NCBI RefSeq assembly: GCF_002214805.1
Contig: NZ_CP019914.1
Coordinates: 2,852,001-2,916,000 of the forward strand
DNA length: 64,000 nt
Reading direction: 5' to 3'
Source of the DNA: Brachyspira hampsonii
GTDB lineage: Bacteria; Spirochaetota; Brachyspiria; Brachyspirales; Brachyspiraceae
The notes below the pieces were generated by a model, which worked only from the letters and a program-made list of their open reading frames with translations, was not told the origin of the DNA and searched no databases. Position numbers and translations under genes: made by a program. Positions 1-64,000 of the stretch are shown here, piece after piece (position 1 is the first letter of the stretch; every line of letters begins with the position of its first letter).

Positions 1-50
1 TTTTGATTGCAGTTCTTGTTTTTATGTAAGTGTTTGATGATAAAGAATTA

Positions 51-3000
51 TTAATCATAAAAACCTAAAGATAAATAATAAATCATTGTACTAATAAATC
101 TTCTTTCTATATCAAAAGGAGAAATTATCTTGCCAAATTTATTATATTTTTCTAATTCATAAAATTTGATGCTTTCAATCAATACATCTTCATCATACAT
201 ACTGCAGTCTATTTCGCATATTATTTTTAGAACATTATCTGCCATATAGTAAGATACATATTCATTATAATACTCTATTTTTATATTTAATTCCTTAGAT
301 AATTTATCCATATATTCTAATGATAATTTTTGCCCTTTAAAAGAAATTATAGAATTATTTTCTACATCAGTGTCTTCTAATATATATCTTTTTATTTTAA
401 TCTGTTCTACAGGCTGCTCTATCTCATATAATTCCAATTGATAATACCAAGTTTTGTAAGTATCTTCACCTGAATCAATAGGGTGATATAAAGTTATATA
501 GCATTTAATTTGTTTAGGAAGTTCATATAAATCTTCATCTATAGAAATTAAAGAACCATCTTCCATATATCTGAAGCAGTCTATCAAATTTCCTTCTTCA
601 TCATAAACTCCCCATATAAATGCCAATGTGAAATACTGCATTACAGGATTTTCTACAAATACTTCAAAAAATGTTTCATAATCCCATTTTCTGCCGTTAA
701 ACATAACTTTTTTTAATTTTTCTTTTTGATATGTTATAATAGCTTCAAGTGAATTTCTTATATTAGCTAAATCTTTTTTTGCTTCTTCTGCTTTTGTTTT
801 ATCGTCTCCTTCTATAGGTTCTGGGAGTTCTTTTATTATTTTATGATTTTCATTATCTATTACTTCCAAATAAGAATCGCTTAAAAGCTGAAGTGTAAAA
901 CTTTGCTTACCGTAATTTATTATTTTATTTCTCTCTACATTAAAGCCTAAATTAGGTATAACTTTATCGAATAAATTATCAATAGGTATATTCAAACACT
1001 CAGATGCCTTCTCAAAAGATGATATTGCAGCATTTTTTAATACCTTATTTTTAGACATGTATATGATGTTATTTATTATCATTAATGCAAACTTTTCGCC
1101 GTTCATAGCTATTGCCGGTATTATATATGCCGCTAAAGATGATTTGAAATTATCATGCCAATATTCTATTCTGTCGTATAAACTTGCTATTTGATTATAG
1201 TCAGCATAAATACAGTATGGTATAATAATATTTTTTTTGTTTTCATCGCATCCATTATCAGACCAATATTTATATATTTTTTCAAATGCACTTCTAAGAG
1301 AATACATGTCAAATAAATCTATTATTCTGTCTATATCTTTTATTCTATAAGGCTCATCAAGAAGCATATATTCAATCAATATATATTTCATAACTTTTAC
1401 AGGTATTTTGATACTTTTATCACTTCTAAGAAGCACATCGGATATTAAATTCTCATCTACAAAATCTATTAAATTCTCATAATCATCATCATAATAATCA
1501 TCTATATATTGATTTATATCTTCAAGAGTTTTGAATTTAAATCCTTTTCTATTACAATTCCATTTTTTTATTATTTTTTTTAATTCAAATTGAACCTCTT
1601 TTCTATAAGCATGTATGCTGCTTTCAATATATGCTCTGGAATTATATTCATCTTCTTCTATTAACCTTAAAGCACATTTTATTATATCTTTATTTTTTAA
1701 ATGAAGTACATAGCAAATAGCAGAATAATTTGTGAATCCTGCTTTATCTTTTTTATATAGAAGTTCTAAAAAATCTATTAGGGCATAACTTTTATATGAA
1801 GCTGCTTTCAAAAATGTTTTATCATGAAACATTTCTATTGTGTAATCAGCATTTTTAGTAACCAGCTTTAATATATATTTTGTGCTGAAAATGTAAATAG
1901 GGTAGGTATATAGATATGTTATTATTAAGTCTTTTAAATCTAAATCATATCCCTGTAAATAATCCAATATCTCTTTTAATTTAATATTATAGAATTCCTT
2001 TCTGTCTTTAATCATTAAAGGTATAGCCAAATTATACGGTAATGATTTCAATAAAGCACGAACTACTTTTCTAGCCTTTTCATTGTAGTCATACATAAGA
2101 ACTATTATTTTTGTTGTAAATATTAATTCTTTGCTTATATTAACAGATAAATCATATTTATTTATAGTTTTATTTTCTAATAATTCAAATATATTATCAG
2201 ATTTTATATCGTATATTTTTTCTAATTCTTTTTTTATGTTTTCTATAAAATAATCTATATTATTGTCAAGCACTGTAATATCTGCATTATCATCTTTGGC
2301 ATTCAAAAGTACACAATTTAATACTGCTTTTATTTCTATGATATATGGTATTTCAACTTCTTTTAGTATATTATAGAGTTTATAAAATGATTCTTTATCT
2401 TTGCTGTATAAAGTTTTTATTCCTTCAAATACTTTACTTGAATTTACTGATAAATTTGTATCTAAATATTTTATAAGAAATATAAAATATTGCGGTATAT
2501 TAAAATCTGAAAGATCATGTATAAATTCATCAAAACTTTTATTTGCAAATTTTTCACTGAAATTCTTTCTTGTTAAAAAAAACAATCTCATCATATATGC
2601 CAAATTTATAAATAAATCCTTATTTTCATTAAGCATATTATTTTCTATTAATTCTATAAATCTCTTTGGTATACTATCATCTATATTTAATATAATGAAA
2701 AGAGAAAGTATAGAATCTAAATAATTTACTTTTTTTGAATATTCTAATATAACAGGTATTTTACTATAATCACCAAAATATATCTTTATAGTTAAAGCCA
2801 TCAAAGCTATTAATATATTATCTTCATACTCTTTTATGATGTCATCGATATTTGATGAGCATATATTTTCTATGTATTGTTCTGTTTCCTTAGGAAAATA
2901 TTTTGAAGCATAATAATAATATATAAGTATATTAATTTTAGCATTCATTATTTCGTTTGAAATAGGATTTATATTATATGAATATTTTTTGTAGTCTCTG

Positions 3001-3341
3001 TTCCAATCATTGATTTTTTTCATAGATATGCATTTAAGCAATGCTTCTTTGATATTCATACCTGATATTATATTGATGATAAGTATTTCAAAAATGTATA
3101 TATTTTCTATTTTTTGCATAGATATAACTTTGAATAATCTGATTAAACTATCATTTTGCTTATCATTGACATATAGATCTAATAAATTTGAATATATTAT
3201 ATGATTATTAGAAATTGTAAATTTTATTTCTTCGGTATTAAAATTTATGCTGTCATTTTCATTATTGACATATTTTTTTATATCATCTTTATACGGATGA
3301 TTTTTAAAAATATCATCTATATAATTTTCTATAATACTCAT
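51..3341 (-). CDS. DUF4132-like large cytoplasmic protein
   Basis: About 1096 residues with no signal peptide or membrane segment. The C-terminal 220 residues resemble the DUF4132 domain known from E. coli MolR/YehI: an aliphatic 'F..P.....F.L.FIWG.YDE' stretch near residue 900, then 'HPID' near 955 followed by a W and 'YEIEQPVEQI'. The rest is helical, Leu/Ile/Lys-rich and probably a HEAT/ARM-like solenoid. The last ~450 residues share order and motifs with the C-terminal part of the BspA-repeat protein at 35709-38282, so the two are paralogues with different N-termini. The ATG at 3341 is preferred over an in-frame TTG at 3356; neither has a strong ribosome site. The biochemical role of DUF4132 is not known to me. 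Confidence 0.7.
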   Translation of the reverse strand: MSIIENYIDDIFKNHPYKDDIKKYVNNENDSINFNTEEIKFTISNNHIIYSNLLDLYVNDKQNDSLIRLFKVISMQKIENIYIFEILIINIISGMNIKEALLKCISMKKINDWNRDYKKYSYNINPISNEIMNAKINILIYYYYASKYFPKETEQYIENICSSNIDDIIKEYEDNILIALMALTIKIYFGDYSKIPVILEYSKKVNYLDSILSLFIILNIDDSIPKRFIELIENNMLNENKDLFINLAYMMRLFFLTRKNFSEKFANKSFDEFIHDLSDFNIPQYFIFLIKYLDTNLSVNSSKVFEGIKTLYSKDKESFYKLYNILKEVEIPYIIEIKAVLNCVLLNAKDDNADITVLDNNIDYFIENIKKELEKIYDIKSDNIFELLENKTINKYDLSVNISKELIFTTKIIVLMYDYNEKARKVVRALLKSLPYNLAIPLMIKDRKEFYNIKLKEILDYLQGYDLDLKDLIITYLYTYPIYIFSTKYILKLVTKNADYTIEMFHDKTFLKAASYKSYALIDFLELLYKKDKAGFTNYSAICYVLHLKNKDIIKCALRLIEEDEYNSRAYIESSIHAYRKEVQFELKKIIKKWNCNRKGFKFKTLEDINQYIDDYYDDDYENLIDFVDENLISDVLLRSDKSIKIPVKVMKYILIEYMLLDEPYRIKDIDRIIDLFDMYSLRSAFEKIYKYWSDNGCDENKKNIIIPYCIYADYNQIASLYDRIEYWHDNFKSSLAAYIIPAIAMNGEKFALMIINNIIYMSKNKVLKNAAISSFEKASECLNIPIDNLFDKVIPNLGFNVERNKIINYGKQSFTLQLLSDSYLEVIDNENHKIIKELPEPIEGDDKTKAEEAKKDLANIRNSLEAIITYQKEKLKKVMFNGRKWDYETFFEVFVENPVMQYFTLAFIWGVYDEEGNLIDCFRYMEDGSLISIDEDLYELPKQIKCYITLYHPIDSGEDTYKTWYYQLELYEIEQPVEQIKIKRYILEDTDVENNSIISFKGQKLSLEYMDKLSKELNIKIEYYNEYVSYYMADNVLKIICEIDCSMYDEDVLIESIKFYELEKYNKFGKIISPFDIERRFISTMIYYLSLGFYD

Positions 3342-3416
3342 AAGAAATAATCCCAAAAATATAATAGATACTATATCATATTTTCAAAAAAAAATGAATA
3401 ATAAAAGTGTAATAAA

Positions 3417-4253
3417 TTAGTTTATTATAAATACAACTTTACAATTTTTTATAGCATTTTTTAGGTTAGGGCTGCTCATAATTATACTTGCATCCTCATT
3501 ACCTATAACTAAATCACTTGAAAGTCTTCCTCTGGCTCTCCATGCTACAATATTATAAGGGTTTTTTCCTAGTGTATTTGTAATATTTTGATTTGTAAGG
3601 AAAGAATTTGTTGAATATGTAATATATCCATTTGTAGATGCTATAGATTTATTTATATATGCTAAACTATATATTTCATTTCCGTCTTCATCATATACTG
3701 TAGGAAATAATGAAGGTACAAAACCTATATTTCTGGCATCTATGACAAGACTGTCATAATCTGTACCTGCATCGAAATATGTTACTATAGGTTCTGGTTT
3801 ATACATATGTATATTATTTATTAAATCTGACATAAGATTATTTGTTATGATATCTAATGCCATAAGGACTTTAACGCTTGTTCTTGTAGGATATGATATA
3901 CCTACTAATCTGGCATTATTTATAGAATTTACTACTTTTTCTTTTAAAAATCTATTTTCTTCTATTATGCTGTAGATATTGTATTCGCTGTCTATAGGTA
4001 TATTTCCTAATGTATCATATAATGTTTTCATAGTTTCTTCTTCAGCCTGCTGCTGTAATATTAATAATGCTTCAGGGTGTAGACGGGTATCTGTAACAAA
4101 ATCGGCTGTTGCATCTGCATATATAGTATATGTAGTATAATCAACTCTTCCTTCTCCTATATTAACTAATATATTATTATTAGTTAAAGATAGATATTGA
4201 GGGAAAAGAAGCATATTTATAGTAATAAATAGTAAAATAACCTTGATATTCAT
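3417..4253 (-). CDS. Exported LPP20/FlgT-like protein
   Basis: 278 residues with an N-terminal hydrophobic signal segment (residues 1-22) that has no clear lipobox. Residues ~165-195 read 'LVIDARNIGFVPSLFP' and then 'YDEDGNEIY', the pattern seen in LPP20/FlgT-type envelope proteins where an 'IDARGLG..P...P.V.D..G...Y' motif recurs. The start is supported by GGAG six bases before the ATG. It probably acts in the periplasm or at the outer membrane. The family link is by motif only; a flagella-associated role is possible but not shown. It is on the same strand as the flanking genes with short gaps, so co-transcription is plausible. Confidence 0.55.
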   Translation of the reverse strand: MNIKVILLFITINMLLFPQYLSLTNNNILVNIGEGRVDYTTYTIYADATADFVTDTRLHPEALLILQQQAEEETMKTLYDTLGNIPIDSEYNIYSIIEENRFLKEKVVNSINNARLVGISYPTRTSVKVLMALDIITNNLMSDLINNIHMYKPEPIVTYFDAGTDYDSLVIDARNIGFVPSLFPTVYDEDGNEIYSLAYINKSIASTNGYITYSTNSFLTNQNITNTLGKNPYNIVAWRARGRLSSDLVIGNEDASIIMSSPNLKNAIKNCKVVFIIN

Positions 4254-4320
4254 ATAAACTCCAATATACTGTAAATATTCTCGGTTTATAAAAAAAATAC
4301 TTAAAGGTATTTTTTATAAG

Positions 4321-5124
4321 TTATCTTCTTTTTTCTAACTTTTGCAGATAATTTGATACATTTATATAGCCATTGTATTTCATAACTTCATAAGGCTTTA
4401 ATCCTATTGAGTTAACATCTGTATAATTCATATTGTTATAAATAAGATATCTAGCTGTATCTATTTTTGTAGCATAAAACATAGCATTCTGACCCCAATC
4501 ATCTTTTTCATTAATATCAACTTTCAAATCTTCTACTAAATACTTTATTAATAAAAGATGTTCATTTTCAACAGCATACATAAGAATAGTTTTTCCCAAT
4601 ATATCTCTTTTATTAATATCAGCACCTTTTTTTATTAGAAGTTTTACTGAATATAAATCCCCATACTCGCAGGCATAATGAAGTGCTGTTTTTCCATTAT
4701 TGTCAGCAATATTTATATCAGCATTATTGTTTATAAGTAGATTCATTATATATGGGTAATGTGAAGAAAGTATTAAAGCATTTTCTCCATTAGCATTTGT
4801 CATAGATATATCAGCATTTTTTTCTACTAAATAATCAGCTAAATCATAGTATCCTATAGCTGCTGCCTCCATAAGCAGAGTGTTGCCGTTTTTATTTACA
4901 GCATTAATATCTCCGTTATTATCCAAATATTTGTTGATTCTTTCTATAATATCAGATAATTGATTTTTATGATTTATATAATCAAATATAGTGGGCTTTT
5001 TTGGAATATTGGAATATTCTATATTTTCATAAGTTTCATAATCTGCAGCATCTATTATATTATCAAATGAATTGGGCATCAGACATTGGCATATTATTAA
5101 CATTAAAATAAAATACTTTTTCAA
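4321..5124 (-). CDS. Exported ankyrin-repeat protein (267 aa)
   Basis: The start is a TTG codon with AGGAGA six bases upstream; the protein begins Met-Lys-Lys with a hydrophobic segment to about residue 20, so it is likely exported. From residue ~75 there are five or six ankyrin units with the usual 'G.T.L..A...G....V..L...GADIN..D' pattern (for example 'GKTALHYACEYGD' and 'GADINKRDILGKT'). Ankyrin repeats bind partner proteins, and the partner is unknown. It is one of four signal-bearing ankyrin proteins in the window. The gene lies 31 bases after the uracil-DNA glycosylase gene in the direction of transcription, so readthrough is likely. Confidence 0.85.
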   Translation of the reverse strand: MKKYFILMLIICQCLMPNSFDNIIDAADYETYENIEYSNIPKKPTIFDYINHKNQLSDIIERINKYLDNNGDINAVNKNGNTLLMEAAAIGYYDLADYLVEKNADISMTNANGENALILSSHYPYIMNLLINNNADINIADNNGKTALHYACEYGDLYSVKLLIKKGADINKRDILGKTILMYAVENEHLLLIKYLVEDLKVDINEKDDWGQNAMFYATKIDTARYLIYNNMNYTDVNSIGLKPYEVMKYNGYINVSNYLQKLEKRR

Positions 5125-5155
5125 ATAAATCTCCTAAATTATTTTAATTATATTA

Positions 5156-5911
5156 TTATTTATTTCTAACTTTTTCAAGTTCGTTAAGCATGAACTCCAA
5201 ATCTGCTATGACTTTATCTTCCTCTTTTTGATTCCTTAAAATATAAGCAGGGTGATAAGTAGCTATAACAGGCACATCTTTTCCATTATTATTGTAGTAA
5301 TGTACTTTATTTCTAGCTTTTCCGAAAGGCGTTTTTAAGTCAAAATCTATTAAATTACCGAATCCATGACGGCCTAATGCACATATTATTTTAGGATTAA
5401 GTATCTGTAATTGACGCACAAAAAAATCTCTGCAATTAGCTTTTTCTTCAGGCAAGGGATCTCTGTTTTCAGGAGGACGGCATTTCAGAGCATTCATTAT
5501 ATAGTATTTTTCTTTATTTATATTAAGTCTTTCAATCCATTTATCAAGAAGTTTTCCTCCTCTACCAACAAATGGAAGTCCTTGTTTATCCTCATCTGCT
5601 CCCGGTGCCTCTCCTACAAATACTATATCAGGCTCTTCATCACCGCGTCCGAATACTACATTTAATCGGCTATTGCATAATGTCTCACATTTCATACATT
5701 TTTCCACTTCATCATATATCTTTTTTAAATCTTCATTTTTTATTTCTTTCATTGATTCCATACCTTTATTAATATCTTTTTCTTCTTTTTTTACTGCTTG
5801 CTGTGCTTTTTTGGGATTTCTTAATATTATTTTTTTATTGTGCTGGCTGAATACAACATTTGAGAATTTTATTTTATTATGCTGTAAAAAATAGTTTTCT
5901 ATTTTGTTCAT
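5156..5911 (-). CDS. Family 4 uracil-DNA glycosylase
   Basis: 251 residues. It removes uracil from DNA in base-excision repair. Motif A 'GEAPGADEDKQGLPFVGRGG' and motif B 'HPAYILR' are clear, with 'NALKCRPPENRDP' between them. Four cysteines for the iron-sulfur cluster are placed as in the family: two in 'CMKCETLC', one in 'KCRPP' and one in 'NCRDFF'. About 70 residues precede the first cluster cysteines, a Lys/Asn-rich N-terminal extension that could be a linker or could mean the true start is internal; AGGAT upstream of 5911 supports the longer form. It sits in a mixed minus-strand run with ankyrin and Rpn genes. Confidence 0.92.
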   Translation of the reverse strand: MNKIENYFLQHNKIKFSNVVFSQHNKKIILRNPKKAQQAVKKEEKDINKGMESMKEIKNEDLKKIYDEVEKCMKCETLCNSRLNVVFGRGDEEPDIVFVGEAPGADEDKQGLPFVGRGGKLLDKWIERLNINKEKYYIMNALKCRPPENRDPLPEEKANCRDFFVRQLQILNPKIICALGRHGFGNLIDFDLKTPFGKARNKVHYYNNNGKDVPVIATYHPAYILRNQKEEDKVIADLEFMLNELEKVRNK

Positions 5912-6074
5912 ATTAATAAATCCTAAATATAATTTTTAAAACATTGTTTATATTATATAATAAAATGGAATTTATTAAAAATTTTTTATTTTTTAGAATT
6001 GCATGACTTTATATATTAGACTGCTTATTTTTATATGTATATTATATGTATTAGCATAATGGAATACTGAGTAT

Positions 6075-7004
6075 TTATAATTTTTTTATTTCTTCTATAC
6101 TTAAGCCTGTTAATTCACTGATGAGATTTAAATCCATATCTCTAGCTTTCATATTTTTAGCCATAGATATTGCTTTATTTTTTTCGCCTTGTTCTATTCC
6201 TTCTTCTTTAGCTTTCTTTAAATCCAATTCTAGACTTTTGTCAAAGAAATATGTATCTACTTCACGTTTTTTATATTTATCCATTACAGGAGTGTTATTT
6301 ATAAAAGTACAGCATTTTTTTTCGACTTCTTCAAATATAGTATTTTCTTTTATTAAATTTGACATATCTTCTCCTTTAAAGAATTTTACCCAAGAAATGA
6401 ATTCTTTATGTATATTATCAAGATTTTCTATTTTTTTATTAATATCTTTAAAATTGAATTTTGGAAGCTCTACAAAATGTAATTGACAATGGTCTATGAG
6501 AATTTTATTATTATTTAATTCTTTTAAAACATAGCAGCTATGAACTTTATCTTCATCTGTTAAAATAAAATTTGTAATATTAATACTTACAGTTGGTTTT
6601 AGTTCATCATAAAAAGCCCCTTTGTTTAAACTACTGCTGTAATTATAAGCCCAATAATATAAAGCTCTTTTTATAAAATCTTCATTTCCTCTAGCTTGAA
6701 TTTCTATTAAAACAGTTATATCTGTTTCTGTAGTTGCTTTTATATCAAGACGACTGTCCACCTTCGGTGCTATAGATTCTTTTTCATCGTAATTTTCTGC
6801 TATGTTAAATGGGTTTAATATTTCTATTTTCTTAAAAGTTTCAAAGCCTAAATCTTTAAATACAGAATTAATGAAATTTAATGCTATGTTTTCATTACCT
6901 TTATGTGAAAATAAATAGCGTATAAAGTAGTCATTAGTTCTATTTAAATTATCTATTGTAACTGTTTCATTTAATATTTGCTTTAATTTTTCTAAATCTT
7001 TCAT
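6075..7004 (-). CDS. Rpn family recombination-promoting nuclease (copy 1)
   Basis: 309 residues of the Rpn/PDDEXK 'putative transposase' family, which in E. coli are DNA endonucleases that promote RecA-independent recombination. The N-terminus has 'NDYFIRYLFSH' and the nuclease core includes 'DSRLDIKA' and 'VLIEIQARG', the D...E.Q pattern of PD-(D/E)XK folds, then 'RALYYWA'. The C-terminus has the family's short tail 'EEGIEQGEKNKA' and ends 'LTGLSIEEIKKL'. A second copy lies at 9992-10855 with the same architecture and nearly the same promoter. No terminal inverted repeats are seen, so it is not an insertion sequence. The start ATG lies only 6 bases from a TATAAT box. Confidence 0.9.
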   Translation of the reverse strand: MKDLEKLKQILNETVTIDNLNRTNDYFIRYLFSHKGNENIALNFINSVFKDLGFETFKKIEILNPFNIAENYDEKESIAPKVDSRLDIKATTETDITVLIEIQARGNEDFIKRALYYWAYNYSSSLNKGAFYDELKPTVSINITNFILTDEDKVHSCYVLKELNNNKILIDHCQLHFVELPKFNFKDINKKIENLDNIHKEFISWVKFFKGEDMSNLIKENTIFEEVEKKCCTFINNTPVMDKYKKREVDTYFFDKSLELDLKKAKEEGIEQGEKNKAISMAKNMKARDMDLNLISELTGLSIEEIKKL

Positions 7005-7010
7005 AACTTT

Positions 7011-7039
7011 ATTATACTAAATTAACTATAAAGTTACAA
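7011..7039 (-). promoter_or_regulatory. Promoter of Rpn copy 1, predicted leaderless
   Basis: On the minus strand TTGTAA (7034-7039), a 17-base spacer and TATAAT (7011-7016) precede the ATG at 7004 by six bases, so transcription should begin at or very near the start codon. The equivalent promoter of the second Rpn gene is almost identical. Confidence 0.6.
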
Positions 7040-7055
7040 GTTTAATCATCAAAAT

Positions 7056-9188
7056 TTAGTTTCTATTTCTTTGAGCTTTTTTTAGAATACCTGTAATTTT
7101 TCTAAGTTTAAAATACTCTGCCCTATCTAAAGCAGTATCTCCATGGTTATCTTCTATATTTACATCGGCTCCTTTTTCTACTAGAAATTTAACATATGGT
7201 TCAGCAAACCTTGATCCTGATGATGCACAAGCCCAAATTAAAGAAGTGTATCCATTATAATCTTGAGCATTAATATCTGCACCTTTTTCTAATAAAACTT
7301 CAGCTAATTTTATACGATATTCCTGAAAACTTTTATTATTAAAATTACCTTCACCCATACCAAGATATATCAAAGGAGTATATTCTCGTTTATTCTTTAT
7401 GTTTACATCAGCACCTTGCTCTATTAAAAAATTAGCTATTTCAAAGTCTAATATATCAATACTGCCTTCATCTGAAGTATCAAGAGTTTTATTTAAAGCT
7501 GTGTCTCCTTCATTATCTTGGGCATTTATATTGGCATTTTTTGAAACTAAATATTTTATTACATCTATATTTCTTTCATGACTATACTCACATGCTGATA
7601 TTAAAGCAGTACTTCCTCCTTTATAAAAGTTTACATCAGCACCATTTTCCACTAATAATTTTACTGTTTCTAAATTATTTACACCATATATTAAGGCTGT
7701 ATTTCCATAATTATTGAAAGCATTTATATCAGCACCTTTTTGTATTAGAAGTTCTACCACTTTTATATTATGAAGTTTGGAAGCATACATTAAAGGTGTC
7801 TCTCCATCCTCATTTGTTACATTTATATCAGCACCATTATTTATTAAATATTCTGCAACAGATGAATTTTCATTATCTAATGAGAGTAATAGGGGAGTTA
7901 CTACTGATCTATATTCAGAATGTGTTTTGGCATTTACATCGGCACCTTTTTCAACTAAAAATTTAACCATATCATAGTCATTTCTTAAAGCTGCTATCAT
8001 TAAAGGAGTATAATCATAACCAGCAGGATAATCCTCCCCAGCCTTTATTCTTGATTCTAAGTCAAAACCATTTTCTACTAATACTTTAAACATTTCTCTA
8101 TTTGGTGTCAATCCTTCTAAACTATAAGCTGCATTAAGAAGTGATGCTCCATAATTGTCTTTAGTATTTACATCAGCACCATATTTTATTAATAAATTAA
8201 ATATTTTTTTAGCATTTTCTAGCATTTCTTCTTTTCCATAATGATCATAGCGAATATTATAATATAATACAGTGTTTCCATCATTATCTTTAGTATTTAT
8301 ATTGGCACCATTTTCTAATAAAAATTTAACCATTTCATAGCTTCCTATCATAGCAGCTCTCATTAATGCTGTATAACCATATTCATCTTTTGTGTTTATA
8401 TTGGCACCTTGTTGTATAAGTAATTTTGAAATATCAAAATTATCATTAGCAATAGCAATCATTAAAGCTGTTTTGTTTTCATTATTTGCTGTATTAGGAT
8501 TGGCACCTTTATCAAGCAAATATTTAACCATATCATAATCTTTTTTATAAACAGCAATCATTAAAGGAGTATAATCATAATCAGATCTATCCGCCTTTAT
8601 TCTTGACTCTAAATCAAAACCATTTTCAACTAATATTTTAAACATTTCTTTATTTTTATCAAAAGATTCTGAAATTCTATAGGATACATCAAGAAGAGAT
8701 GCTCCTTCATCGTTTTTGGTATTTATATCAGCACCGTATTTTATTAATAAATTAAGTATTTTTATAGCATTTTCTCTTTCATTTTTTTGTCCGCTACTAT
8801 TATGCTGAATACTATAATATAATGCAGTTTCTCCTCCTATATCTCTAATGTTTACATCAGCACCATTTTCTAATAAAACTTCAGCCATTTCATAATTTGT
8901 ATTTCTAGCAGTATACATTAATGCCGTAGCACCTGCTTTATCTTGAATATTGACATCAGTACCTTCTTCTATAAGTAATTTTGCTATATCATCATATCCT
9001 CTTACAGAAGCATTTATTAAAGCCGTTCTATTATAAGAATCTAATGCATTACAGTTTGCACCTTGCTCTAAATATGATTTAACTTTTTTTATATTATTAT
9101 TTTCTACGGCGGAAAATAACGATTTATCTAAAGTTTTAGAATACAAAAGAATATTAAATAAGAATAATATAATAAATACTTTTTTCAT
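7056..9188 (-). CDS. Large exported ankyrin-repeat protein (710 aa)
   Basis: 710 residues. A signal peptide (Met-Lys-Lys followed by 'VFIILFLFNILLYS') is followed from residue ~25 by an almost unbroken series of about 17 ankyrin units such as 'GYDDIAKLLIEEGTDVNIQD' and 'GADVNIRDIGGETAL'. The central part is internally duplicated: the blocks around residues 185-230 and 375-425 both carry 'FDLESRIKA' and 'YTPLMIA', pointing to a past duplication of a set of about six repeats. The start is well supported by GGAGGGG six bases upstream. Protein-binding in the periplasm or at the surface is inferred from the fold and the export signal. Confidence 0.9.
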   Translation of the reverse strand: MKKVFIILFLFNILLYSKTLDKSLFSAVENNNIKKVKSYLEQGANCNALDSYNRTALINASVRGYDDIAKLLIEEGTDVNIQDKAGATALMYTARNTNYEMAEVLLENGADVNIRDIGGETALYYSIQHNSSGQKNERENAIKILNLLIKYGADINTKNDEGASLLDVSYRISESFDKNKEMFKILVENGFDLESRIKADRSDYDYTPLMIAVYKKDYDMVKYLLDKGANPNTANNENKTALMIAIANDNFDISKLLIQQGANINTKDEYGYTALMRAAMIGSYEMVKFLLENGANINTKDNDGNTVLYYNIRYDHYGKEEMLENAKKIFNLLIKYGADVNTKDNYGASLLNAAYSLEGLTPNREMFKVLVENGFDLESRIKAGEDYPAGYDYTPLMIAALRNDYDMVKFLVEKGADVNAKTHSEYRSVVTPLLLSLDNENSSVAEYLINNGADINVTNEDGETPLMYASKLHNIKVVELLIQKGADINAFNNYGNTALIYGVNNLETVKLLVENGADVNFYKGGSTALISACEYSHERNIDVIKYLVSKNANINAQDNEGDTALNKTLDTSDEGSIDILDFEIANFLIEQGADVNIKNKREYTPLIYLGMGEGNFNNKSFQEYRIKLAEVLLEKGADINAQDYNGYTSLIWACASSGSRFAEPYVKFLVEKGADVNIEDNHGDTALDRAEYFKLRKITGILKKAQRNRN

Positions 9189-9432
9189 ATATACCCCTCC
9201 ATGCGTATCGCATTAATTGATTATAAATTGAAAATTATTTTCTGTCAATTAAAATGGATTTTATTAAATATGAAATTAATGAATTTGTTTTATGCTTTTT
9301 AATGATGTTTATCATAATAAGAAATTTTTATTATAGTTTTATTTTTATATTATAAAAAATTATTAGCTGAAAATATATAGACGCTTTAGGCGAATTTGCT
9401 ATATGCTCATAATTTTTTATTATAGTTTTTCT

Positions 9433-10004
9433 ATTTCTTCTATCATTTATAAAAAACTTGTGTTAATAAGCTCCTGCCATTCTAATGAATGTCAGGCACT
9501 CACAAGTTTTTTATTTCTTCTATCATTTATAAAAAACTTGTTCGTTAATAAGCTCCTGCCATTCTAATGAATGTCAGGCACTCACAAGTTTTTTATTTCT
9601 TCTATCATTTATAAAAAACTTGTTCGTTAATAAGCTCCTGCCATTCTAATGAATGTCAGGCACTCACAAGTTTTTTATTTCTTCTATCATTTATAAAAAA
9701 CTTGTTCGTTAATAAGCTCCTGCCATTCTAATGAATGTCAGGCACTCACAAGTTTTTTATTTCTTCTATCATTTATAAAAAACTTGTTCGTTAATAAGCT
9801 CCTGCCATTCTAATGAATGTCAGGCACTCACAAGTTTTTTATTTCTTCTATCATTTATAAAAAACTTGTTCGTTAATAAGCTCCTGCCATTCTAACGAAT
9901 GTCAGGCACTCACAAGTTTTTTATTTCTTCTATCATTTATAAAAAACTTGTTCGTTAATAAGCTCCTGCCATTCTAACGAATGTCAGGCACTCACAAGTT
10001 TTTT
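9433..10004 (-). repeat. Seven tandem 82-bp terminator-like units
   Basis: Copies start at 9433 (80 bp, lacking two bases), 9513, 9595, 9677, 9759, 9841 and 9923, each 82 bp and nearly identical. Copies 6 and 7 share a T-to-C change in the inner loop. Every unit contains a perfect 11-bp outer stem (AAAAAACTTGT / ACAAGTTTTTT), an inner stem (CCTG.CATTC / GAATG.CAGG) and the last 24 bases of the adjacent Rpn gene including its stop codon. On the minus strand each unit reads as an intrinsic terminator whose ascending arm overlaps the stop codon. The array fills most of the 9189-9991 gap; I see no gene in it. Confidence 0.95.
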
Positions 10005-10855
10005 ATTTCTTCTATACTCAATCCTGTGTTTTCGCTTATAATTTTTATATCTATTCCTGCATTTTTGAAGCTTTTAGCTATAGATATTGCTTTATTTTTT
10101 TCGCCTTGTTCTATGCCTTGTTTGATTCCTTCTTCAATTCCTAATCTTCTTTCTTCTTCAAGCATTATTTGATTACCATATAGATATGCTTCTCTTTTAT
10201 CATATTCATTCATCATTAATCTATTTTTAATAAAATTATTGTATCTTTTTTGTACTTCTTCCATTATAGGTTTTTCTTTTACTAGATCGGACATAATAAC
10301 CTCCTTATTATCTTTTTCTTTCATTGTGAAAAATTTTAACCAGCAATTTAAATCGGGCTGTAATAAATCATATTTAAATTTTTTTAGTTCAATTATATGA
10401 ATTTGCAGATGATCCGTTAATAATCTATTATTAATAGTATCATAAATCATATAGCATGAATGAATATTATTTGAGTCATCTAAATTGAAATTAAGTAAAT
10501 TAATACTAATTACAGGAGTTAAGGCATCATACTTTTCTCCATGTTTTAATAATTTACTGTAATTTGAAGCCCAATAATATAGTATGCGTTCTGGAAATCT
10601 TGAATTACCTTGTAACTGTATTTCTATAATTACAACAGTACCGTTTTGAGTTATACATTTAAAATCAACTATAGTTTCTTTATCTTTATAATTTTCTTTA
10701 TAGTTAAAAGGTGTAAGTATTTCTACAGCTCTAAAAGTTTTCATATTAGAATCAAGCATTATAGAATTAATAAAGTCAAGCAGTATTAAATTACTGTCTG
10801 ATGATGAGAATAGATATCTCACAAAATAGTCATTTAAAACATTAATATCTCTCAT
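9992..10855 (-). CDS. Rpn family recombination-promoting nuclease (copy 2)
   Basis: 287 residues, homologous to the protein at 6075-7004: 'NDYFVRYLFSSS', the nuclease core 'TIVDFKC' and 'VVIIEIQLQGN', 'RILYYWASNY', the 'EEGIKQGIEQGEKNKA' tail and a C-terminal 'LSIEEIKNL'. A PD-(D/E)XK DNA endonuclease role is known for the family. It begins six bases after a TATAAT box. The 3' end is unusual: its last codons are repeated in every unit of the adjoining 82-bp array, so the array arose by amplification of the gene's own 3' end and terminator. The two Rpn copies differ too much to be a recent duplication. Confidence 0.9.
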   Translation of the reverse strand: MRDINVLNDYFVRYLFSSSDSNLILLDFINSIMLDSNMKTFRAVEILTPFNYKENYKDKETIVDFKCITQNGTVVIIEIQLQGNSRFPERILYYWASNYSKLLKHGEKYDALTPVISINLLNFNLDDSNNIHSCYMIYDTINNRLLTDHLQIHIIELKKFKYDLLQPDLNCWLKFFTMKEKDNKEVIMSDLVKEKPIMEEVQKRYNNFIKNRLMMNEYDKREAYLYGNQIMLEEERRLGIEEGIKQGIEQGEKNKAISIAKSFKNAGIDIKIISENTGLSIEEIKNL

Positions 10856-10861
10856 AACCTT

Positions 10862-10889
10862 ATTATACTAAATTAACTATAAATGTAAA
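10862..10889 (-). promoter_or_regulatory. Promoter of Rpn copy 2, predicted leaderless
   Basis: TTTACA (10884-10889), a 16-base spacer and TATAAT (10862-10867) on the minus strand; the spacer matches that of the other Rpn promoter. The -10 box is six bases from the ATG at 10855. Confidence 0.6.
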
Positions 10890-10959
10890 GCTAATGTTTA
10901 AGTCATAAATTAACAAGCTATTTTTTAATAAGTTTATTAGTGGTAAAATAAAAATAGTA

Positions 10960-12807
10960 TTATCTAAAGAATTTTTTATCTAAATATTCTTTTGAGAGCC
11001 TTAACACAAAAGGTCTTCCATGAGGGCAGTTTGTAAGTATATTTTCTTCTTCAAGCAAATCAAGTAATGTCTGCATATCGCTGTTTGAAAGTTTATCTCC
11101 AGCCTTTGGTGAATATTTGCATGATATAGTAGAGCAAGTGTGTTTTATTACTTTTTCTAAATTATTATTGTCGCCTTTATTTATATATATGTCTAAAATG
11201 TCTTTTATTATTTTTTCTATTTTTTGATTTCTAGGAATGTATATTGGTATATCTTCTATTATAATGCTATGCTTTGAATTGGCTTCAAATTTTATTCCTA
11301 ATGATTCTATTGATTCTTTTGAGGCATTTAAAATATCAATTTCATAATCTCTGTACTCAATTTCACAAGGTATAAGGAGTTTTTCATATTCTATTTTTTT
11401 CGACATAAGAGTTTTGTATATTCTTTCATAATTAAGCCTTTCATAAGCGGCATGCTGATCTATTATGTACATTTCTCCGCCTCTTTCAGCCACTATGTAT
11501 GAAGAAAATACCTGTCCTATGGCTCTTGTATACTCTCCAAATTCTATATTATTAGTGCTAAAATTATTGCTATTTAAATTTATTTCTTTATTAGTATTAT
11601 TTTCTTCTATTATATTGTCATTGTTTTCTACATTTAAATCATATTGAGCATAATTATTATTAGAATAGTTTGTATTATCATATTTTTTTTCATTTGATGA
11701 TTCAGTATTATAATTTGAAGTATTATATGTATTGTAATTATTATTCTGTATAGGAAAAGTAGGGGTTATATCTTTATCAATATCTACTTCTATATTAACA
11801 GAATCTAAATTGCTTCCTGAATTTATATTATTTACTATAGTATTATACAGTATACCTGAAATCTCCCTCTCATTTTTTATTCTCACTTCTTTTTTACTAG
11901 GATGAACATTCACATCTATTTTACTGCTGTCAATATTTATGTATAAGAAAAAGAAAGGGTATCTCTCTTTAGGTATAGCATTTGAATATGCATTTTTTAT
12001 TGCATAAGCAAGAACTCTATTCTCTATAGGTCTGTTATTTAAGAATATAAAATTATTTTTTCTTATGGATTGGCTTATTTTTGAGTTAGAAAATAAACCG
12101 TATATTGATACATCATCTCTTTCTATTTCGATTTCTATTAAATTTCTAAATACATTGTTGTCAGAGAGATAATTTTCTATTCTTTCTTTTAAAGTGTCAA
12201 CTTTTATATATGAACTTACAACTTTGCCATTATTTTTAAGTTTCATAGAAATTTGAGGCTGAACTAATGCTTCCATATCGAAAACTTCTTTAACAAGGAA
12301 AAATTCTCTTGAAATATGCTTAAGAAATTTATATCTTGCCGGTATATTAAAGAATAAATTTTTAGCTATAATTTTTGTACCCTGCGAAGCAGCAGCAGGT
12401 TTATGTTCTATTATCTTACCTCCTTCTACTACTATTTTTCCCCCATTGCTTTCTTCTACACTTTTTGAAACTATTTCTAAATTAGTAACATCTGATATAG
12501 ATGCTAAAGCCTCTCCTCTAAAGCCTAATGTATATATTGAATCCAAATCTTCTATAGAATGTATTTTACTTGTAGCATGATGAGTTATAGCCAGAGGAAG
12601 TTCATTGAATCTTATTCCGCTTCCGTCATCTTCTACAATCATAGATTTAATTCCAGCTTCTTCTACAGAAACCTCTATATTCGAGGCCCCAGAATCTATT
12701 GCATTTTCTAATAATTCTTTAAGCATAGATGCAGGTCTTTCTATAACTTCTCCGGCAGCTATACGATTTGCTACAGATTGAGGCAGTTTTATAATATTTT
12801 TAATCAT
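10960..12807 (-). CDS. mutL: DNA mismatch repair protein MutL
   Basis: 615 residues, normal for the family. The GHKL ATPase motifs are all present: 'ENAIDSGA' (~35), 'DDGSGI' (~60) and 'GFRGEALASI' (~95). The middle third after residue ~340 is an Asn-rich linker of low complexity. The C-terminal dimerisation domain carries 'DQHAAYERLNYE', matching the DQHA(X)2E(X)4E metal-binding endonuclease motif, and 'CPHGRP' near the end, so this is the nicking type of MutL found in bacteria without MutH. No mutS is in the window. The ribosome site is poor; the start is chosen from the conserved N-terminus 'IKLPQSVANRIAAGEV'. Confidence 0.96.
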   Translation of the reverse strand: MIKNIIKLPQSVANRIAAGEVIERPASMLKELLENAIDSGASNIEVSVEEAGIKSMIVEDDGSGIRFNELPLAITHHATSKIHSIEDLDSIYTLGFRGEALASISDVTNLEIVSKSVEESNGGKIVVEGGKIIEHKPAAASQGTKIIAKNLFFNIPARYKFLKHISREFFLVKEVFDMEALVQPQISMKLKNNGKVVSSYIKVDTLKERIENYLSDNNVFRNLIEIEIERDDVSIYGLFSNSKISQSIRKNNFIFLNNRPIENRVLAYAIKNAYSNAIPKERYPFFFLYINIDSSKIDVNVHPSKKEVRIKNEREISGILYNTIVNNINSGSNLDSVNIEVDIDKDITPTFPIQNNNYNTYNTSNYNTESSNEKKYDNTNYSNNNYAQYDLNVENNDNIIEENNTNKEINLNSNNFSTNNIEFGEYTRAIGQVFSSYIVAERGGEMYIIDQHAAYERLNYERIYKTLMSKKIEYEKLLIPCEIEYRDYEIDILNASKESIESLGIKFEANSKHSIIIEDIPIYIPRNQKIEKIIKDILDIYINKGDNNNLEKVIKHTCSTISCKYSPKAGDKLSNSDMQTLLDLLEEENILTNCPHGRPFVLRLSKEYLDKKFFR

Positions 12808-13012
12808 AGTATTTATATTTTATCATAAAAACTAATAAAAAGATATAACAAATTATTATATACATAATATGTATGTATGATATGTTAATATATAGTAATA
12901 TAATTTTTTTTGTAACTATATAATACTAAAGCAGTTATTTGACTCTTTTATTATTTGTAATTGGTTAAATAATATACTATTATTGTTTATAATAAAAAAA
13001 ATTAATATTTAA

Positions 13013-13041
13013 TTGAATTTAATAAAAAAATGTACTATAAT
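13013..13041 (+). promoter_or_regulatory. Strong sigma-70-type promoter of the thiolase gene
   Basis: TTGAAT (13013-13018), exactly 17 bases, then TATAAT (13036-13041). The predicted start near 13048 leaves a 5' leader of about 57 bases before the thiolase ATG. The rest of the 12808-13104 gap is AT-rich and shows nothing else. Confidence 0.7.
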
Positions 13042-13104
13042 AAAAGCAACACATTGATATTTTAAATATGAATGTGAAAATTAATAATTCTTTGGAGATT
13101 AAAA

Positions 13105-14292
13105 ATGTCTAGAAAAATAGTAATAGCAAGTGCCTGCCGTACAGCAATAGGAAGTATGGGCGGATCTTTAAGCACAGTTCCAGCTGCTGAACTTGGTGCA
13201 ATAGTTATAAAAGAAGCTTTAAATAGAGCTAAAGTTGCTCCTAATCAAGTTGATATGGTATATATGGGTTGCGTTATACAAGCATCACAAGGTCAGAATG
13301 TTGCTCGTCAAAGTTCTATAAAAGCAGGCTTACCTGTAGAAGTACCTGCTATGACAATAAATGTTGTTTGCGGTTCAGGACTTGATGCAGTAAATATAGC
13401 TGCTAATATGATAGCTGCTGGAAATGCTGACATAGTAGTTGCCGGCGGTACTGAAAATATGTCATTAGCACCTTATGCACTTAAAAAAGCTCGTTATGGT
13501 TACAGAATGGGTAATGATACAATAATGGATACTATGGTTAATGATGCACTTTGGGATGCATTCAATAACTATCACATGGGTATAACAGCAGAAAATGTTT
13601 GTGATGATTGGAAACTTACAAGAGAAGAATTAGATGCATTTGCTGCTAATTCTCAGCAAAAAGCTGTTAAAGCTCAGGAAGCTGGTGCTTTCAAAAAAGA
13701 AATAGTACCTGTAACTATTAAAACTAAAAAAGGCGATATAGTATTTGATAAAGATGAAGGTCCAAGACCTGGAACTACAGTAGAAAGTTTGGCTAAATTA
13801 AGACCAGCATTCAAACCGGACGGCGGAAAAGTAACAGCAGGTAATGCTTCTAGTATCAATGACGGAGCTGCTGCAGTAGTAGTGATGAGCGAAGAAAAAG
13901 CTAAAGAATTAGGTATTAAACCTATGGCTACTTGGATTGCAGGCGGTTTAGGCGGTGTTGAACCTAGAATTATGGGTATCGGACCTGTTGCTGCTACTAA
14001 AAAATTATTGGCTAAAACAGGATTAACTATTAAAGATTTCGATATTATTGAATCTAATGAAGCTTTCGCTGCTCAGTCAGTTGCAGTTGGTAAAGAATTA
14101 GGTATTGATGTTGAAAAACAGCTTAACCCTAATGGCGGTGCTATAGCTTTAGGACACCCAGTAGGTGCTTCAGGCTGCAGAATTTTAGTTACTTTACTTC
14201 ATGAAATGGAAGCTAAAAATGCTAAAAGAGGTCTTGCTACTCTTTGTATCGGCGGCGGTATGGGCTGTGCTACTATAGTAGAAAGAGAATAG
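13105..14292 (+). CDS. thlA: Acetyl-CoA acetyltransferase (thiolase)
   Basis: 395 residues. It condenses two acetyl-CoA to acetoacetyl-CoA, the first step towards butyryl-CoA. The nucleophilic Cys89 lies in '[12 protein letters not shown]', His351 in '[14 protein letters not shown]' and Cys381 in '[10 protein letters not shown]', the complete thiolase triad. The start has GGAG upstream. The gene is followed by crotonase and 3-hydroxybutyryl-CoA dehydrogenase on the same strand, each with its own good ribosome site and separated by gaps of 107-171 bases containing inverted repeats. Codon use is richer in G and C than in neighbours, as expected of a highly expressed gene. The triad fits biosynthetic thiolase in this context. 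Confidence 0.95.
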
Positions 14293-14374
14293 TATTTTTG
14301 TTTAAAATATAGATAGTGTTTAGTCTGATTTATTAATGATAAATAACTTTTAAATAATTAAGGTTATTAACTAT

Positions 14375-14408
14375 TAGCCTTTGTATTATTTCTTCAATAC
14401 AAAGGCTA
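14375..14408 (+). promoter_or_regulatory. 13-bp intercistronic hairpin between thlA and crt
   Basis: Perfect inverted repeat TAGCCTTTGTATT / AATACAAAGGCTA with an 8-base loop. No T-run follows, so it is a poor intrinsic terminator; it could stabilise or process the transcript, or tune expression of crt. Confidence 0.6.
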
Positions 14409-14463
14409 GTATATAATATAAAAATTATGGGTTATGATAATATTTTAGTGATAAGGAGAAAAA

Positions 14464-15240
14464 ATGGAATTCATTAAATATGAAGAAAAAGGTATGATTG
14501 GTATTATAACCATAAGCAGAGAAAAAGCTCTTAATGCCCTAAATTCTCAGGTTTTAGATGAAATCGAAAAAACTTTTGATTCTGTAAATATTAATAATAT
14601 AAGATGTTTAATATTAACAGGTGCCGGCGAAAAATCGTTTGTTGCAGGTGCTGATATATCTCAAATGAGTACATCTAGTAAAGCAGAAGGCGAGGCTTTT
14701 GGTAAAAAAGGAAATGATGTATTTAGAAAAATAGAAACTTTTCCTATTCCTGTAATAGCTGCTATTAATGGATTCGCTTTGGGCGGAGGATGTGAAATAG
14801 CTATGAGCTGCGATATTCGTATTTGTTCTGACAATGCTATATTTGGTCAGCCTGAAGTAGGACTTGGTATTACTCCTGGTTTCGGAGGTACTCAAAGACT
14901 TCCTAGAATAGTTGGCGTAGGCATGGCTAAACAGATAATTTATAGTGCTAAAAATATTAAAGCTGATGAAGCATTGAGAATAGGACTTGTTAATGCTGTT
15001 TATCCTCAAGCAGAACTTATGGCTGCTGCTGAAAAATTGGCTAATTCTATAGCTGCTGCTGCTCCTATAGCTGTAAGAAATTGTAAAAAAGCTATTAATG
15101 AAGGCTTACAAGTTGATATGGACAAAGCTATCGTTATAGAAGAAAAATTATTTGGCGATTGTTTTGAAACTGAGGATCAAAAAGAGGGTATGAAAGCTTT
15201 CTTAGAAAAAAGAAAAGTTGAAAAATTTGTTAATAAATAA
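14464..15240 (+). CDS. crt: Enoyl-CoA hydratase (crotonase)
   Basis: 258 residues, crotonase fold. It interconverts 3-hydroxybutyryl-CoA and crotonyl-CoA. The oxyanion-hole segments 'SFVAGADISQM' (~60) and 'FALGGGCEIAMSCDIRI' (~100) are present, and 'GQPEVGLGITPGFGGTQRL' carries the catalytic Glu pair region. The start has AAGGAG seven bases upstream. It lies between thiolase and hydroxybutyryl-CoA dehydrogenase, which fixes its role in the C4 pathway. No butyryl-CoA dehydrogenase or Etf genes are in the window. Confidence 0.94.
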   Translation: MEFIKYEEKGMIGIITISREKALNALNSQVLDEIEKTFDSVNINNIRCLILTGAGEKSFVAGADISQMSTSSKAEGEAFGKKGNDVFRKIETFPIPVIAAINGFALGGGCEIAMSCDIRICSDNAIFGQPEVGLGITPGFGGTQRLPRIVGVGMAKQIIYSAKNIKADEALRIGLVNAVYPQAELMAAAEKLANSIAAAAPIAVRNCKKAINEGLQVDMDKAIVIEEKLFGDCFETEDQKEGMKAFLEKRKVEKFVNK

Positions 15241-15252
15241 TAAAATATTTAA

Positions 15253-15319
15253 AGCTATAAACCTTAGGCTTATAAATAATAAATTTTATTGTCAGCTAAT
15301 CTAAATTGAGTTTATAGCT
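15253..15319 (+). promoter_or_regulatory. Long-range inverted repeat between crt and hbd
   Basis: AGCTATAAAC (15253-15262) pairs perfectly with GTTTATAGCT (15310-15319) across 47 bases, immediately before the hbd ribosome site. No T-run follows. A role in mRNA structure is possible. Confidence 0.4.
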
Positions 15320-15347
15320 AGAATAATAAAAATTAAGGAGTTATAAA

Positions 15348-16190
15348 ATGAAAGTAGGTGTAATTGGTGCTGGTGCTATGGGTTCTGGTATAGCACAAGC
15401 TTTTGCTCAAACAGAAGGTTATGAAGTTTATTTGTGCGATATAAAAGAAGAATTTGCTGCTGGCGGTAAAGAAAAAATTGCTAAAAGTTTTGCTGGAAGA
15501 GTAGCTAAAGGTAAAATGCAGCAGGCTGATGCTGATAAAATTTTATCTAAAATTACTACTGGTTTAAAAGAGATTTGTAAAGATGCAGATTTAATTATTG
15601 AAGCTGCTTTTGAAAATTTAGAAGTTAAAAAAACAACATTCTCTGAATTACATAAAATTTGTAAACCTGATTGTATATTCGCTTCTAATACTTCTTCTCT
15701 TTCTATTACAGAAATAAGTTCAGGAATAGGAAGACCTGTTGTAGGTATGCACTTCTTCAATCCTGCTCCTGTTATGAAATTAGTTGAAGTTATTTCAGGA
15801 CTTAATACTCCTAGAGATGTAGTTGAAAAAATCATTAAAATATCTGAAGCAATAGGAAAAACTCCTGTAGAAGTTAATGAAACAGCTGGTTTTGTTGTTA
15901 ACCGTATACTTGTTCCTATGATTAATGAAGGTATTGAATTATATTCTATGGGCATTGCTTCTGCTGAAGGTATTGACAATGCTATGAAATTAGGTGCTAA
16001 TCACCCAATGGGTCCTCTTGCTTTAGGAGATTTAATTGGTCTTGATATAGTTCTTGCTATTATGGAAGTTCTACAAAGAGAAACAGGCGATCCTAAATAC
16101 AGACCTAGTGCTTTACTTAGAAAAATGGTTAGAGGCGGATTGCTAGGACAGAAAACAGGAAAAGGTTTCTACGATTATAGTAAGAAATAA
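15348..16190 (+). CDS. hbd: 3-hydroxybutyryl-CoA dehydrogenase
   Basis: 280 residues, the standard length. It reduces acetoacetyl-CoA to 3-hydroxybutyryl-CoA with NAD(P)H. The Rossmann motif '[14 protein letters not shown]' starts at residue 7, '[12 protein letters not shown]' and the catalytic-His segment '[16 protein letters not shown]' lie near 115-150, and the C-terminal domain includes '[11 protein letters not shown]' and '[18 protein letters not shown]'. AAGGAG precedes the ATG. It is third in the cluster after thlA and crt and is followed by a terminator, so the three are likely one functional unit. Confidence 0.95.
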
Positions 16191-16216
16191 TATTATTTTT
16201 ACTCATTTGTATCAAA

Positions 16217-16256
16217 ATGCGGGTAAGATATGCTAATTATCTTCCCGTATTTTTTT
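16217..16256 (+). terminator. Terminator after hbd
   Basis: A stem built from GCGGGTAAGATA and TATCTTCCCGT with a small bulge and a 7-base loop, followed by TTTTTTT. It closes the thlA-crt-hbd cluster. The remaining ~300 bases to the next gene are AT-rich without further features I can support. Confidence 0.75.
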
Positions 16257-16563
16257 ATTTGAGTTTTATATATAAAAACTAAAGATAGCATTTATTACAA
16301 AAAATCTAATTAATTAATAATTAAAAAAGCTGCAGTAACTACTATATATATCTTAATAAATGCTAAAACTTAAATTTGATAATGAAGAAAATATTATGAT
16401 TGATAACAATACTAATTATTAAAAAATATACTTGTAATTTATGATAAAAATAAGTAAAATAAGAAAAAAATTTATTATAAAATTATATGCTTCAATAATA
16501 TTTAAATTTTTTATTATATTATATATAATAAAAGTTATTAAATAATAAAAACGGGGATAAAGT

Positions 16564-16938
16564 ATGAAATACAATGAAATAAACAGTGAAGGTATAGAAA
16601 AGTTGATGGATATATTCTATGCCAGAATTAGAACAAATGAGCAATTAGGACCTATATTTAATGGTGCAGTTGGTATTGATGATGCTTCTTGGGAAAGACA
16701 TAAAGAAAAAATAGCCAAATTTTGGAAAACTATGCTTTTGAATGAAAGATTATATATGGGAAATCCTGTACAGCCTCATATTAATTTACTTCCTTTTGAT
16801 ATTAAACTTTTTGATGTTTGGCTTGATTTGTTTAAAGAATGTTTAAACGAAGTTTTTGAAGAAAAGGCTGCTAATAAATATTATGAGGTTGCAGAAAATA
16901 TAGGAAGAAACTTTAAAGCTGTATTATTTCAGCAATAA
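16564..16938 (+). CDS. Group III truncated haemoglobin
   Basis: 124 residues. The pattern 'LMDIFYARIRTNEQLGPIF', 'WERHKEKIAKFW', 'YMGNPVQPHINL' and 'FDVWLDLFKECLNEVF' matches the short 2-over-2 globins of group III; the 'QPHINL' His is a candidate proximal haem ligand. Members bind O2 or NO and are thought to help microaerophiles cope with them. Start GGGGA precedes the ATG. It stands alone between the butyrate cluster and a MarR regulator; regulation is not evident. The assignment to the family is firm, the physiological ligand is inference. Confidence 0.88.
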   Translation: MKYNEINSEGIEKLMDIFYARIRTNEQLGPIFNGAVGIDDASWERHKEKIAKFWKTMLLNERLYMGNPVQPHINLLPFDIKLFDVWLDLFKECLNEVFEEKAANKYYEVAENIGRNFKAVLFQQ

Positions 16939-16998
16939 ATGATATTTCAAGGTGAAGGATGATTTTATAATTATTTATTATCCTTTACCTTTATACAT

Positions 16999-17415
16999 CT
17001 ATACATCTGATATATTTTTCCTGATTTTTGCTAATATAGATATGAATTTGTTTTTATCTTCATGATTTAATTCTTTTACTATATTTTCTAAAACTTGATT
17101 TTCATAATTTTCTATAATAGGTAGATCTTTTTTAGCTTTATCTGTAAGGAATAATGAAAAAGCTCTTTTATCTAGGTTATTTTCTTTTCTTATTATGAAA
17201 GATTTTATTTCTAATTTATCTATCATCGCTTTAACAGTATTCTGATCTTTATCAAGTCTTAATGATAATTCTTTTTGAGATATTCCTTCTTCTTTGGCAA
17301 GCTCCTTTAATACTATTAACTGTTCGGGTGTAATATCAAATCCATTTATTTGTTTGCCTATATACTGATATATTTTTCTTGCAGTATAACAAACATCATA
17401 TCCTATATTTTTAAT
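16999..17415 (-). CDS. MarR family regulator, apparent ATT start
   Basis: 138 residues if begun at ATT. The winged-helix region includes 'GFDITPEQLIVLKELAKEEG', 'ISQKELSLRLDKDQNTVKAM', 'IDKLEIKSFIIR' and the wing 'DKRAFSLFLTDKAKK', a typical MarR fold. The frame is open and homologous well upstream of the first ATG (17226), but contains no ATG, GTG or TTG there. AAGGAG (on the minus strand, 17419-17424 approximately) lies six bases before ATT at 17413-17415, so translation probably starts at this rare codon; a mutated start codon is the alternative. A perfect 13-bp inverted repeat sits just upstream. It follows the metallo-hydrolase gene on the same strand and could regulate it. Confidence 0.8.
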   Translation of the reverse strand: MKNIGYDVCYTARKIYQYIGKQINGFDITPEQLIVLKELAKEEGISQKELSLRLDKDQNTVKAMIDKLEIKSFIIRKENNLDKRAFSLFLTDKAKKDLPIIENYENQVLENIVKELNHEDKNKFISILAKIRKNISDV

Positions 17416-17434
17416 ATTAAGCTCCTTATAAAAA

Positions 17435-17465
17435 ATGCTATCATAAACTAATTTTATGATAGCAT
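17435..17465 (-). terminator. Perfect 13-bp palindrome, terminator or MarR operator
   Basis: ATGCTATCATAAA / TTTATGATAGCAT with a 5-base loop, followed on the minus strand by T6 that runs into the MarR ribosome site. It can end the metallo-hydrolase transcript; its symmetry and position also fit an operator for the MarR protein. Confidence 0.65.
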
Positions 17466-17501
17466 ATATTTAATTTTTTGTTAATAATTATTGTAATTTT
17501 T

Positions 17502-18344
17502 TTATTTATTTAATTCTTTTTCAGCCCTTTCTATTAAAGAGTTTAAATACTTTTCCATATTTTCTTTTGACATAATAAATGGATTTTGTTCTCCTGATTT
17601 TAGACTGCCTGCTTTTTCTAAGTTAGCATATCCATTATCTGCAAATAGATGTGCTGTTAATGATACTAATGCATTTCTTGAAATAGATTCTTTTTTAAAA
17701 TATTCAGCTGAAGTTTTATATTTTAATATGGAATCTCTATCTTTTGGTAATCCTGTTCCTCCCCAAAGCACGGCAGTATATTCTTTTCCTCTGAATTTTA
17801 CAGGAAATATAAAAGAAGTGCATCCAGGTGTATGTCCGGGAGTTTCTAATATAGTGATGCTTGTATCTCCGAGTTTTATTATATCCTTATCTTTTGAATA
17901 TATATCAACTTTTGTTTTTGGAGATCGAGGTGAATTGGCACCTGTATTTAAATTGTTCATTAAATCTGTATCTGTTTTTGTAAGCAGAACTTTAGCTCCG
18001 TATTTTTCTCTCAAATAATTAGCTCCGCCGTAATGATCTCCATGTCCATGACTTAATATAATATATTTTAAATCTTTTGGATCTAATCCGAAAACTTTAA
18101 TGCCGTCTTCTATGAGTTTTGCATCTCTGTTGTCCCACATAGAATCTATTAATATTAAGCCTTCTGATGTACTTATTACCCAAGCGACAACACTCACAGA
18201 ACCTATACAGTATACATTATCAAATACTTTTGTAGGTTTTAATGGGGTGTTGTCATTTAGGTAATCCATTGGAGTTTTTTCAGCTGCAAAGACTGAAAAA
18301 ACTAATATTAAATAAATGAAAAAGGTTTTTTTCCAAAATGACAT
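17502..18344 (-). CDS. Exported metallo-beta-lactamase-fold hydrolase
   Basis: About 280 residues with a signal peptide 'FFIYLILVFSVFA' ending near residue 20. The metal site 'HGHGDHYGG' (~105), a downstream 'GHTPGCTSF' (~185) and a His in 'LTAHLF' (~235) follow the order of subclass B3-like enzymes. This resemblance covers many periplasmic MBL-fold hydrolases, so true beta-lactamase activity cannot be claimed. AGGAGG lies ten bases before the ATG at 18344; an in-frame TTG three bases earlier is equally spaced for initiation. It lies upstream of the MarR gene on the same strand. Confidence 0.8.
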   Translation of the reverse strand: MSFWKKTFFIYLILVFSVFAAEKTPMDYLNDNTPLKPTKVFDNVYCIGSVSVVAWVISTSEGLILIDSMWDNRDAKLIEDGIKVFGLDPKDLKYIILSHGHGDHYGGANYLREKYGAKVLLTKTDTDLMNNLNTGANSPRSPKTKVDIYSKDKDIIKLGDTSITILETPGHTPGCTSFIFPVKFRGKEYTAVLWGGTGLPKDRDSILKYKTSAEYFKKESISRNALVSLTAHLFADNGYANLEKAGSLKSGEQNPFIMSKENMEKYLNSLIERAEKELNK

Positions 18345-18515
18345 CAATTTTTTACCTCCTTATGTAATTTATTTGTAAATAATAGTATGTATACATATTA
18401 TTGTCAATATGAATAATTCTTTTTTTATTAAAAAAATAAAAAATTATCATATTTATGATTATAATAATATTTCATATATGGTATAATAATTAAATCTTAT
18501 GCTTTGGAAAGTATT

Positions 18516-19664
18516 ATGTTAAGAAAATCATTAATTATAATTTTTCTTTTGATTACAGGTATTTTATATTCTCAGGAATCTCAGGAGCCTCCTGTAAATA
18601 TACCAATAATAAAGGCTATAGCCAATAATGATATTAAGACTTTACAGAAATTGATAGAAGATGGTGCGGATGTGAATGTTAAAGATGCAGAAGGGAATAC
18701 TCCGCTTATATGGGCTTCTCTTCTTGGATTGGATAAGATAGTGGAAGAATTATTATCAAGTGGTGCTGATATTAATATGGGTAATAGTTTTGGAAATACT
18801 CCTATAATGGCTGCGGTATTAGAGGGAAATAATGGTACTATAAGAACTTTAATATCAAAAGGTGCTGATTTAAATATTAAGAATAAAGACGGATGGACTG
18901 CTGTAATGTGGGCTTGTGTTAATGGGAATTTATCTGTTCTTAAAATGCTTGTCAATGCAAGGGCTGAGATTAATGTAAAAGATATTAATGGAAGCACACC
19001 TTTAATGGTGGCATCAGACAGCGGATATACTGATATAGTTAAAGAGCTTATAAAGTTAGATGTTAATGTAAATGAAAAGAATAATTTTGGAGATACTGCC
19101 ATAATGATGGGAGCTATTATTGGGGATGCATCTATTGTACGAGAATTAATTAAAGCTGGTGCAAATATAGATGAAAAAGGATCTAATGGGGGAGCTGCTT
19201 TGATATATGCATCAAGGTTTGGAAGAATAGAGGTAGTGAGGGAATTATTAAAAAATAATGCAGATGTTAATATTACAGCTGATGATGGTACTTCTCCTAT
19301 ATTAGCTGCATGTATAGACGGACACAGTGATATTGTAAAAGAATTAATAAAAAATAATGCTGACATTAACAAGCCTGATAATGTAGGATATTGTCCATTG
19401 ATAGTTTCTGCTATAGAGGATCATATAGTAATAGTTGAGGCTTTATTAAATGCGGGAGCTGATATTGAAGCGGTTACTAAAGAGGGGTATACGGCATTAA
19501 TGGGGGCAGCTATTAGAGGAAACTTAGAAATGGCTCAGGTTTTGCTAGATGCAGGAGCTGATATAAATCATAAAGCACCTAATGGAAAAACGGCATTAAG
19601 CATGGCAGAAGAAAAAGAACAGGAAGAGATGGTGAATTTTTTGAAAGCCAACAATGCAAAATAA
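18516..19664 (+). CDS. Exported ankyrin-repeat protein (382 aa)
   Basis: 382 residues from the ATG at 18516, which has GGAAAG upstream and opens a signal peptide 'LIIIFLLITGILYS'. The rest is a continuous set of about ten ankyrin units ('GNTPLIWASLLGLDKIVEEL', 'GADINMGNSFGNTPIMAA' and so on). Unlike the other two ankyrin genes of this half of the window it is on the plus strand with no close partner. The stop codon overlaps the first arm of its terminator. Protein binding outside the cytoplasm is inferred. Confidence 0.9.
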   Translation: MLRKSLIIIFLLITGILYSQESQEPPVNIPIIKAIANNDIKTLQKLIEDGADVNVKDAEGNTPLIWASLLGLDKIVEELLSSGADINMGNSFGNTPIMAAVLEGNNGTIRTLISKGADLNIKNKDGWTAVMWACVNGNLSVLKMLVNARAEINVKDINGSTPLMVASDSGYTDIVKELIKLDVNVNEKNNFGDTAIMMGAIIGDASIVRELIKAGANIDEKGSNGGAALIYASRFGRIEVVRELLKNNADVNITADDGTSPILAACIDGHSDIVKELIKNNADINKPDNVGYCPLIVSAIEDHIVIVEALLNAGADIEAVTKEGYTALMGAAIRGNLEMAQVLLDAGADINHKAPNGKTALSMAEEKEQEEMVNFLKANNAK

Positions 19665-19724
19665 AAATTGTGAGCATCCGTTAAGTTTACTTGACGGATC
19701 TTTATAGCGAACAATTTTTATGAT
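19663..19724 (+). terminator. Nested-hairpin terminator after the ankyrin gene
   Basis: Outer arms AAAAATTGT (19663-19671) and ACAATTTTT (19711-19719) enclose an inner stem ATCCGTTAAG / CTTGACGGAT (19676-19699, one G-T pair). The outer arm overlaps the stop codon, the same layout as in each unit of the 82-bp array at 9433-10004. Confidence 0.7.
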
Positions 19725-19880
19725 AGTAATTTATTATTGCTAGCTATAAACTTTATTAAAAATATCTGATAACATTATTTATTAATCTATATACTCAATT
19801 TTTTATTTTTATTAAAAGGGATTGTTTTTTATTTCTTAATAATATAATATTATGCACAATAAAAAAATGATAGGATATCA

Positions 19881-20768
19881 ATGTTTAAAGACAGCGGCAT
19901 AACAACTCAGGATTTACTTAGATCCGTAAGACAAATAGAAATAAAAACTTCAAGAATAGTGAATTCATATTTTGCAGGGCAGTATCATTCTGCTTTCAAA
20001 GGTCAGGGTATAGAGTTTGATGAAGTTAGAAAGTATACTATAGGCGATGATGTTAGAGCGATGGATTGGAAGGTTAGTGCTAGGTATAATGAGCCTTTCA
20101 TAAAACGGTTTAGAGAGGAACGAGAACTTAGCGTTATAATACTTGCAGATTTTTCAGCATCCACAGATTTCGGATTCACTAAAACAAAACATAATTTAAT
20201 AGTTGAGCTTAGTGCTTTGCTTAGCTTTTCAGCTTTAAAAAATAATGATAAAGTAGGACTTTTAATATTTACTGATACGGTGGAGAAATTTATTCCTTTA
20301 AATAAAGGCAAAAATCATGTTCTTAGAATAATAAGAGAGCTTATAGAGTTTACTCCTAAAAGTACGCAGACTAATGCAGCTAGTGCCTTAGAATATTTTA
20401 ATAGAATACAGAAAAGAGACAGCATTACTTTTTTGATAACAGATGCCTGCTGCGAACTTCCTAAAAAGGAAATAGATATTACAAGAAAGCGTCATGATTT
20501 TATAGTATGTTTGGTTAATGATAGGCTTGAGTATCATCTTCCTAGTTTGGGAGGTACTTTGGTATTGTCTGATTTGGAAAATGATGATTATGTTTATTTC
20601 GATATGTCTAATAAAAAAATAAGAGAAGAATATCTTAATGAGCAGAATAGGATTATGGAAGAAAGACTAGATTTTTTAAAAAGAAATTCTATAGAGCGTA
20701 TAATTCTTGATACTTCTAGTGATTATGTTAATGATGTAATGAAGTTTTTTGTCAAAAGAAGAAGGTAA
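19881..20768 (+). CDS. DUF58 domain protein
   Basis: 295 residues. The DUF58 signature 'YTIGDDVRAMDWKVSARYNE' and 'KRFREERELSVIILADFSAS' lies at ~50-95, followed by a von Willebrand A-like fold whose 'DFSAS' resembles a partial MIDAS motif. Family members usually sit beside MoxR ATPases and act in assembly or activation of envelope complexes; no MoxR gene is adjacent here. AGGATATC precedes the ATG. The MATE exporter gene begins 15 bases after the stop, so the two are probably co-transcribed. Confidence 0.88.
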   Translation: MFKDSGITTQDLLRSVRQIEIKTSRIVNSYFAGQYHSAFKGQGIEFDEVRKYTIGDDVRAMDWKVSARYNEPFIKRFREERELSVIILADFSASTDFGFTKTKHNLIVELSALLSFSALKNNDKVGLLIFTDTVEKFIPLNKGKNHVLRIIRELIEFTPKSTQTNAASALEYFNRIQKRDSITFLITDACCELPKKEIDITRKRHDFIVCLVNDRLEYHLPSLGGTLVLSDLENDDYVYFDMSNKKIREEYLNEQNRIMEERLDFLKRNSIERIILDTSSDYVNDVMKFFVKRRR

Positions 20769-20783
20769 ATTTTAGGATTTATT

Positions 20784-22133
20784 ATGACAAAAGATATGAC
20801 AGTCGGAAGTCCGTTTAAAACTATAATATATTTTTCTATACCAATGCTTATAGGAGGCATATTTCAGCAATTTTATAGCGTTGCAGATACCATTATAATA
20901 GGAAAATTTGCAGGTTCTAGGGCTTTAGCTTCTATAGGTGCAACAACTTCAACTATGTTTTTCTTTTTATCATTTGCTGTAGGCTTTACGAATGCTTTTT
21001 CAATAGTTATGGGGCAGTTTTTTGGGGCTAAAAATGAGGTTATGATTAAAAGAACTTTTTTAAACTCCATCTATATAACATTGGGCAGTTCTTTAATACT
21101 TTTGATATTTGGTTTATTTTTTTCAAAGTATTTGATGATTCTTTTAAAGACTCCTCCTGATATAATAGAAAATTCTATAATTTATTTGAAAATATGCGTA
21201 GGCTTATCGTTCGGACAGCTTTTTTATAACGGTGCTGCTAGTATATTGAGAGCTTTGGGGGACAGTAAAACTCCTTTATATTTTTTAATACTTACAACTA
21301 TACTCAATATTATATTAGATTTAATATTTGTTGTTTTATTAGATATGAATGTTGCCGGTGTTGCAATTGCCACTGTAATATCTCAAATGATTTCAGCTAT
21401 TTTAAGCATACTATATATAGTGAAAAAATTTCCTATTTTAAAATTAAATAAAAGTGATATGGTATTCGAGTTTGATAATTTATTTATGATAATTAAAATA
21501 GGCGTATCTATGAGTATACAGGCAATATTTTTATCTATAGGTGAAATGATTATAAGCGGAGTAGTTAATACTTTTGGTACTAATGTTGTGGCATCATATA
21601 CTACAGGAAATAGAATAAATCAATTTGCATCTATGGCATTTTTTGTTATTTCTGAGGCTTTTGCGGTATACACAGCACAAAATTTCGGAGCTGGTAAGAT
21701 TGATAGGATAAAAGAAGGTTTTAGAAGTATAATATTACTTTCTTTATCATTGAGCGTATTGGCAGCTGTAATAATATTTTTATTTGGCGATCATTTAGTG
21801 AGAATATTTATATCTAGCAAAGATGAGTATATAGATATAATATCAGAAATATGTAAAGGCTATCTGAGAATATCTTCTTTATTCTATCCGTTTTTGGGTA
21901 TAATAGTTTTATACAATAATTCTGTAAGGGCTATTGGAAAAGCATTGATTCCTTTGATATCCGGAATAACTGAACTTGTTATAAAAGTTGGCGGCTCTGT
22001 ATTTTTATCAATACCATTAGGATATGTTGGAATATGGTTTGCAAATCCTGTAGGATGGGCTATAGGAATAATTCCTACTTGTATATATTTTCATAAATAT
22101 GCTTTTAATAAAAAAACTAATAATATTTATTAA
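20784..22133 (+). CDS. MATE family multidrug/Na+ antiporter
   Basis: 449 residues with about 12 membrane segments. The N-terminal signature 'PMLIGGIFQQFYSVADTIII' and 'GKFAGSRALASIGA' and the duplicated second half ('GVSMSIQAIFLSIGEMIISG') identify the MATE exporters, which expel cationic compounds using Na+ or H+. AGGAT precedes the ATG. It overlaps no gene but ends only 10 bases from the convergent LptF/LptG-type gene, with no terminator in between. Confidence 0.93.
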   Translation: MTKDMTVGSPFKTIIYFSIPMLIGGIFQQFYSVADTIIIGKFAGSRALASIGATTSTMFFFLSFAVGFTNAFSIVMGQFFGAKNEVMIKRTFLNSIYITLGSSLILLIFGLFFSKYLMILLKTPPDIIENSIIYLKICVGLSFGQLFYNGAASILRALGDSKTPLYFLILTTILNIILDLIFVVLLDMNVAGVAIATVISQMISAILSILYIVKKFPILKLNKSDMVFEFDNLFMIIKIGVSMSIQAIFLSIGEMIISGVVNTFGTNVVASYTTGNRINQFASMAFFVISEAFAVYTAQNFGAGKIDRIKEGFRSIILLSLSLSVLAAVIIFLFGDHLVRIFISSKDEYIDIISEICKGYLRISSLFYPFLGIIVLYNNSVRAIGKALIPLISGITELVIKVGGSVFLSIPLGYVGIWFANPVGWAIGIIPTCIYFHKYAFNKKTNNIY

Positions 22134-22143
22134 ATTGATAATT

Positions 22144-23397
22144 TTATTTTCCTCTGCTGAAGAAAGATCTTATCATGAGAAAACTCCCCATTATAGCTAA
22201 AACTATATTTGGAAACCACATAGCAATAATAGGAGGTACTTTTTTACCGCCTGCTATTAATTCTGCCGCAGTAATAAGCAAATAGTATATAACAACTACT
22301 ATTACAGATAGTCCGAATCCGAATCCCTTACCGCTTCTTTTTCCAACTATTCCTAAAGGAGCCCCTATCAAAACCATAAATAAACATGCAGCAGGTATAG
22401 AAATAAATTTATGAAACTCCACATAATAAAAATATGGTACAGATTCCTCAATAGCTTTTTCTTTTAAAGCTGTTAATTCTGCTGAATTGGTTTGTATATA
22501 TTCATTAGAGAATGAAGTTATAGTAACGGCATTAGTATCTATGTTATGATAAGCATTTATTATCATTCCGTTTATTTGATCATCAGCAGATTTATTTGCA
22601 GCTGCTTTTGACTCATTGATTTTTTTCATTATTTCCCAAGAAGGCATTTCTCTTAATCCTCTTTCATGGGAAGTCAATGTACTTACATTTCTTACGATAT
22701 TTATATCCATAGAGTCAAATACAGTATAATCATTAGATATAAATCCATATCCCGGCATTTCCTGTACAACACCATCATATAAAGTTAAAGTTACCACCTG
22801 AGCATTAGCCTCATTATTTTTCCAAAGCCCGTATTTGGCAGTGATAACTCTTTTAGTTTCGGATCTGTCGTATATTACAACATTAGACATACTTGTATCA
22901 TCAGCATATTTTGAGCCTATTGATAATCCCATATCCTGAATATCAGAGAACTCTAATTTTCCTACAGCGATAGAAGGTTTGATATTAACCATATATGAAA
23001 TTAATGCTCTGTATCTGTAATTAGCTTCAGACATAACAACATTGTTAAAAAATAATGAAAAACAAAATGTAATAATTCCTAATATTATAATAGGTGCGTA
23101 TATTCTCATATGAGGAAATCCCAAAGCACGCATTACTATTATCTCATTATCTGAGGAAAGCCTTCCGTATCCTATGATGCTTGCCATAAGTATAGACATA
23201 GGTATTGTTATTGCTATATTAAAAGGAAGCATATATACAAATACTTCCAATGACATTAATAAAGGGGCTCCATTATTTACAATAAGTCTTATTAATTCAG
23301 GCAGAAGCTGTATTACAAATACAAATGTAAAAAATAAAATGCCAGCAAAGAAAGGTCCTATAGTTTCAATGATAATATATTTGTTAATTTTTTTCAT
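22144..23397 (-). CDS. LptF/LptG family permease
   Basis: 417 residues of the YjgP/YjgQ family. Transmembrane segments near residues 12-32, 55-75 and 100-120 and three more at the C-terminus (from ~325) flank a periplasmic jellyroll region; 'GYGRLSSDNEIIVMRALGF' is the conserved coupling loop. Partners LptB and the second permease carry lipopolysaccharide or a related lipid from the inner to the outer membrane; none is in this window. It follows the small membrane protein by two bases without a ribosome site, so translation is probably coupled. Whether it is LptF or LptG cannot be decided from this. Confidence 0.88.
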   Translation of the reverse strand: MKKINKYIIIETIGPFFAGILFFTFVFVIQLLPELIRLIVNNGAPLLMSLEVFVYMLPFNIAITIPMSILMASIIGYGRLSSDNEIIVMRALGFPHMRIYAPIIILGIITFCFSLFFNNVVMSEANYRYRALISYMVNIKPSIAVGKLEFSDIQDMGLSIGSKYADDTSMSNVVIYDRSETKRVITAKYGLWKNNEANAQVVTLTLYDGVVQEMPGYGFISNDYTVFDSMDINIVRNVSTLTSHERGLREMPSWEIMKKINESKAAANKSADDQINGMIINAYHNIDTNAVTITSFSNEYIQTNSAELTALKEKAIEESVPYFYYVEFHKFISIPAACLFMVLIGAPLGIVGKRSGKGFGFGLSVIVVVIYYLLITAAELIAGGKKVPPIIAMWFPNIVLAIMGSFLMIRSFFSRGK

Positions 23398-23399
23398 AA

Positions 23400-23966
23400 T
23401 TATATATAACTAATAAAAACTCCAAATACTAATATTGCTAATGATATATATAATAAATAATCACATATTATGGGAGCTATTAAAACTAAAAATGCTTTTA
23501 ATGAACTTTCTATATTAAATGAGTATTTTATATTATTATAAAGTAAAATTATATAATATAACTGCAATAACAATAAAACTGCAATTTGTATAAAATATAG
23601 GGAAGAAAATCTCCCAAATATTAATGTTATAGGAAGAATAAAAATAAATATTCCATATATACCAAAACAGTTATTAATAAAAGTTGTTATATCTTTTTTA
23701 TCATTATTTTTAAAAAATACTGATATTGTGAGGTTAATAACAGCTATTTTACCTATATTTGATATTGCAATATATGCTGCTAAGCCGAATGATAATATAA
23801 TTAAAGTTAATATATTTGATTTAGATGCTGCTGTATATAATACTGATATAGCTATGCTTAAAGATGCAAGTAAATATATAAAGATAGAATATTCAAAATT
23901 TATAGATTTTTTTATAGCATCTTTAGGTTTTAATATGTAATAGTATATAGCTTCATGTAACTGCAT
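23400..23966 (-). CDS. Small multi-pass membrane protein (Yip1-like)
   Basis: 188 residues with five hydrophobic segments. The N-terminal 'YYYILKPKDAIKK' followed by membrane spans and a short loop is the layout of Yip1-domain proteins in bacterial operons, but no diagnostic motif is visible. It overlaps the SppA stop codon (TAATG) and precedes the permease gene by two bases, so it belongs to the operon rnj-sppA-this-lptF/G. Confidence 0.6.
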   Translation of the reverse strand: MQLHEAIYYYILKPKDAIKKSINFEYSIFIYLLASLSIAISVLYTAASKSNILTLIILSFGLAAYIAISNIGKIAVINLTISVFFKNNDKKDITTFINNCFGIYGIFIFILPITLIFGRFSSLYFIQIAVLLLLQLYYIILLYNNIKYSFNIESSLKAFLVLIAPIICDYLLYISLAILVFGVFISYI

Positions 23967-25063
23967 TAATTTACTCCATTATAATTTGGAATATAAATAT
24001 ACATAGGCACTCCGATATATTTTGTATTCATTATTTCTTCATAAGGGAAAGGAATACCTGATTTAGGCTTAATAGTTTCTGAGATATTTGCAAATAGTAA
24101 ATTTAGTACATCATTTTTTTCTTTAGGTTTATTTATTATATAAGGTTCTTCGTCCTCTATTCCGCCCATTTCTGCTGCAGCTTTTACAGCATCATGTAAA
24201 GTTCCTATAGAATCTATAAGCCCTATTTCTAATGCTTTTTTTCCGCTGAATACTCTGCCGTCAAATATATCTTCTCTATTACCTTTTATTTTATCTCCTC
24301 TTGACTGTTCAACAACATTTGTAAACTGTCCTACAAATTCATCTGTCATATCCTGCCAATATGCAAGCTCATCTTCTCTAGGTTCTCTGAAAGGAGACAA
24401 AGAATCTTTATTTCTTCCGCTTTTTATAGTATACATTTTTATTCCGTACTTGTCCATCAATTCTGATATATTAAAGAATTGAGATATAACACCTATACTT
24501 CCTGTGAGAGTAGATTCATTAGCATATATTTTATCTGCTATCATTGATATATAGTATCCTCCGCTTGCTGCCATTGATCTGAAAGATGCTACTATTGGTT
24601 TAGGATACTTTTCTTTTAATTCCTGTAAATATTTTAAAGCTTCCTCACATGAGGTTAAAGATCCTCCGGGACTATCAACCTGAAGCACAATAGCCTTAAC
24701 TTTTGGATGCTGCATATAATATTCAAAATCTGAAATAAGCTCTTCTGTTACTGAAGGATATTCCATACCTAAACTATTTTTTCTTTTTATATGGGTTATA
24801 ACTCCGTTTAAATCTACTATTGCTATTCCATCTTTCAAAGAGGTTTTCGATTGCACAGAAGAATTAATATTTACTGATATATTTTTATTTTCATTTTTTA
24901 AAAATATACTTGCTGCTCCTACAATTATTGATATTATTATTAGTAATGTAAATATTAACTCTCTTTTGCTGCTTTTTTCTTTTTTGATTTCATTCTTTTT
25001 ATCTGCGATGTATTCTTTTTCGTTACTGTCTTCTTGATTCTCTTTTTCTTCTTCGTATGACAT
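23966..25063 (-). CDS. sppA: Signal peptide peptidase SppA
   Basis: 365 residues, the short (36K) type. A charged N-terminus of ~35 residues is followed by one membrane segment 'LIFTLLIIISIIVGAA', then the ClpP-like serine protease fold: 'QVDSPGGSLTSCEEAL', 'SMAASGGYYISMIADKIYA' with the catalytic Ser, and 'TGSIGVISQF'. The Lys of the dyad is in 'KSGRNKD'. It cleaves remnant signal peptides in the membrane. AAGGAG precedes the ATG at 25063. Its first 109 bases overlap the end of the RNase J gene in another frame. Confidence 0.93.
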   Translation of the reverse strand: MSYEEEKENQEDSNEKEYIADKKNEIKKEKSSKRELIFTLLIIISIIVGAASIFLKNENKNISVNINSSVQSKTSLKDGIAIVDLNGVITHIKRKNSLGMEYPSVTEELISDFEYYMQHPKVKAIVLQVDSPGGSLTSCEEALKYLQELKEKYPKPIVASFRSMAASGGYYISMIADKIYANESTLTGSIGVISQFFNISELMDKYGIKMYTIKSGRNKDSLSPFREPREDELAYWQDMTDEFVGQFTNVVEQSRGDKIKGNREDIFDGRVFSGKKALEIGLIDSIGTLHDAVKAAAEMGGIEDEEPYIINKPKEKNDVLNLLFANISETIKPKSGIPFPYEEIMNTKYIGVPMYIYIPNYNGVN

Positions 25064-26886
25064 TTTGTTTTCTCCTTATTATTATCTTCTATTTCTATGT
25101 TTTCTATATTTTCTATATTGTTTTTAGAAATATTATTATTTTCATCGTTAATATGTGATTGTTCTATAATATGCTGTTGTTCTATATAGACATGATCCAT
25201 ATATAAACATACAAATATCACAGGTTCTCTGCCTATTATCTGAATAAATTTTTTTCGCAGAGCTTCTCGTACTTCATATTTTATAGTAGAAGGAGTTCTT
25301 TTATTTCTATTTAATAATTTTCTAACTGCTTCTATTGCTGAGTTTATTCCTTCTTCCCTTAATTGTTCAGTTTTATTTATAATGCCCTCTTTTTCTCCGC
25401 CTGTATATGTAAAGCCTTTACTTTCTAAATCAACTTTTATATCATATTGTCCTGCAGCATTTTTCTTTGCTACAACATTGGCAACTACTACTCCGTTAAG
25501 AGATAATTGTTCTCTGTCATAGAATATACTTTCCTCCAAATCTCCTACACCTTTTCCATCAACATATATATTTCTTATCTCTATAGGCTCTGTAATTTTT
25601 GCTTCTAAAGTTTCATCTATTTCAAGTACATCTCCATTATAAAGCAGGAATCCTTTAGTATCTAATCCATTTAAATTTTCAACTAATTTTATATGAGTAA
25701 TTAAATGTCTTTTCTCACCATGTATAGGAACAAAATATTTAGGTTTTACTAATCTATACATTAACTTTAAATCTTCGCTAGAAGCATGTCCTGATACATG
25801 AAGAAGTTTTTTATCTTCGCCGACCATTTTAGCACCGAGATCAAACAGATTATTTATCATTCTAGTAACTGCCATTTCATTTCCCGGTATAACGCTTGAT
25901 GAGAATATAACCATATCTCCGTCTTCTACTTTTATATGTTTATGAGCTTCTGCCGCTATAAGCGATAATGAGGAATAAGGTTCTCCCTGAGTTCCTGTAG
26001 TTATGCATACTATTTTTTCTCTAGGATATCTGTTTATTTTGTCTATTGGTATAACTATATCATAAAGATTTAAATATCCCATATCCTGAGCAATTTTAGT
26101 AAACTTTATTAAACTTCTTCCTGAAAATGCTACGAATTTATTATTAACTTTTGCAGCAGTTACTAAATCCTGTATTCGCTCTATACTGCTTGCAAATACT
26201 GCAACGATAATCATTCCGTCTTCATAAGCGAATAGGGGAGTCATATTATTTTGAACAACGCTTTCACTCATAGAAAAACCTTCTCTCTGACAGTTTGTAG
26301 AATCTGCCAGCATAAGAAGAACTCCATTTTCTCCGTATTCAGCGAATTTATAAAGATCTATAAATTTATCTGTTGTAGGGTTTAAATCTATTTTGAAATC
26401 TCCTGTATGTATTATAACTCCAAGAGGTGTTGTTATTGCTATTCCAACTCCGTCAGGTATACTATGATTTACCCTTATAAACTCTATATCAAAATTCATT
26501 CCTAATTGTATTTTATTTCTAGGTTCAACTTCATGCAGCTTTGTGTTTTTGTATTCATTTTTATAATCGTTTAATTTAGCTCTTAAAAAAGCCAAAGTAA
26601 GTCTTGAACCGTATATAGGAATATCAGGAAATTTTCTAAGGAAATGGGGTATAGCTCCTATATGATCTTCATGACCATGTGTAAGTATAAGTCCTATTAT
26701 ATTTTTATCTTCTAAATATGAAGTATCTGGAATAACATAATCTATACCGAGCATGTGATATCTTGGAAACATAAATCCGCAGTCTACTATTAAAAGTTCA
26801 TTTCCATATTCTATAACAGTCATATTCATACCTATTTCTTGTACTCCGCCAAGAGGTATGATTCTTATTTTATCATTATTATTCAT
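24955..26886 (-). CDS. rnj: Ribonuclease J
   Basis: 643 residues against about 555 for typical RNase J. The metallo-beta-lactamase motif 'THGHEDHIGAIPHF' (~70), 'NHSIPDGVGIAI' and 'HTGDFKID' (~165-180) and the beta-CASP region with 'VSGHASSEDLKLM' and 'PIHGE' are complete, so it should be an active 5'-3' exo/endoribonuclease of mRNA turnover. The extra ~75 C-terminal residues are low-complexity Asn/Glu then Lys/Arg-rich, and the last 36 are encoded in DNA shared with the start of sppA in another frame. It is first in a four-gene operon. Confidence 0.95.
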   Translation of the reverse strand: MNNNDKIRIIPLGGVQEIGMNMTVIEYGNELLIVDCGFMFPRYHMLGIDYVIPDTSYLEDKNIIGLILTHGHEDHIGAIPHFLRKFPDIPIYGSRLTLAFLRAKLNDYKNEYKNTKLHEVEPRNKIQLGMNFDIEFIRVNHSIPDGVGIAITTPLGVIIHTGDFKIDLNPTTDKFIDLYKFAEYGENGVLLMLADSTNCQREGFSMSESVVQNNMTPLFAYEDGMIIVAVFASSIERIQDLVTAAKVNNKFVAFSGRSLIKFTKIAQDMGYLNLYDIVIPIDKINRYPREKIVCITTGTQGEPYSSLSLIAAEAHKHIKVEDGDMVIFSSSVIPGNEMAVTRMINNLFDLGAKMVGEDKKLLHVSGHASSEDLKLMYRLVKPKYFVPIHGEKRHLITHIKLVENLNGLDTKGFLLYNGDVLEIDETLEAKITEPIEIRNIYVDGKGVGDLEESIFYDREQLSLNGVVVANVVAKKNAAGQYDIKVDLESKGFTYTGGEKEGIINKTEQLREEGINSAIEAVRKLLNRNKRTPSTIKYEVREALRKKFIQIIGREPVIFVCLYMDHVYIEQQHIIEQSHINDENNNISKNNIENIENIEIEDNNKEKTKCHTKKKKRIKKTVTKKNTSQIKRMKSKKKKAAKES

Positions 26887-27001
26887 TCATTAACTACTTT
26901 TATTGAAATTACTATAACAAAATTCAAGTTTATTTTTTATTTTAACTATAATCAAAATTAAGTCAAGTTATAATTTAATAGATAAATTAGTTTAAAATCA
27001 T

Positions 27002-27032
27002 AATGCGTAAATCATATTCAGACTTACGCATT
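27002..27032 (-). terminator. Hairpin between the beta-propeller gene and rnj
   Basis: Perfect 9-bp stem AATGCGTAA / TTACGCATT with a 13-base loop, 28 bases past the stop of the 27060-28682 gene. Only a weak T-run follows on the minus strand, so termination is uncertain. Confidence 0.45.
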
Positions 27033-27059
27033 AAAGATATAGGTAGAAGATTATAATAA

Positions 27060-28682
27060 CTATTGCTGATTATTCAATATCATTCCGTTTTTTATTATAA
27101 AAATATTCTTTCCGTCAGATACTATTGATAAAGCATCTTCCTGATTATTATCCATAGCCGATACATAATCATATCCGCCGAATTCTCTTCTTATAGAATT
27201 ATTTTTATTCATTATAAAGTAATAATGTTTTCCAAGTCTTTCTCCTGTAAATGCAAATGAATCTCCTAAAAACTTAAATGAAGTTATTCTGTTATAAGAA
27301 GGACTCTCAAAGTCATTAGCTATTATATATTCTCTATTGTTCATAGAAGCATTATAAACTAAACTATTATTTGTAGAGAAATATATATCATTTACTTTAT
27401 CAAAGTTTCTAGGAAGCCTTTTTCCATTAACTATCAAAAATGATACATTATTTGTCTGTGCTGAGTATGCGAATATTGTACTGTCAAGAGAGTATTTATA
27501 ATTATGTATCATATCATAATTAGTAGTCATATTACCGCCTACATACAACTGCATAGTATTATTGGTATTAATATTGATAAATACTAATGTTTTACCGTCA
27601 GGTGAGAATGACATATTAGTTACTGAATTAAACTCTCCATAATTTCTTCCATTAGCTATAACGCTTGTCATTATAAATTCATTACTGATAATTGAATTTG
27701 TAAATTCTGGTGCTGCTGGAAGCTCTGTTAATTCATTGTATCTTATATTTGTTATTACATTTGTCACAACCATTAAAGCTATAGTATTGGATTGTCCTTT
27801 TACTGTGATACCTTCTTCATTTGTATAGACACTGATATTTGAAAGATTATAATTTGTTACTGTTGTTGTATTGGTAACTATTTCATTAGTCATATTATTA
27901 GCATTTGTAATAAAACTATTTGAAATTGAATCATTTGAACTAATCATATTTGTTGAATTAGTATTCATTTCAGGCATAGCTTTTACTGCATAGGCTATAC
28001 TGTTATTATTGAATGAAGCTAAATCATCTACTAATCTAAAACTTTCACTATATGTACTTCCTGTAAATATAACAGCATTTCCTTCATTTTCTACAACATA
28101 TACTATATTGTTTCCTTCATTTGAAAATTTAAGTCTGTCTGCTTTGGCTGACACCTCTTTTTCTTCTCCGTTAATATTTACAAAATACTGTCCGTCTCTT
28201 GAATAAGAAAAAGCGTAAGAATTATCATTAATAACACTGTCATATAATTCAGAGTACTGTACTTTAGCTTCTCCGTTTATAACGGCTACTCCATAATTCA
28301 TTAATCTTGCAAATACGATAGAATTATTTCCTGAGAAAATTTCTCTTTCTATAGAATCAAATTCCTGTTCAACATTTCCATATATTAAAACCCACATATC
28401 TTTGCCAAGAGAAGTTTTCAGCATAGTTGCAATTAAAGTTCCATTAGGAAGTATTTTTATACTGCCGGCATCTTTATAACCGGTTAATCTGGCATTTTTA
28501 TATATTATATCAAAAGTTTTTCCAGAATTAGCAGTATTTTTTTCTATTATGACTGCATAATTTGTTTCTGATAAAATATATGAATTATTTAGTTTTTCTC
28601 CGATTTGAAATGTGTATATTTGAGTGAAGCCTCTTGCACATAATAAAAGAAATACTATAGATATAATGTATAACTTTTTCAT
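27060..28682 (-). CDS. Exported beta-propeller-like protein
   Basis: 540 residues with a signal peptide ('LYIISIVFLLLCARGFT'). Repeated strands such as 'FSPDGKTLVFININ', 'FSNEGNNIVYVVE' and 'YSRDGQYFVNING' are the WD40/TolB-type propeller pattern, giving perhaps six or seven blades. A linker near residues 225-300 is strikingly rich in Asn, Ser and Thr. It probably acts in the periplasm, binding proteins or ligands; no enzyme motif is visible. It stands alone upstream of the rnj operon. Confidence 0.65.
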   Translation of the reverse strand: MKKLYIISIVFLLLCARGFTQIYTFQIGEKLNNSYILSETNYAVIIEKNTANSGKTFDIIYKNARLTGYKDAGSIKILPNGTLIATMLKTSLGKDMWVLIYGNVEQEFDSIEREIFSGNNSIVFARLMNYGVAVINGEAKVQYSELYDSVINDNSYAFSYSRDGQYFVNINGEEKEVSAKADRLKFSNEGNNIVYVVENEGNAVIFTGSTYSESFRLVDDLASFNNNSIAYAVKAMPEMNTNSTNMISSNDSISNSFITNANNMTNEIVTNTTTVTNYNLSNISVYTNEEGITVKGQSNTIALMVVTNVITNIRYNELTELPAAPEFTNSIISNEFIMTSVIANGRNYGEFNSVTNMSFSPDGKTLVFININTNNTMQLYVGGNMTTNYDMIHNYKYSLDSTIFAYSAQTNNVSFLIVNGKRLPRNFDKVNDIYFSTNNSLVYNASMNNREYIIANDFESPSYNRITSFKFLGDSFAFTGERLGKHYYFIMNKNNSIRREFGGYDYVSAMDNNQEDALSIVSDGKNIFIIKNGMILNNQQ

Positions 28683-28828
28683 AATAATTCCCGCTGCTAA
28701 TATTATATATTTTTTTATATATTCGGAACTATTATACTCTAAAATTAATAATTATGTATAATTATATGCTTAAAAAAAATAAAATTTTGACGAATATTTT
28801 TCAGAGTTATTTTAAATTTGGAGGCTAT

Positions 28829-29251
28829 ATGAAATACGACTATATAATTATAATCATTTTTACTTTACTTGTATCATGCAAATCTGCTGAAAAAACTGTT
28901 TCTATCAATAATGATATCAATTTTAATGAAGGCTGGGTTAATGAGAATAAATTTATAGCTACTTCTATAGGATATCCTAATGGTTATGCAGTAACTAAAG
29001 ATGAAATTGAAACAAGTGCCTTTAATGCTGCATTAGCATTATCAAAAGTAAAAATAGAAAATGCTTTTGCAAAAGAACTTCCAAATAATAAATATGAAAA
29101 TGATGAGTTAAAAAATATAGTAGAAAAATATATAAAAGTAGAATATTCAAGTTTTGTTGATGATAGATATTGTCAGATAAAGACAACTGTAGAATATAAT
29201 AACTTATTGGGACTTCTTAGGGATGGGAATATAGAAAAAATATTAAATTAG
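28829..29251 (+). CDS. Small lipoprotein
   Basis: 140 residues from the ATG at 28829, chosen because GGAGG lies four bases before it and because it opens directly onto a lipoprotein signal 'IIIIIFTLLVSCKS' with the lipobox Cys at residue ~17. The mature part contains 'ATSIGYPNGYAVTKDEIETS' and a helix-rich body with no motif I recognise; the layout (short helix-strand domain after the lipobox) loosely recalls LPP20-type lipoproteins. It is followed by the FMN-binding protein gene. Confidence 0.65.
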   Translation: MKYDYIIIIIFTLLVSCKSAEKTVSINNDINFNEGWVNENKFIATSIGYPNGYAVTKDEIETSAFNAALALSKVKIENAFAKELPNNKYENDELKNIVEKYIKVEYSSFVDDRYCQIKTTVEYNNLLGLLRDGNIEKILN

Positions 29252-29323
29252 CTTTACAATTTTTTTACTTTTCTCTGTTTATAAAGTTTTAATAAATAAT
29301 TATATTAAAAAAGGGGAAGATGT

Positions 29324-29680
29324 ATGAGTCTTAAAAAAGTGTTATTTTTGGTAGCTATAGTTCTTTTTGCAGCTAGCTTATTCTTGTTTGCTCAAGGAAA
29401 AGTTGATTTAGCTAAAGTACCTGATGGTACATATTTAGGAAATTACAAAGCTACTTATAAAACAAGACAAGGAGACTATCAAGCTAAAGTTACTGTTGCA
29501 GGCGGTAAATTAACTAAAGTTGTGTTAACAAAATGTGCACATAGTTCTGGACCTGCAAGAGGAAAAGCTGCTTATGATAAAATGATCGCAGCTAACAATA
29601 TTTATGTTGATGGCGTAAGCGGTGCTACTTGGGCTGCCTTAGTAGAAGATGCTTTAACTAAATTAACTCCTGCTAAGTAA
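29324..29680 (+). CDS. Exported FMN-binding domain protein
   Basis: 118 residues: signal peptide ('VLFLVAIVLFAASLFLFAQG') and one FMN_bind domain. 'YQAKVTVAGGKLTKVVL' is the conserved strand pair and 'YVDGVSGATWAALVEDAL' contains the D-G-x-S-G-A-T motif whose Thr is normally linked covalently to FMN by ApbE. Such domains pass electrons outside the cytoplasm, as in Rnf/Nqr subunits; here the domain stands alone without other redox modules. A 7-base purine stretch GGGGAAG precedes the ATG, and a good terminator follows. Codon use suggests high expression. Confidence 0.85.
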   Translation: MSLKKVLFLVAIVLFAASLFLFAQGKVDLAKVPDGTYLGNYKATYKTRQGDYQAKVTVAGGKLTKVVLTKCAHSSGPARGKAAYDKMIAANNIYVDGVSGATWAALVEDALTKLTPAK

Positions 29681-29708
29681 TTAAATTAATAAGAAATTTA
29701 CTAACCCT

Positions 29709-29740
29709 AGCGTATCTAATATTTTTAGATACGCTTTTTT
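29709..29740 (+). terminator. Terminator after the FMN-binding gene
   Basis: Stem AGCGTATCTAA / TTAGATACGCT, 5-base loop, then TTTTTT. A textbook intrinsic terminator 28 bases after the stop codon. Confidence 0.9.
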
Positions 29741-29850
29741 ATTATTTTAAAAATTATATTTTTTCATTTTATATTGATACTTCTAGTATATCTATTATAA
29801 TTTTACCAATTATTAATTTTATTGCATTTTGATTAATTGGATTATTTTAT

Positions 29851-30792
29851 ATGAGTTTAGAAAATAAATTAAAATCTTCAATATTAGGTCTTGCTGTAGG
29901 AGATGCTTTAGGGGTACCTTATGAATTTATGTCAAGGGATATTATTAAAAAGAATCCTTGCAAAGATATGATTGGAAACGGTACTCATAATAAAAAAGCC
30001 GGTACTTGGTCTGACGATACTAGTTTAACATTATGTTTACTTGATAATTTGAATAACAAAGATATAAATTATAATAATATTATGAATAGTTTTATGTTAT
30101 GGTATAATAGTGGAGAGTATACTGCTGACGGAAATACATTTGATGTAGGAATAACAACAAGAGAGGCTATAAATAATTATAAAGATGGAAAAAATCCTAT
30201 AAAATGCGGATTATCTGATGAATACAGTAATGGTAATGGTTCTTTGATGAGAATACTGCCAATAGCCTTTTATATAAAGAAATATTTTGATTGTGAATTA
30301 TTTGGAGATGATGAAGTGATGAATATAATATATAATGTTTCTTCATTGACTCATTCTCATAAAAGAAGTTTGATAGCATGTGTAATATATACTGCTATAG
30401 CATTAAATTTAATAAATGACATGAGTATTGAAGAAGCTATTAGTAAGGGATTAAAAGATTCTTATAACTATTATAAAAATGAAAAAGAGCTTGATTATTA
30501 TAAAAGAATATTTGATTCTGATTTTAAAAAACTTTATGAAAAAGAAATAAAAAGCAGCGGATATGTTGTTCATACATTGGAAGCTTCTATATGGATATTA
30601 TTAAATACTTTAAATTATAAGGATGCTGTATTAAAGGCTGTTAATTTAGGAGATGATACTGATACTACTGCAGCAGCTACCGGCGGACTTGCAGGTTTAT
30701 ATTATGGTATAGACAATATACCAAGTAAATGGATTGATACTTTAATTAATAAAGAATTGATAATAAATATTTGCAGTAAATTTTTTGAGTAA
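29851..30792 (+). CDS. ADP-ribosylglycohydrolase family protein
   Basis: 313 residues. The metal-binding motifs of the DraG/ADPRH fold are intact: 'GLAVGDALGVPYEF' (~13), 'GTWSDDTSLTLCLL' (~50), 'NGSLMRILPIAF' (~130), 'SLTHSHKRS' (~165) and 'LGDDTDTTAAATGGLAGLYYG' split near the C-terminus. It should remove ADP-ribose from a protein or small molecule in the cytoplasm. No partner ADP-ribosyltransferase is adjacent. The ATG lacks a clear ribosome site. The Pr6Pr-type gene begins 20 bases after its stop. Confidence 0.92.
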   Translation: MSLENKLKSSILGLAVGDALGVPYEFMSRDIIKKNPCKDMIGNGTHNKKAGTWSDDTSLTLCLLDNLNNKDINYNNIMNSFMLWYNSGEYTADGNTFDVGITTREAINNYKDGKNPIKCGLSDEYSNGNGSLMRILPIAFYIKKYFDCELFGDDEVMNIIYNVSSLTHSHKRSLIACVIYTAIALNLINDMSIEEAISKGLKDSYNYYKNEKELDYYKRIFDSDFKKLYEKEIKSSGYVVHTLEASIWILLNTLNYKDAVLKAVNLGDDTDTTAAATGGLAGLYYGIDNIPSKWIDTLINKELIINICSKFFE

Positions 30793-30812
30793 TTATATTT
30801 ATTGGATTTAAT

Positions 30813-31454
30813 ATGATAAAAAATAATTTTTCTATAGTATATAAAATAATAATAATTATAGTTGGTATTTTTGCGGTGCTTCATGGATTTTTTTATGATA
30901 ATTTTAAACTTGATATAGAAACTGCATACTACTTCACATATCAAAGCAATATACTTGTTATTGTATATTTTATTTTAGACATTTTAAATATTATAAAGAA
31001 AAAAGAAACATTTTATCCAAGATTTAAAGGTGCAGTTACAATGTCTATAACGGTTACATTTTTGGTATATCATTTTTTATTAAGTCCTACAGCTGATAAA
31101 TATATTGGATTTGCATATATAAGAAATTTGACAGTTCATTATATAGTGCCTGTTATGACTATTTTTGATTATATAATTTTTGATAAGAAAGGCATTTATA
31201 AAGTAATAGATCCTATTCTTTGGCTTATAATACCGATTTTATATTTTGTATTTATACTTATAAGGGCTAGAGTAGGAAGTTCTTTTTCAGATGGAAGTTA
31301 TTATCCTTACTTTTTTGTTGATATAGATAAATACGGACTTAAAACAGTATTAAGAAATGTATTTTTTATTACTTTGTTTTTTGCACTTTTAGGATATATT
31401 GAATATTTTATTGACAGGTTATTTAATAAAGTATTTAATAAAAATAATAGATAA
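30813..31454 (+). CDS. Pr6Pr family membrane protein
   Basis: 213 residues with six membrane segments. 'YYFTYQSNILVIVYFIL', 'FLVYHFLLSPT' and 'LTVHYIVPVMTIFDYIIFD' match the conserved intramembrane motifs of Pr6Pr/FAR-17a/AIG1-like bacterial proteins, whose eukaryotic relatives hydrolyse fatty-acid esters. The activity of bacterial members is not established. It is probably co-transcribed with the ADP-ribosylglycohydrolase gene. Confidence 0.7.
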   Translation: MIKNNFSIVYKIIIIIVGIFAVLHGFFYDNFKLDIETAYYFTYQSNILVIVYFILDILNIIKKKETFYPRFKGAVTMSITVTFLVYHFLLSPTADKYIGFAYIRNLTVHYIVPVMTIFDYIIFDKKGIYKVIDPILWLIIPILYFVFILIRARVGSSFSDGSYYPYFFVDIDKYGLKTVLRNVFFITLFFALLGYIEYFIDRLFNKVFNKNNR

Positions 31455-31496
31455 TTTTATTTATTGTTATATAGTCATAGTATATATAAAAAATTT

Positions 31497-31555
31497 AATA
31501 AACGAATGCCATACTTCTAAAATATTTCATTCTAAAATAATAAGAAACTTTTTGA
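31497..31555. repeat. Direct repeat, left copy flanking the 87-aa gene
   Basis: 59 bases starting AATAAACGAATGCCATACTT; about 80% identical to 32290-32347. The 328-base gap 31455-31782 otherwise shows nothing I can name. Confidence 0.7.
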
Positions 31556-31782
31556 TATAATTAAATAAAATTATTTTTAAAGCAGCAGATAAAAAAATGT
31601 ATAATTATTTAAATATTAATTAATTTCCTTGTTTAATTCATATACAAAAAAGTGTCAGAATTTGTCATACCTGTAGATTATAATTAAATTAAAAAGTTAA
31701 AAGGATATAATACTTATGTAAGAATTAAACATACAAAATAAAAAATATATTATACAATATAAATACCTAAAAGGAGAATAAT

Positions 31783-32046
31783 ATGGGAATATTCAAAAAA
31801 TTATTTGAAAAGTTTGATGGTGTGATAATAAGTGATGATTTAGCAGATTTCGATAGTAATAATGATGTCGAGTATGACAAAAAGAAACGTGAAAAATTAG
31901 AATTCCTTAGAAGTGAAAGAGAGTATTACAAAATTGAACTCGAAAAAGAAAAAAATAAACCTAAAAAATCGGTGATTCGTATCTGGGATTTAGAATGTAA
32001 ATTAGATGAAATTGAAAATATCATAATTAAAGAACTTAAAAAATAA
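31783..32046 (+). CDS. Small charged hypothetical protein (87 aa)
   Basis: Not recognised. AAGGAG lies seven bases before the ATG, so it is likely translated. The protein is highly charged, with an N-terminal amphipathic segment 'MGIFKKLFEKFDGVI', an acidic stretch, then a predicted coiled coil from residue ~38 to the end rich in Lys and Glu. It has no export signal. It is isolated on both sides by non-coding DNA and flanked by an imperfect direct repeat, which suggests it may have arrived or duplicated as a unit. Confidence 0.6.
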   Translation: MGIFKKLFEKFDGVIISDDLADFDSNNDVEYDKKKREKLEFLRSEREYYKIELEKEKNKPKKSVIRIWDLECKLDEIENIIIKELKK

Positions 32047-32139
32047 TTTGATTTCATAAAAAAGATATAATAAATATATTCTTTATTATATCTTTATTTT
32101 TGATAAGTTATATATCATAATTAGTTCTTTTTGAAGGAC

Positions 32140-32220
32140 ATGGAACATAGGCACGCTTCGCGAGGTGGACTTCTTCGGTACACAGATCGTGAAATGATAG
32201 TATGATTCTCATAGCTAGTC
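32140..32220. other. GC-rich island in an intergenic region
   Basis: In the 32047-32487 gap, a stretch with ACGCTTCGCGAGG and TTCTTCGGTAC stands out from the AT-rich surroundings. The same ACGCTTCGCGA string recurs at about 38390 next to another GC-rich patch. It contains no open reading frame and no tRNA-like structure that I can see. Confidence 0.5.
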
Positions 32221-32289
32221 CCCAAAAATATTAAAAACATAAAAACTAATTTTTGACAAACTTAAAAATTGTCAGTATAAACAAAAGGT

Positions 32290-32347
32290 AATAAATGAAT
32301 GCCATACTTATAAAATATTGCATCATAAAATAATAAAAAACTTTTGA
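32290..32347. repeat. Direct repeat, right copy flanking the 87-aa gene
   Basis: 58 bases starting AATAAATGAATGCCATACTT, partner of 31497-31555. Confidence 0.7.
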
Positions 32348-32487
32348 CTTTATAGAATAGTTTTTTAATTCATGATTAAAATATTTTTAATAATTTCTGT
32401 ATAAATATTATTAAAAATATTTTTGACAATTATATTTTTGCTAGTATAATTAACTCATTAAATAAAAATAAAGTATTGGGTTTTATT

Positions 32488-34107
32488 ATGAATTTTTATG
32501 ATAATAGTTATTCATCTAAAAGAAATGTAGTTTTTGGAAAGAATATTGTTTCTACAAGCAATATACTAGCTTCAGAGGCTGGAATTGAGATTATAAAAAA
32601 AGGAGGTAATGCTGTTGATGCTGCAATTGCCTCTGCTGCCGCACTTACTGTTGCTGAACCTACTTCAAACGGACTTGGAGGGGACGCTTTTGCTATAATA
32701 AATTTTGAAAATAAAATGTATGCTATTAATGGAAGCGGATTTTCTCCAAAGAATTTGGATGTTGATAAAATATTGTCATGTAATTTTGATAAAATGCCTT
32801 TATATGGAGTTATTCCTGTAACTGTTGGAGGCATTCCAGCAGTTTGGGCTTCTCTTATAAAAAAATTCGGTAAATTAAAACTTATTGATGTGCTTGAACC
32901 TGCTATTAGATATGCAAAAGAAGGATATGCCATTCAGCCTCAAGCAGCTCTTGATTGGAAAGAGGCTTATAATATGTATTTGAATGCTTCTGATAATTTA
33001 AAAAAAGAAGAGTTTAAATATTGGTTCGATATTTTTACATTTAATGGAAAAACTCCAGAACTTGGAGAGATAGTTAAACTTCCATATTATGCTAAGACTT
33101 TATATGATATAGGCAAAACAGATGCAGAGTGCATTTACAGAGGAGAATATGCTGAAAAAATAGATGCATTCATGAAAAAATACGGAGGATATTTATCTAA
33201 AGAGGATTTAAATGAATATTATCCAGAGTTTGTTGCTCCTATAACTACTAATTATAGAGGTTATGATATTTATGAAATTCCTCCAAACGGACATGGTATT
33301 ACTGTACTTATGACTTTAAATATTTTATCAAATTTTGATTTTAATAATTTAAGCGAATTAGAAAAAGTGCATTATCAAATAGAGGCTTTAAAATTAGCTT
33401 TTACAGATACTAAAAAATATGTAGCCGATATTAATTATATGAAAACTTCTATAGAAGAAATGCTTTCAAAAGAGTATGCTAAAAAAAGAGCTTCACTTAT
33501 AAATAAAAACAGAGCATTAGAGCCTATAAATCATATATTCTCATCAGGGGACACTGTATATTTAGCAGCTTCTGACAGTTACGGTAATATGGTTTCATAT
33601 ATACAAAGTAATTATACAGCATTCGGTTCTGGTATAGTAATTCCAGAAACAGGCATCGCTTTGCAAAATAGGGGGGCTAATTTTTCATTGGATCCTAATT
33701 CTGACAATTTTTTAGCAGCCCATAAAAAGCCTTATCACACTATAATACCAGCCTTTATATGCAAAGATTCAAAACCTTATGGGGCATTAGGTGTAATGGG
33801 GGCTTTTATGCAGCCTCAGGGACATGTTCAGGTAATAAGTAATTTGATAGATTATGATTTAAATCCGCAGTCAGCATTAGATAAGCCTAGATGGCAATGG
33901 GTGGGGGATAAAAATATAGAGTTAGAATATAATTTTGATAATAATATTTATAAAGAACTTTCATCACTTGGACATAATATAATAAAAAAAGATTATATTA
34001 CATATTTTGGGTATTTCGGACGCGGACAGGTTATATTAAAAAATGATAATGATGTTTATTTTGCAGGTTGCGACGGAAGAACAGATTCTGGTATTGCTGT
34101 ATTTTAA
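32488..34107 (+). CDS. Gamma-glutamyltransferase-like Ntn hydrolase
   Basis: 539 residues. The large-subunit signature 'ILASEAGIEIIKKGGNAVDA' and 'TVAEPTSNGLGGDAFAII' is clear. The autocatalytic Thr expected at the subunit junction lies in 'SSGDTVYLAASDSYGN' near residue 355, followed by 'FGSGIVIPETGIALQNRG'. There is no signal peptide, so it is cytoplasmic, unlike glutathione-degrading periplasmic GGT, and the VYL after the Thr differs from the THY/THF of classical enzymes; related amidohydrolases (oxamate or acyl-homoserine-type) are alternatives. ATG at 32488 is preferred over the upstream TTG. No neighbouring pathway gene clarifies the substrate. Confidence 0.85.
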   Translation: MNFYDNSYSSKRNVVFGKNIVSTSNILASEAGIEIIKKGGNAVDAAIASAAALTVAEPTSNGLGGDAFAIINFENKMYAINGSGFSPKNLDVDKILSCNFDKMPLYGVIPVTVGGIPAVWASLIKKFGKLKLIDVLEPAIRYAKEGYAIQPQAALDWKEAYNMYLNASDNLKKEEFKYWFDIFTFNGKTPELGEIVKLPYYAKTLYDIGKTDAECIYRGEYAEKIDAFMKKYGGYLSKEDLNEYYPEFVAPITTNYRGYDIYEIPPNGHGITVLMTLNILSNFDFNNLSELEKVHYQIEALKLAFTDTKKYVADINYMKTSIEEMLSKEYAKKRASLINKNRALEPINHIFSSGDTVYLAASDSYGNMVSYIQSNYTAFGSGIVIPETGIALQNRGANFSLDPNSDNFLAAHKKPYHTIIPAFICKDSKPYGALGVMGAFMQPQGHVQVISNLIDYDLNPQSALDKPRWQWVGDKNIELEYNFDNNIYKELSSLGHNIIKKDYITYFGYFGRGQVILKNDNDVYFAGCDGRTDSGIAVF

Positions 34108-34335
34108 AAGGCAAACGGATATAAATCAATTACTATGATAACTCACTAAATAATAAACTAATTTAACTGTTTTAATATAGTCTATAGAATGCTTTACAAA
34201 ATATATTGGTACAATTTAATTATTTATATATTGTAAGAGATATTAAATATATAAGAAAATTAGTTATAAATAGTTTTGAAATAAATGAAATATAGTATAG
34301 TATTATATATTATTATTTATTTTTAAGGAGAAAAG

Positions 34336-35022
34336 ATGTCTAAAAATAATAGAAAAGATTTGGCTAAAAGTATAATAGATGCTTGCTTAAGTATGAGAAA
34401 AGACGGCGTTAATCAGGGAACTGCCGGTAATATTAGTATTAGATATAAAGATGGTATGCTTATTACACCTTCTGGTATGCCTTATGAGATTATGACTCCG
34501 GATGATATTGTTTTTGTTGATGAAAATGGAAATCATGAAAAAGATAAAATTCCTTCAAGTGAATGGAGATTTCATTTATCAATACTTAAAGATAATCCTA
34601 ATTTTAATGCAGTAATACACAATCATGCTGTTTATTCTTCTATGGTTTCTATATTAAATATAGATTATATACCTGCTATTCATTATATGGTAGGTGTTGC
34701 CGGAGGAAATAAGATTCCTTGTGCTAAATATGCTACTTACGGTACTCAGGAGCTATGCGACAATATATCTGAAGTTATGAATGGATATAAGGCTTGTATA
34801 TTAAAAAATCATGGACTTCTTGCTGCTGATGAAACTTTACCTAAAGCATATCATGTAATGATGGAAGTTGAAAATTTAGCAAGATTATATATGGGCGTAA
34901 GAGCAATAGGTGATTATTCAGTTTTATCTGATTCTGAAATGGAAATAGTTTTAGATAAGTTCAATAATTACGGCTTGAATGTTAAGCATAAGAATAAAAC
35001 AAAAGCAAAGACTAAAAAATAA
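34336..35022 (+). CDS. Class II aldolase/adducin family protein
   Basis: 228 residues, FucA/AraD-like fold. 'GTAGNISIRYKDGMLITPSG' (~28), 'SSEWRFHLSI' with the catalytic Glu (~75), 'VIHNHAVYSSMV' with two zinc His (~95) and 'LKNHGLLAADETL' with the third (~155) are intact. Family enzymes split sugar phosphates such as L-fuculose-1-phosphate or epimerise ribulose-5-phosphate; the substrate cannot be told. AAGGAG precedes the ATG. The C-terminus is a Lys-rich tail. It has its own upstream gap of 228 bases. Confidence 0.88.
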   Translation: MSKNNRKDLAKSIIDACLSMRKDGVNQGTAGNISIRYKDGMLITPSGMPYEIMTPDDIVFVDENGNHEKDKIPSSEWRFHLSILKDNPNFNAVIHNHAVYSSMVSILNIDYIPAIHYMVGVAGGNKIPCAKYATYGTQELCDNISEVMNGYKACILKNHGLLAADETLPKAYHVMMEVENLARLYMGVRAIGDYSVLSDSEMEIVLDKFNNYGLNVKHKNKTKAKTKK

Positions 35023-35247
35023 ATTTTTTTTAAGTATAAATAATATATAAAATAAAAAGTCATTTTTATGTATAGATTATTTTAAATTAAACAATTTATT
35101 TTTATTTTCAAAGATTATAAAAATATGCCTTAGCTGATATATGTACATGCGTAAATATTGTAGATGTAACATTAGATTATATTATAGTTTTATATTAAGA
35201 AGACTTATTAAATAATTATGAATTGATTATTCTTAGACTTCATTAAA

Positions 35248-35278
35248 AGGCTGTATGTTATTTTTATGCATGCGGCCT
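35248..35278 (+). terminator. Possible terminator stem in the 35023-35708 gap
   Basis: AGGCTGTATG and CATGCGGCCT pair with two G-U contacts across an 11-base loop, followed by a T-rich stretch. It lies 225 bases after the aldolase. The rest of this 686-base gap is AT-rich, without reading frames or repeats I can support. Confidence 0.35.
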
Positions 35279-35708
35279 GTTTTATAATTTTAATAAATTT
35301 AATTTCGATTTATATTATTTGATTTTTTATACACATTACATTAATAAATCATCATATTTTTTTGCATAGTTAAAATTATCCTATAAGTTTTATATATATT
35401 ATCAAATACTAAATTCCTTATTATTTTTTATTCTAGAAAAAAAATTCTCTTCTTCTATAGATTTATTAGTAAAGTATATTTCAAACTGCATATTATTTTT
35501 TGAGCCATATTACTATACCATTAAATATAAATTAATCAGGTATTATCAGCATTATTCTTTATTTAAAATTAGTTTATGCTTTAATCTAATTAATTATTTT
35601 CAGAATAAAATGAAAAAATAAAATTATTTTTTATATAGAAAATTTACACAATATATATTATACTGCACATACAACTTTAAATTATGTAAACTTATTAAGG
35701 AGTATATT

Positions 35709-38282
35709 ATGAAGAAATATAAACCAGAAACAAAAGAAGAATTAGAAAAATTGGTATATACTGACGGAATAAAACTTTACGATGTAGATACAAGCCTTAT
35801 TACTGATATGAGCGAACTTTTTTATAAAAGCAGCAGAAAGGATTTTGAAGGTATAGAGGAATGGGACGTTTCTAATGTTGAGGATATGTCATATATGTTT
35901 GCATATATGAGTTATGATAGTTTTGAAAGCCGTTCTAAAGCTAAGTTTAATTGTAATCTTAATAATTGGAATGTATCCAAAGTTAAGCATATGAGTTTTA
36001 TGTTTTATTATTGTAATGACTTTAATCAGCCTTTAGATAAATGGGACGTTTCTAATGTTGAGGATATGTTTAGAATGTTTGATAATTGTAAAAAATTCAA
36101 TCAGCCTTTAAATAGTTGGAATGTATCCAATGTAACAAATATGAGCGGTATGTTTCAGGTAGCGGAAAGTTTTAATCAGCCTTTAGACAAATGGGACGTT
36201 TCTAATGTTACAACTATGAGGGCTATGTTTAATTATACTAAGGCGTTTAATCAAGATATAAGTAATTGGAATGTTAGTAAAGTTGAAGATATGGGTTATA
36301 TGTTTAGTATATGTGTTAATTTTAATCAGCCTCTTAATGATTGGGACGTATCTAAAGTAAAAACTATGGAGGGTATGTTTAGAAGTGCTTTTAAATTCAA
36401 TCAGCCTTTAGATAAATGGGATACTTCAAAGGTTGAAAATATGAATGAGATGTTTAGTCAATGTAACAGCTTTAATCAGCCTTTAAATAGCTGGAATGTA
36501 TCCAATGTAAAAACTATGGAATCTATGTTTCGCAGTACTGAAGCTTTTAATCAGCCTCTTGATAAATGGAATACAAAAAAATTAAAAACAATGTTTGGAA
36601 TGTTTGACTTTGCTAAAGGTTATAATTGTTTTGATTCATTATCAAAATGGGATTTAAATAAAGTATCAGAAATGAGTAATTTATGCTTTAGTAGGTATGA
36701 AGAACTTCCGTTAAAAATCAAAGCATATCTTCAGGCATTTTATGGTTCTTATAAAGATTATTTAACTATTACAAAAGATAATGTCAAAGAAGTATATGAT
36801 TTAATATCAAAAGATACAAATAAAAAAATTTTGTCATTAAAAAAGAGATTAGAAAGCGAGTTTAGTGAAGAGCTTTCATCTGTTACTGATAATTATAATT
36901 TCAAAACTATAGAAGAAGCAGAAAAGTATGTGGAAAACAATTATAATAAAAAAGATGATAAAAAAGTAAGCTTTATAAATGATTATAAGGTTTTGATAAA
37001 AGATAAATCAAGAGAAGTTGAAAATAAAGTTTTAAAATATATATATTTGGAATATTTGCTTCTTAAAAGAGATGTTAAAAGATTAATGCAGGTTGACAAT
37101 ATCGTTAATTTACTTGATAAAGAATCTTTTGTAAATTTTGCTAAAAATATATATGATGAAACGAATAAAGAAACAGCTGCTTTTATATATGCTATATACG
37201 GAGGAGATGAGGCTATAAAAAATATATATAAAAAAGAACATGACACAAAACTCTCGCTTTTAATAATTAAATTAAATATAGAAAGTAAATATGCATTAAG
37301 ATTATTATATGAAATATATTCAAATACAAAAAAATCTGAAGTACGTTATGAAGCTTATAATTTAATTGAAGAAGTGATGAAAAAAATGGATATCAGCTAT
37401 AATGAGTTTCAATTAAGATATTCATCTGATTTCGGATTTAATTCTAAAGGTGAAAAAGTATTGAATAAAAATTATAAATTAATTTTGAATAGTGATTATT
37501 CTTTGAGTATTTTTGATATAAAAAATAATAAAGAATTAAAAAAGATTCCTCAAAACTTTGATGAAGATTTAAAAGAAGAAGTAACAAAATTAAGAAAAGA
37601 AATTCCTTCTTTTATGAAAGATACTTCTTATGCTTTAGCTATTTTATTAGCAAGCGGAGAAAAATACAGTTATGATTTGTTTAAAGAGATTTTTATTGAT
37701 AATGCTATGATGAATAGATTTGCTTCATCTTTAATATGGAATCTATATGACAAAGATGCTAATTTTATAACTACTTTCAGATATTCAGGCGACGGAAGTT
37801 ATTCAAACTGTGAAGATGAAGAAGTAAAAATTGATGATAATACTTTTATAGGTTTGGCAAGCCCTGTAGATATGGATGATGACACTATAAATAAATGGAG
37901 AAAGCAGCTTGAAGATTATGAAATAGCACAGCCTTTACAGCAATTAACTGTCATAAAATTAGATAAAGATAATTTGAAAAGCGAATTAGAAAAAATAGAT
38001 AATTTAGAAATAGCTTATGGTACTTTCGAGGCTTTTGGTGCAAGATATGAAATGTATCCTGAATATATAGGATACGATGTCGTTAAAAGCTATTCATTAA
38101 AAACAAAGAATAGAGATACTTTTACTATAGATGCTGATGTTGATTCCAATACTGATTTTCATGACAGAGTAAAAATTAATATTTATTTTGATAATGAAAA
38201 TGGAGAGGAAGTAAGTAAAAGATTTATCTATACTTTGTTAGTATTAATGATTTGGGATTTTAGACTTACAGATTTATTTTAA
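35709..38282 (+). CDS. BspA-repeat (DUF285) protein fused to a DUF4132-like C-terminus
   Basis: 857 residues, no signal peptide. Residues ~35-335 are about twelve BspA/DUF285 leucine-rich-like units of 24 residues or so with the core 'FNQPLDKWDVSNV..M..MF'. Residues ~400-857 match the C-terminal half of the protein at 51-3341: 'ALAILLASGEKYSYDLFKE', 'FASSLIWNLYD', 'FRYSGDGS' and 'SPVDMDDDTINKWRKQLEDY' followed by 'EIAQPLQQL', the DUF4132 pattern. DUF285 repeats occur in host-binding surface proteins, but the missing signal points to a cytoplasmic protein. AAGGAG precedes the ATG. The DNA of the repeats is itself highly repetitive, so unit number may vary. Confidence 0.85.
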   Translation: MKKYKPETKEELEKLVYTDGIKLYDVDTSLITDMSELFYKSSRKDFEGIEEWDVSNVEDMSYMFAYMSYDSFESRSKAKFNCNLNNWNVSKVKHMSFMFYYCNDFNQPLDKWDVSNVEDMFRMFDNCKKFNQPLNSWNVSNVTNMSGMFQVAESFNQPLDKWDVSNVTTMRAMFNYTKAFNQDISNWNVSKVEDMGYMFSICVNFNQPLNDWDVSKVKTMEGMFRSAFKFNQPLDKWDTSKVENMNEMFSQCNSFNQPLNSWNVSNVKTMESMFRSTEAFNQPLDKWNTKKLKTMFGMFDFAKGYNCFDSLSKWDLNKVSEMSNLCFSRYEELPLKIKAYLQAFYGSYKDYLTITKDNVKEVYDLISKDTNKKILSLKKRLESEFSEELSSVTDNYNFKTIEEAEKYVENNYNKKDDKKVSFINDYKVLIKDKSREVENKVLKYIYLEYLLLKRDVKRLMQVDNIVNLLDKESFVNFAKNIYDETNKETAAFIYAIYGGDEAIKNIYKKEHDTKLSLLIIKLNIESKYALRLLYEIYSNTKKSEVRYEAYNLIEEVMKKMDISYNEFQLRYSSDFGFNSKGEKVLNKNYKLILNSDYSLSIFDIKNNKELKKIPQNFDEDLKEEVTKLRKEIPSFMKDTSYALAILLASGEKYSYDLFKEIFIDNAMMNRFASSLIWNLYDKDANFITTFRYSGDGSYSNCEDEEVKIDDNTFIGLASPVDMDDDTINKWRKQLEDYEIAQPLQQLTVIKLDKDNLKSELEKIDNLEIAYGTFEAFGARYEMYPEYIGYDVVKSYSLKTKNRDTFTIDADVDSNTDFHDRVKINIYFDNENGEEVSKRFIYTLLVLMIWDFRLTDLF

Positions 38283-38560
38283 TTTTATTGTTTGCGGTGG
38301 CTTTACCCCCACACCCTCAGTTATTTTGCGACCGAAGAAAGTACCTTTAGGTATGACCAAAAGAACCTATATCATCGACAGGATCGGATACGCTTCGCGA
38401 AAGACTGCATTTTTGAGCTAAAAGTATAGTATTATACTATATTTAATACATATTCTTAAAATATCAAACTGTAGTATATGCGTTTTTCGCTCTGCGTGCC
38501 GTAGGCAGCAACTTTGGCGAAGCCCACCTGCGGTGTGCGGCGGGAAAAAGTTGAATAAAA
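38283..38560. other. GC-rich non-coding island
   Basis: Directly after the BspA-repeat gene, patches such as GGTGGCTTTACCCCCACACC, ATACGCTTCGCGAAAG and CCACCTGCGGTGTGCGGCGG contrast with the AT-rich chromosome. ACGCTTCGCGA is shared with the island near 32150, and CCTGCGGTG with the short inserts inside prophage genes. An open frame crosses it on the minus strand, but its residues there look like translated repeat DNA. Confidence 0.5.
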
Positions 38561-38609
38561 AAATTGACAAACTTAAAAGTTTAACGAATTTTTTAAAATC
38601 TATAAGAAA

Positions 38610-38695
38610 GCGGTACAAGGCTTTATTTTTATTGCAAGACAAAATACAAGCAGGAATCAAACTATTTGAGAGATAGTTTTTCACACTTGTACCGC
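38610..38695. repeat. 86-bp element bounded by a 10-bp inverted repeat
   Basis: GCGGTACAAG (38610-38619) and CTTGTACCGC (38686-38695) are perfect inverted ends. Inside is a second stem AAACTAT / ATAGTTT. It could fold as a branched RNA or be a miniature inverted-repeat element; no direct target duplication is evident. Confidence 0.6.
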
Positions 38696-38951
38696 ATTTC
38701 AAGCTTATTAAAATTAAAGAACAATTACTGTTATTTTTCTTCTGAGCATACAACTCTTTTGAAGATAGTATTATACTTCTATCCACTTTCATATTGATTC
38801 CTTTAATGCTTCAAAAGTTTCTCAGGCTTTTGTTTTTGATGCATTTTATAATTTGTCTTGCGTTAACTAATATACACAAAATAATTTTAAAGTCAACAAA
38901 ATAAAAAAAATTTTTAAAACTAATTTTTTAATAAAATAAATTTGATTTTTT

Positions 38952-39037
38952 AGTAGGTAGGTGGGTAGGTTTGTATGCAGTTTTTGGCACATTTCTTGCA
39001 GTAGGTTAACTACTACTACTTACCTACCTACTTTTTA
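38952..39037 (+). other. Large stem-loop, possible small RNA with terminator
   Basis: AGTAGGTAGGT (38952-38962) pairs perfectly with ACCTACCTACT (39022-39032) and is followed by TTTTT. The loop contains a further AGTAG/CTACT stem. It is far from any gene end on the plus strand, so it is not an ordinary gene terminator. Confidence 0.45.
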
Positions 39038-39317
39038 ACTTTCTTTTTGATTTAAAGATTTTAAAAATAAAAAATTAGAAAACATAGTTATCTAGTATTT
39101 ATAAAAAAGCCGTGTTTTTGAAGTTTTTTAATCAGGCATACATAAATCTATATTAAACCTAAAAAAGCCCCAAAAACAAGCCTCTACGTTTCAAATAAAA
39201 CCCTTCAAATCAAAAATCAAAACTCAATTTTTGATGATGTTATCGCAATAGCATAAATTAAAAATTAAAATAGCTCCTAATAGAAAAAACGCAGTAAATA
39301 AAATCATAATTTTTTAT

Positions 39318-39625
39318 AGTAAAGTGTACAAAGTGTGCATGTTCATTTCGTGCATCTTACCAGTAAAGTGTACAAAGTGTGCATGTTCATTTCGTGCATC
39401 TCACCAGTAAAGTGTACAAAGCGTGCATGTTCATTTCGTGCATCTTACCAGTAAAGTGTACAAAGCGTGCATGTTCATTTCGTGCATCTTACCAGTAAAG
39501 TGTACAAAGCGTGCATGTTCATTTCGTGCATCTTACCAGTAAAGTGTATAAAGCGTGCATGTTCATTTCGTGCATCTTACCAGTAAAGTGTATAAAGCGT
39601 GCATGTTCATTTCGTGCATCTCATA
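39318..39625. repeat. Seven tandem 44-bp repeats
   Basis: Units begin at 39318, 39362, 39406, 39450, 39494, 39538 and 39582. Each reads AGTAAAGTGTACAAAG followed by YGTGCATGTTCATTTCGTGC and a short spacer. Only single-base changes separate copies (TACAAAG/TATAAAG, GTG/GCG, CTTACC/CTCACC). No unique spacers, so not CRISPR. It lies in the 38283-39733 gap at the presumed edge of the prophage. Confidence 0.95.
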
Positions 39626-39733
39626 CAAAATCAAGAAATCAATTATAAAAAGTTAAATCAAAAAGTTTTGAGTTAATTTTTAATGAGCTTATATTCTCTA
39701 ATGATTTTTGATATTGATATATATTTTGATTTT

Positions 39734-39961
39734 TTAATCAGAATCAATTATTAATAAAATATTTATGATGAGGGTTAAAAAAGAATCTGCCTTATCTAAT
39801 ATGCAATGCAGTTTTTTGTATTTATCTTTATTGATTATTTTGATGAAAAAAGTTAAAATGTACTTTACTATTTTTAAAAACAGTAATATAATTTTGATGA
39901 AAAAAGTTAAAATGTACTTTACTATTTTTAAAAACAGTAATATAATTTTGATGTTAGACAT
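39734..39961 (-). CDS. Small hydrophobic protein with an 18-residue tandem duplication
   Basis: 75 residues. GAGGAT lies six bases before the ATG, favouring this strand over an overlapping plus-strand frame. After four residues, an 18-residue hydrophobic unit 'KIILLFLKIVKYILTFFI' occurs twice in perfect tandem (54-bp DNA repeat, 39840-39951 region), then a Lys-rich middle and a second hydrophobic C-terminus. It is probably a membrane peptide. A frameshifted relative of its first half lies at 42878-42984 on the plus strand. Function unknown; small hydrophobic toxins and phage membrane proteins have this look. Confidence 0.55.
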   Translation of the reverse strand: MSNIKIILLFLKIVKYILTFFIKIILLFLKIVKYILTFFIKIINKDKYKKLHCILDKADSFLTLIINILLIIDSD

Positions 39962-39997
39962 AATTGTATCCTCGTAAGTGAAAGTTATGTTTTTTCA

Positions 39998-40034
39998 AGG
40001 GTAAGGTTTTCCTAGAACCTTACCCTCTTTTTTT
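39998..40034 (+). terminator. Strong plus-strand terminator
   Basis: AGGGTAAGGTT / AACCTTACCCT with a 7-base loop, then C and T8. It faces plus-strand transcription, although the annotated genes on both sides are on the minus strand, so an unrecognised plus-strand transcript probably ends here. Confidence 0.8.
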
Positions 40035-40045
40035 ATTTAGGCTGA

Positions 40046-40216
40046 TTACTTTTTATTTACTTCATTGATATACATTTTATGCAGTTCTATTAAATACTCG
40101 CTTACTCTCATATTCAAACTGTCAGCCTCTTTCTTCATCTCTTGAAATATTGTTGGCGTAACTCTCAAACATATCCCTATATTTTTTTCTTTGTCTGAAG
40201 GTTTTAATTTTTGCAT
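40046..40216 (-). CDS. Small ribbon-helix-helix-like protein (56 aa)
   Basis: 56 residues with AGGAG six bases before the ATG. The sequence 'IGICLRVTPTIFQEMKKEAD' followed by 'SLNMRVSEYLIELHKMYI' is a short strand and two helices, the CopG/Arc ribbon-helix-helix layout. The helix 'VSEYLIELHKMYI' resembles 'LGEYIEYIHKLYI' in the protein at 43162-43521, so the two belong to one regulator family. It lies just downstream of the integrase and probably regulates prophage genes. Confidence 0.65.
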   Translation of the reverse strand: MQKLKPSDKEKNIGICLRVTPTIFQEMKKEADSLNMRVSEYLIELHKMYINEVNKK

Positions 40217-40377
40217 ACCGCACTCCTAATAAATTTATTTTTATATACTATTAGAAAAAATATAATGAAATATAAGCCTCTATTTTTTATTTTTTTAAAT
40301 TTTTAAATTATTTATAAATATAATTTATTTATATTTTATTATACAGTATTACGGTATAGTATTAATATATAGCCTAG

Positions 40378-41061
40378 CTATCTATTTTTTATACTCAGTT
40401 TATCAATCCTGTTATTAAGCTCATTCATTTTGATGACTATTGTATTAAGTGTATTTGTTATATTTTCCTGAAAGTCATTTTTTATATTTTTGATTTCATT
40501 ATATCTATTTATTTTTTCTGTATTTGCTTTATTGAATGGGTGATTACTCATTGCATTTTTTATCATATTCATAAGCACATAAATATATCTGCTTGTTGTT
40601 GTGTTAATATTTGAATGTCCCATCATCTTGCTTATTAAATAAGTTTCTGTTCCGCTCTCTGCCATATCAGTTGCAAACCCACGTCTAAAAGAATGGCAGG
40701 TTATTTTTACCTTATTTCTTTTTGATATTACTCTCATAATCATAGTCATAGTTTCTATTGCTAAATCCTGACCATTATTTTTTATAAAAAGATTATTCTG
40801 TTCTTTAATTTTATTTTTTCTTAATATCTCATCACGCTCTGCTATATAATCAATTAATACATCTTTGATCATATCAGAAAAAACAACTATGCGAGGCTTA
40901 CTTCCTTTGGTTTTATAAATAGTTATAGTTTTGTTTTCAAGATTAATATTTCTAATATCTATGCCTGCAGTTTCCTTTCTGCGAATGCCTGTGTTTGACA
41001 TTAAAAGCATCATTAAAATATTTCTTTGATTTGTGAAACTTTCTTTTGAAGTTCTTTCTAT
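40378..41061 (-). CDS. Tyrosine integrase, C-terminal catalytic part (-1 frame)
   Basis: Read in the -1 frame relative to the N-terminal part at 41058-41525. It holds the whole catalytic domain: first Arg in 'SNTGIRRKE', a Lys-bearing strand 'KTKGSKPRIVVF', 'HSFRRGFATDM' with the His-x-x-Arg box, 'KMMGHSNINTTTSRYIYV' with the last His and the Tyr nucleophile. The open frame joins the N-terminal part exactly at an A7 run; its first internal ATG (41013) has no ribosome site. Together the parts would make a 382-residue integrase, normal for the family. It should catalyse prophage integration and excision. Confidence 0.88.
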   Translation of the reverse strand: MERTSKESFTNQRNILMMLLMSNTGIRRKETAGIDIRNINLENKTITIYKTKGSKPRIVVFSDMIKDVLIDYIAERDEILRKNKIKEQNNLFIKNNGQDLAIETMTMIMRVISKRNKVKITCHSFRRGFATDMAESGTETYLISKMMGHSNINTTTSRYIYVLMNMIKNAMSNHPFNKANTEKINRYNEIKNIKNDFQENITNTLNTIVIKMNELNNRIDKLSIKNR

Positions 41062-41525
41062 TTTTTTATAATATCTAAAGTTTGATTTGCTTTTATTACC
41101 AACTGCTCTTTTATTATTGGCTTTGGTCTTTTTATATCATCAAAAGTATCTATCAATATTTTAGCTTCTATTATTTTTTTCTTATGCAAAAACTTTAAAT
41201 AACTTTTAACAACATTTATTCTGCAGTTGATAATATCAGATGATAATTTAATTTCTGTTTGATATGATATGTATTTTTCTAATAATTCTTTATTTATATT
41301 TTTGTATAAGACTTCAGTATTGCAAATATAGTGATAGTCTTTTTCAGAGAAAATAGAATAATCATTATCTTGTTTTATTATGAACTTAAAAAAATATATA
41401 ATATTATTTTTATATGTTTTTACTGTTGATTGGCTTTTATCTATAGAAAGATAATCAGCAAATTGAAGGATAAAATTGACATCTTTGGAATAATCATAAA
41501 GATTATATTTTTCAGCATTAAGCAT
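41058..41525 (-). CDS. Tyrosine integrase, N-terminal core-binding part
   Basis: 155 residues, GGAG ten bases before the ATG. 'QFADYLSIDKSQSTVKTYKN' and 'YLKFLHKKKIIE' are the SAM-like core-binding domain of phage integrases. It stops at TAG directly after A AAA AAA, with the catalytic domain continuing in the -1 frame. This is either a programmed -1 frameshift or a one-base deletion in the A-run that has split the gene. The gene follows the prophage ankyrin gene in the direction of transcription. Confidence 0.85.
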   Translation of the reverse strand: MLNAEKYNLYDYSKDVNFILQFADYLSIDKSQSTVKTYKNNIIYFFKFIIKQDNDYSIFSEKDYHYICNTEVLYKNINKELLEKYISYQTEIKLSSDIINCRINVVKSYLKFLHKKKIIEAKILIDTFDDIKRPKPIIKEQLVIKANQTLDIIKK

Positions 41526-41528
41526 AAA

Positions 41529-41591
41529 AAAACAACTCCATTTTTATTCTAAAAAATTTGCTTGACTTTTGAAAAAGAATAGAGTTGTTTT
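41529..41591. promoter_or_regulatory. Inverted repeat upstream of the integrase
   Basis: AAAACAACTC (41529-41538) pairs perfectly with GAGTTGTTTT (41582-41591), immediately before the integrase start. It could be an operator, an attenuating hairpin over the ribosome site, or part of an attachment region; the other prophage end is outside the window, so att cannot be tested. Confidence 0.45.
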
Positions 41592-41629
41592 CTTAGATAT
41601 AATTATTATCGGTTTAACAAAATAATAAT

Positions 41630-42673
41630 TTATCTATTATTAAAAATATCTAATATTTCTTTATTTCCTATGTCTTCTGCTGTGCTATAAGGAGTTATAC
41701 CATATTGATGTTTTGAATAAATATCTGCACCATAATTAACTAATTCAATTATTATATTTAAATCTTTTTCATTAAAAATGTCATATCTTAATTCGTACTG
41801 CAATATCGCTACCATTAGAGGAGTATTTCCATTTTTATCTCTAATCTCTATATCTGCACCTAGTTCTAATAGTTTTTTGGTGAGTTTGATATCATTATCA
41901 CATATGGACTTTATTAATAAGGTATCATCATTTTTATCTTTGGCATCTATATTTGCTCCCATTTTTACTAATGCTTCAAGTTTTTTAAGATATAAATCAG
42001 TTGAAAAAGGAATATCTAATAATGCCGTATTTCCTTTATTATTCCTTATTTCTAATTCAGCTCCAGAGGCTACCAATTGTTCTACAACATTATATCCTAC
42101 AGTAAATAATGCTGTATTTCCATCATTATCTTTTGCATTTACATCAATTCCTAGTTTTATTAATTCAGCTGCTATTTCTTTATTTTTTGAATAAAATAAT
42201 GGTGTTTCTCCTTTTTTATTTATTATATTGAAATCAATTTTATTTTTTATAAGCTCTTTAACTATATCTGCATTTTTAGCATAGAATAATGCATTATTTC
42301 TATAGTCATCTCTCTTATTTATATAAGCATCATTTTTTATAAGTTCTCTTAATACGTCAATATTTCCAGATGAACTAGCGGTAATTATTGGTACTGTAAC
42401 TGAATTTTGATTTGTAACAGTTTTATTAACATCAGCACCTCTTTTTATTAATTCTCTTACTGTATCAGTTTTTCCTAAAATAATAGCATATATTAATGGC
42501 GTATATGCTTTATTCACAACCCTATTTGTAATTAATGCATTAGCATCTATATTATCTTTCATTACTTTTTCTATTATAATTGAATTTTCATCCATTATTG
42601 CTTTAATAATATCATTGTTTTGAGCAAATATATTAAAACTTAAAATAAATAATATTAATAATATTTTTTTCAT
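41630..42673 (-). CDS. Exported ankyrin-repeat protein within the prophage
   Basis: 347 residues from the ATG at 42673 (AGGA eight bases before). Signal peptide 'ILLILFILSFNIFA', then about nine ankyrin units ('GKTDTVRELIKRGADVNKTV', 'GNTALFTVGYNVVEQLVASG'). It lies between the integrase and the phage regulators, a place where phages carry accessory 'moron' genes, and it is of the same type as the three chromosomal ankyrin proteins, so it may change the host cell rather than build virions. It is also possible that the integrase end of the prophage has picked up a host gene. Confidence 0.88.
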   Translation of the reverse strand: MKKILLILFILSFNIFAQNNDIIKAIMDENSIIIEKVMKDNIDANALITNRVVNKAYTPLIYAIILGKTDTVRELIKRGADVNKTVTNQNSVTVPIITASSSGNIDVLRELIKNDAYINKRDDYRNNALFYAKNADIVKELIKNKIDFNIINKKGETPLFYSKNKEIAAELIKLGIDVNAKDNDGNTALFTVGYNVVEQLVASGAELEIRNNKGNTALLDIPFSTDLYLKKLEALVKMGANIDAKDKNDDTLLIKSICDNDIKLTKKLLELGADIEIRDKNGNTPLMVAILQYELRYDIFNEKDLNIIIELVNYGADIYSKHQYGITPYSTAEDIGNKEILDIFNNR

Positions 42674-42822
42674 AATATACATCCTATTATTTTTATTTAA
42701 TCATTCTATAAAAATGAAATAAAAAATCAACAATAAAAAAGGTTAATAAGGGTTATATTTTTTATTTATAGTATAAAGTTTTTATTAAAAAGAAATCTGA
42801 TGATTATAATTAAAAAAAATCA

Positions 42823-42848
42823 GCTGTAAGCTCTGCAAAGCCTACAGC
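42823..42848 (+). other. Short stem-loop in the 42674-43161 gap
   Basis: GCTGTAAGC / GCCTACAGC with one mismatch and an 8-base loop, 30 bases before the small plus-strand reading frame at 42878. No T-run. Confidence 0.4.
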
Positions 42849-42877
42849 CTCACATAATCTTAACAGGAGTTAAAACT

Positions 42878-42984
42878 ATGTTCAATATTGATATCAATAT
42901 TATATTACTGTTTTTAAAATAGTAAAGAGTATTATTATATTATTGATATGTTTAATAAAAAATTATAATATTAATTTTTATTGA
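42878..42984 (+). pseudogene. Frameshifted relative of the small hydrophobic protein
   Basis: AGGAG eight bases before an ATG opens a 14-residue frame ending at TAG (42920). Its DNA from ATTATATTACTG to TAGTAAAG matches the gene at 39734-39961 except for one missing A. Restoring that A would extend it to 35 residues, 'IILLFLKIVKSIIILLICLI' in the core, a single membrane helix. It may be a decayed copy or a very short peptide gene. Confidence 0.5.
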
Positions 42985-43068
42985 AAATAATATTTTTTAT
43001 TATAAACTAATAGTAAATAACTTTTATCTTTATTTTATATAATCTACTATTATAATTTTATTATCTTT

Positions 43069-43096
43069 GGTGTAACAGTTAGTTACACCTTTTTTA
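43069..43096 (+). terminator. Plus-strand terminator
   Basis: GGTGTAAC / GTTACACC, 5-base loop, then T7. It would end the short plus-strand transcript that carries the 42878 reading frame. Confidence 0.8.
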
Positions 43097-43161
43097 TTCC
43101 TTTCATATTTTCTTATATATTTTTTATAAAGTATAGATAAAAAATATATAAGGAATAAAAA

Positions 43162-43521
43162 GTGGAAGAAATAAAAAAGAACAAAACTAAAGATATTATA
43201 GAATTAATACTTCCTACAGAAAAGGAAAAAAAAGTTTATTTAGGATTTTATTGTAGTAAAGATATTATTAAAGATATGAAAAAATATGCTCATAATTATA
43301 AAATGTCATTAGGAGAATATATAGAAGAGATACATAATTCATGCAAAAATATAAAAGATACATCTATAATAAAAAGCGAAAATACAAAAAAAATGACTTG
43401 GGCAGCTTTAGTAGAAAAAAATAATTTTAATGATATTAAAAACTACGCAGGAAAATACAAAATGTCATTAGGTGAATATATAGAATATATACATAAATTA
43501 TATATTTATAATATAAAATAA
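43162..43521 (+). CDS. Tandem ribbon-helix-helix-like phage regulator
   Basis: 119 residues, GTG start with AAGGAA upstream. Two copies of one ~40-residue module are visible: 'MKKYAHNYKMSLGEYIEEIH' (~40) and 'IKNYAGKYKMSLGEYIEYIH' (~95), each preceded by a short strand-like stretch. The module resembles the 56-residue protein at 40046-40216, which has a single copy. Ribbon-helix-helix proteins dimerise to bind DNA; a tandem copy could fold as a single-chain dimer. It is the only plus-strand gene within the prophage part seen here, divergent from the ankyrin-integrase genes, a place expected for a lysogeny regulator. Confidence 0.6.
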   Translation: MEEIKKNKTKDIIELILPTEKEKKVYLGFYCSKDIIKDMKKYAHNYKMSLGEYIEEIHNSCKNIKDTSIIKSENTKKMTWAALVEKNNFNDIKNYAGKYKMSLGEYIEYIHKLYIYNIK

Positions 43522-43554
43522 AAAAAGCGGCTGAAACTTTGAATAGTTCCAGCC
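43513..43554 (-). terminator. Terminator at the end of the prophage late genes
   Basis: GGCTGGAACT / AGTTTCAGCC (one mismatch) followed on the minus strand by CGCTTTTTTTATTTT. It closes the long leftward structural and lysis gene run and lies at the end of the convergent regulator gene. Confidence 0.75.
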
Positions 43555-43653
43555 TTGGACAAGCCCACATGATCAATATAAAATAATTTGGATTTTTAAT
43601 ATATAAAGTTTTTTTATATGTCTTTAAGGATACAAGTAAAGTTAGGAGGCAAA

Positions 43654-43710
43654 ATGCTATTAAAAACACAAAACCATATACATATAATAAAAAATATTAG
43701 AAATTATTAA
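43654..43710 (+). CDS. Very short reading frame with a strong ribosome site
   Basis: AGGAGG five bases before an ATG gives an 18-residue peptide rich in His, Lys, Asn and Ile. Nothing else supports it; it might be a leader peptide. Confidence 0.25.
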   Translation: MLLKTQNHIHIIKNIRNY

Positions 43711-43794
43711 TTATTCATCATTCTATAAAGATTAAACATAGCAGAAAATCTTTTTCATTTAGTCAGACTTTAATAAATGTATTCATAATGAGTT

Positions 43795-44004
43795 CTAGGA
43801 AATTACAGCTATAAAAAAGATCACACATCCGTAAGTTAATTTAATAAAATAATATATTGATGTTTTTTCTTTAATGAAAGCTTTTAATCTCTCAGTAAAA
43901 GTTCCTTCAATCTCATTCATAAACTTGTTATAGTATTTTACTATTTCAATAAAAGTAAAAACTACCATAACACCTATTAAAAAAATTAGTATTAACTTAA
44001 ACAT
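43795..44004 (-). CDS. Small phage membrane protein (69 aa)
   Basis: ATG at 44004 is preferred because AAGGAG lies five bases before it. Two membrane segments ('LILIFLIGVMVVFTFI' and 'IYYFIKLTYGCVIFFIAVI') flank a charged middle. It is the last gene of the leftward late run. A second holin-type protein is possible, but the sequence has no signature. Confidence 0.5.
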   Translation of the reverse strand: MFKLILIFLIGVMVVFTFIEIVKYYNKFMNEIEGTFTERLKAFIKEKTSIYYFIKLTYGCVIFFIAVIS

Positions 44005-44019
44005 ATTCACTCCTTAAAA

Positions 44020-44511
44020 CTATTTATAAACTTTTAATTTTTCTGCTATTATCTTAAAACTATTAATAAACACATCTTTTATTTTTTCTTTGTTATTTTC
44101 TAATTCTGCTATTTTACTTTCTTTTACTTCAAATAAAGTACCTATATTCTTATTTTTATTATTGAACATATAAACAGTTTCAATAGGAAGATTTTCATTT
44201 CTTATCACTTCTGATATTTGTTTAGACATGCCGTAAACATTAACATCAAATAAATAACTGAAATATATATACGGATGAAAATATTCATCTTCAATATGAC
44301 CTTCGCAGCACTGACTAGTTTTATATCCTTTTTTGTTTAACTCTAAAATGATATCTGCTATATTTTTATCTATTCTAATAAGATTAATAAAATTACCGCA
44401 TTCGCAGAATTGTTTATTTTCATAAAGTTTATTGCACTTACTACAGAAATTATAATATTCTTTACTATTAAAAATATTATGTTTAAATAATGTATCAAAT
44501 GGTCTTTTCAT
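44020..44511 (-). CDS. Phage protein with an N-terminal zinc ribbon
   Basis: 163 residues. 'CSKC' and 'CECG' around residues 23-40 form a probable four-cysteine zinc knuckle. Then 'GYKTSQCCEGH' and 'HPYIYFSY' form a motif I have seen in uncharacterised phage proteins; a catalytic or metal role for these Cys/His is possible. GAGAG precedes the ATG. Function not recognised. Confidence 0.55.
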   Translation of the reverse strand: MKRPFDTLFKHNIFNSKEYYNFCSKCNKLYENKQFCECGNFINLIRIDKNIADIILELNKKGYKTSQCCEGHIEDEYFHPYIYFSYLFDVNVYGMSKQISEVIRNENLPIETVYMFNNKNKNIGTLFEVKESKIAELENNKEKIKDVFINSFKIIAEKLKVYK

Positions 44512-44521
44512 AATAATCTCT

Positions 44522-44896
44522 CTAAATACTTGGCTGAAGCGGACATTCTATATCTACTATATAATTACTAGTTTTAAACTTAATAAGTATTGGAATAATA
44601 GAATTAATTGCAAAACCACCTTCTGTCCTTATTAATAAGTTATCATCTTCATAGAATAAATATTGATTTGTAACATTAAAAAATTGTGTTATTATATCAT
44701 AATCTACAAATCCCATTACTGTACTATCATAAACTTTATTGGCAGAACCTTTTAATCTGTATTTTCCATTTATTAAATATATTCCAAAATATTCAGTTAT
44801 AACTGCACCCAAATATTCAGAATATTTTGGATCTATTGGAGCTATTATATTATTATCATATATTTTTATATTTCCAATATTTGCTTCAGCTTCCAT
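44522..44896 (-). CDS. Phage hypothetical protein after the fibre gene
   Basis: 124 residues, beta-rich, with no membrane segment. It overlaps the end of the upstream fibre-like gene by 11 bases in another frame and may be a fibre-associated or tip protein. No ribosome site is evident, so translation may be coupled. Not recognised. Confidence 0.5.
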   Translation of the reverse strand: MEAEANIGNIKIYDNNIIAPIDPKYSEYLGAVITEYFGIYLINGKYRLKGSANKVYDSTVMGFVDYDIITQFFNVTNQYLFYEDDNLLIRTEGGFAINSIIPILIKFKTSNYIVDIECPLQPSI

Positions 44897-46346
44897 TTCT
44901 TTTGTAGTTGTAGATAGTATTATATATATAATTATCCTTATAATACGGATATAAGAAAATAGGTATTCCGTATGATAAAGCTATAAAGTTTCTTTTATTT
45001 AGCCCTGTTATTGTTTTGCTTATTTTTATTACAGCTGTACCTTCTGATTTTAAAGTTAAACTACCTTTTAAATATATAGTACCATCAGCATTTTTTACTA
45101 GTGATAAATTATTTATATTCTCTATTATATCACTATTTAATATTTGGTTTCCGCTTTCAGCTTCTAAAGTAAAAGTAGTCTTTTCAAAAGAATATATTTC
45201 TTCTTCAGGATTATCAGGCGTTGGTTCTGAATCAAAATCACCGTTATATGTATCGCTTAACGCTTCTATAGCATCCTGTACAGTTTCTATTACTTTTTCT
45301 TTTACTTCTACTTCTGCATTTTTATCAGGAGTCAAATCAAAAGTTATTATTTCATTTGTATCTATTTCTGAACCATCCTGATTAGATATTTTTAAGTAAT
45401 AAGTATTTGGTATATTATTATATTTCATAAAGCCGAACTTCTTAGGCTTTCCAGAACTGGATGTGATACCGTCTGTATTGATTAGCTCATTATCATTACT
45501 GATTATATTAAAATAATTAGCTAAGATTGGACTATAACAAATAGGAGGAATTAAACTAGTTTTATGAGTATAATTTCCTATTAACTTTATTTTATTATTG
45601 TCTGTTTTTATTAATTGGAGTTTGAAAGTATTAATACGTCCTATAAATGAAAAATATATATTTGTATCCAATTTATTTAATTGCTTATTTTTAATATTCA
45701 AAATAATATTATAGTTTTTATTTTGTAGTTCAGTTGGAAAAATAGACTTTAATATACTCAATACTAAATTACTGCTATTAATAGATATATTAAATACAAA
45801 CGGACAATCCATATCAGATATTATGCATTCATTTGAATCTAATTCATATATTTTATTTTTGTTTATATCAAAGAATTGTCCTAATACACTGTATTTATAA
45901 TATAAATCATCATTTCCATTAATACTTTTAATTATTAAGCATACCATTTTATTTACAGGAAAATCATTAATTATAGATTTCATTCTATAATTATTTTCTT
46001 CTTTTTCTATAACTGCTGTATATTCACTGCTGGTATTTTCATCAGTCAATACTAAGTTAATAGTCTTTATATTTGTTTTAAACTTTGGAAAATTATATTT
46101 TTTATATATTAATTTAGCTTCTTCATTATCAAAAATTATTTGTGAAGCTGTAAGAGTTTTTCCTGCTAATATACTATCTAAAATATCTTTTAATTCTTTA
46201 ATATTAGATACAGGAACTTCATTAGACTTTCCGCCTTTTATCTTTTCTATATCTGCCATTATCTGATTATGATCTTCAGCAAATATAGTTTCGCCATCCT
46301 GCAGGGCTGGCACTTCTCTATAGTTTTCAGGTTTTTCTAAAGCCAT
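44886..46346 (-). CDS. Phage tail fibre-like protein
   Basis: 486 residues with AGGAG before the ATG. The N-terminus 'DGETIFAEDHNQIMADIEKI' is like the start of phage fibre and collar proteins that attach to a baseplate. The body is beta-rich with many Asn and Ser, and acidic Pro/Glu linker near residue 375 separates a C-terminal domain. Its position after the lysis genes in the transcription order is unusual but known for host-recognition proteins. Not assigned to a named family. Confidence 0.5.
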   Translation of the reverse strand: MALEKPENYREVPALQDGETIFAEDHNQIMADIEKIKGGKSNEVPVSNIKELKDILDSILAGKTLTASQIIFDNEEAKLIYKKYNFPKFKTNIKTINLVLTDENTSSEYTAVIEKEENNYRMKSIINDFPVNKMVCLIIKSINGNDDLYYKYSVLGQFFDINKNKIYELDSNECIISDMDCPFVFNISINSSNLVLSILKSIFPTELQNKNYNIILNIKNKQLNKLDTNIYFSFIGRINTFKLQLIKTDNNKIKLIGNYTHKTSLIPPICYSPILANYFNIISNDNELINTDGITSSSGKPKKFGFMKYNNIPNTYYLKISNQDGSEIDTNEIITFDLTPDKNAEVEVKEKVIETVQDAIEALSDTYNGDFDSEPTPDNPEEEIYSFEKTTFTLEAESGNQILNSDIIENINNLSLVKNADGTIYLKGSLTLKSEGTAVIKISKTITGLNKRNFIALSYGIPIFLYPYYKDNYIYNTIYNYKRNGS

Positions 46347-46369
46347 AATAAAGCTCCTGCTTTTAGATT

Positions 46370-46612
46370 TTATTTATAAAAATAGTAATTACTAGAAACT
46401 TGCACATTATACCAAAGCTGCCATTCGCCAATTTTTATAATGCTTTCTTGGTATCTTCTCATTAAATCTTGTCTGTTTGTAACAGCTTTTATAATAAATA
46501 TTTCTGGAGGCGTAGAAAGCGGTACTTTCACATATTTTATTTTTGTACTGCATGAAGTTAATATCATTAAAATACTTATAAAAATTATTAGATATATTAT
46601 TAAATGTTTCAT
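46370..46612 (-). CDS. Outer-membrane spanin (Rz1-like lipoprotein)
   Basis: 80 residues. Signal 'IIYLIIFISILMILTSC' ends in a lipobox with Cys at ~21, followed by a short tail with 'KVPLSTPPE', the Pro-containing stretch common in Rz1-type o-spanins. About 84% of the gene lies inside the 46407-46913 gene in another frame, the embedded arrangement of lambda-type Rz/Rz1. It would join the inner-membrane partner to fuse the membranes at lysis. AAGGAC precedes the ATG. Confidence 0.7.
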   Translation of the reverse strand: MKHLIIYLIIFISILMILTSCSTKIKYVKVPLSTPPEIFIIKAVTNRQDLMRRYQESIIKIGEWQLWYNVQVSSNYYFYK

Positions 46613-46913
46613 TCTCTGTCCTTGTCAGCAATTCTTCATCTATATTTTTAATCATAATACTAGAATTACTAAAACTATTTTGAAACTTCTCATTTTCTTT
46701 AATAAAAAGTATCTCATTTTGAAGCGTTTGATTATTAAGCTCCAATCCCTTAATATCTTCCTGATACTGTGCAATCTCTTTTTCCTTTTTATGTATTTCA
46801 CTGTCTTTAAAAGCTATTAATACTATAAAAACAGCAACAAACAAAACTATTGCAAGAACTATAAATATTCTTTTATCTAGTTTAGATAAAAAGCCCGTTA
46901 TTATTGGAATCAT
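46407..46913 (-). CDS. Inner-membrane spanin (Rz-like)
   Basis: 168 residues with AGGAG before the ATG. One N-terminal membrane segment 'IFIVLAIVLFVAVFIVLIAF' is followed by a coiled coil (residues ~40-75) rich in Glu, Lys and Gln, and a periplasmic tail. The lipoprotein reading frame overlaps its 3' half. Its neighbours are the holin candidate and endolysin, so the four form a lysis cassette. The sequence is not alignable by eye to lambda Rz; the call rests on topology and the overlap. The extra length after the coiled coil may simply be forced by the overlapping gene. Confidence 0.7.
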   Translation of the reverse strand: MIPIITGFLSKLDKRIFIVLAIVLFVAVFIVLIAFKDSEIHKKEKEIAQYQEDIKGLELNNQTLQNEILFIKENEKFQNSFSNSSIMIKNIDEELLTRTENETFNNISNNFYKYFNDINFMQYKNKICESTAFYASRNIYYKSCYKQTRFNEKIPRKHYKNWRMAALV

Positions 46914-46916
46914 TGT

Positions 46917-47177
46917 TTACTCCTTTTCATTATTTTTTTTATCATCATTAGTATTGTTATTTCTTAATATCTTCAAAAAACCTCTTAAATCACTTCCAAA
47001 ACTAACTGCATTAAGACCAAGGAAAATTATTACAACAGCAATAGCTTCTTCTTTAGCAACTGTTCTACCTCTCCAGATAAGATTAACACTAACCCAAACA
47101 ACTCCTAAAATAAAAGTAACTATGCTTGTATAGATACTTACTTTTTTATTAGCATTATGTTTATCTATAAAACTCAT
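46917..47177 (-). CDS. Holin candidate
   Basis: 86 residues with GGAG before the ATG. Two membrane segments ('IYTSIVTFILGVVWVSVNLI' and 'EAIAVVIIFLGLNAVSFG') and a charged C-terminal tail give class II holin topology. It is next to the spanins and close to the endolysin. Holins release endolysin through the inner membrane. Confidence 0.6.
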   Translation of the reverse strand: MSFIDKHNANKKVSIYTSIVTFILGVVWVSVNLIWRGRTVAKEEAIAVVIIFLGLNAVSFGSDLRGFLKILRNNNTNDDKKNNEKE

Positions 47178-48008
47178 TTATCTAACTCCATTATATTTTA
47201 AATTGTCATGAAATATACCTAAAAGAAACTTTTGCAAATATTCGAGATTTTCTAAAACTATCTCACTGTCTTTGATAGTTGTTTCAGTAAAATTATTATT
47301 AATAAATACATCATAGCTTTTTAACCTGTCAGCAGCAGGAATATTTTTAAGATTTTTCATAAATGCTTTACGTTTGTCATATTGTGCTTGATGATTATTA
47401 TAAATTGACTTATAAATATCCTCTATTTTATCTAAAATAATCATATAATAAAAATTACATATATTTTCTAAACCTAGCTTATTTATACTCATAATGCTGC
47501 TTTTAGATAAAGCCTCATTATATATATTAATAATTTCTATTCTTTTTGCTTTTATATATTCCCTAAGCTCTGCTTTATCTTTATCAAGTATATGATTATG
47601 TACTATATAGCTTATTATTTGACTTTGCACTTTTAATGTACTTTGACTTATGATACTGCTGTATTCTTTATAAACTGTAAGCGATGTAATTTTCTCATCA
47701 TATTTAAACTTATTTTCATCATCTTTATTATCGCCATGATAATAAGCTAATATTTCGCTGTTGTTTTTAGATTCTAATACAGATAACTCCTTTGGGTGTT
47801 CAAATGCATTAGATACAATTTTATTTTGATTTTCTATAGTTTTTTCTGTATTAACCTTATCATTTCCAAACTCTATAGTACCGTCTTTAATATTTGCTTT
47901 TAATTTAGCTTGCTTATTATGCAAAATAAGATCCTTAACCCATTTTCCAATTATGAGTATAGTTATACAAATACCTATTATAGATAAAGCCATTAATGCA
48001 TCAGACAT
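47178..48008 (-). CDS. Membrane-anchored phage protein of unknown role
   Basis: 276 residues with GAGGAT before the ATG. One N-terminal membrane segment ('MALSIIGICITILIIG') precedes a mainly helical, charged domain. It overlaps the endolysin stop region by 8 bases and touches the holin candidate gene, so it belongs to the lysis group. No motif recognised. Confidence 0.55.
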   Translation of the reverse strand: MSDALMALSIIGICITILIIGKWVKDLILHNKQAKLKANIKDGTIEFGNDKVNTEKTIENQNKIVSNAFEHPKELSVLESKNNSEILAYYHGDNKDDENKFKYDEKITSLTVYKEYSSIISQSTLKVQSQIISYIVHNHILDKDKAELREYIKAKRIEIINIYNEALSKSSIMSINKLGLENICNFYYMIILDKIEDIYKSIYNNHQAQYDKRKAFMKNLKNIPAADRLKSYDVFINNNFTETTIKDSEIVLENLEYLQKFLLGIFHDNLKYNGVR

Positions 48009-48603
48009 TTTTATCCTCTAGTATTTTTAATATATTTTCATATCTTTCTTCTCTGTCTTCAAGTCCATTGTATCCGCCGTTAATAAGTTTAGTAACTCCT
48101 TTCACATCGCCTTGACGGGCAAGTAAACCGCAGCCTTTCTCCTTCCAAAATAATAATGCAATCTCTATAGCATTATTAGGCTCTTTGGCAAGGTCTGGAT
48201 TATTAACTAAGTCAGCATTTATTTTTTTACTATATTTTTTATAATTATTTTTTCCAGTAAGCTGAATAATGCCTCTGCCTCTATATTTATAGCCTTCGTC
48301 TTCTGTATTACCTAAACGACCGCCATAAACAAAGTTGCCAATAGCCTCAGCTCCCTTACTACATAACTTTTTAGCATTTTCCAAACTTCCAACTCTTTTT
48401 TTAAATACATCAAAAAGCCTTTGCGGAGTGTATCTGAAGCTCTCTTCAAGTCTTTTATAATTATTGCTTTCATGAGTTGTTTGTGCCAAGAACATAGAAG
48501 CTTCTTTTATGTCTGTAATACCATGTTTTTGAAAAGCATTATTTAATGGTAAAAGCCATTTCTTATTTATACCGATTTTATTTAATGTATTTTCATTTAG
48601 CAT
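48001..48603 (-). CDS. GH19 endolysin
   Basis: 200 residues, glycoside hydrolase family 19 fold. 'MFLAQTTHESNNYKRLEESF' holds the catalytic Glu, 'YKYRGRGIIQLTGKNNYKKY' is the GH19 signature region and 'VTKLINGGYNGLEDR' the C-terminal substrate loop. It cleaves peptidoglycan at lysis. There is no signal peptide, so export depends on a holin. GAGG precedes the ATG. Confidence 0.93.
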   Translation of the reverse strand: MLNENTLNKIGINKKWLLPLNNAFQKHGITDIKEASMFLAQTTHESNNYKRLEESFRYTPQRLFDVFKKRVGSLENAKKLCSKGAEAIGNFVYGGRLGNTEDEGYKYRGRGIIQLTGKNNYKKYSKKINADLVNNPDLAKEPNNAIEIALLFWKEKGCGLLARQGDVKGVTKLINGGYNGLEDREERYENILKILEDKNV

Positions 48604-48606
48604 AGA

Positions 48607-48951
48607 TTAAGCCTCTTTATTTTTGTTTTGTAATTCATATACTTTTATATATTCAGTTTTTTGTTTCTCTTTTGCTATTTGGAGTGTTACTTCTCTTTGC
48701 TTTAATACTTTAATCTCTGTTTCTATATTCACTATAGCTTCACTGTATTGATATGATGTATTTTCATGCATTGATATGTTATATCCGTTATGAACTACTT
48801 TGCCTTCATGCTCTTTTAATAATGAAAGAACATCATCTTTTAAAGCCTCAATATTTTCTTTATTTTTTTTCTCTTCATTTTTCAGTTTTATATATTTTTC
48901 TATTAATGAAGTTTCTTTTTTTGTAAGTTCTTTTATATCATTTTTTGACAT
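48607..48951 (-). CDS. Coiled-coil phage protein
   Basis: 114 residues with AAGGAT before the ATG. Nearly all is predicted coiled coil with Glu/Lys-rich heptads. It is located between the Cys-rich helix-turn-helix gene and the endolysin. Not recognised. Confidence 0.5.
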   Translation of the reverse strand: MSKNDIKELTKKETSLIEKYIKLKNEEKKNKENIEALKDDVLSLLKEHEGKVVHNGYNISMHENTSYQYSEAIVNIETEIKVLKQREVTLQIAKEKQKTEYIKVYELQNKNKEA

Positions 48952-49007
48952 AATTTATCCTTATATCTTTATTTATACTTATAATAAAAAATATAAGGAT
49001 AATTCAT

Positions 49008-49400
49008 TTAAACAACGTAAGGAATAACCTCAACAAGTGAGCTTTTTAATTCTCTCTTTATTGCCTCTAATTTTTGAGATATGCTGCTTTGAGTTACATT
49101 TAATTTTTCGCCTATTTCTTTTTGTGTATAGCCTTGTGAATATAATTGCAATAGCTCTATTTGATCTTTTGTTAATATTGCTATTATTATGCGTTTTACA
49201 TCTCTATTTTCAATATCAGAAAGTCCGTGAGTATATATAATATTGTCCATGTTATCTACAGATAAATTATAGTCTTTAACTGTATTCTCAGAATAAGATT
49301 TATTTGTGCCTATACTATTATTTAAAGTTTTTTCCATAGCCTGACATAATTGCCTGCATGAACTTCTTTTATCGCAAATATTGCATGTTAAATCCTTCAT
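49008..49400 (-). CDS. Cys-rich sigma-like helix-turn-helix protein
   Basis: 130 residues with GGAGG before the ATG. The N-terminus 'CNICDKRSSCRQLC' has four cysteines that could bind zinc or an iron-sulfur cluster. The C-terminal part 'LTKDQIELLQLYSQGYTQKE' and 'IGEKLNVTQSSISQKLEAIK' is a sigma region 4/LuxR-type helix-turn-helix. It may control phage late expression. Its position inside the tail-to-lysis gene run is uncommon for a regulator. Confidence 0.65.
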   Translation of the reverse strand: MKDLTCNICDKRSSCRQLCQAMEKTLNNSIGTNKSYSENTVKDYNLSVDNMDNIIYTHGLSDIENRDVKRIIIAILTKDQIELLQLYSQGYTQKEIGEKLNVTQSSISQKLEAIKRELKSSLVEVIPYVV

Positions 49401-49401
49401 C

Positions 49402-49596
49402 TTAATCCTCCATATTATTATTAATATAATTAGCTATGACATAAGTATCATTTACAGAAAATGGTTTTTTTATATTAAGTTTTTTTGCTGCCATTTCTAT
49501 ATCTAATTTTAAGTCTATGCTGGAATACGGATCTTTCCTGTAGGCTATATCCTCAGTTGGCATTTCTCCAAGATTTTTAACACCCAATGCTGTCAT
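49402..49596 (-). CDS. Small phage protein (64 aa)
   Basis: AAGGAG precedes the ATG. The protein is soluble, with 'GVKNLGEMPTEDIAYRKDPY' at the N-terminus and no motif I recognise. Its stop is two bases from the start of the Cys-rich regulator gene, whose ribosome site lies inside its last codons. Confidence 0.5.
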   Translation of the reverse strand: MTALGVKNLGEMPTEDIAYRKDPYSSIDLKLDIEMAAKKLNIKKPFSVNDTYVIANYINNNMED

Positions 49597-49617
49597 TATA
49601 TAAACTCCTTATTATTG

Positions 49618-51783
49618 TTATATTTGTCTTAGCTTAATTACATTATCAAAAATATTTAATTTGATAATTTCACAAAGGCATGGCTTTATATAATAACTTC
49701 CATTGTTGTTCCGTTTCAACTCGCCATTAATTCCCGAGTAATTTGCATTACTCGGCGGCTCGTTTTCACTTGTGGTTTCTCTTTTATATTCTATCTCTAC
49801 TATATCAAATAACTTTAGAAAATCTAAAGTTTCATAATATTCAAATGTATAATACTCTTTTAATAGATATCTGCTTTTCATTATTTCATTAGATAAGCTC
49901 ACTGCATCTTCTTTTCTTTTTAATAAAGTTTCAAACTCTTCATGTGCATTTATCCTATGTCTTTTTTTAGCCTCCTCTTCAAAATCAGTATTTTTATATG
50001 TTGACTTTAATAAATCATATTTAATGCTGCAGCTTGATAAATACTCATAACTTTCTACTGTTTTATCAACCCTGCCCATGCAGTACTGTTTTATTTTATA
50101 TTTGGCTTCATTGCTGCGAAATCTTGTACTGGCTACTGCCCGCCTTCGGCGAAAATCTATTTTATTATTATCTATTTCTAATCTTCCTTGCTCTAAAAAA
50201 GAAAGTTCTCCTATTAAATCAAGTGTAGTCTTTTTATTATCATTATCAAGAAGAACTGCTATTTCTCTTGAACGTTCTTCTTCAATCTGCCAATTTTCTA
50301 TATTATAATTTTCTTTTATGTATGCTATGTTCTCATAATCTTCTAAAATCTCTCTAATGAGAGTTAAAGATTTATAAGGCGGTATATCTATTTCTGCATA
50401 TATTTCTATAAGTTCATCACTCATATTGGTACTTGAATCAGACATGCCTGCACATATACTTTTTACTTGTTTTTCACCTCTAAAAATTAACTGACCTTTT
50501 TCTTTATCTAATGTCCATACTCTTTGGCTTCCTTTTCCATCATTATAATCTTTGAACTCTGGAATAAATATCTCCAATTCTCCGCTTATAACCTTACCAT
50601 TTTCACGTTCTATTATTTCACTTTCGCTTTCTGGTGTTTCTATAAAATATATATGAGGCTTTAATTTATTATTATCAAGCGGATCATTTCTATTCACAAT
50701 ACTTTCTATAGCATTCCTTGAAGTGTCGCATATTTCAAAAACTACTTCAGGAATCAAATCAGGATTTAGTATATGGCGACTGCCCGCCTGTGGTGCAGGT
50801 GTATAATATTTTACAGGCTTTAATTTTACTGTAATGCCATGTCCAGCTGCTAAAGTTCTGCATGTGTCAATAGTATCTTCTCCGCTTTGCACATTCTCTG
50901 GGAAGTTCTTTAAATCTGGGTATTCTTTTTCACTAAAAACATTTTTAGGAAGCTCAGTAGAAAAAGAAGCTCTTATATCTGATGCTGTTATTGTTATAGT
51001 TTCTAAAAAAGAATATTCAGGCTTTTGAATAAAACCAGAGAATATAATATTAGAATATTTTATTGTTGCTACGCTCCCATCCTCATTATAAGCTCCTGCC
51101 GATTTATTAAAATCGGCAGGCATTCGGCTGTCCGCTTGATAGTCAAATATTTGTCTTACCAAAAATCTATTGCCGTATAAATTAGAAAAATCATCAAAAA
51201 GTCCGTCATCATTTCTTAAAGTAACAGACATTTCATTTGTTTGAATAGTATCAAATGCAAGTGAATCGCCTTCTATATCCGCTGTATCTATTTCCTCCAC
51301 TTTAGGCTCTATCGCCACAGGCGGACAGTCGTCATACATATTATTTAATTCAGTAATTAAACTATTATTACTATCAAGCCATTCACGTGTAGAGAATAAT
51401 CTTTTAATATTTATAATAATATTCTTTTTGCTGTAAGGAGTTTCAAAGTTATTAAAATGCACAGCTATATAATTAATATTATCTTTTTTATATTGATAAT
51501 AAGATTTATTCTGTTTATAAAGATCCTCTAAAGAAAATACTTCTATATATCCTCTGTCATTATCAGACGACTGTCCGCCTGTGGCGACACTGATAGAACC
51601 GATATTAAATAAATTATATAATTCATCTTCTTGAATATTAAATAATTCATTAAAATAAGAACTGCTGTATAATGAGTATATTTCATTAATACTTGCAGTC
51701 CATACACCTCCGAAAGGTGCAAATATTAATCTAGTATCAGGACTAGAAATATCAAGTTCTATAATATTAGCAAAACTCTTCAT
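49618..51783 (-). CDS. Phage tail/baseplate protein with GC-rich inserts
   Basis: 721 residues, no membrane segments, located after the glycine-rich tip gene, so a baseplate or central tail protein is likely. No named domain is recognised. The gene is unusual in carrying at least five copies of a short GC-rich sequence (near 50135, 50777, 51125, 51311 and 51566), read in different frames, encoding peptides such as 'PAPQAGSRH', 'QADSRMPADFNKSAGAY', 'DDCPPVA' and 'ATGGQSSDN'. The insert near 51090-51137 is a long palindrome. The frame stays open through all of them, so they are tolerated as protein. The ribosome site is weak. Confidence 0.6.
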   Translation of the reverse strand: MKSFANIIELDISSPDTRLIFAPFGGVWTASINEIYSLYSSSYFNELFNIQEDELYNLFNIGSISVATGGQSSDNDRGYIEVFSLEDLYKQNKSYYQYKKDNINYIAVHFNNFETPYSKKNIIINIKRLFSTREWLDSNNSLITELNNMYDDCPPVAIEPKVEEIDTADIEGDSLAFDTIQTNEMSVTLRNDDGLFDDFSNLYGNRFLVRQIFDYQADSRMPADFNKSAGAYNEDGSVATIKYSNIIFSGFIQKPEYSFLETITITASDIRASFSTELPKNVFSEKEYPDLKNFPENVQSGEDTIDTCRTLAAGHGITVKLKPVKYYTPAPQAGSRHILNPDLIPEVVFEICDTSRNAIESIVNRNDPLDNNKLKPHIYFIETPESESEIIERENGKVISGELEIFIPEFKDYNDGKGSQRVWTLDKEKGQLIFRGEKQVKSICAGMSDSSTNMSDELIEIYAEIDIPPYKSLTLIREILEDYENIAYIKENYNIENWQIEEERSREIAVLLDNDNKKTTLDLIGELSFLEQGRLEIDNNKIDFRRRRAVASTRFRSNEAKYKIKQYCMGRVDKTVESYEYLSSCSIKYDLLKSTYKNTDFEEEAKKRHRINAHEEFETLLKRKEDAVSLSNEIMKSRYLLKEYYTFEYYETLDFLKLFDIVEIEYKRETTSENEPPSNANYSGINGELKRNNNGSYYIKPCLCEIIKLNIFDNVIKLRQI
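50135..50151 (-). repeat. GC-rich insert copy in a tail gene
   Basis: Minus-strand CGCCGAAGGCGGGCAGT, a divergent member of the CAGGCGGACAGTCGTC family, encoding Arg-rich 'RRRAVA'. Confidence 0.5.
50777..50796 (-). repeat. GC-rich insert copy in a tail gene
   Basis: Minus-strand GCACCACAGGCGGGCAGTCG encodes 'APQAGSR'. Confidence 0.7.
51090..51137 (-). repeat. Palindromic insert with GC-rich end in a tail gene
   Basis: CTGCCGATTTT and AAATCGGCAG arms form a hairpin; the adjacent bases CAAGCGGACAGCCG belong to the GC-rich family. The string AAGCTCCTGCC at one edge is also present in every unit of the 82-bp array at 9433-10004. Confidence 0.65.
51311..51333 (+). repeat. GC-rich insert copy, opposite orientation
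   Basis: Plus-strand GCCACAGGCGGACAGTCGTC, inverted relative to the other copies, encodes 'DDCPPVA' on the minus strand. Confidence 0.7.
51566..51590 (-). repeat. GC-rich insert copy in a tail gene
   Basis: Minus-strand GCCACAGGCGGACAGTCGTC, read in a frame that gives 'ATGGQSSD'. It is the same 20-base string as the inverted copy 233 bases away. Confidence 0.75.
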
Positions 51784-51811
51784 TACTATTGCTATGTTCG
51801 CCTACGCTATA

Positions 51812-51838
51812 ATTACATCTATAATAAATTATAGATGT
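51812..51838. other. AT-rich palindrome between two tail genes
   Basis: ACATCTATAAT and a mirrored TTATAGATGT form a tight stem in the 82-base gap between the 377-aa tip gene and the 721-aa tail gene, flanked by GC-rich TTCGCC and TTCGGC. It may be a member of the palindromic element class or a processing signal. Confidence 0.45.
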
Positions 51839-51865
51839 GCTTCGGCTCACTTACTCCTATATAAC

Positions 51866-52999
51866 TTATTTCTGCATATATTCTATGACTGCTGAGCCGT
51901 CTTGTCCTTTTTCTCCATTAGCAACAACACCATTGCTGTTACTATTAGTACCTCCATTTCCTCCAGCACCAACTATTATTTTTATTTTACTTGCCGTACC
52001 AAGCATAGCTCTTGTAATATCTACTATAGCAGCACTTCCGCTGCCTCCTCCTCCTGAACTATAACCATTTATAGAACCATTGCCTCCATTTCCACCGCTT
52101 GCCAAAGTAGTATTATTGCTGAATACTGCACCTGTATTTGGATTCTTTTCATCATATCTTGTAGTAGTTCCATTATTTCCATTGATTAATTTACCTTGTC
52201 CGCTTGGAACACCTCCTTTTCCTCCATTAAAAGTTATAGTACCTGTCTTTATAGCTATTTGACCTCCTTGACATGTTGTAATAACTTTATCATTTATTAA
52301 GATTTGAGAGTTACCGCCTGCTGTTGGTTCTGTTCCAACTGTATCTAATAAACCATAATAACCTCCTGCACCGCCTGAACATATATGAACTGTAATACTA
52401 TTAACATCACTTGGAAAATTAAACTCATGAGTACCAACACCAAAGCTCACTGTTTTTCTTTTTAGTGTCTGACCTTTTCTTCCTATATCATTAATATTCC
52501 AATATTTCTTTTCTACATATCCGCCTAAATTAGCATCATATTTCATTGATATTCTTAGATATTTTTCTGAACATCTTCTTTGAGAATCCAAATTATAAAA
52601 TCCTCTGTTCTCATAATCATAAGTAGGAAATCCATTGCCGACTGTTTCACTATATCCGCCTGCTATTTCTGCTCTTAAATAATCATTGTCTTTATTATTA
52701 GAATCTCTTACTATAACAAGTTTAATAAATCTTAAATCCTGCTTAATTACGCCGCCGCTGCTAATATTATCAGTCAATTTTATGGTTTGATTTGTTTCAA
52801 ATAATCTGCCTTCAAACTCGCAAATACTTCCTGCTAAAATATCTGGAAGTTCTCTGTCTGTATCACTCCAATGATTTAATTTTATACCGTCAAAAGCAGT
52901 ATGAAGCATACGCATTTTCTGCATAATAATATTCTGCTGTCTATAGCTATCTAATAAATTAGTTGGATTTTCTACTGGTTCTTTAATTACATTAAACAT
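51866..52999 (-). CDS. Glycine-rich tail tip/adhesin protein
   Basis: 377 residues, GAGG before the ATG. The N-terminal ~130 residues ('LLDSYRQQNIIMQKMRMLHT', 'AFDGIKLNHWSD', 'AGSICEFEGRLFETN') are paralogous to the neighbouring 151-residue protein. The C-terminal ~170 residues are glycine-rich ('GGKGGVPSGQGKLINGNNG', 'SSGGGGSGSAAIVDITRAML', 'VGAGGNGG'), like the polyglycine-sandwich tips of T-even gp38-type adhesins and glycine-rich collar proteins. This suggests a receptor-binding role. The function is inferred from composition and position. Confidence 0.65.
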   Translation of the reverse strand: MFNVIKEPVENPTNLLDSYRQQNIIMQKMRMLHTAFDGIKLNHWSDTDRELPDILAGSICEFEGRLFETNQTIKLTDNISSGGVIKQDLRFIKLVIVRDSNNKDNDYLRAEIAGGYSETVGNGFPTYDYENRGFYNLDSQRRCSEKYLRISMKYDANLGGYVEKKYWNINDIGRKGQTLKRKTVSFGVGTHEFNFPSDVNSITVHICSGGAGGYYGLLDTVGTEPTAGGNSQILINDKVITTCQGGQIAIKTGTITFNGGKGGVPSGQGKLINGNNGTTTRYDEKNPNTGAVFSNNTTLASGGNGGNGSINGYSSGGGGSGSAAIVDITRAMLGTASKIKIIVGAGGNGGTNSNSNGVVANGEKGQDGSAVIEYMQK

Positions 53000-53126
53000 T
53001 AATATACCTCATTATTGTTATATTCGCCTCGCCTTATTGGAGTGAATAAGTAAAACTTATTAACTGGCTCGGCTCATATTATTTAATTCTATTATTCAAG
53101 AATTAAACTAATAATAATCTGATTTT

Positions 53127-53582
53127 TTAATACACTTCATTATTATAATTGTCTAAATAATATCCATTATATCTATTGCCGTCATAATACATATAGTAAG
53201 CTATATATTTATATATCTCTCCATTAACTTCTTTATAAAATCCGCCAAGCTCTTCATTATAAAAACAATCAAGATTTGTAACCAATTCTGCAATTAAGTT
53301 TTTGCCGTTATTGGATAGCTTTAATCTTATATATCTATTTCCTTCATCTGTGCTGTTATCAATAAGTTCTATATCCTCTTTATTTTCATATATGGAATTA
53401 CAAAACAAACAAATAGAGCCTTTCATTAAAGTAGGAGGATATATGTCTAAAAAATGATTAAGTTTAATTCCTTCAAAAGCTGTATATAAAAATCTAGTTT
53501 TCTTTAATAATTCATTTTGTTTTTTATATCCCTCTTCAATAGTAAGAGGTATGCAGGAAGGTTCATAAATAATCTCAAACAT
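53127..53582 (-). CDS. Phage tail protein, paralogue of the tip protein N-terminus
   Basis: 151 residues, GGGAG before the ATG, which overlaps the previous stop. 'KKTRFLYTAFEGIKLNHFLD' and 'MKGSICLFCNSIYENKEDIE' align with the N-terminal part of the 377-residue tip protein downstream, so one derives from duplication of the other. It lacks the glycine-rich domain. A tail-attachment module is likely. Confidence 0.6.
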   Translation of the reverse strand: MFEIIYEPSCIPLTIEEGYKKQNELLKKTRFLYTAFEGIKLNHFLDIYPPTLMKGSICLFCNSIYENKEDIELIDNSTDEGNRYIRLKLSNNGKNLIAELVTNLDCFYNEELGGFYKEVNGEIYKYIAYYMYYDGNRYNGYYLDNYNNEVY

Positions 53583-54424
53583 TATTTTATCTCCCTAAAC
53601 GTAAGCTCTGTAGAATACTGATATAAATCATTCTTTCCTTTCTTAAAAGTTATCTCTTCATTAGTACATACATAAAGTCCTGATTTCATATAGTATTTTA
53701 CGCCTGTACACCTTTGGTGAGGATAACTAATTTTTGTTCTGCTTCCATATCTTGCTTTACCATATTTACTATAATTATATATACCAAGTCCGCTTTCCGT
53801 ATTTGGCATTATAGTTTCTTCAATCCACACTTGAAGTACAAAAGGTTCAAAATTATTTTCATTAAAAAAGTTAATGATTTTTTCTCTGTCAGCATTAGTC
53901 AAATACGGAAAAGATACTTTCCAAGTATCATAACTTTTGATAGGAAGCCTCCTGCAAAAATAATGACCGCTTTGAGAAAAATACTGTTCATGTGTATAAT
54001 TTACAGTATGCGTTTTGGTTTTATCATGAGGAGGAAAATCTACTGCTTCTCCTATAATAAAATATCCGCATTCTATAATATTACCGTCTGCTTTCTTATT
54101 AAAAGTTATTTTTATTCTTGTAAACTCAATAGGAGCTATATTATAAACTCCATAACTATTTTTTATATAAACATCATAATAAATAAAATTGCCGTATATA
54201 TCTTCTATTTCTATACTCATATTTTTTATATTGGTATTAAAAATAGCAAAACAGTTTATAGTACCTTTTCCATCTAAAAATAAACTTGCCTCTTCTTCAC
54301 TTTTAAATCTTCCAACTTCCAGAGTTTGATAATTAAATATATTAGAAATAGGAAAAAAATCATCTTCGCCTCCAGATACAATATACGGAAATAGATTAAA
54401 TATGTTATTACATAATAATCTCAT
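53582..54424 (-). CDS. Distal tail-like protein
   Basis: 280 residues, GAGG before the ATG, which overlaps the end of the tape-measure gene. Beta-rich, with a second half containing 'WKVSFPYLTNADREKIINFF' and 'FEPFVLQVWIEE', the layout of siphophage distal tail proteins. Position directly after the tape measure supports this. No firm family match by eye. Confidence 0.6.
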   Translation of the reverse strand: MRLLCNNIFNLFPYIVSGGEDDFFPISNIFNYQTLEVGRFKSEEEASLFLDGKGTINCFAIFNTNIKNMSIEIEDIYGNFIYYDVYIKNSYGVYNIAPIEFTRIKITFNKKADGNIIECGYFIIGEAVDFPPHDKTKTHTVNYTHEQYFSQSGHYFCRRLPIKSYDTWKVSFPYLTNADREKIINFFNENNFEPFVLQVWIEETIMPNTESGLGIYNYSKYGKARYGSRTKISYPHQRCTGVKYYMKSGLYVCTNEEITFKKGKNDLYQYSTELTFREIK

Positions 54425-57400
54425 AATATACCTCTCTGGCTGACAACTTTTACACCTCGTTTGCTTAAATTAAGCATAGTGCTTGCAACTATCTTGCCGT
54501 CAAGCATTAAATAAACAGGCTGATTGAATATAGTTTCTGATGTATTAGTATCAACAGAATAACTACCATCTTCACCTTTGCTTGCTTCAAAAATCTGACT
54601 TCCTATTTTTGAAAGTATTCTATCTTCAAGAGGTATAACCGCTTCATCGCTTGCCCCCTCTCCGATTACAGCATTAATTCCTCCGTTTCTTCTCTCTACA
54701 AGTCCGCCTTTTGCCAAGTATTTAGGTTCACTCGGTTTAGCTTGGGATAATTTTACCAAGTTAACAGAGCCTGCTGCTATAATTCCAAGTAAAGTCGCAT
54801 AAGCTGCTATATTGGCAGGGAAAGGAACCGCCATTGATGAGGCTAAAGCACTTATGGCTGCCTGTGCCATAGAAGCTGACGCCTGAACTAAAGACATTTT
54901 CCAGCTTTCCGTTTGCGAATTATATTCTAGCTTCATCTTCTCATTATTATAGTTTTTCTCTACTTCCATCTGCTTAGCTTTGGCTTCTTCTTCTATTTGT
55001 ATTTTAGCTAGTTCTTTTTGTTTCTCTTCAAGCTCTGCTTTTATTCTTTCCTGTTCATAAAGTCCTAAAGCAACTTTTTGCCTATTCTGTAATTGTTTTA
55101 TTTCATTTAATAAACTCTGCTTTTGCGAGTCCTCCATTATTCCTATAGCTTCAAGCCTTGCATTTTTTTCTTCTTCTATCGCTTCTAATGCTGCCTCTTT
55201 TCTCTCCTCATTTTTTTCTATTTCAAGCTCTATAGCCTGTATTTGCATTTCCTGTATAGCAGAATAGAAATCACTTGTATAACCTATAGTGTCATTAAGC
55301 ATTTGAAGCCAATTCGCACTAAAATAATCTGAAAAACTTTGAGTAGGTGTTTTCCAAAGTTCGCCGAACTTCTCTTTTAATATTTCTACCTGTTCAGTTG
55401 TAAGTTCTAATTCATTGGTTATGCTTTCTATTCCGCTTCTTACTATTTCACTTTTCTGTCCCTGTTGTTCAGCTTCACTTACTTTATCGCCGAACTCCTC
55501 AGCAACAGAAACGCCTCTTTCATAAGCGGATATACTATTTTCTATTTCTTTTACTAATTCAGAAAATCTGTCAGTTGTTATTCCTTCTAATGCATAGCCG
55601 TAATTATCACTTAAATATTTTATTTGATTAGCATTTAAGTTTAGTACCGTACTCATTTCTGTGAGTATAGCACCTACTTTGTCTTTTTTAGCTTCTAAAG
55701 CCTCAGCATCGCTGATTTCAGCTCCCATATTACGAAGGTTGCTTACTCTGCGATTTTCCTCTGCCTCTGCTTTTTTTAGTAAAGCTAAATAATCTTTATA
55801 AGTTTTTGTTTTATCTTTAGTAGACGCAGATAAATTATTATTCGCTTCTATTTCTTTATCTGTTATACTAATGCCGTCTATTGAAAGAGCTTTTCTTTCT
55901 CTAATATTTGTATTTAATCTAGTAATCTCAGCATTTAATGCCTTCTGCTTAGACTCCCATTTCTCTACTTCTTTTCTAGCTTCTTCTAATAACTCTGGAC
56001 GAACTGCATGTGCACCATCTAATGCATTTAAATCCTGATATATTCCTTTCTTATAATATTCTTCTGCTTTTTTTAACTCTTCTTTTACTTTGTTATGATT
56101 TTCAATTGCTCTAGCTAGTTTTTCAGCTTCCTCTGAAGTCATGAAATCTTCATCTTTAGCTTTTCTAGCATCTATAACACTGTAAGCATCAAGCATTTTT
56201 GTTTTTAAGTTTGGAAATAATGAAGTAAGTTCTTCTGTTAATTCATTTAATCTTTTTGTTTCCTCTGCATCAAGATTTTTTGCTTTTGCTAAATTGTTAT
56301 ATTCTCTAAATAGTAAAGCTATATTATCAGCTTCTCTATTTAATCCCATCAAATCAGATGTATCTGTAGTAGAATTATCATAAAGTTCTTTTTTTAATTT
56401 TCTTATTTCTTGCCCTGTCTTATAAGCATTTACTGCCAATGCTGCAAGACCTGCACTAACTGCTGTAACAATTCCAATAGGAGTAGCAACCATTACTGTA
56501 TTTAATGCTTTCCAAGCTGTGCTTAATGCCTGAATAGAACTTGCTGATGTCTTTAATACATTTACAGCATTTTTAAAATCTGATATAGTTTTCTTAGCTT
56601 CTGTTATTCCTTTTGAAAGTCCTACTATACCTTTTAAAGCTGGACCAAAGCCTGCTGCTAAAGCAACAAAGCCTACACTTACAGCCTGCAAAGGTGCTGG
56701 TAAGTCGCTGAATGTTTTTATTAAAGATATAATAGTAAGAATCATTTTTTCAGCGAGAGGTACTATTTTATCTTGCATAACAGGAAGTAAATCTTCATTA
56801 AGGGCAGGAAGTAAACTATTTCCAAGCTCTACTACTAAAGCACTAAGCTCAGCTTTTATTTTCTCAAACTGTCTTGCTGGACCGTCATCTATTTTTTTGA
56901 ATGCCTCAGATGTAGCTCCTGCTGAATTATTCATCTGATCTAAAGCATCTTTAAACTTATCTGCATTCTTTCCAGATAAAGCTAAACCAGCATTTGCTGC
57001 CTCAACACTGCTGAACATACTAGAAATATCTTTTCCGCTTTTATCAGCTTTTTCTGCAAGCATTTGAAGAGCTTCCTGTAAAGTTCCTCCTTGCTCTATA
57101 AACTCTTTAAAGCTTTTTCCTGCTATTTCTCTAAATGCTATATCTGTAATACTTCCTTCTTTATTAAGTTCTACTAAAGCCTGACGAATCTGTGTTGTTG
57201 CAACAGAGGTAGGAGTACCCTGTGCAGTCATTACAGCAATAGCAGCTCCTATATCTTCAAACTTCACTCCTAAAGCTGAAGCGGTAGGAATAACATTAAA
57301 TAAATATTGAGATAACTGAGTAAAGTCTGTTTTTCCTAGCTTCAGTGTTTGAAACATTATGTCTGAAGCTCTATTAGCATTAAGAACTTCTGTGCCATAA

Positions 57401-57879
57401 GCATTAGTAACAGAAGTAAGTCCGTCAACTGAAGTTTCTAATTCAGCAACACCTGCGATAGCAGCTTCGCCTGCAGTTTTTAAGAACTCAAATACATTTT
57501 CTCTAGGAACTCCTGCAGAAAGTGATTGATATAAAGCAGGTACTACTTCTTCAGGAACTTTTCCAAGTTCTTTAGAAAAAGCCAAAGTTTCCTGCTTTAA
57601 AGATTCAAAACCTTCATTGCTTAATTTAGGAAGAAGCGTAAGAACTTCACGCATTCCATTATCAAAATCAGTAGCTTTTTTAGTAGCTAATGCAAAAGCT
57701 GTTGTTCCTGCCGCTATTGGAACAGTTAAACTTTTAGTAGCTAAAGAACCGAACTTGTCAAAAGATTTTCCTATTTTATCAAAGCCTTTTTCTAAGTCGG
57801 TTGTTTTATCTTTAAGTTTTCCAAATGCCTCAATAGCTTGGGAAGCATCTGCATATATACTAACATTTAAGCTGCTCAT
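54421..57879 (-). CDS. Tail tape measure protein (TP901 type)
   Basis: 1152 residues. 'GKVPEEVVPALYQSLSAGVP' and 'VDGLTSVTNAYGTEV' followed by 'GVKFEDIGAAIAVMTAQGTP' are the TP901 core. A hydrophobic stretch near residues 395-410 and ~465-480 and long coiled coils (~600-680, ~880-970) are typical; the last ~200 residues contain 'ASMAQAAISALASSMAVPFP'. The protein sets tail length and helps DNA delivery. It follows the frameshifted chaperone gene by four bases. Overlap with the next start suggests coupled translation. Confidence 0.93.
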   Translation of the reverse strand: MSSLNVSIYADASQAIEAFGKLKDKTTDLEKGFDKIGKSFDKFGSLATKSLTVPIAAGTTAFALATKKATDFDNGMREVLTLLPKLSNEGFESLKQETLAFSKELGKVPEEVVPALYQSLSAGVPRENVFEFLKTAGEAAIAGVAELETSVDGLTSVTNAYGTEVLNANRASDIMFQTLKLGKTDFTQLSQYLFNVIPTASALGVKFEDIGAAIAVMTAQGTPTSVATTQIRQALVELNKEGSITDIAFREIAGKSFKEFIEQGGTLQEALQMLAEKADKSGKDISSMFSSVEAANAGLALSGKNADKFKDALDQMNNSAGATSEAFKKIDDGPARQFEKIKAELSALVVELGNSLLPALNEDLLPVMQDKIVPLAEKMILTIISLIKTFSDLPAPLQAVSVGFVALAAGFGPALKGIVGLSKGITEAKKTISDFKNAVNVLKTSASSIQALSTAWKALNTVMVATPIGIVTAVSAGLAALAVNAYKTGQEIRKLKKELYDNSTTDTSDLMGLNREADNIALLFREYNNLAKAKNLDAEETKRLNELTEELTSLFPNLKTKMLDAYSVIDARKAKDEDFMTSEEAEKLARAIENHNKVKEELKKAEEYYKKGIYQDLNALDGAHAVRPELLEEARKEVEKWESKQKALNAEITRLNTNIRERKALSIDGISITDKEIEANNNLSASTKDKTKTYKDYLALLKKAEAEENRRVSNLRNMGAEISDAEALEAKKDKVGAILTEMSTVLNLNANQIKYLSDNYGYALEGITTDRFSELVKEIENSISAYERGVSVAEEFGDKVSEAEQQGQKSEIVRSGIESITNELELTTEQVEILKEKFGELWKTPTQSFSDYFSANWLQMLNDTIGYTSDFYSAIQEMQIQAIELEIEKNEERKEAALEAIEEEKNARLEAIGIMEDSQKQSLLNEIKQLQNRQKVALGLYEQERIKAELEEKQKELAKIQIEEEAKAKQMEVEKNYNNEKMKLEYNSQTESWKMSLVQASASMAQAAISALASSMAVPFPANIAAYATLLGIIAAGSVNLVKLSQAKPSEPKYLAKGGLVERRNGGINAVIGEGASDEAVIPLEDRILSKIGSQIFEASKGEDGSYSVDTNTSETIFNQPVYLMLDGKIVASTMLNLSKRGVKVVSQRGIL

Positions 57880-57883
57880 TTTT

Positions 57884-58171
57884 TTAATTATCCGTTATTA
57901 TTGTTTCTATTTCCCAAAGCCCTTGCTTTTCTCTTCTTATAGTTTTATTTCCCTGCTTTATTTCAGATGAAGAATTGTTTAATTTTGTTTCTTGACGACT
58001 GTCCGCCTGCGGTGCTTCTACTTCAATTATATAAGGCAAATTTAACGAAGCTGTATAATAGAGCAGAAGTCTTTGCAAACTCATCTCCATCATACAGTCT
58101 TCTGTCCACCCATAGCTATTAGCTAAATGTGCCAATAACTTTATTAATTCTATTTTTATTAGTTTTCTTTT
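57884..58171 (-). CDS. Tail assembly chaperone, frameshift extension (gpT-like)
   Basis: This frame has no plausible start of its own (a TTG at 58135 without ribosome site) but is open up to the A9 run in the 3' end of the preceding gene. A -1 shift on AAA AAA would give a 212-residue fusion, the G/GT arrangement of siphophages. The segment 'LAHLANSYGWTEDCMMEMSL' followed by 'QRLLLYY' resembles the T-part of such chaperones, which recruit the tape measure. It contains one GC-rich insert (57994-58015) giving 'APQADSRQE'. Confidence 0.8.
   Translation of the reverse strand, partial: KRKLIKIELIKLLAHLANSYGWTEDCMMEMSLQRLLLYYTASLNLPYIIEVEAPQADSRQETKLNNSSSEIKQGNKTIRREKQGLWEIETIITDN
57994..58015 (-). 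repeat. GC-rich insert copy in the chaperone gene
   Basis: Minus-strand GCACCGCAGGCGGACAGTCG followed by TC, encoding 'APQADSR'. It is the best match to the copies in the 721-residue tail gene 6-8 kb away. Confidence 0.75.
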
Positions 58172-58521
58172 TTTTTATTTTTTGTATCAGCCTCTTTTGT
58201 TTCTTTTGAATCAGCACCTGCATGAAGATAAGACTCAAATACCATATTCATCAATTTTAATAATTGATCATAATTAAAATCTTCTGATATTTTTTCTTTA
58301 TCTACATTCGCATTTTGTTTTTGTATGAGAGGAATGACTATTTCATCAATCAATATTTCAGGATCAATATCTTCACCATTTTTCAAGCCCTTAAAATAAT
58401 TATTTACTTTAAGGGCTAATTTAAGAGGTATATCATTAACATCTATTTTATAATCTCCAAGCTTTGCGTAAACAGCTCTCTTTTTACTAAACTCTTCTAA
58501 ATCTGTAATTACTATGTCCAT
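58159..58521 (-). CDS. Tail assembly chaperone (gpG-like)
   Basis: 120 residues, GGAG before the ATG. It lies between the major tail protein and the tape measure, the constant position of the chaperone G gene. Helical, ending in a Lys-rich tail encoded by an A9 run (58168-58176) eight bases before two stop codons. The A-run gives consecutive Lys codons suited to -1 slippage into the downstream frame. Confidence 0.8.
   Translation of the reverse strand: MDIVITDLEEFSKKRAVYAKLGDYKIDVNDIPLKLALKVNNYFKGLKNGEDIDPEILIDEIVIPLIQKQNANVDKEKISEDFNYDQLLKLMNMVFESYLHAGADSKETKEADTKNKKKEN
58168..58176 (-). promoter_or_regulatory. Probable -1 frameshift site (A9)
   Basis: Zero-frame codons are AAT AAA AAA AAA GAA AAC TAA. 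The heptamer A AAA AAA and also A AAA AAG lie in the correct phase for simultaneous tRNA slippage. Slippage joins the two chaperone frames. Confidence 0.8.
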
Positions 58522-58538
58522 AGTTTTACTCCAATATT

Positions 58539-59669
58539 TTAATTAGCTGCTTGTATATTAATAGATATATCTTTAGTAATATCTTCACTGCCTGCTTTTT
58601 TAGCTGTGATTTTTAATGTAGCTGTACCTTCTGCCTTTCCTGTGATAGTGAAAGTTTTAGTTTCAGCTTCATAGCTTACATCAAAAAACTGCTGGTCTGG
58701 AGGCTCTACTGTATGTGTTATCTCGTCAGCATTTGATGTTAATACTACAGTATCATTTCCATCTGCTCTTATATCTACATTTGGTTTATCGCTTTCTAAA
58801 GTTAATGGAACATTAGGTTCACTTTCGGTATCTGATGTTTCCTCTTCTGTATCTTTTATTTCCTCTTCATCTTTACCTACAGATTGTTCATCTTCATACC
58901 ATGCAAGCTGCTCTCCGCTTTGCTGATTGCCTGCTAAAGTTGCTGAAAAACTCAATTTTCCTACTAACACATCCTGTGCTTTATCAGAAGGGAAACTAAA
59001 CTCTAAGCCGCCTGCTATTGAAGCCTGTGGTAAATATATTCTTAATTCTTTACCCTCAGCATTAGTATTAACTATCATTATGCATTTAGGTTTTATTGTA
59101 GAACTTTTTCCTCCTGTTGCCATGCGTACCATTTTAGGCATAGTTCTAGTATATGTAATAATTAAGGTATCTGTGCTAGGAGATACAGCCGAAGGGCTGC
59201 TATCTGTAATTTTTATTCCGCTAGTTCCTATTTTTTCGTAGCTTGATTCTTCTATGAGAATATTTCCCATAGAGTTTTTCTTTTCTACTTTAGTTATTGT
59301 TACTTCGCTTCCGTCTGCATTCCTAAATGGAACTTTTATTTCTTCACCTCTTTTATATGTATCTGATTCTACCATGTACTGTTTTGTAACTTCTGTTTTA
59401 CCATCATAGCTGTCTATATTATCTATACCGCCTCTTGCCTCAGCATAGTTTTTGAAATTAATTTCTAAACTGTCAAGAGTTAATTCCATTTTATGTTCTG
59501 TCACTAAAGTAGCTATAGTTCCTGCATTGTCGCTTTCTATATCTGATGTAGTTATAGTTTCTTTTACAGCAATATTGCGTCCTGCTCCTATATTTATAAG
59601 TTTATCAAATCTATCTCCTATCAAAACTTTAGCACTTCCGTATCTTATTGTTTTTTTTTTCTTGCACAC
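58539..59669 (-). CDS. Major tail protein with C-terminal Ig-like domain
   Basis: 376 residues in the frame given. 'SAKVLIGDRFDKLINIGAGR' and 'ITTSDIESDNAGTIATLVTE' begin a tail-tube domain, and the last ~90 residues ('VPLTLESDKPNVDIRADGND', 'GKAEGTATLKITAKKAG') form a Big_2-type immunoglobulin-like domain after an acidic linker, as on decorated siphophage tails. The frame's only start is a GTG without a ribosome site; an ideal AAGGAG-ATG at 59682 is out of frame because of A10 at 59651-59660. With nine A's the protein would start 'MSQTSVQEKKTIRYGS'. Confidence 0.75.
   Translation of the reverse strand: MCKKKKTIRYGSAKVLIGDRFDKLINIGAGRNIAVKETITTSDIESDNAGTIATLVTEHKMELTLDSLEINFKNYAEARGGIDNIDSYDGKTEVTKQYMVESDTYKRGEEIKVPFRNADGSEVTITKVEKKNSMGNILIEESSYEKIGTSGIKITDSSPSAVSPSTDTLIITYTRTMPKMVRMATGGKSSTIKPKCIMIVNTNAEGKELRIYLPQASIAGGLEFSFPSDKAQDVLVGKLSFSATLAGNQQSGEQLAWYEDEQSVGKDEEEIKDTEEETSDTESEPNVPLTLESDKPNVDIRADGNDTVVLTSNADEITHTVEPPDQQFFDVSYEAETKTFTITGKAEGTATLKITAKKAGSEDITKDISINIQAAN
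59651..59660 (-). other. A10 homopolymer after the best start of the major tail gene
   Basis: Ten A's on the minus strand separate the ATG with a good ribosome site (59682) from the tail protein frame by one base. As written, the ATG frame ends after 17 codons. It is a candidate for transcriptional slippage, phase variation or a sequencing error. Confidence 0.8.
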
Positions 59670-59710
59670 TTGTTTGACTCATAATATCTCCTTATTGTTA
59701 TTATGCTAGA

Positions 59711-60082
59711 TTAATATTTATATAATATTTCTATTATTGTCATTGTCTGATATGCATTATCTATACGAGAATGGCTTTCATTGCTTATATCACAGCCGCA
59801 TATCTCAATATTATCTATCTTTTTTTTCAAACTATTAAAATACTTACCTATTTTTTTCTGAAGAGTTAATGCATGTTCTAAACTTGTAGAATAAACACTA
59901 ACTTGATAAATATCTCTTGAATATTCAAACTCATATTTAGGATTTGAACTTTGAAGAGAATAAACTATATAGCTTTTATCATTATCTACATTGCTGTCCT
60001 CAACAAAATCCAAATAAACACCTGCCGTTTTTTTATCTTCTTGAGTAAGACTTTTTAATAATTGATAAATTACTCTATGCAT
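59711..60082 (-). CDS. Tail terminator-like phage protein
   Basis: 123 residues, AGAG before the ATG. Strands 'YIVYSLQSSNPKYEFEYSRD' and 'IYQVSVYSTSLEHALTLQKK' resemble the small alpha-beta fold of tail terminator/completion proteins (DUF3168-like). Its place between gp10-like and major tail genes agrees. Family by pattern and order only. Confidence 0.6.
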   Translation of the reverse strand: MHRVIYQLLKSLTQEDKKTAGVYLDFVEDSNVDNDKSYIVYSLQSSNPKYEFEYSRDIYQVSVYSTSLEHALTLQKKIGKYFNSLKKKIDNIEICGCDISNESHSRIDNAYQTMTIIEILYKY

Positions 60083-60093
60083 ATTTATAAACT

Positions 60094-60552
60094 CTATTTA
60101 TTATTAGCTTTTTGTATTACTATATTCAAAGCACTTTTGACTGCCTCTTCTATATTCTCTCTGTTTGATTCAAATAGAGGTATTAACAAAGGCACTTCAT
60201 TTTTATATTTATTTCCATATTCATTAAAAAAAGCATAATACCTATCGCCTTGTTCTTTATACCATTTTATTTTATTTTTCTCAGGTGCTGTGCCTCTTTT
60301 TCCGCTAATTGTAGTAATCTTAACATTGCTTTCAGTATTACTCTTTTTGTTTATTCTTGTTTCTTTTACAGTAAAATATTTATCAAAAGTCCAGCCTCTG
60401 CTTTTTGCTTTTGCATTAGCTTCTTTTGCTATTCTTCTAGCTTCTTTTAATGAGGCTTTTTTTACTTCATTCTTAAAATCAATTCCTAACTCTTCTAAAG
60501 TTTTCCTGAACTCATCAAACCCTGTAAGAGTTACTTTATTTTTTTCAGACAT
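60094..60552 (-). CDS. HK97 gp10-like head-tail protein
   Basis: 152 residues, GAGAG before the ATG. 'VTLTGFDEFRKTLEELG' at the N-terminus, a Lys/Ala-rich helix and 'WYKEQGDRYYAFFNEYGN' are as in the HK97 gp10 family, which works at the neck or tail. Overall length is typical. Confidence 0.8.
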   Translation of the reverse strand: MSEKNKVTLTGFDEFRKTLEELGIDFKNEVKKASLKEARRIAKEANAKAKSRGWTFDKYFTVKETRINKKSNTESNVKITTISGKRGTAPEKNKIKWYKEQGDRYYAFFNEYGNKYKNEVPLLIPLFESNRENIEEAVKSALNIVIQKANNK

Positions 60553-60553
60553 A

Positions 60554-60907
60554 TTACTCTCTATTGTCAGCTTTTTTATTATTTACTAATTTCTTTATTG
60601 TAAATATGCATTCTATATTTTTATATGAAACATTTTCCATATTAATGACTTCATAGATATCATTTTCACGGTTTATTTTGGCCATCATTCCTTTGGTATC
60701 AAACTCTTTGAAATAATGAGTATGTACTTTCAAAGTTCTTGTTAAATCTTTTCTTTTACCCTGCTGTATATCTTTATATGTTATATCTTCAATAGAGCAT
60801 TTTACTTTTCTTAATTCTATTAATTCATTACTTCCTGTTCCGTTTCCATTATCTATATACTTTGTTCTATAAAAAGTTATAGTATGAATTAATTTTCCAA
60901 CTTTCAT
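60554..60907 (-). CDS. Head closure (head-tail joining) protein
   Basis: 117 residues of the phage head-tail joining family (SPP1 gp16-like): 'VGKLIHTITFYRTKYIDNGN' at the N-terminus, a beta-barrel body with 'RTLKVHTHYFKEFDT', and 'KINRENDIYEVINMENV'. It overlaps the connector gene stop by four bases. Confidence 0.78.
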   Translation of the reverse strand: MKVGKLIHTITFYRTKYIDNGNGTGSNELIELRKVKCSIEDITYKDIQQGKRKDLTRTLKVHTHYFKEFDTKGMMAKINRENDIYEVINMENVSYKNIECIFTIKKLVNNKKADNRE

Positions 60908-61266
60908 AAAGTAAACTTTTCCCTCGCAATAGCCAACAATCTGTGAACACCTTTCAAAGCAACTTCTTCACTTTGACTGGCTTCTCCTGTTTTGCTTTCA
61001 AAATAATGAGCAGCAAGTCCAAGAATTGCATACCTAACTTCAGGAGGACAATCGGCTCTTTTGTATTCTGTTTCATTAGCTTTATTACAATAGCCGATTG
61101 CACTGTCTAAAGTAAGATGCAGTATATCATCATCATAGTCAATCCCTTCCAAGTTTAGAAACTTTTTGAACTCTGACAAAGTAACTACTTTGTCATCATC
61201 ACCTTCTTCGACTACTTTTCTGACATCAATGTCTATACTATTAATATCTTCAGTATCACTGCTCAT
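60904..61266 (-). CDS. Head-tail connector (gp6-like)
   Basis: 120 residues. After an acidic N-terminal stretch, 'VTLSEFKKFLNLEGIDYDDD' and 'ILHLTLDSAIGYCNKANETE' and 'VRYAILGLAAHYFESKTGE' are the all-helical gp6/QLRG connector pattern. It joins the portal ring to the tail. Confidence 0.82.
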   Translation of the reverse strand: MSSDTEDINSIDIDVRKVVEEGDDDKVVTLSEFKKFLNLEGIDYDDDILHLTLDSAIGYCNKANETEYKRADCPPEVRYAILGLAAHYFESKTGEASQSEEVALKGVHRLLAIAREKFTL

Positions 61267-61290
61267 ATATAAAAGCCTTATTAAAAATTA

Positions 61291-62574
61291 TTAAGCTGCA
61301 TACGCTTGATCATTTGGAAGTAATCTTACAAATGCTGATTTTTGAATAGGAGCACCGTCTCCCCAATATCCTACTTGGAAACCTACCTGATTTGTTTTGC
61401 GGTATAACTCATGCAAAACTTGAAGTTCCATAGACAAGCTGTCCATAATCCAATAATATTTTAAGTTTGCTAAGAACCCAAAATATTTTGTAGCTTCCAA
61501 CTTATCTTCGATAAAGTCATTTTGCACAACAGGGATACCAAGTAGAATACTAGGCTGTCCCGCTATTAAACTTTCCTGCCAAATAGGACGGTCCTGCTTA
61601 TCTTTTAATTTTCTTAAAGCAGCAACTGCTTTTTTATTAAGCATCCATACCGCTCCGTTTTGATATCCGCCTTTCAATCCGCTTACTGCATCTACTAAAC
61701 CATCATAAGTTATAGCAGCACTTGCAGTTCCTACTTTTATATCTCTGTCAGTTGGAATAGCTGCTGTATTATCTGAAGTTTGAGCAAATATACCTAGAGG
61801 TTTATCCTGTCCATTTCCATATAAATAATTATGCTCTAATGTAGAAGCCAATTTATATACTATTCTCTCCTCAACTAAACCTTGAATATCTATGTTGCTT
61901 TGCTTTATTAATCTTTTACTAAGTTTAACTAACTTAGTTAATTGATTAGCCTTCATTTCTCTTTTTCCAAAAGACATATTTGTATCTTCTGTAACTTCTG
62001 CGATTTCTGCTGTCCAATCAAGATCATTTAAATCACTGTCAAGTGTAGGTATTCCTATGCTTGCATATCCGTTCATAGCAGGAATGATATTTGCTCTTTT
62101 TCTTATCTGTACTGCATCATCTAAGTCTTTTATAATTTGCTTTACTAGATACTGAGGTGCTATAGTATATCCGCCGCCTTCGGCAACGCCTGCCTGAAGT
62201 GTTTCTCTTATTTCTTTATCATTGCCTGATCTAAACCATCTGTCAACTTTAGCTCTTAATTCAGCTTCGTTATCATCAGCAGATGAATTGTCCAAATTAT
62301 CAGCTAAATTTCTTTTATTCATAGAAGATTTAGTTTGAAGTGATAGAAGTTTATCATACCTTTCTATCTCTTTATTTCTGTTTTCTACAACCTGCATTAA
62401 AGTATCTATATCATTATCCAATTTTGATATATCATCTTTTTTAATGTTTCTCTCTTCTATACTCATAGAAACATACGTTTCTCTTTTTTGCATAAGTTCA
62501 TCAATAGTTATTAAAGCTAAAGCATTTTCATTTTTTAGTTTTTCTATTAAAGCTCTTAATTCTTCTGGTTTCAT
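61291..62574 (-). CDS. Major capsid protein (HK97 fold)
   Basis: 427 residues, GGAG before the ATG. Residues 1-110 are a coiled-coil delta/scaffold region removed by the prohead protease in such phages. The mature part begins near 'TLQAGVAEGGGYTIAPQYLV' and contains 'LYGNGQDKPLGIF', 'VWMLNKKAVAALRKLKD' and 'SILLGIPVVQNDF', all usual HK97 gp5 segments. It follows the protease gene. Confidence 0.93.
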   Translation of the reverse strand: MKPEELRALIEKLKNENALALITIDELMQKRETYVSMSIEERNIKKDDISKLDNDIDTLMQVVENRNKEIERYDKLLSLQTKSSMNKRNLADNLDNSSADDNEAELRAKVDRWFRSGNDKEIRETLQAGVAEGGGYTIAPQYLVKQIIKDLDDAVQIRKRANIIPAMNGYASIGIPTLDSDLNDLDWTAEIAEVTEDTNMSFGKREMKANQLTKLVKLSKRLIKQSNIDIQGLVEERIVYKLASTLEHNYLYGNGQDKPLGIFAQTSDNTAAIPTDRDIKVGTASAAITYDGLVDAVSGLKGGYQNGAVWMLNKKAVAALRKLKDKQDRPIWQESLIAGQPSILLGIPVVQNDFIEDKLEATKYFGFLANLKYYWIMDSLSMELQVLHELYRKTNQVGFQVGYWGDGAPIQKSAFVRLLPNDQAYAA

Positions 62575-62593
62575 AATTTGATACTCCTTGTTG

Positions 62594-63235
62594 TTATTTA
62601 TTTTTTATTTTTAGATATTGTATTTTTCGCTTATATTCATTAGTTCTATCTTCAAACCCGTCATTATCTACAGGTATAGGTTTATCAGGAGGTTTTGGAA
62701 TATAGGCATCATTATTTTTATCTCTAACATTTGTTTCCGTATAAGCAGGAAATGTTACTAATGATATTTCATGCAAAGTAATTTCTTCTACTTCACGAAT
62801 AGGCATTCCATATTCTTTTAATGTTTCTTTATTATCAAGCCAATTTTCTCTTACTACTTTGAAGCCGAAAGACATCTGCTTTATATCGCCTCTGTCCACG
62901 CTTTCTTTCAAATCTCTTGCCCAAGTAGTATTTGGCAAAGAAACTTCAAAATATAAGCCCTTATCATCTTCTCTTAAAATTAATGTGCCAGAACTCTTTC
63001 TGCCTAGAACATATCTTGTATCATGTCCCCATAAACATACTTGATCATTTTCTAATAATGATTTAGTGAAAGCTCCTCTGTTTATACGCTCTCTAAATAA
63101 ATCTCCATAGAGAGGCTCACTTAAAGAATTATATACAATAGCATAGCCTCTTAATTTAAGAGGTTCACCTTCTGTGTCTGTACTTTTTTGAATCTTAATA
63201 TCTATACTTCTAATTTCATTATTACTTGCTGGCAT
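62594..63235 (-). CDS. HK97-type prohead protease
   Basis: 213 residues from the ATG at 63235, chosen because GAGG precedes it; a start 33 bases earlier is possible. 'LKLRGYAIVYNSLSEPLYGD', 'CLWGHDTRYVLGR' with the catalytic His and 'IKQMSFGFKVV' with the Ser are the U35 peptidase motifs. It processes the capsid protein during assembly. It overlaps the portal gene by 14 bases. Confidence 0.92.
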   Translation of the reverse strand: MPASNNEIRSIDIKIQKSTDTEGEPLKLRGYAIVYNSLSEPLYGDLFRERINRGAFTKSLLENDQVCLWGHDTRYVLGRKSSGTLILREDDKGLYFEVSLPNTTWARDLKESVDRGDIKQMSFGFKVVRENWLDNKETLKEYGMPIREVEEITLHEISLVTFPAYTETNVRDKNNDAYIPKPPDKPIPVDNDGFEDRTNEYKRKIQYLKIKNK

Positions 63236-64000
63236 CTTTATATTCCTCTTCTGATTTTTTATTTTCATTATTATTTATATTAAAGTCTTGATTGCTCTCA
63301 TTTTCTGAAGTTTCACCGAATAGGTGCCTTTCGGCATAAACTGTTTTTATTGGTCTTATTTGCTGACTGCAGAAATACTCATCTCCGTATTCATCTTCTA
63401 CTTCGTTAAGGTTTTCCAGTATCCGCCATTCATTTCTAGTAAGAACACCATTATTTAATTTTATTTGGTTAGCCTGCTGCCTTGTAAGAGTATCGCCTCT
63501 CAAAAGTCCGTCTAAATTAAACTCTATATTATATTTTTTTCTTTCTAAATTATTTAATAAATAGCCATTCAATGCTTTTTCTATACGAACGCACCACGGT
63601 CTTATTGTGTGCGTTACAAACTCTATACTTTGATGCTCTATATTATTATTTGTACTTCTGCTTAAATCTCCTATAAGATGAGGAGGTACACGGAACACTC
63701 GGCATATTTCTTCTACTGAAAATCTTCTGCTTTCTAAAAACTGAGCATCTGACAAGTTCATTGTTATAGGATCTATTTTCATTCCTTCTTCAAGGACAAC
63801 GATACCTTTTTCCCAAGCCTCTCTGAAACTTTCTTTTAAATTCCTTTTAGCATCTGCACTTAATTTATCTGGATGTGAAATTATTGGAACTTTTTTAACT
63901 CCATTAGAAAAGAAATCTAATGCGAAATTATCTTGATAAAGTCCTGTGGTTATTTGCTTACGCATCATAGCTATTGGACTATATCCTATCACTCCGTTCC
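63222..64000 (-). CDS. Phage portal protein (HK97 family), partial
   Basis: The C-terminal ~259 residues of a portal; the frame is open to the window edge, so the start lies outside. 'GYSPIAMMRKQI', 'FFSNGVKKVPIIS', 'LESRRFSVEEICRVFRVPPH' and 'TIRPWCVRIEKALNGYLL' are strongly conserved in the family. It forms the ring at the packaging vertex. Terminase genes are expected just to the right. Confidence 0.92.
   Translation of the reverse strand, partial: NGVIGYSPIAMMRKQITTGLYQDNFALDFFSNGVKKVPIISHPDKLSADAKRNLKESFREAWEKGIVVLEEGMKIDPITMNLSDAQFLESRRFSVEEICRVFRVPPHLIGDLSRSTNNNIEHQSIEFVTHTIRPWCVRIEKALNGYLLNNLERKKYNIEFNLDGLLRGDTLTRQQANQIKLNNGVLTRNEWRILENLNEVEDEYGDEYFCSQQIRPIKTVYAERHLFGETSENESNQDFNINNNENKKSEEEYKDASK

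Follow-up and report, generated by a model that had tools for sequence, protein, structure and literature searches.

A candidate two-component spanin of overlapped type in a Brachyspira hampsonii prophage, with relatives across the genus

In phage lambda, lysis proceeds from the holin through the endolysin to the spanin complex, which acts last and on the outer membrane (PMC5295617, PMC6139136). A published scheme distinguishes 'embedded' spanin genes, as in lambda, from 'overlapped' ones, as in P2, and in the same survey a periplasmic cysteine is present in at least one partner in 507 of 528 spanin pairs and absent in 21 (PMC6139136). Single families can take different architectures, both overlapped and separated, as described for DFL12phi1/EE36P1, T5/Shivani and Jersey/FSL_SP-031, where the o-spanin is conserved and the i-spanin diverges in its overlapped C-terminus (PMC6139136). 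Among spirochaete phages, predicted spanins near an M23 peptidase have already been published for transposable prophages of Leptospira (PMC8705779). No paper on Brachyspira spanins was found in the literature searched.

Here we describe a gene pair in a prophage of Brachyspira hampsonii. The window (the whole stretch of 64,000 nucleotides that was analysed) spans positions 2852001–2916000 of a 3.19-Mb single-contig genome. As an earlier note on this DNA had claimed, a one-helix protein (168 residues) and a lipoprotein (80 residues) are encoded there in overlapping, different frames, with the lipoprotein gene in the +1 frame of its partner (Table 1). We conclude that the two are very probably a two-component spanin of the overlapped type, which would disrupt the outer membrane at lysis, and we refer to them as the i-spanin and the o-spanin. 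The earlier description of the pair as 'embedded' was wrong because the o-spanin gene runs 37 nt past the i-spanin stop, rather than lying wholly inside the i-spanin gene; the architecture is overlapped and P2-like. The proposed Rz/Rz1 design is thus borne out as a two-component pair within a Brachyspira prophage lysis cassette, with both frames conserved, but not as an embedded one.

Table 1. Features of the lysis cassette in the window (positions are those of the window).
Feature	Position	Strand	Basis
o-spanin gene	46370..46612	-	ORF; lipobox and conserved columns; AlphaFold2; intact in 35 of 37 loci
i-spanin gene	46407..46913	-	ORF; hydropathy; AlphaFold2; PHROG 739 'Rz-like spanin' (E 3e-4); conserved core
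Overlap of the two genes, 206 nt, o-spanin in the +1 frame of the i-spanin	46407..46612	-	
Poorly predicted i-spanin tail, residues 118–168	46410..46562	-	pLDDT below 50; alignment
AAGGA, Shine-Dalgarno-like site of the o-spanin, within the i-spanin gene	46619..46623	-	Sequence; 25 of 25 long-overlap loci
Two-TM holin-like ORF, 86 aa	46917..47177	-	Hydropathy; related ORFs (cluster c5) in 24 of 37 loci
276-aa ORF with one N-terminal TM	47178..48008	-	ORF; hydropathy
GH19 endolysin	48001..48603	-	PF00182 (1.4e-10); phrog_181 endolysin (7.7e-67)

The i-spanin has a single transmembrane segment by hydropathy (residues 16–34), and AlphaFold2 predicts helices at residues 14–94 and 98–117 with a mean pLDDT of 62.8, falling below 50 from residue 118 to the end. 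An N-terminal membrane segment followed by a helical domain that would be periplasmic, given the orientation assumed, is what is expected of an i-spanin. In the alignment, the core up to about residue 117 is common to all architecture types and carries an F-x-N-S motif, while the tail of residues 118–168 is restricted to the long-overlap type and missing where there is little or no overlap. The o-spanin begins with a signal peptide (residues 1–20) and a lipobox, L-T-S-C, with Cys21 predicted to be lipidated. Its model (mean pLDDT 77.8) consists of the signal helix, an extended stretch from 20 to 46 and a helix from 47 to 75 that contains Trp64 and Trp67, with a conserved Pro35-Pro36 lying between the lipid anchor and this C-terminal helix. 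The lipoprotein had been described earlier as having a proline-containing tail; the lipobox and the Pro-Pro are indeed present, but the prolines belong to the linker, not the tail. Besides the start, the residues invariant in 21 aligned rows are Cys21, Pro36, Tyr54, Lys60, Ile61, Trp64, Gln65, Trp67 and Tyr68, and the mature length is 53–68 aa, so the o-proteins combine a lipobox with a short periplasmic domain.

Neither protein matched a curated family above threshold, the Pfam scores of both included, and their nearest matches among phage records were insignificant; close relatives of the o-spanin among named records are from Brachyspira. Weak matches to PHROG models named 'Rz-like spanin' were obtained with 8 of 12 i-proteins (PHROG 739, best 2.9e-4) and 8 of 12 o-proteins (PHROG 456, best 5.6e-4), although for some i-proteins unrelated coiled-coil families score as high or higher (the tape measure model phrog_9959, at 2.4e-5) and the match of the window o-protein is confined to the signal peptide and the residues just after it. 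The likeness to P2 LysB/LysC extends to the overlapped genes, an o-spanin gene that continues past the i-spanin stop, the pairing of a transmembrane protein with a lipoprotein and the position after the endolysin, but P2 LysC has several conserved cysteines whereas the Brachyspira o-spanins mostly have none besides the lipidated one. A shared lipobox and a TN-x-DL-like motif had suggested homology to LysC, which was not supported: hhalign gave a probability of 7.8 against six LysC sequences, with the lipobox alone in common, and 1.2 against LysB. As described, lambda Rz/Rz1 resemble the pair in topology, cassette position and the presence of a proline motif and tryptophan in the o-protein, but the Rz1 gene is contained entirely in that of Rz and its 40 aa include 10 Pro, compared with an overrunning gene and one conserved Pro-Pro here (PMC6139136, PMC5295617). 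Because the spanin matches are weak and nothing beyond the lipobox is shared with LysB/LysC, we file the pair as a two-component spanin by anatomy and as a family of its own by sequence.

The adjoining holin and GH19 endolysin reported in the earlier note were recovered as a two-TM holin-like ORF, for which family searches gave no convincing match, and an endolysin recognised by both Pfam and PHROG; with the 276-aa ORF, both precede the pair in the order of transcription. At other loci the place of the 276-aa ORF is taken by an ORF of about 150 aa with a C-terminal TM (for example L003, reverse complement 914–1363). These two types of post-endolysin gene look unrelated and are swapped between otherwise similar cassettes.

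Relatives of the pair are widespread. Among the 26 genomes of the genus, single-sequence searches detected the i-spanin in 22 and the o-spanin in 23; a profile built from 12 o-spanins, run on 31 genomes of the class, detected the o-spanin in 25 (23/26 in the genus, 2/3 in two other genera of the family and 0/2 in another family). At the three loci from these two further genera (L159–L161), the o-profile scores 37–77 bits and the i-profile matches the ORF upstream of each o-spanin with 39–46 bits. One of these o-spanin frames (L159, 8181–8690) runs on into a phage antirepressor KilAC domain (PF03374, 3.7e-9). A GH19 endolysin is encoded in 22 of the 26 genus genomes, together with an o-spanin in 21; both are missing in two (G001, G003), the o-spanin occurs without it in G019 and G024, and the single genome with the endolysin and no o-spanin (G020) has a contig ending inside the i-spanin.

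Thirty-seven loci, comprising 36 fetched stretches chosen for an o- or i-spanin match and the window, were compared. An intact o-spanin is present in 35, an i-spanin in 35 and both in 33, the o-spanin being broken in L107 and L109. A search of other Brachyspira prophages, as suggested earlier, returned the pair in most genomes, with an i-spanin upstream of 33 of the 35 intact o-spanins; the two exceptions (L117, L120) are on contigs that start 373 and 706 nt before the o-spanin. A further o-profile match in L114 (3589–3777, E 1.5e-4) was dropped by a stricter cut as an unrelated lipoprotein. At L028/L060 (G004:C14) a spanin fragment is in frame with another ORF, which we take to be restriction-specificity-like, beside unusual sequence and with further pieces of the pair elsewhere on the contig, an arrangement that is perhaps a misassembly. 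The B. hampsonii genome itself carries a second prophage copy (i-spanin 91% and o-spanin 100% identical to the window pair) and a third o-spanin more distant from that of the window. Across residues 1–36, the window i-spanin and that of the other prophage (L002) differ in their TM regions while the remainders are nearly identical, which suggests recombination within the i-spanin gene.

The two genes are adjacent or overlap within the lysis cassette, though in three loci 604–774 nt lie between them. Gaps measure 774, 738, 604 and 210 nt and then 35 to 2 nt, and overlaps 4, 14, 59–62 and 206 or 239 nt; for L104 and L106 the choice of start is uncertain. The longest gaps (L098, L100, L112) contain one or two inserted small ORFs. 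In a tree built from 180 columns of 33 pairs, loci that overlap by at least 59 nt form one side of a split with 98% ultrafast bootstrap, and the long-overlap prophage type is a single clade at 100%; because rooting was by midpoint only, the tree does not prove that separated genes came before overlapped ones. The family thus resembles those of DFL12phi1/EE36P1, T5/Shivani and Jersey/FSL_SP-031 in spanning architectures and in the better conservation of the o-spanin, but it belongs to other hosts, covers a wider range of distances and includes a cluster like that of a gene transfer agent. The Leptospira spanins, compared by description, share a spirochaete host and differ in phage and endolysin (PMC8705779).

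This range of architectures bears on whether the lipoprotein ORF could be a chance frame inside a membrane-protein gene. Overlapping ORFs are common and Pfam recognises neither protein, but non-overlapping homologues refute this reading, since the lipoprotein is also found at many loci where gaps of 2 to 774 nt separate the genes. It is moreover the more conserved frame: mean amino acid identity among 13 distinct sequences is 0.886 in the o-frame, whereas the i-frame reaches 0.731 within the overlap and 0.842 over the 60 codons that precede it, and the columns that vary by o-codon position number 14, 12 and 42 of 70 (21 long-overlap loci without a second insert, 14 distinct sequences). The lipoprotein frame therefore dominates the overlap. 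The earlier note had regarded as fatal a lipoprotein frame left unconserved where the overlapping gene is conserved; the reverse is found. All 25 long-overlap loci, with 10 distinct upstream 15-mers between them, have an AAGGA 5 or 6 nt before the o-spanin ATG. In the i-frame it draws on AGG, the codon for 10% of Arg, or AAG, the codon for 13% of Lys. Many non-overlapping loci have no Shine-Dalgarno-like site under the scoring rule applied. A chance ORF can accordingly be set aside as extremely improbable.

The converse question concerns the i-spanin tail. When synonymous codons were redrawn with the o-protein held constant, the i-frame of the window stayed open this far in 0.2% of draws. In five long-overlap loci the i-frame is open for 68 or 79 codons through the o-gene, which 0.015–0.23% of 20,000 synonymous draws each reproduced, and at the remaining 30 loci this frame reaches a stop after 2–36 codons. 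At 12 o-codon sites a third-position T would create an i-frame stop, and there T occupies 0 of 129 cells (51.3 expected), compared with 255 of 516 (230.7 expected) at 44 other sites. Since the sequences are related, cells cannot be counted as independent; with each site taken as one draw, the avoidance has p 5e-4. The i-frame is thus kept open through the o-gene although the sequence drifts, and selection acts on both frames. The tail might nevertheless have no function as protein, its frame being open because, for example, the read-through is too recent to have met a stop, or because a ribosome stop close to where the o-spanin begins is avoided. Its pLDDT below 50, the existence of homologues without it and the similar variation of third positions in overlapping o-codons and in the i-core (0.247 and 0.231 differences per site) all fit this reading, to which we give a substantial, though lesser, chance. 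On the other side, 42 of the 70 third positions have varied without once placing a T before AA, AG or GA, and five loci carry inserts whose lengths divide by three and leave both frames open. We favour the view that in this prophage lineage the i-spanin frame was probably extended across the o-spanin gene, giving the long tail.

These inserts, of 54 and of 78, 84 or 87 nt, lie in or just before the overlap and carry internal palindromes (L012, L013, L011, L027, L030). We considered dispersed palindromic elements and rejected them: in DNA searches of the 26 genomes each insert was found in only four genomes and only at spanin loci, and so we treat them as local indels. In L012 and L027 the second insert supplies a further start codon (ATG) with a lipoprotein signal after it, and a 42-aa ORF just downstream (L012 2181–2309; L027, reverse complement, 2127–2255) repeats the C-terminal end of the o-spanin and is perhaps a duplication remnant.

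The Brachyspira gene transfer agent (GTA) VSH-1 lyses its producers on induction. Its proteins include Hvp101, Hvp45, Hvp38, Hvp53 and others, the numbers in these names being masses. In the published order lys follows hvp101 (PMC4603578), and the available text of the accounts examined names an endolysin or lysin but no spanin (PMC9662315, PMC4603578, PMC2897892, PMC3163572, PMC8845278). Eighteen of the 37 loci, one per genome, are GTA-like. A protein of 676–912 aa, the size of Hvp101, is encoded upstream of lys in 16 of them (90–99 kDa in the five weighed), and in the remaining two (L097, L119) the contigs begin too late to show it. Downstream of the cassette, 13 have chemoreceptor genes (MCPsignal, 4e-45, in the one locus scanned) and five, which are B. 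pilosicoli-type loci, have phage-like genes of GTA size, with products of 46, 38, 13, 39, 12, 15, 21, 10 and 52 kDa in the one locus weighed. One of the 18 (L109) has a broken o-spanin. The order of the genes and the sizes of their products point to VSH-1-like clusters, and the pair is apparently part of the lysis cassette of a VSH-1-like GTA; in VSH-1 (BhGTA), lys would be followed by what appear to be the same small genes. Literature searches, including the available text of PMC13236601, found no report of a spanin in a GTA. In prophage pP1 the locus number of a homologue of VSH-1 'OrfG' differs by two from that of lys (PMC2897892); this numbering fits the i-spanin but would also fit the holin-like gene if pP1 carries one, and we do not equate OrfG with the i-spanin.

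The cassette order of endolysin, small membrane ORFs, i-spanin and o-spanin is identical in prophage and GTA-like loci. This fixed place directly after the endolysin and holin-like genes speaks against the alternative that the two are late-expressed envelope proteins serving a different purpose, for instance in superinfection exclusion or in timing lysis, as do the Rz/Rz1 topology of both partners and the persistence of the pair beside a different endolysin, a GH108 enzyme (PF05838, 8e-17), in L116, one of two cassettes in G019. In favour of that alternative, the i-protein has one weak match to a superinfection-exclusion model (phrog_8545, 0.018), and 17 of 33 Brachyspira pairs have no periplasmic cysteine besides the lipidated one, although the window pair has two, both in the i-spanin tail. 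What the sequences show is the structure of the genes, their signals and co-occurrence, their position in the cassette and selection on both frames; localisation, complex formation and membrane disruption we infer by analogy with described spanins. On balance we consider another envelope function unlikely and retain the two-component spanin.

As spanins, the two proteins would be expected to work as follows. The i-spanin would be anchored in the inner membrane by its N-terminal segment, with its helix projecting into the periplasm, and the lipidated o-spanin would sit in the outer membrane, carrying its Pro-Pro-containing linker and the C-terminal helix with two tryptophans; the two would presumably pair through their C-terminal parts. 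If lysis follows lambda, the holin would open the inner membrane and the endolysin would remove the peptidoglycan, whereupon the freed spanin complex would disrupt the outer membrane, probably through fusion of the two membranes, as proposed for lambda.

The pair offers a concrete candidate for the disruption of the outer membrane by spirochaete phages. Most Brachyspira species have relatives of it in prophages and, apparently, in their gene transfer agent. The apparent presence in a GTA and the range of architectures go beyond the earlier note. With overlaps graded within one family, ideas on how overlapping genes arise can be tested directly, and pairs of which half have no periplasmic cysteine test how far spanins in general require a disulfide. 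For VSH-1, the pair is a candidate for the last step of lysis.
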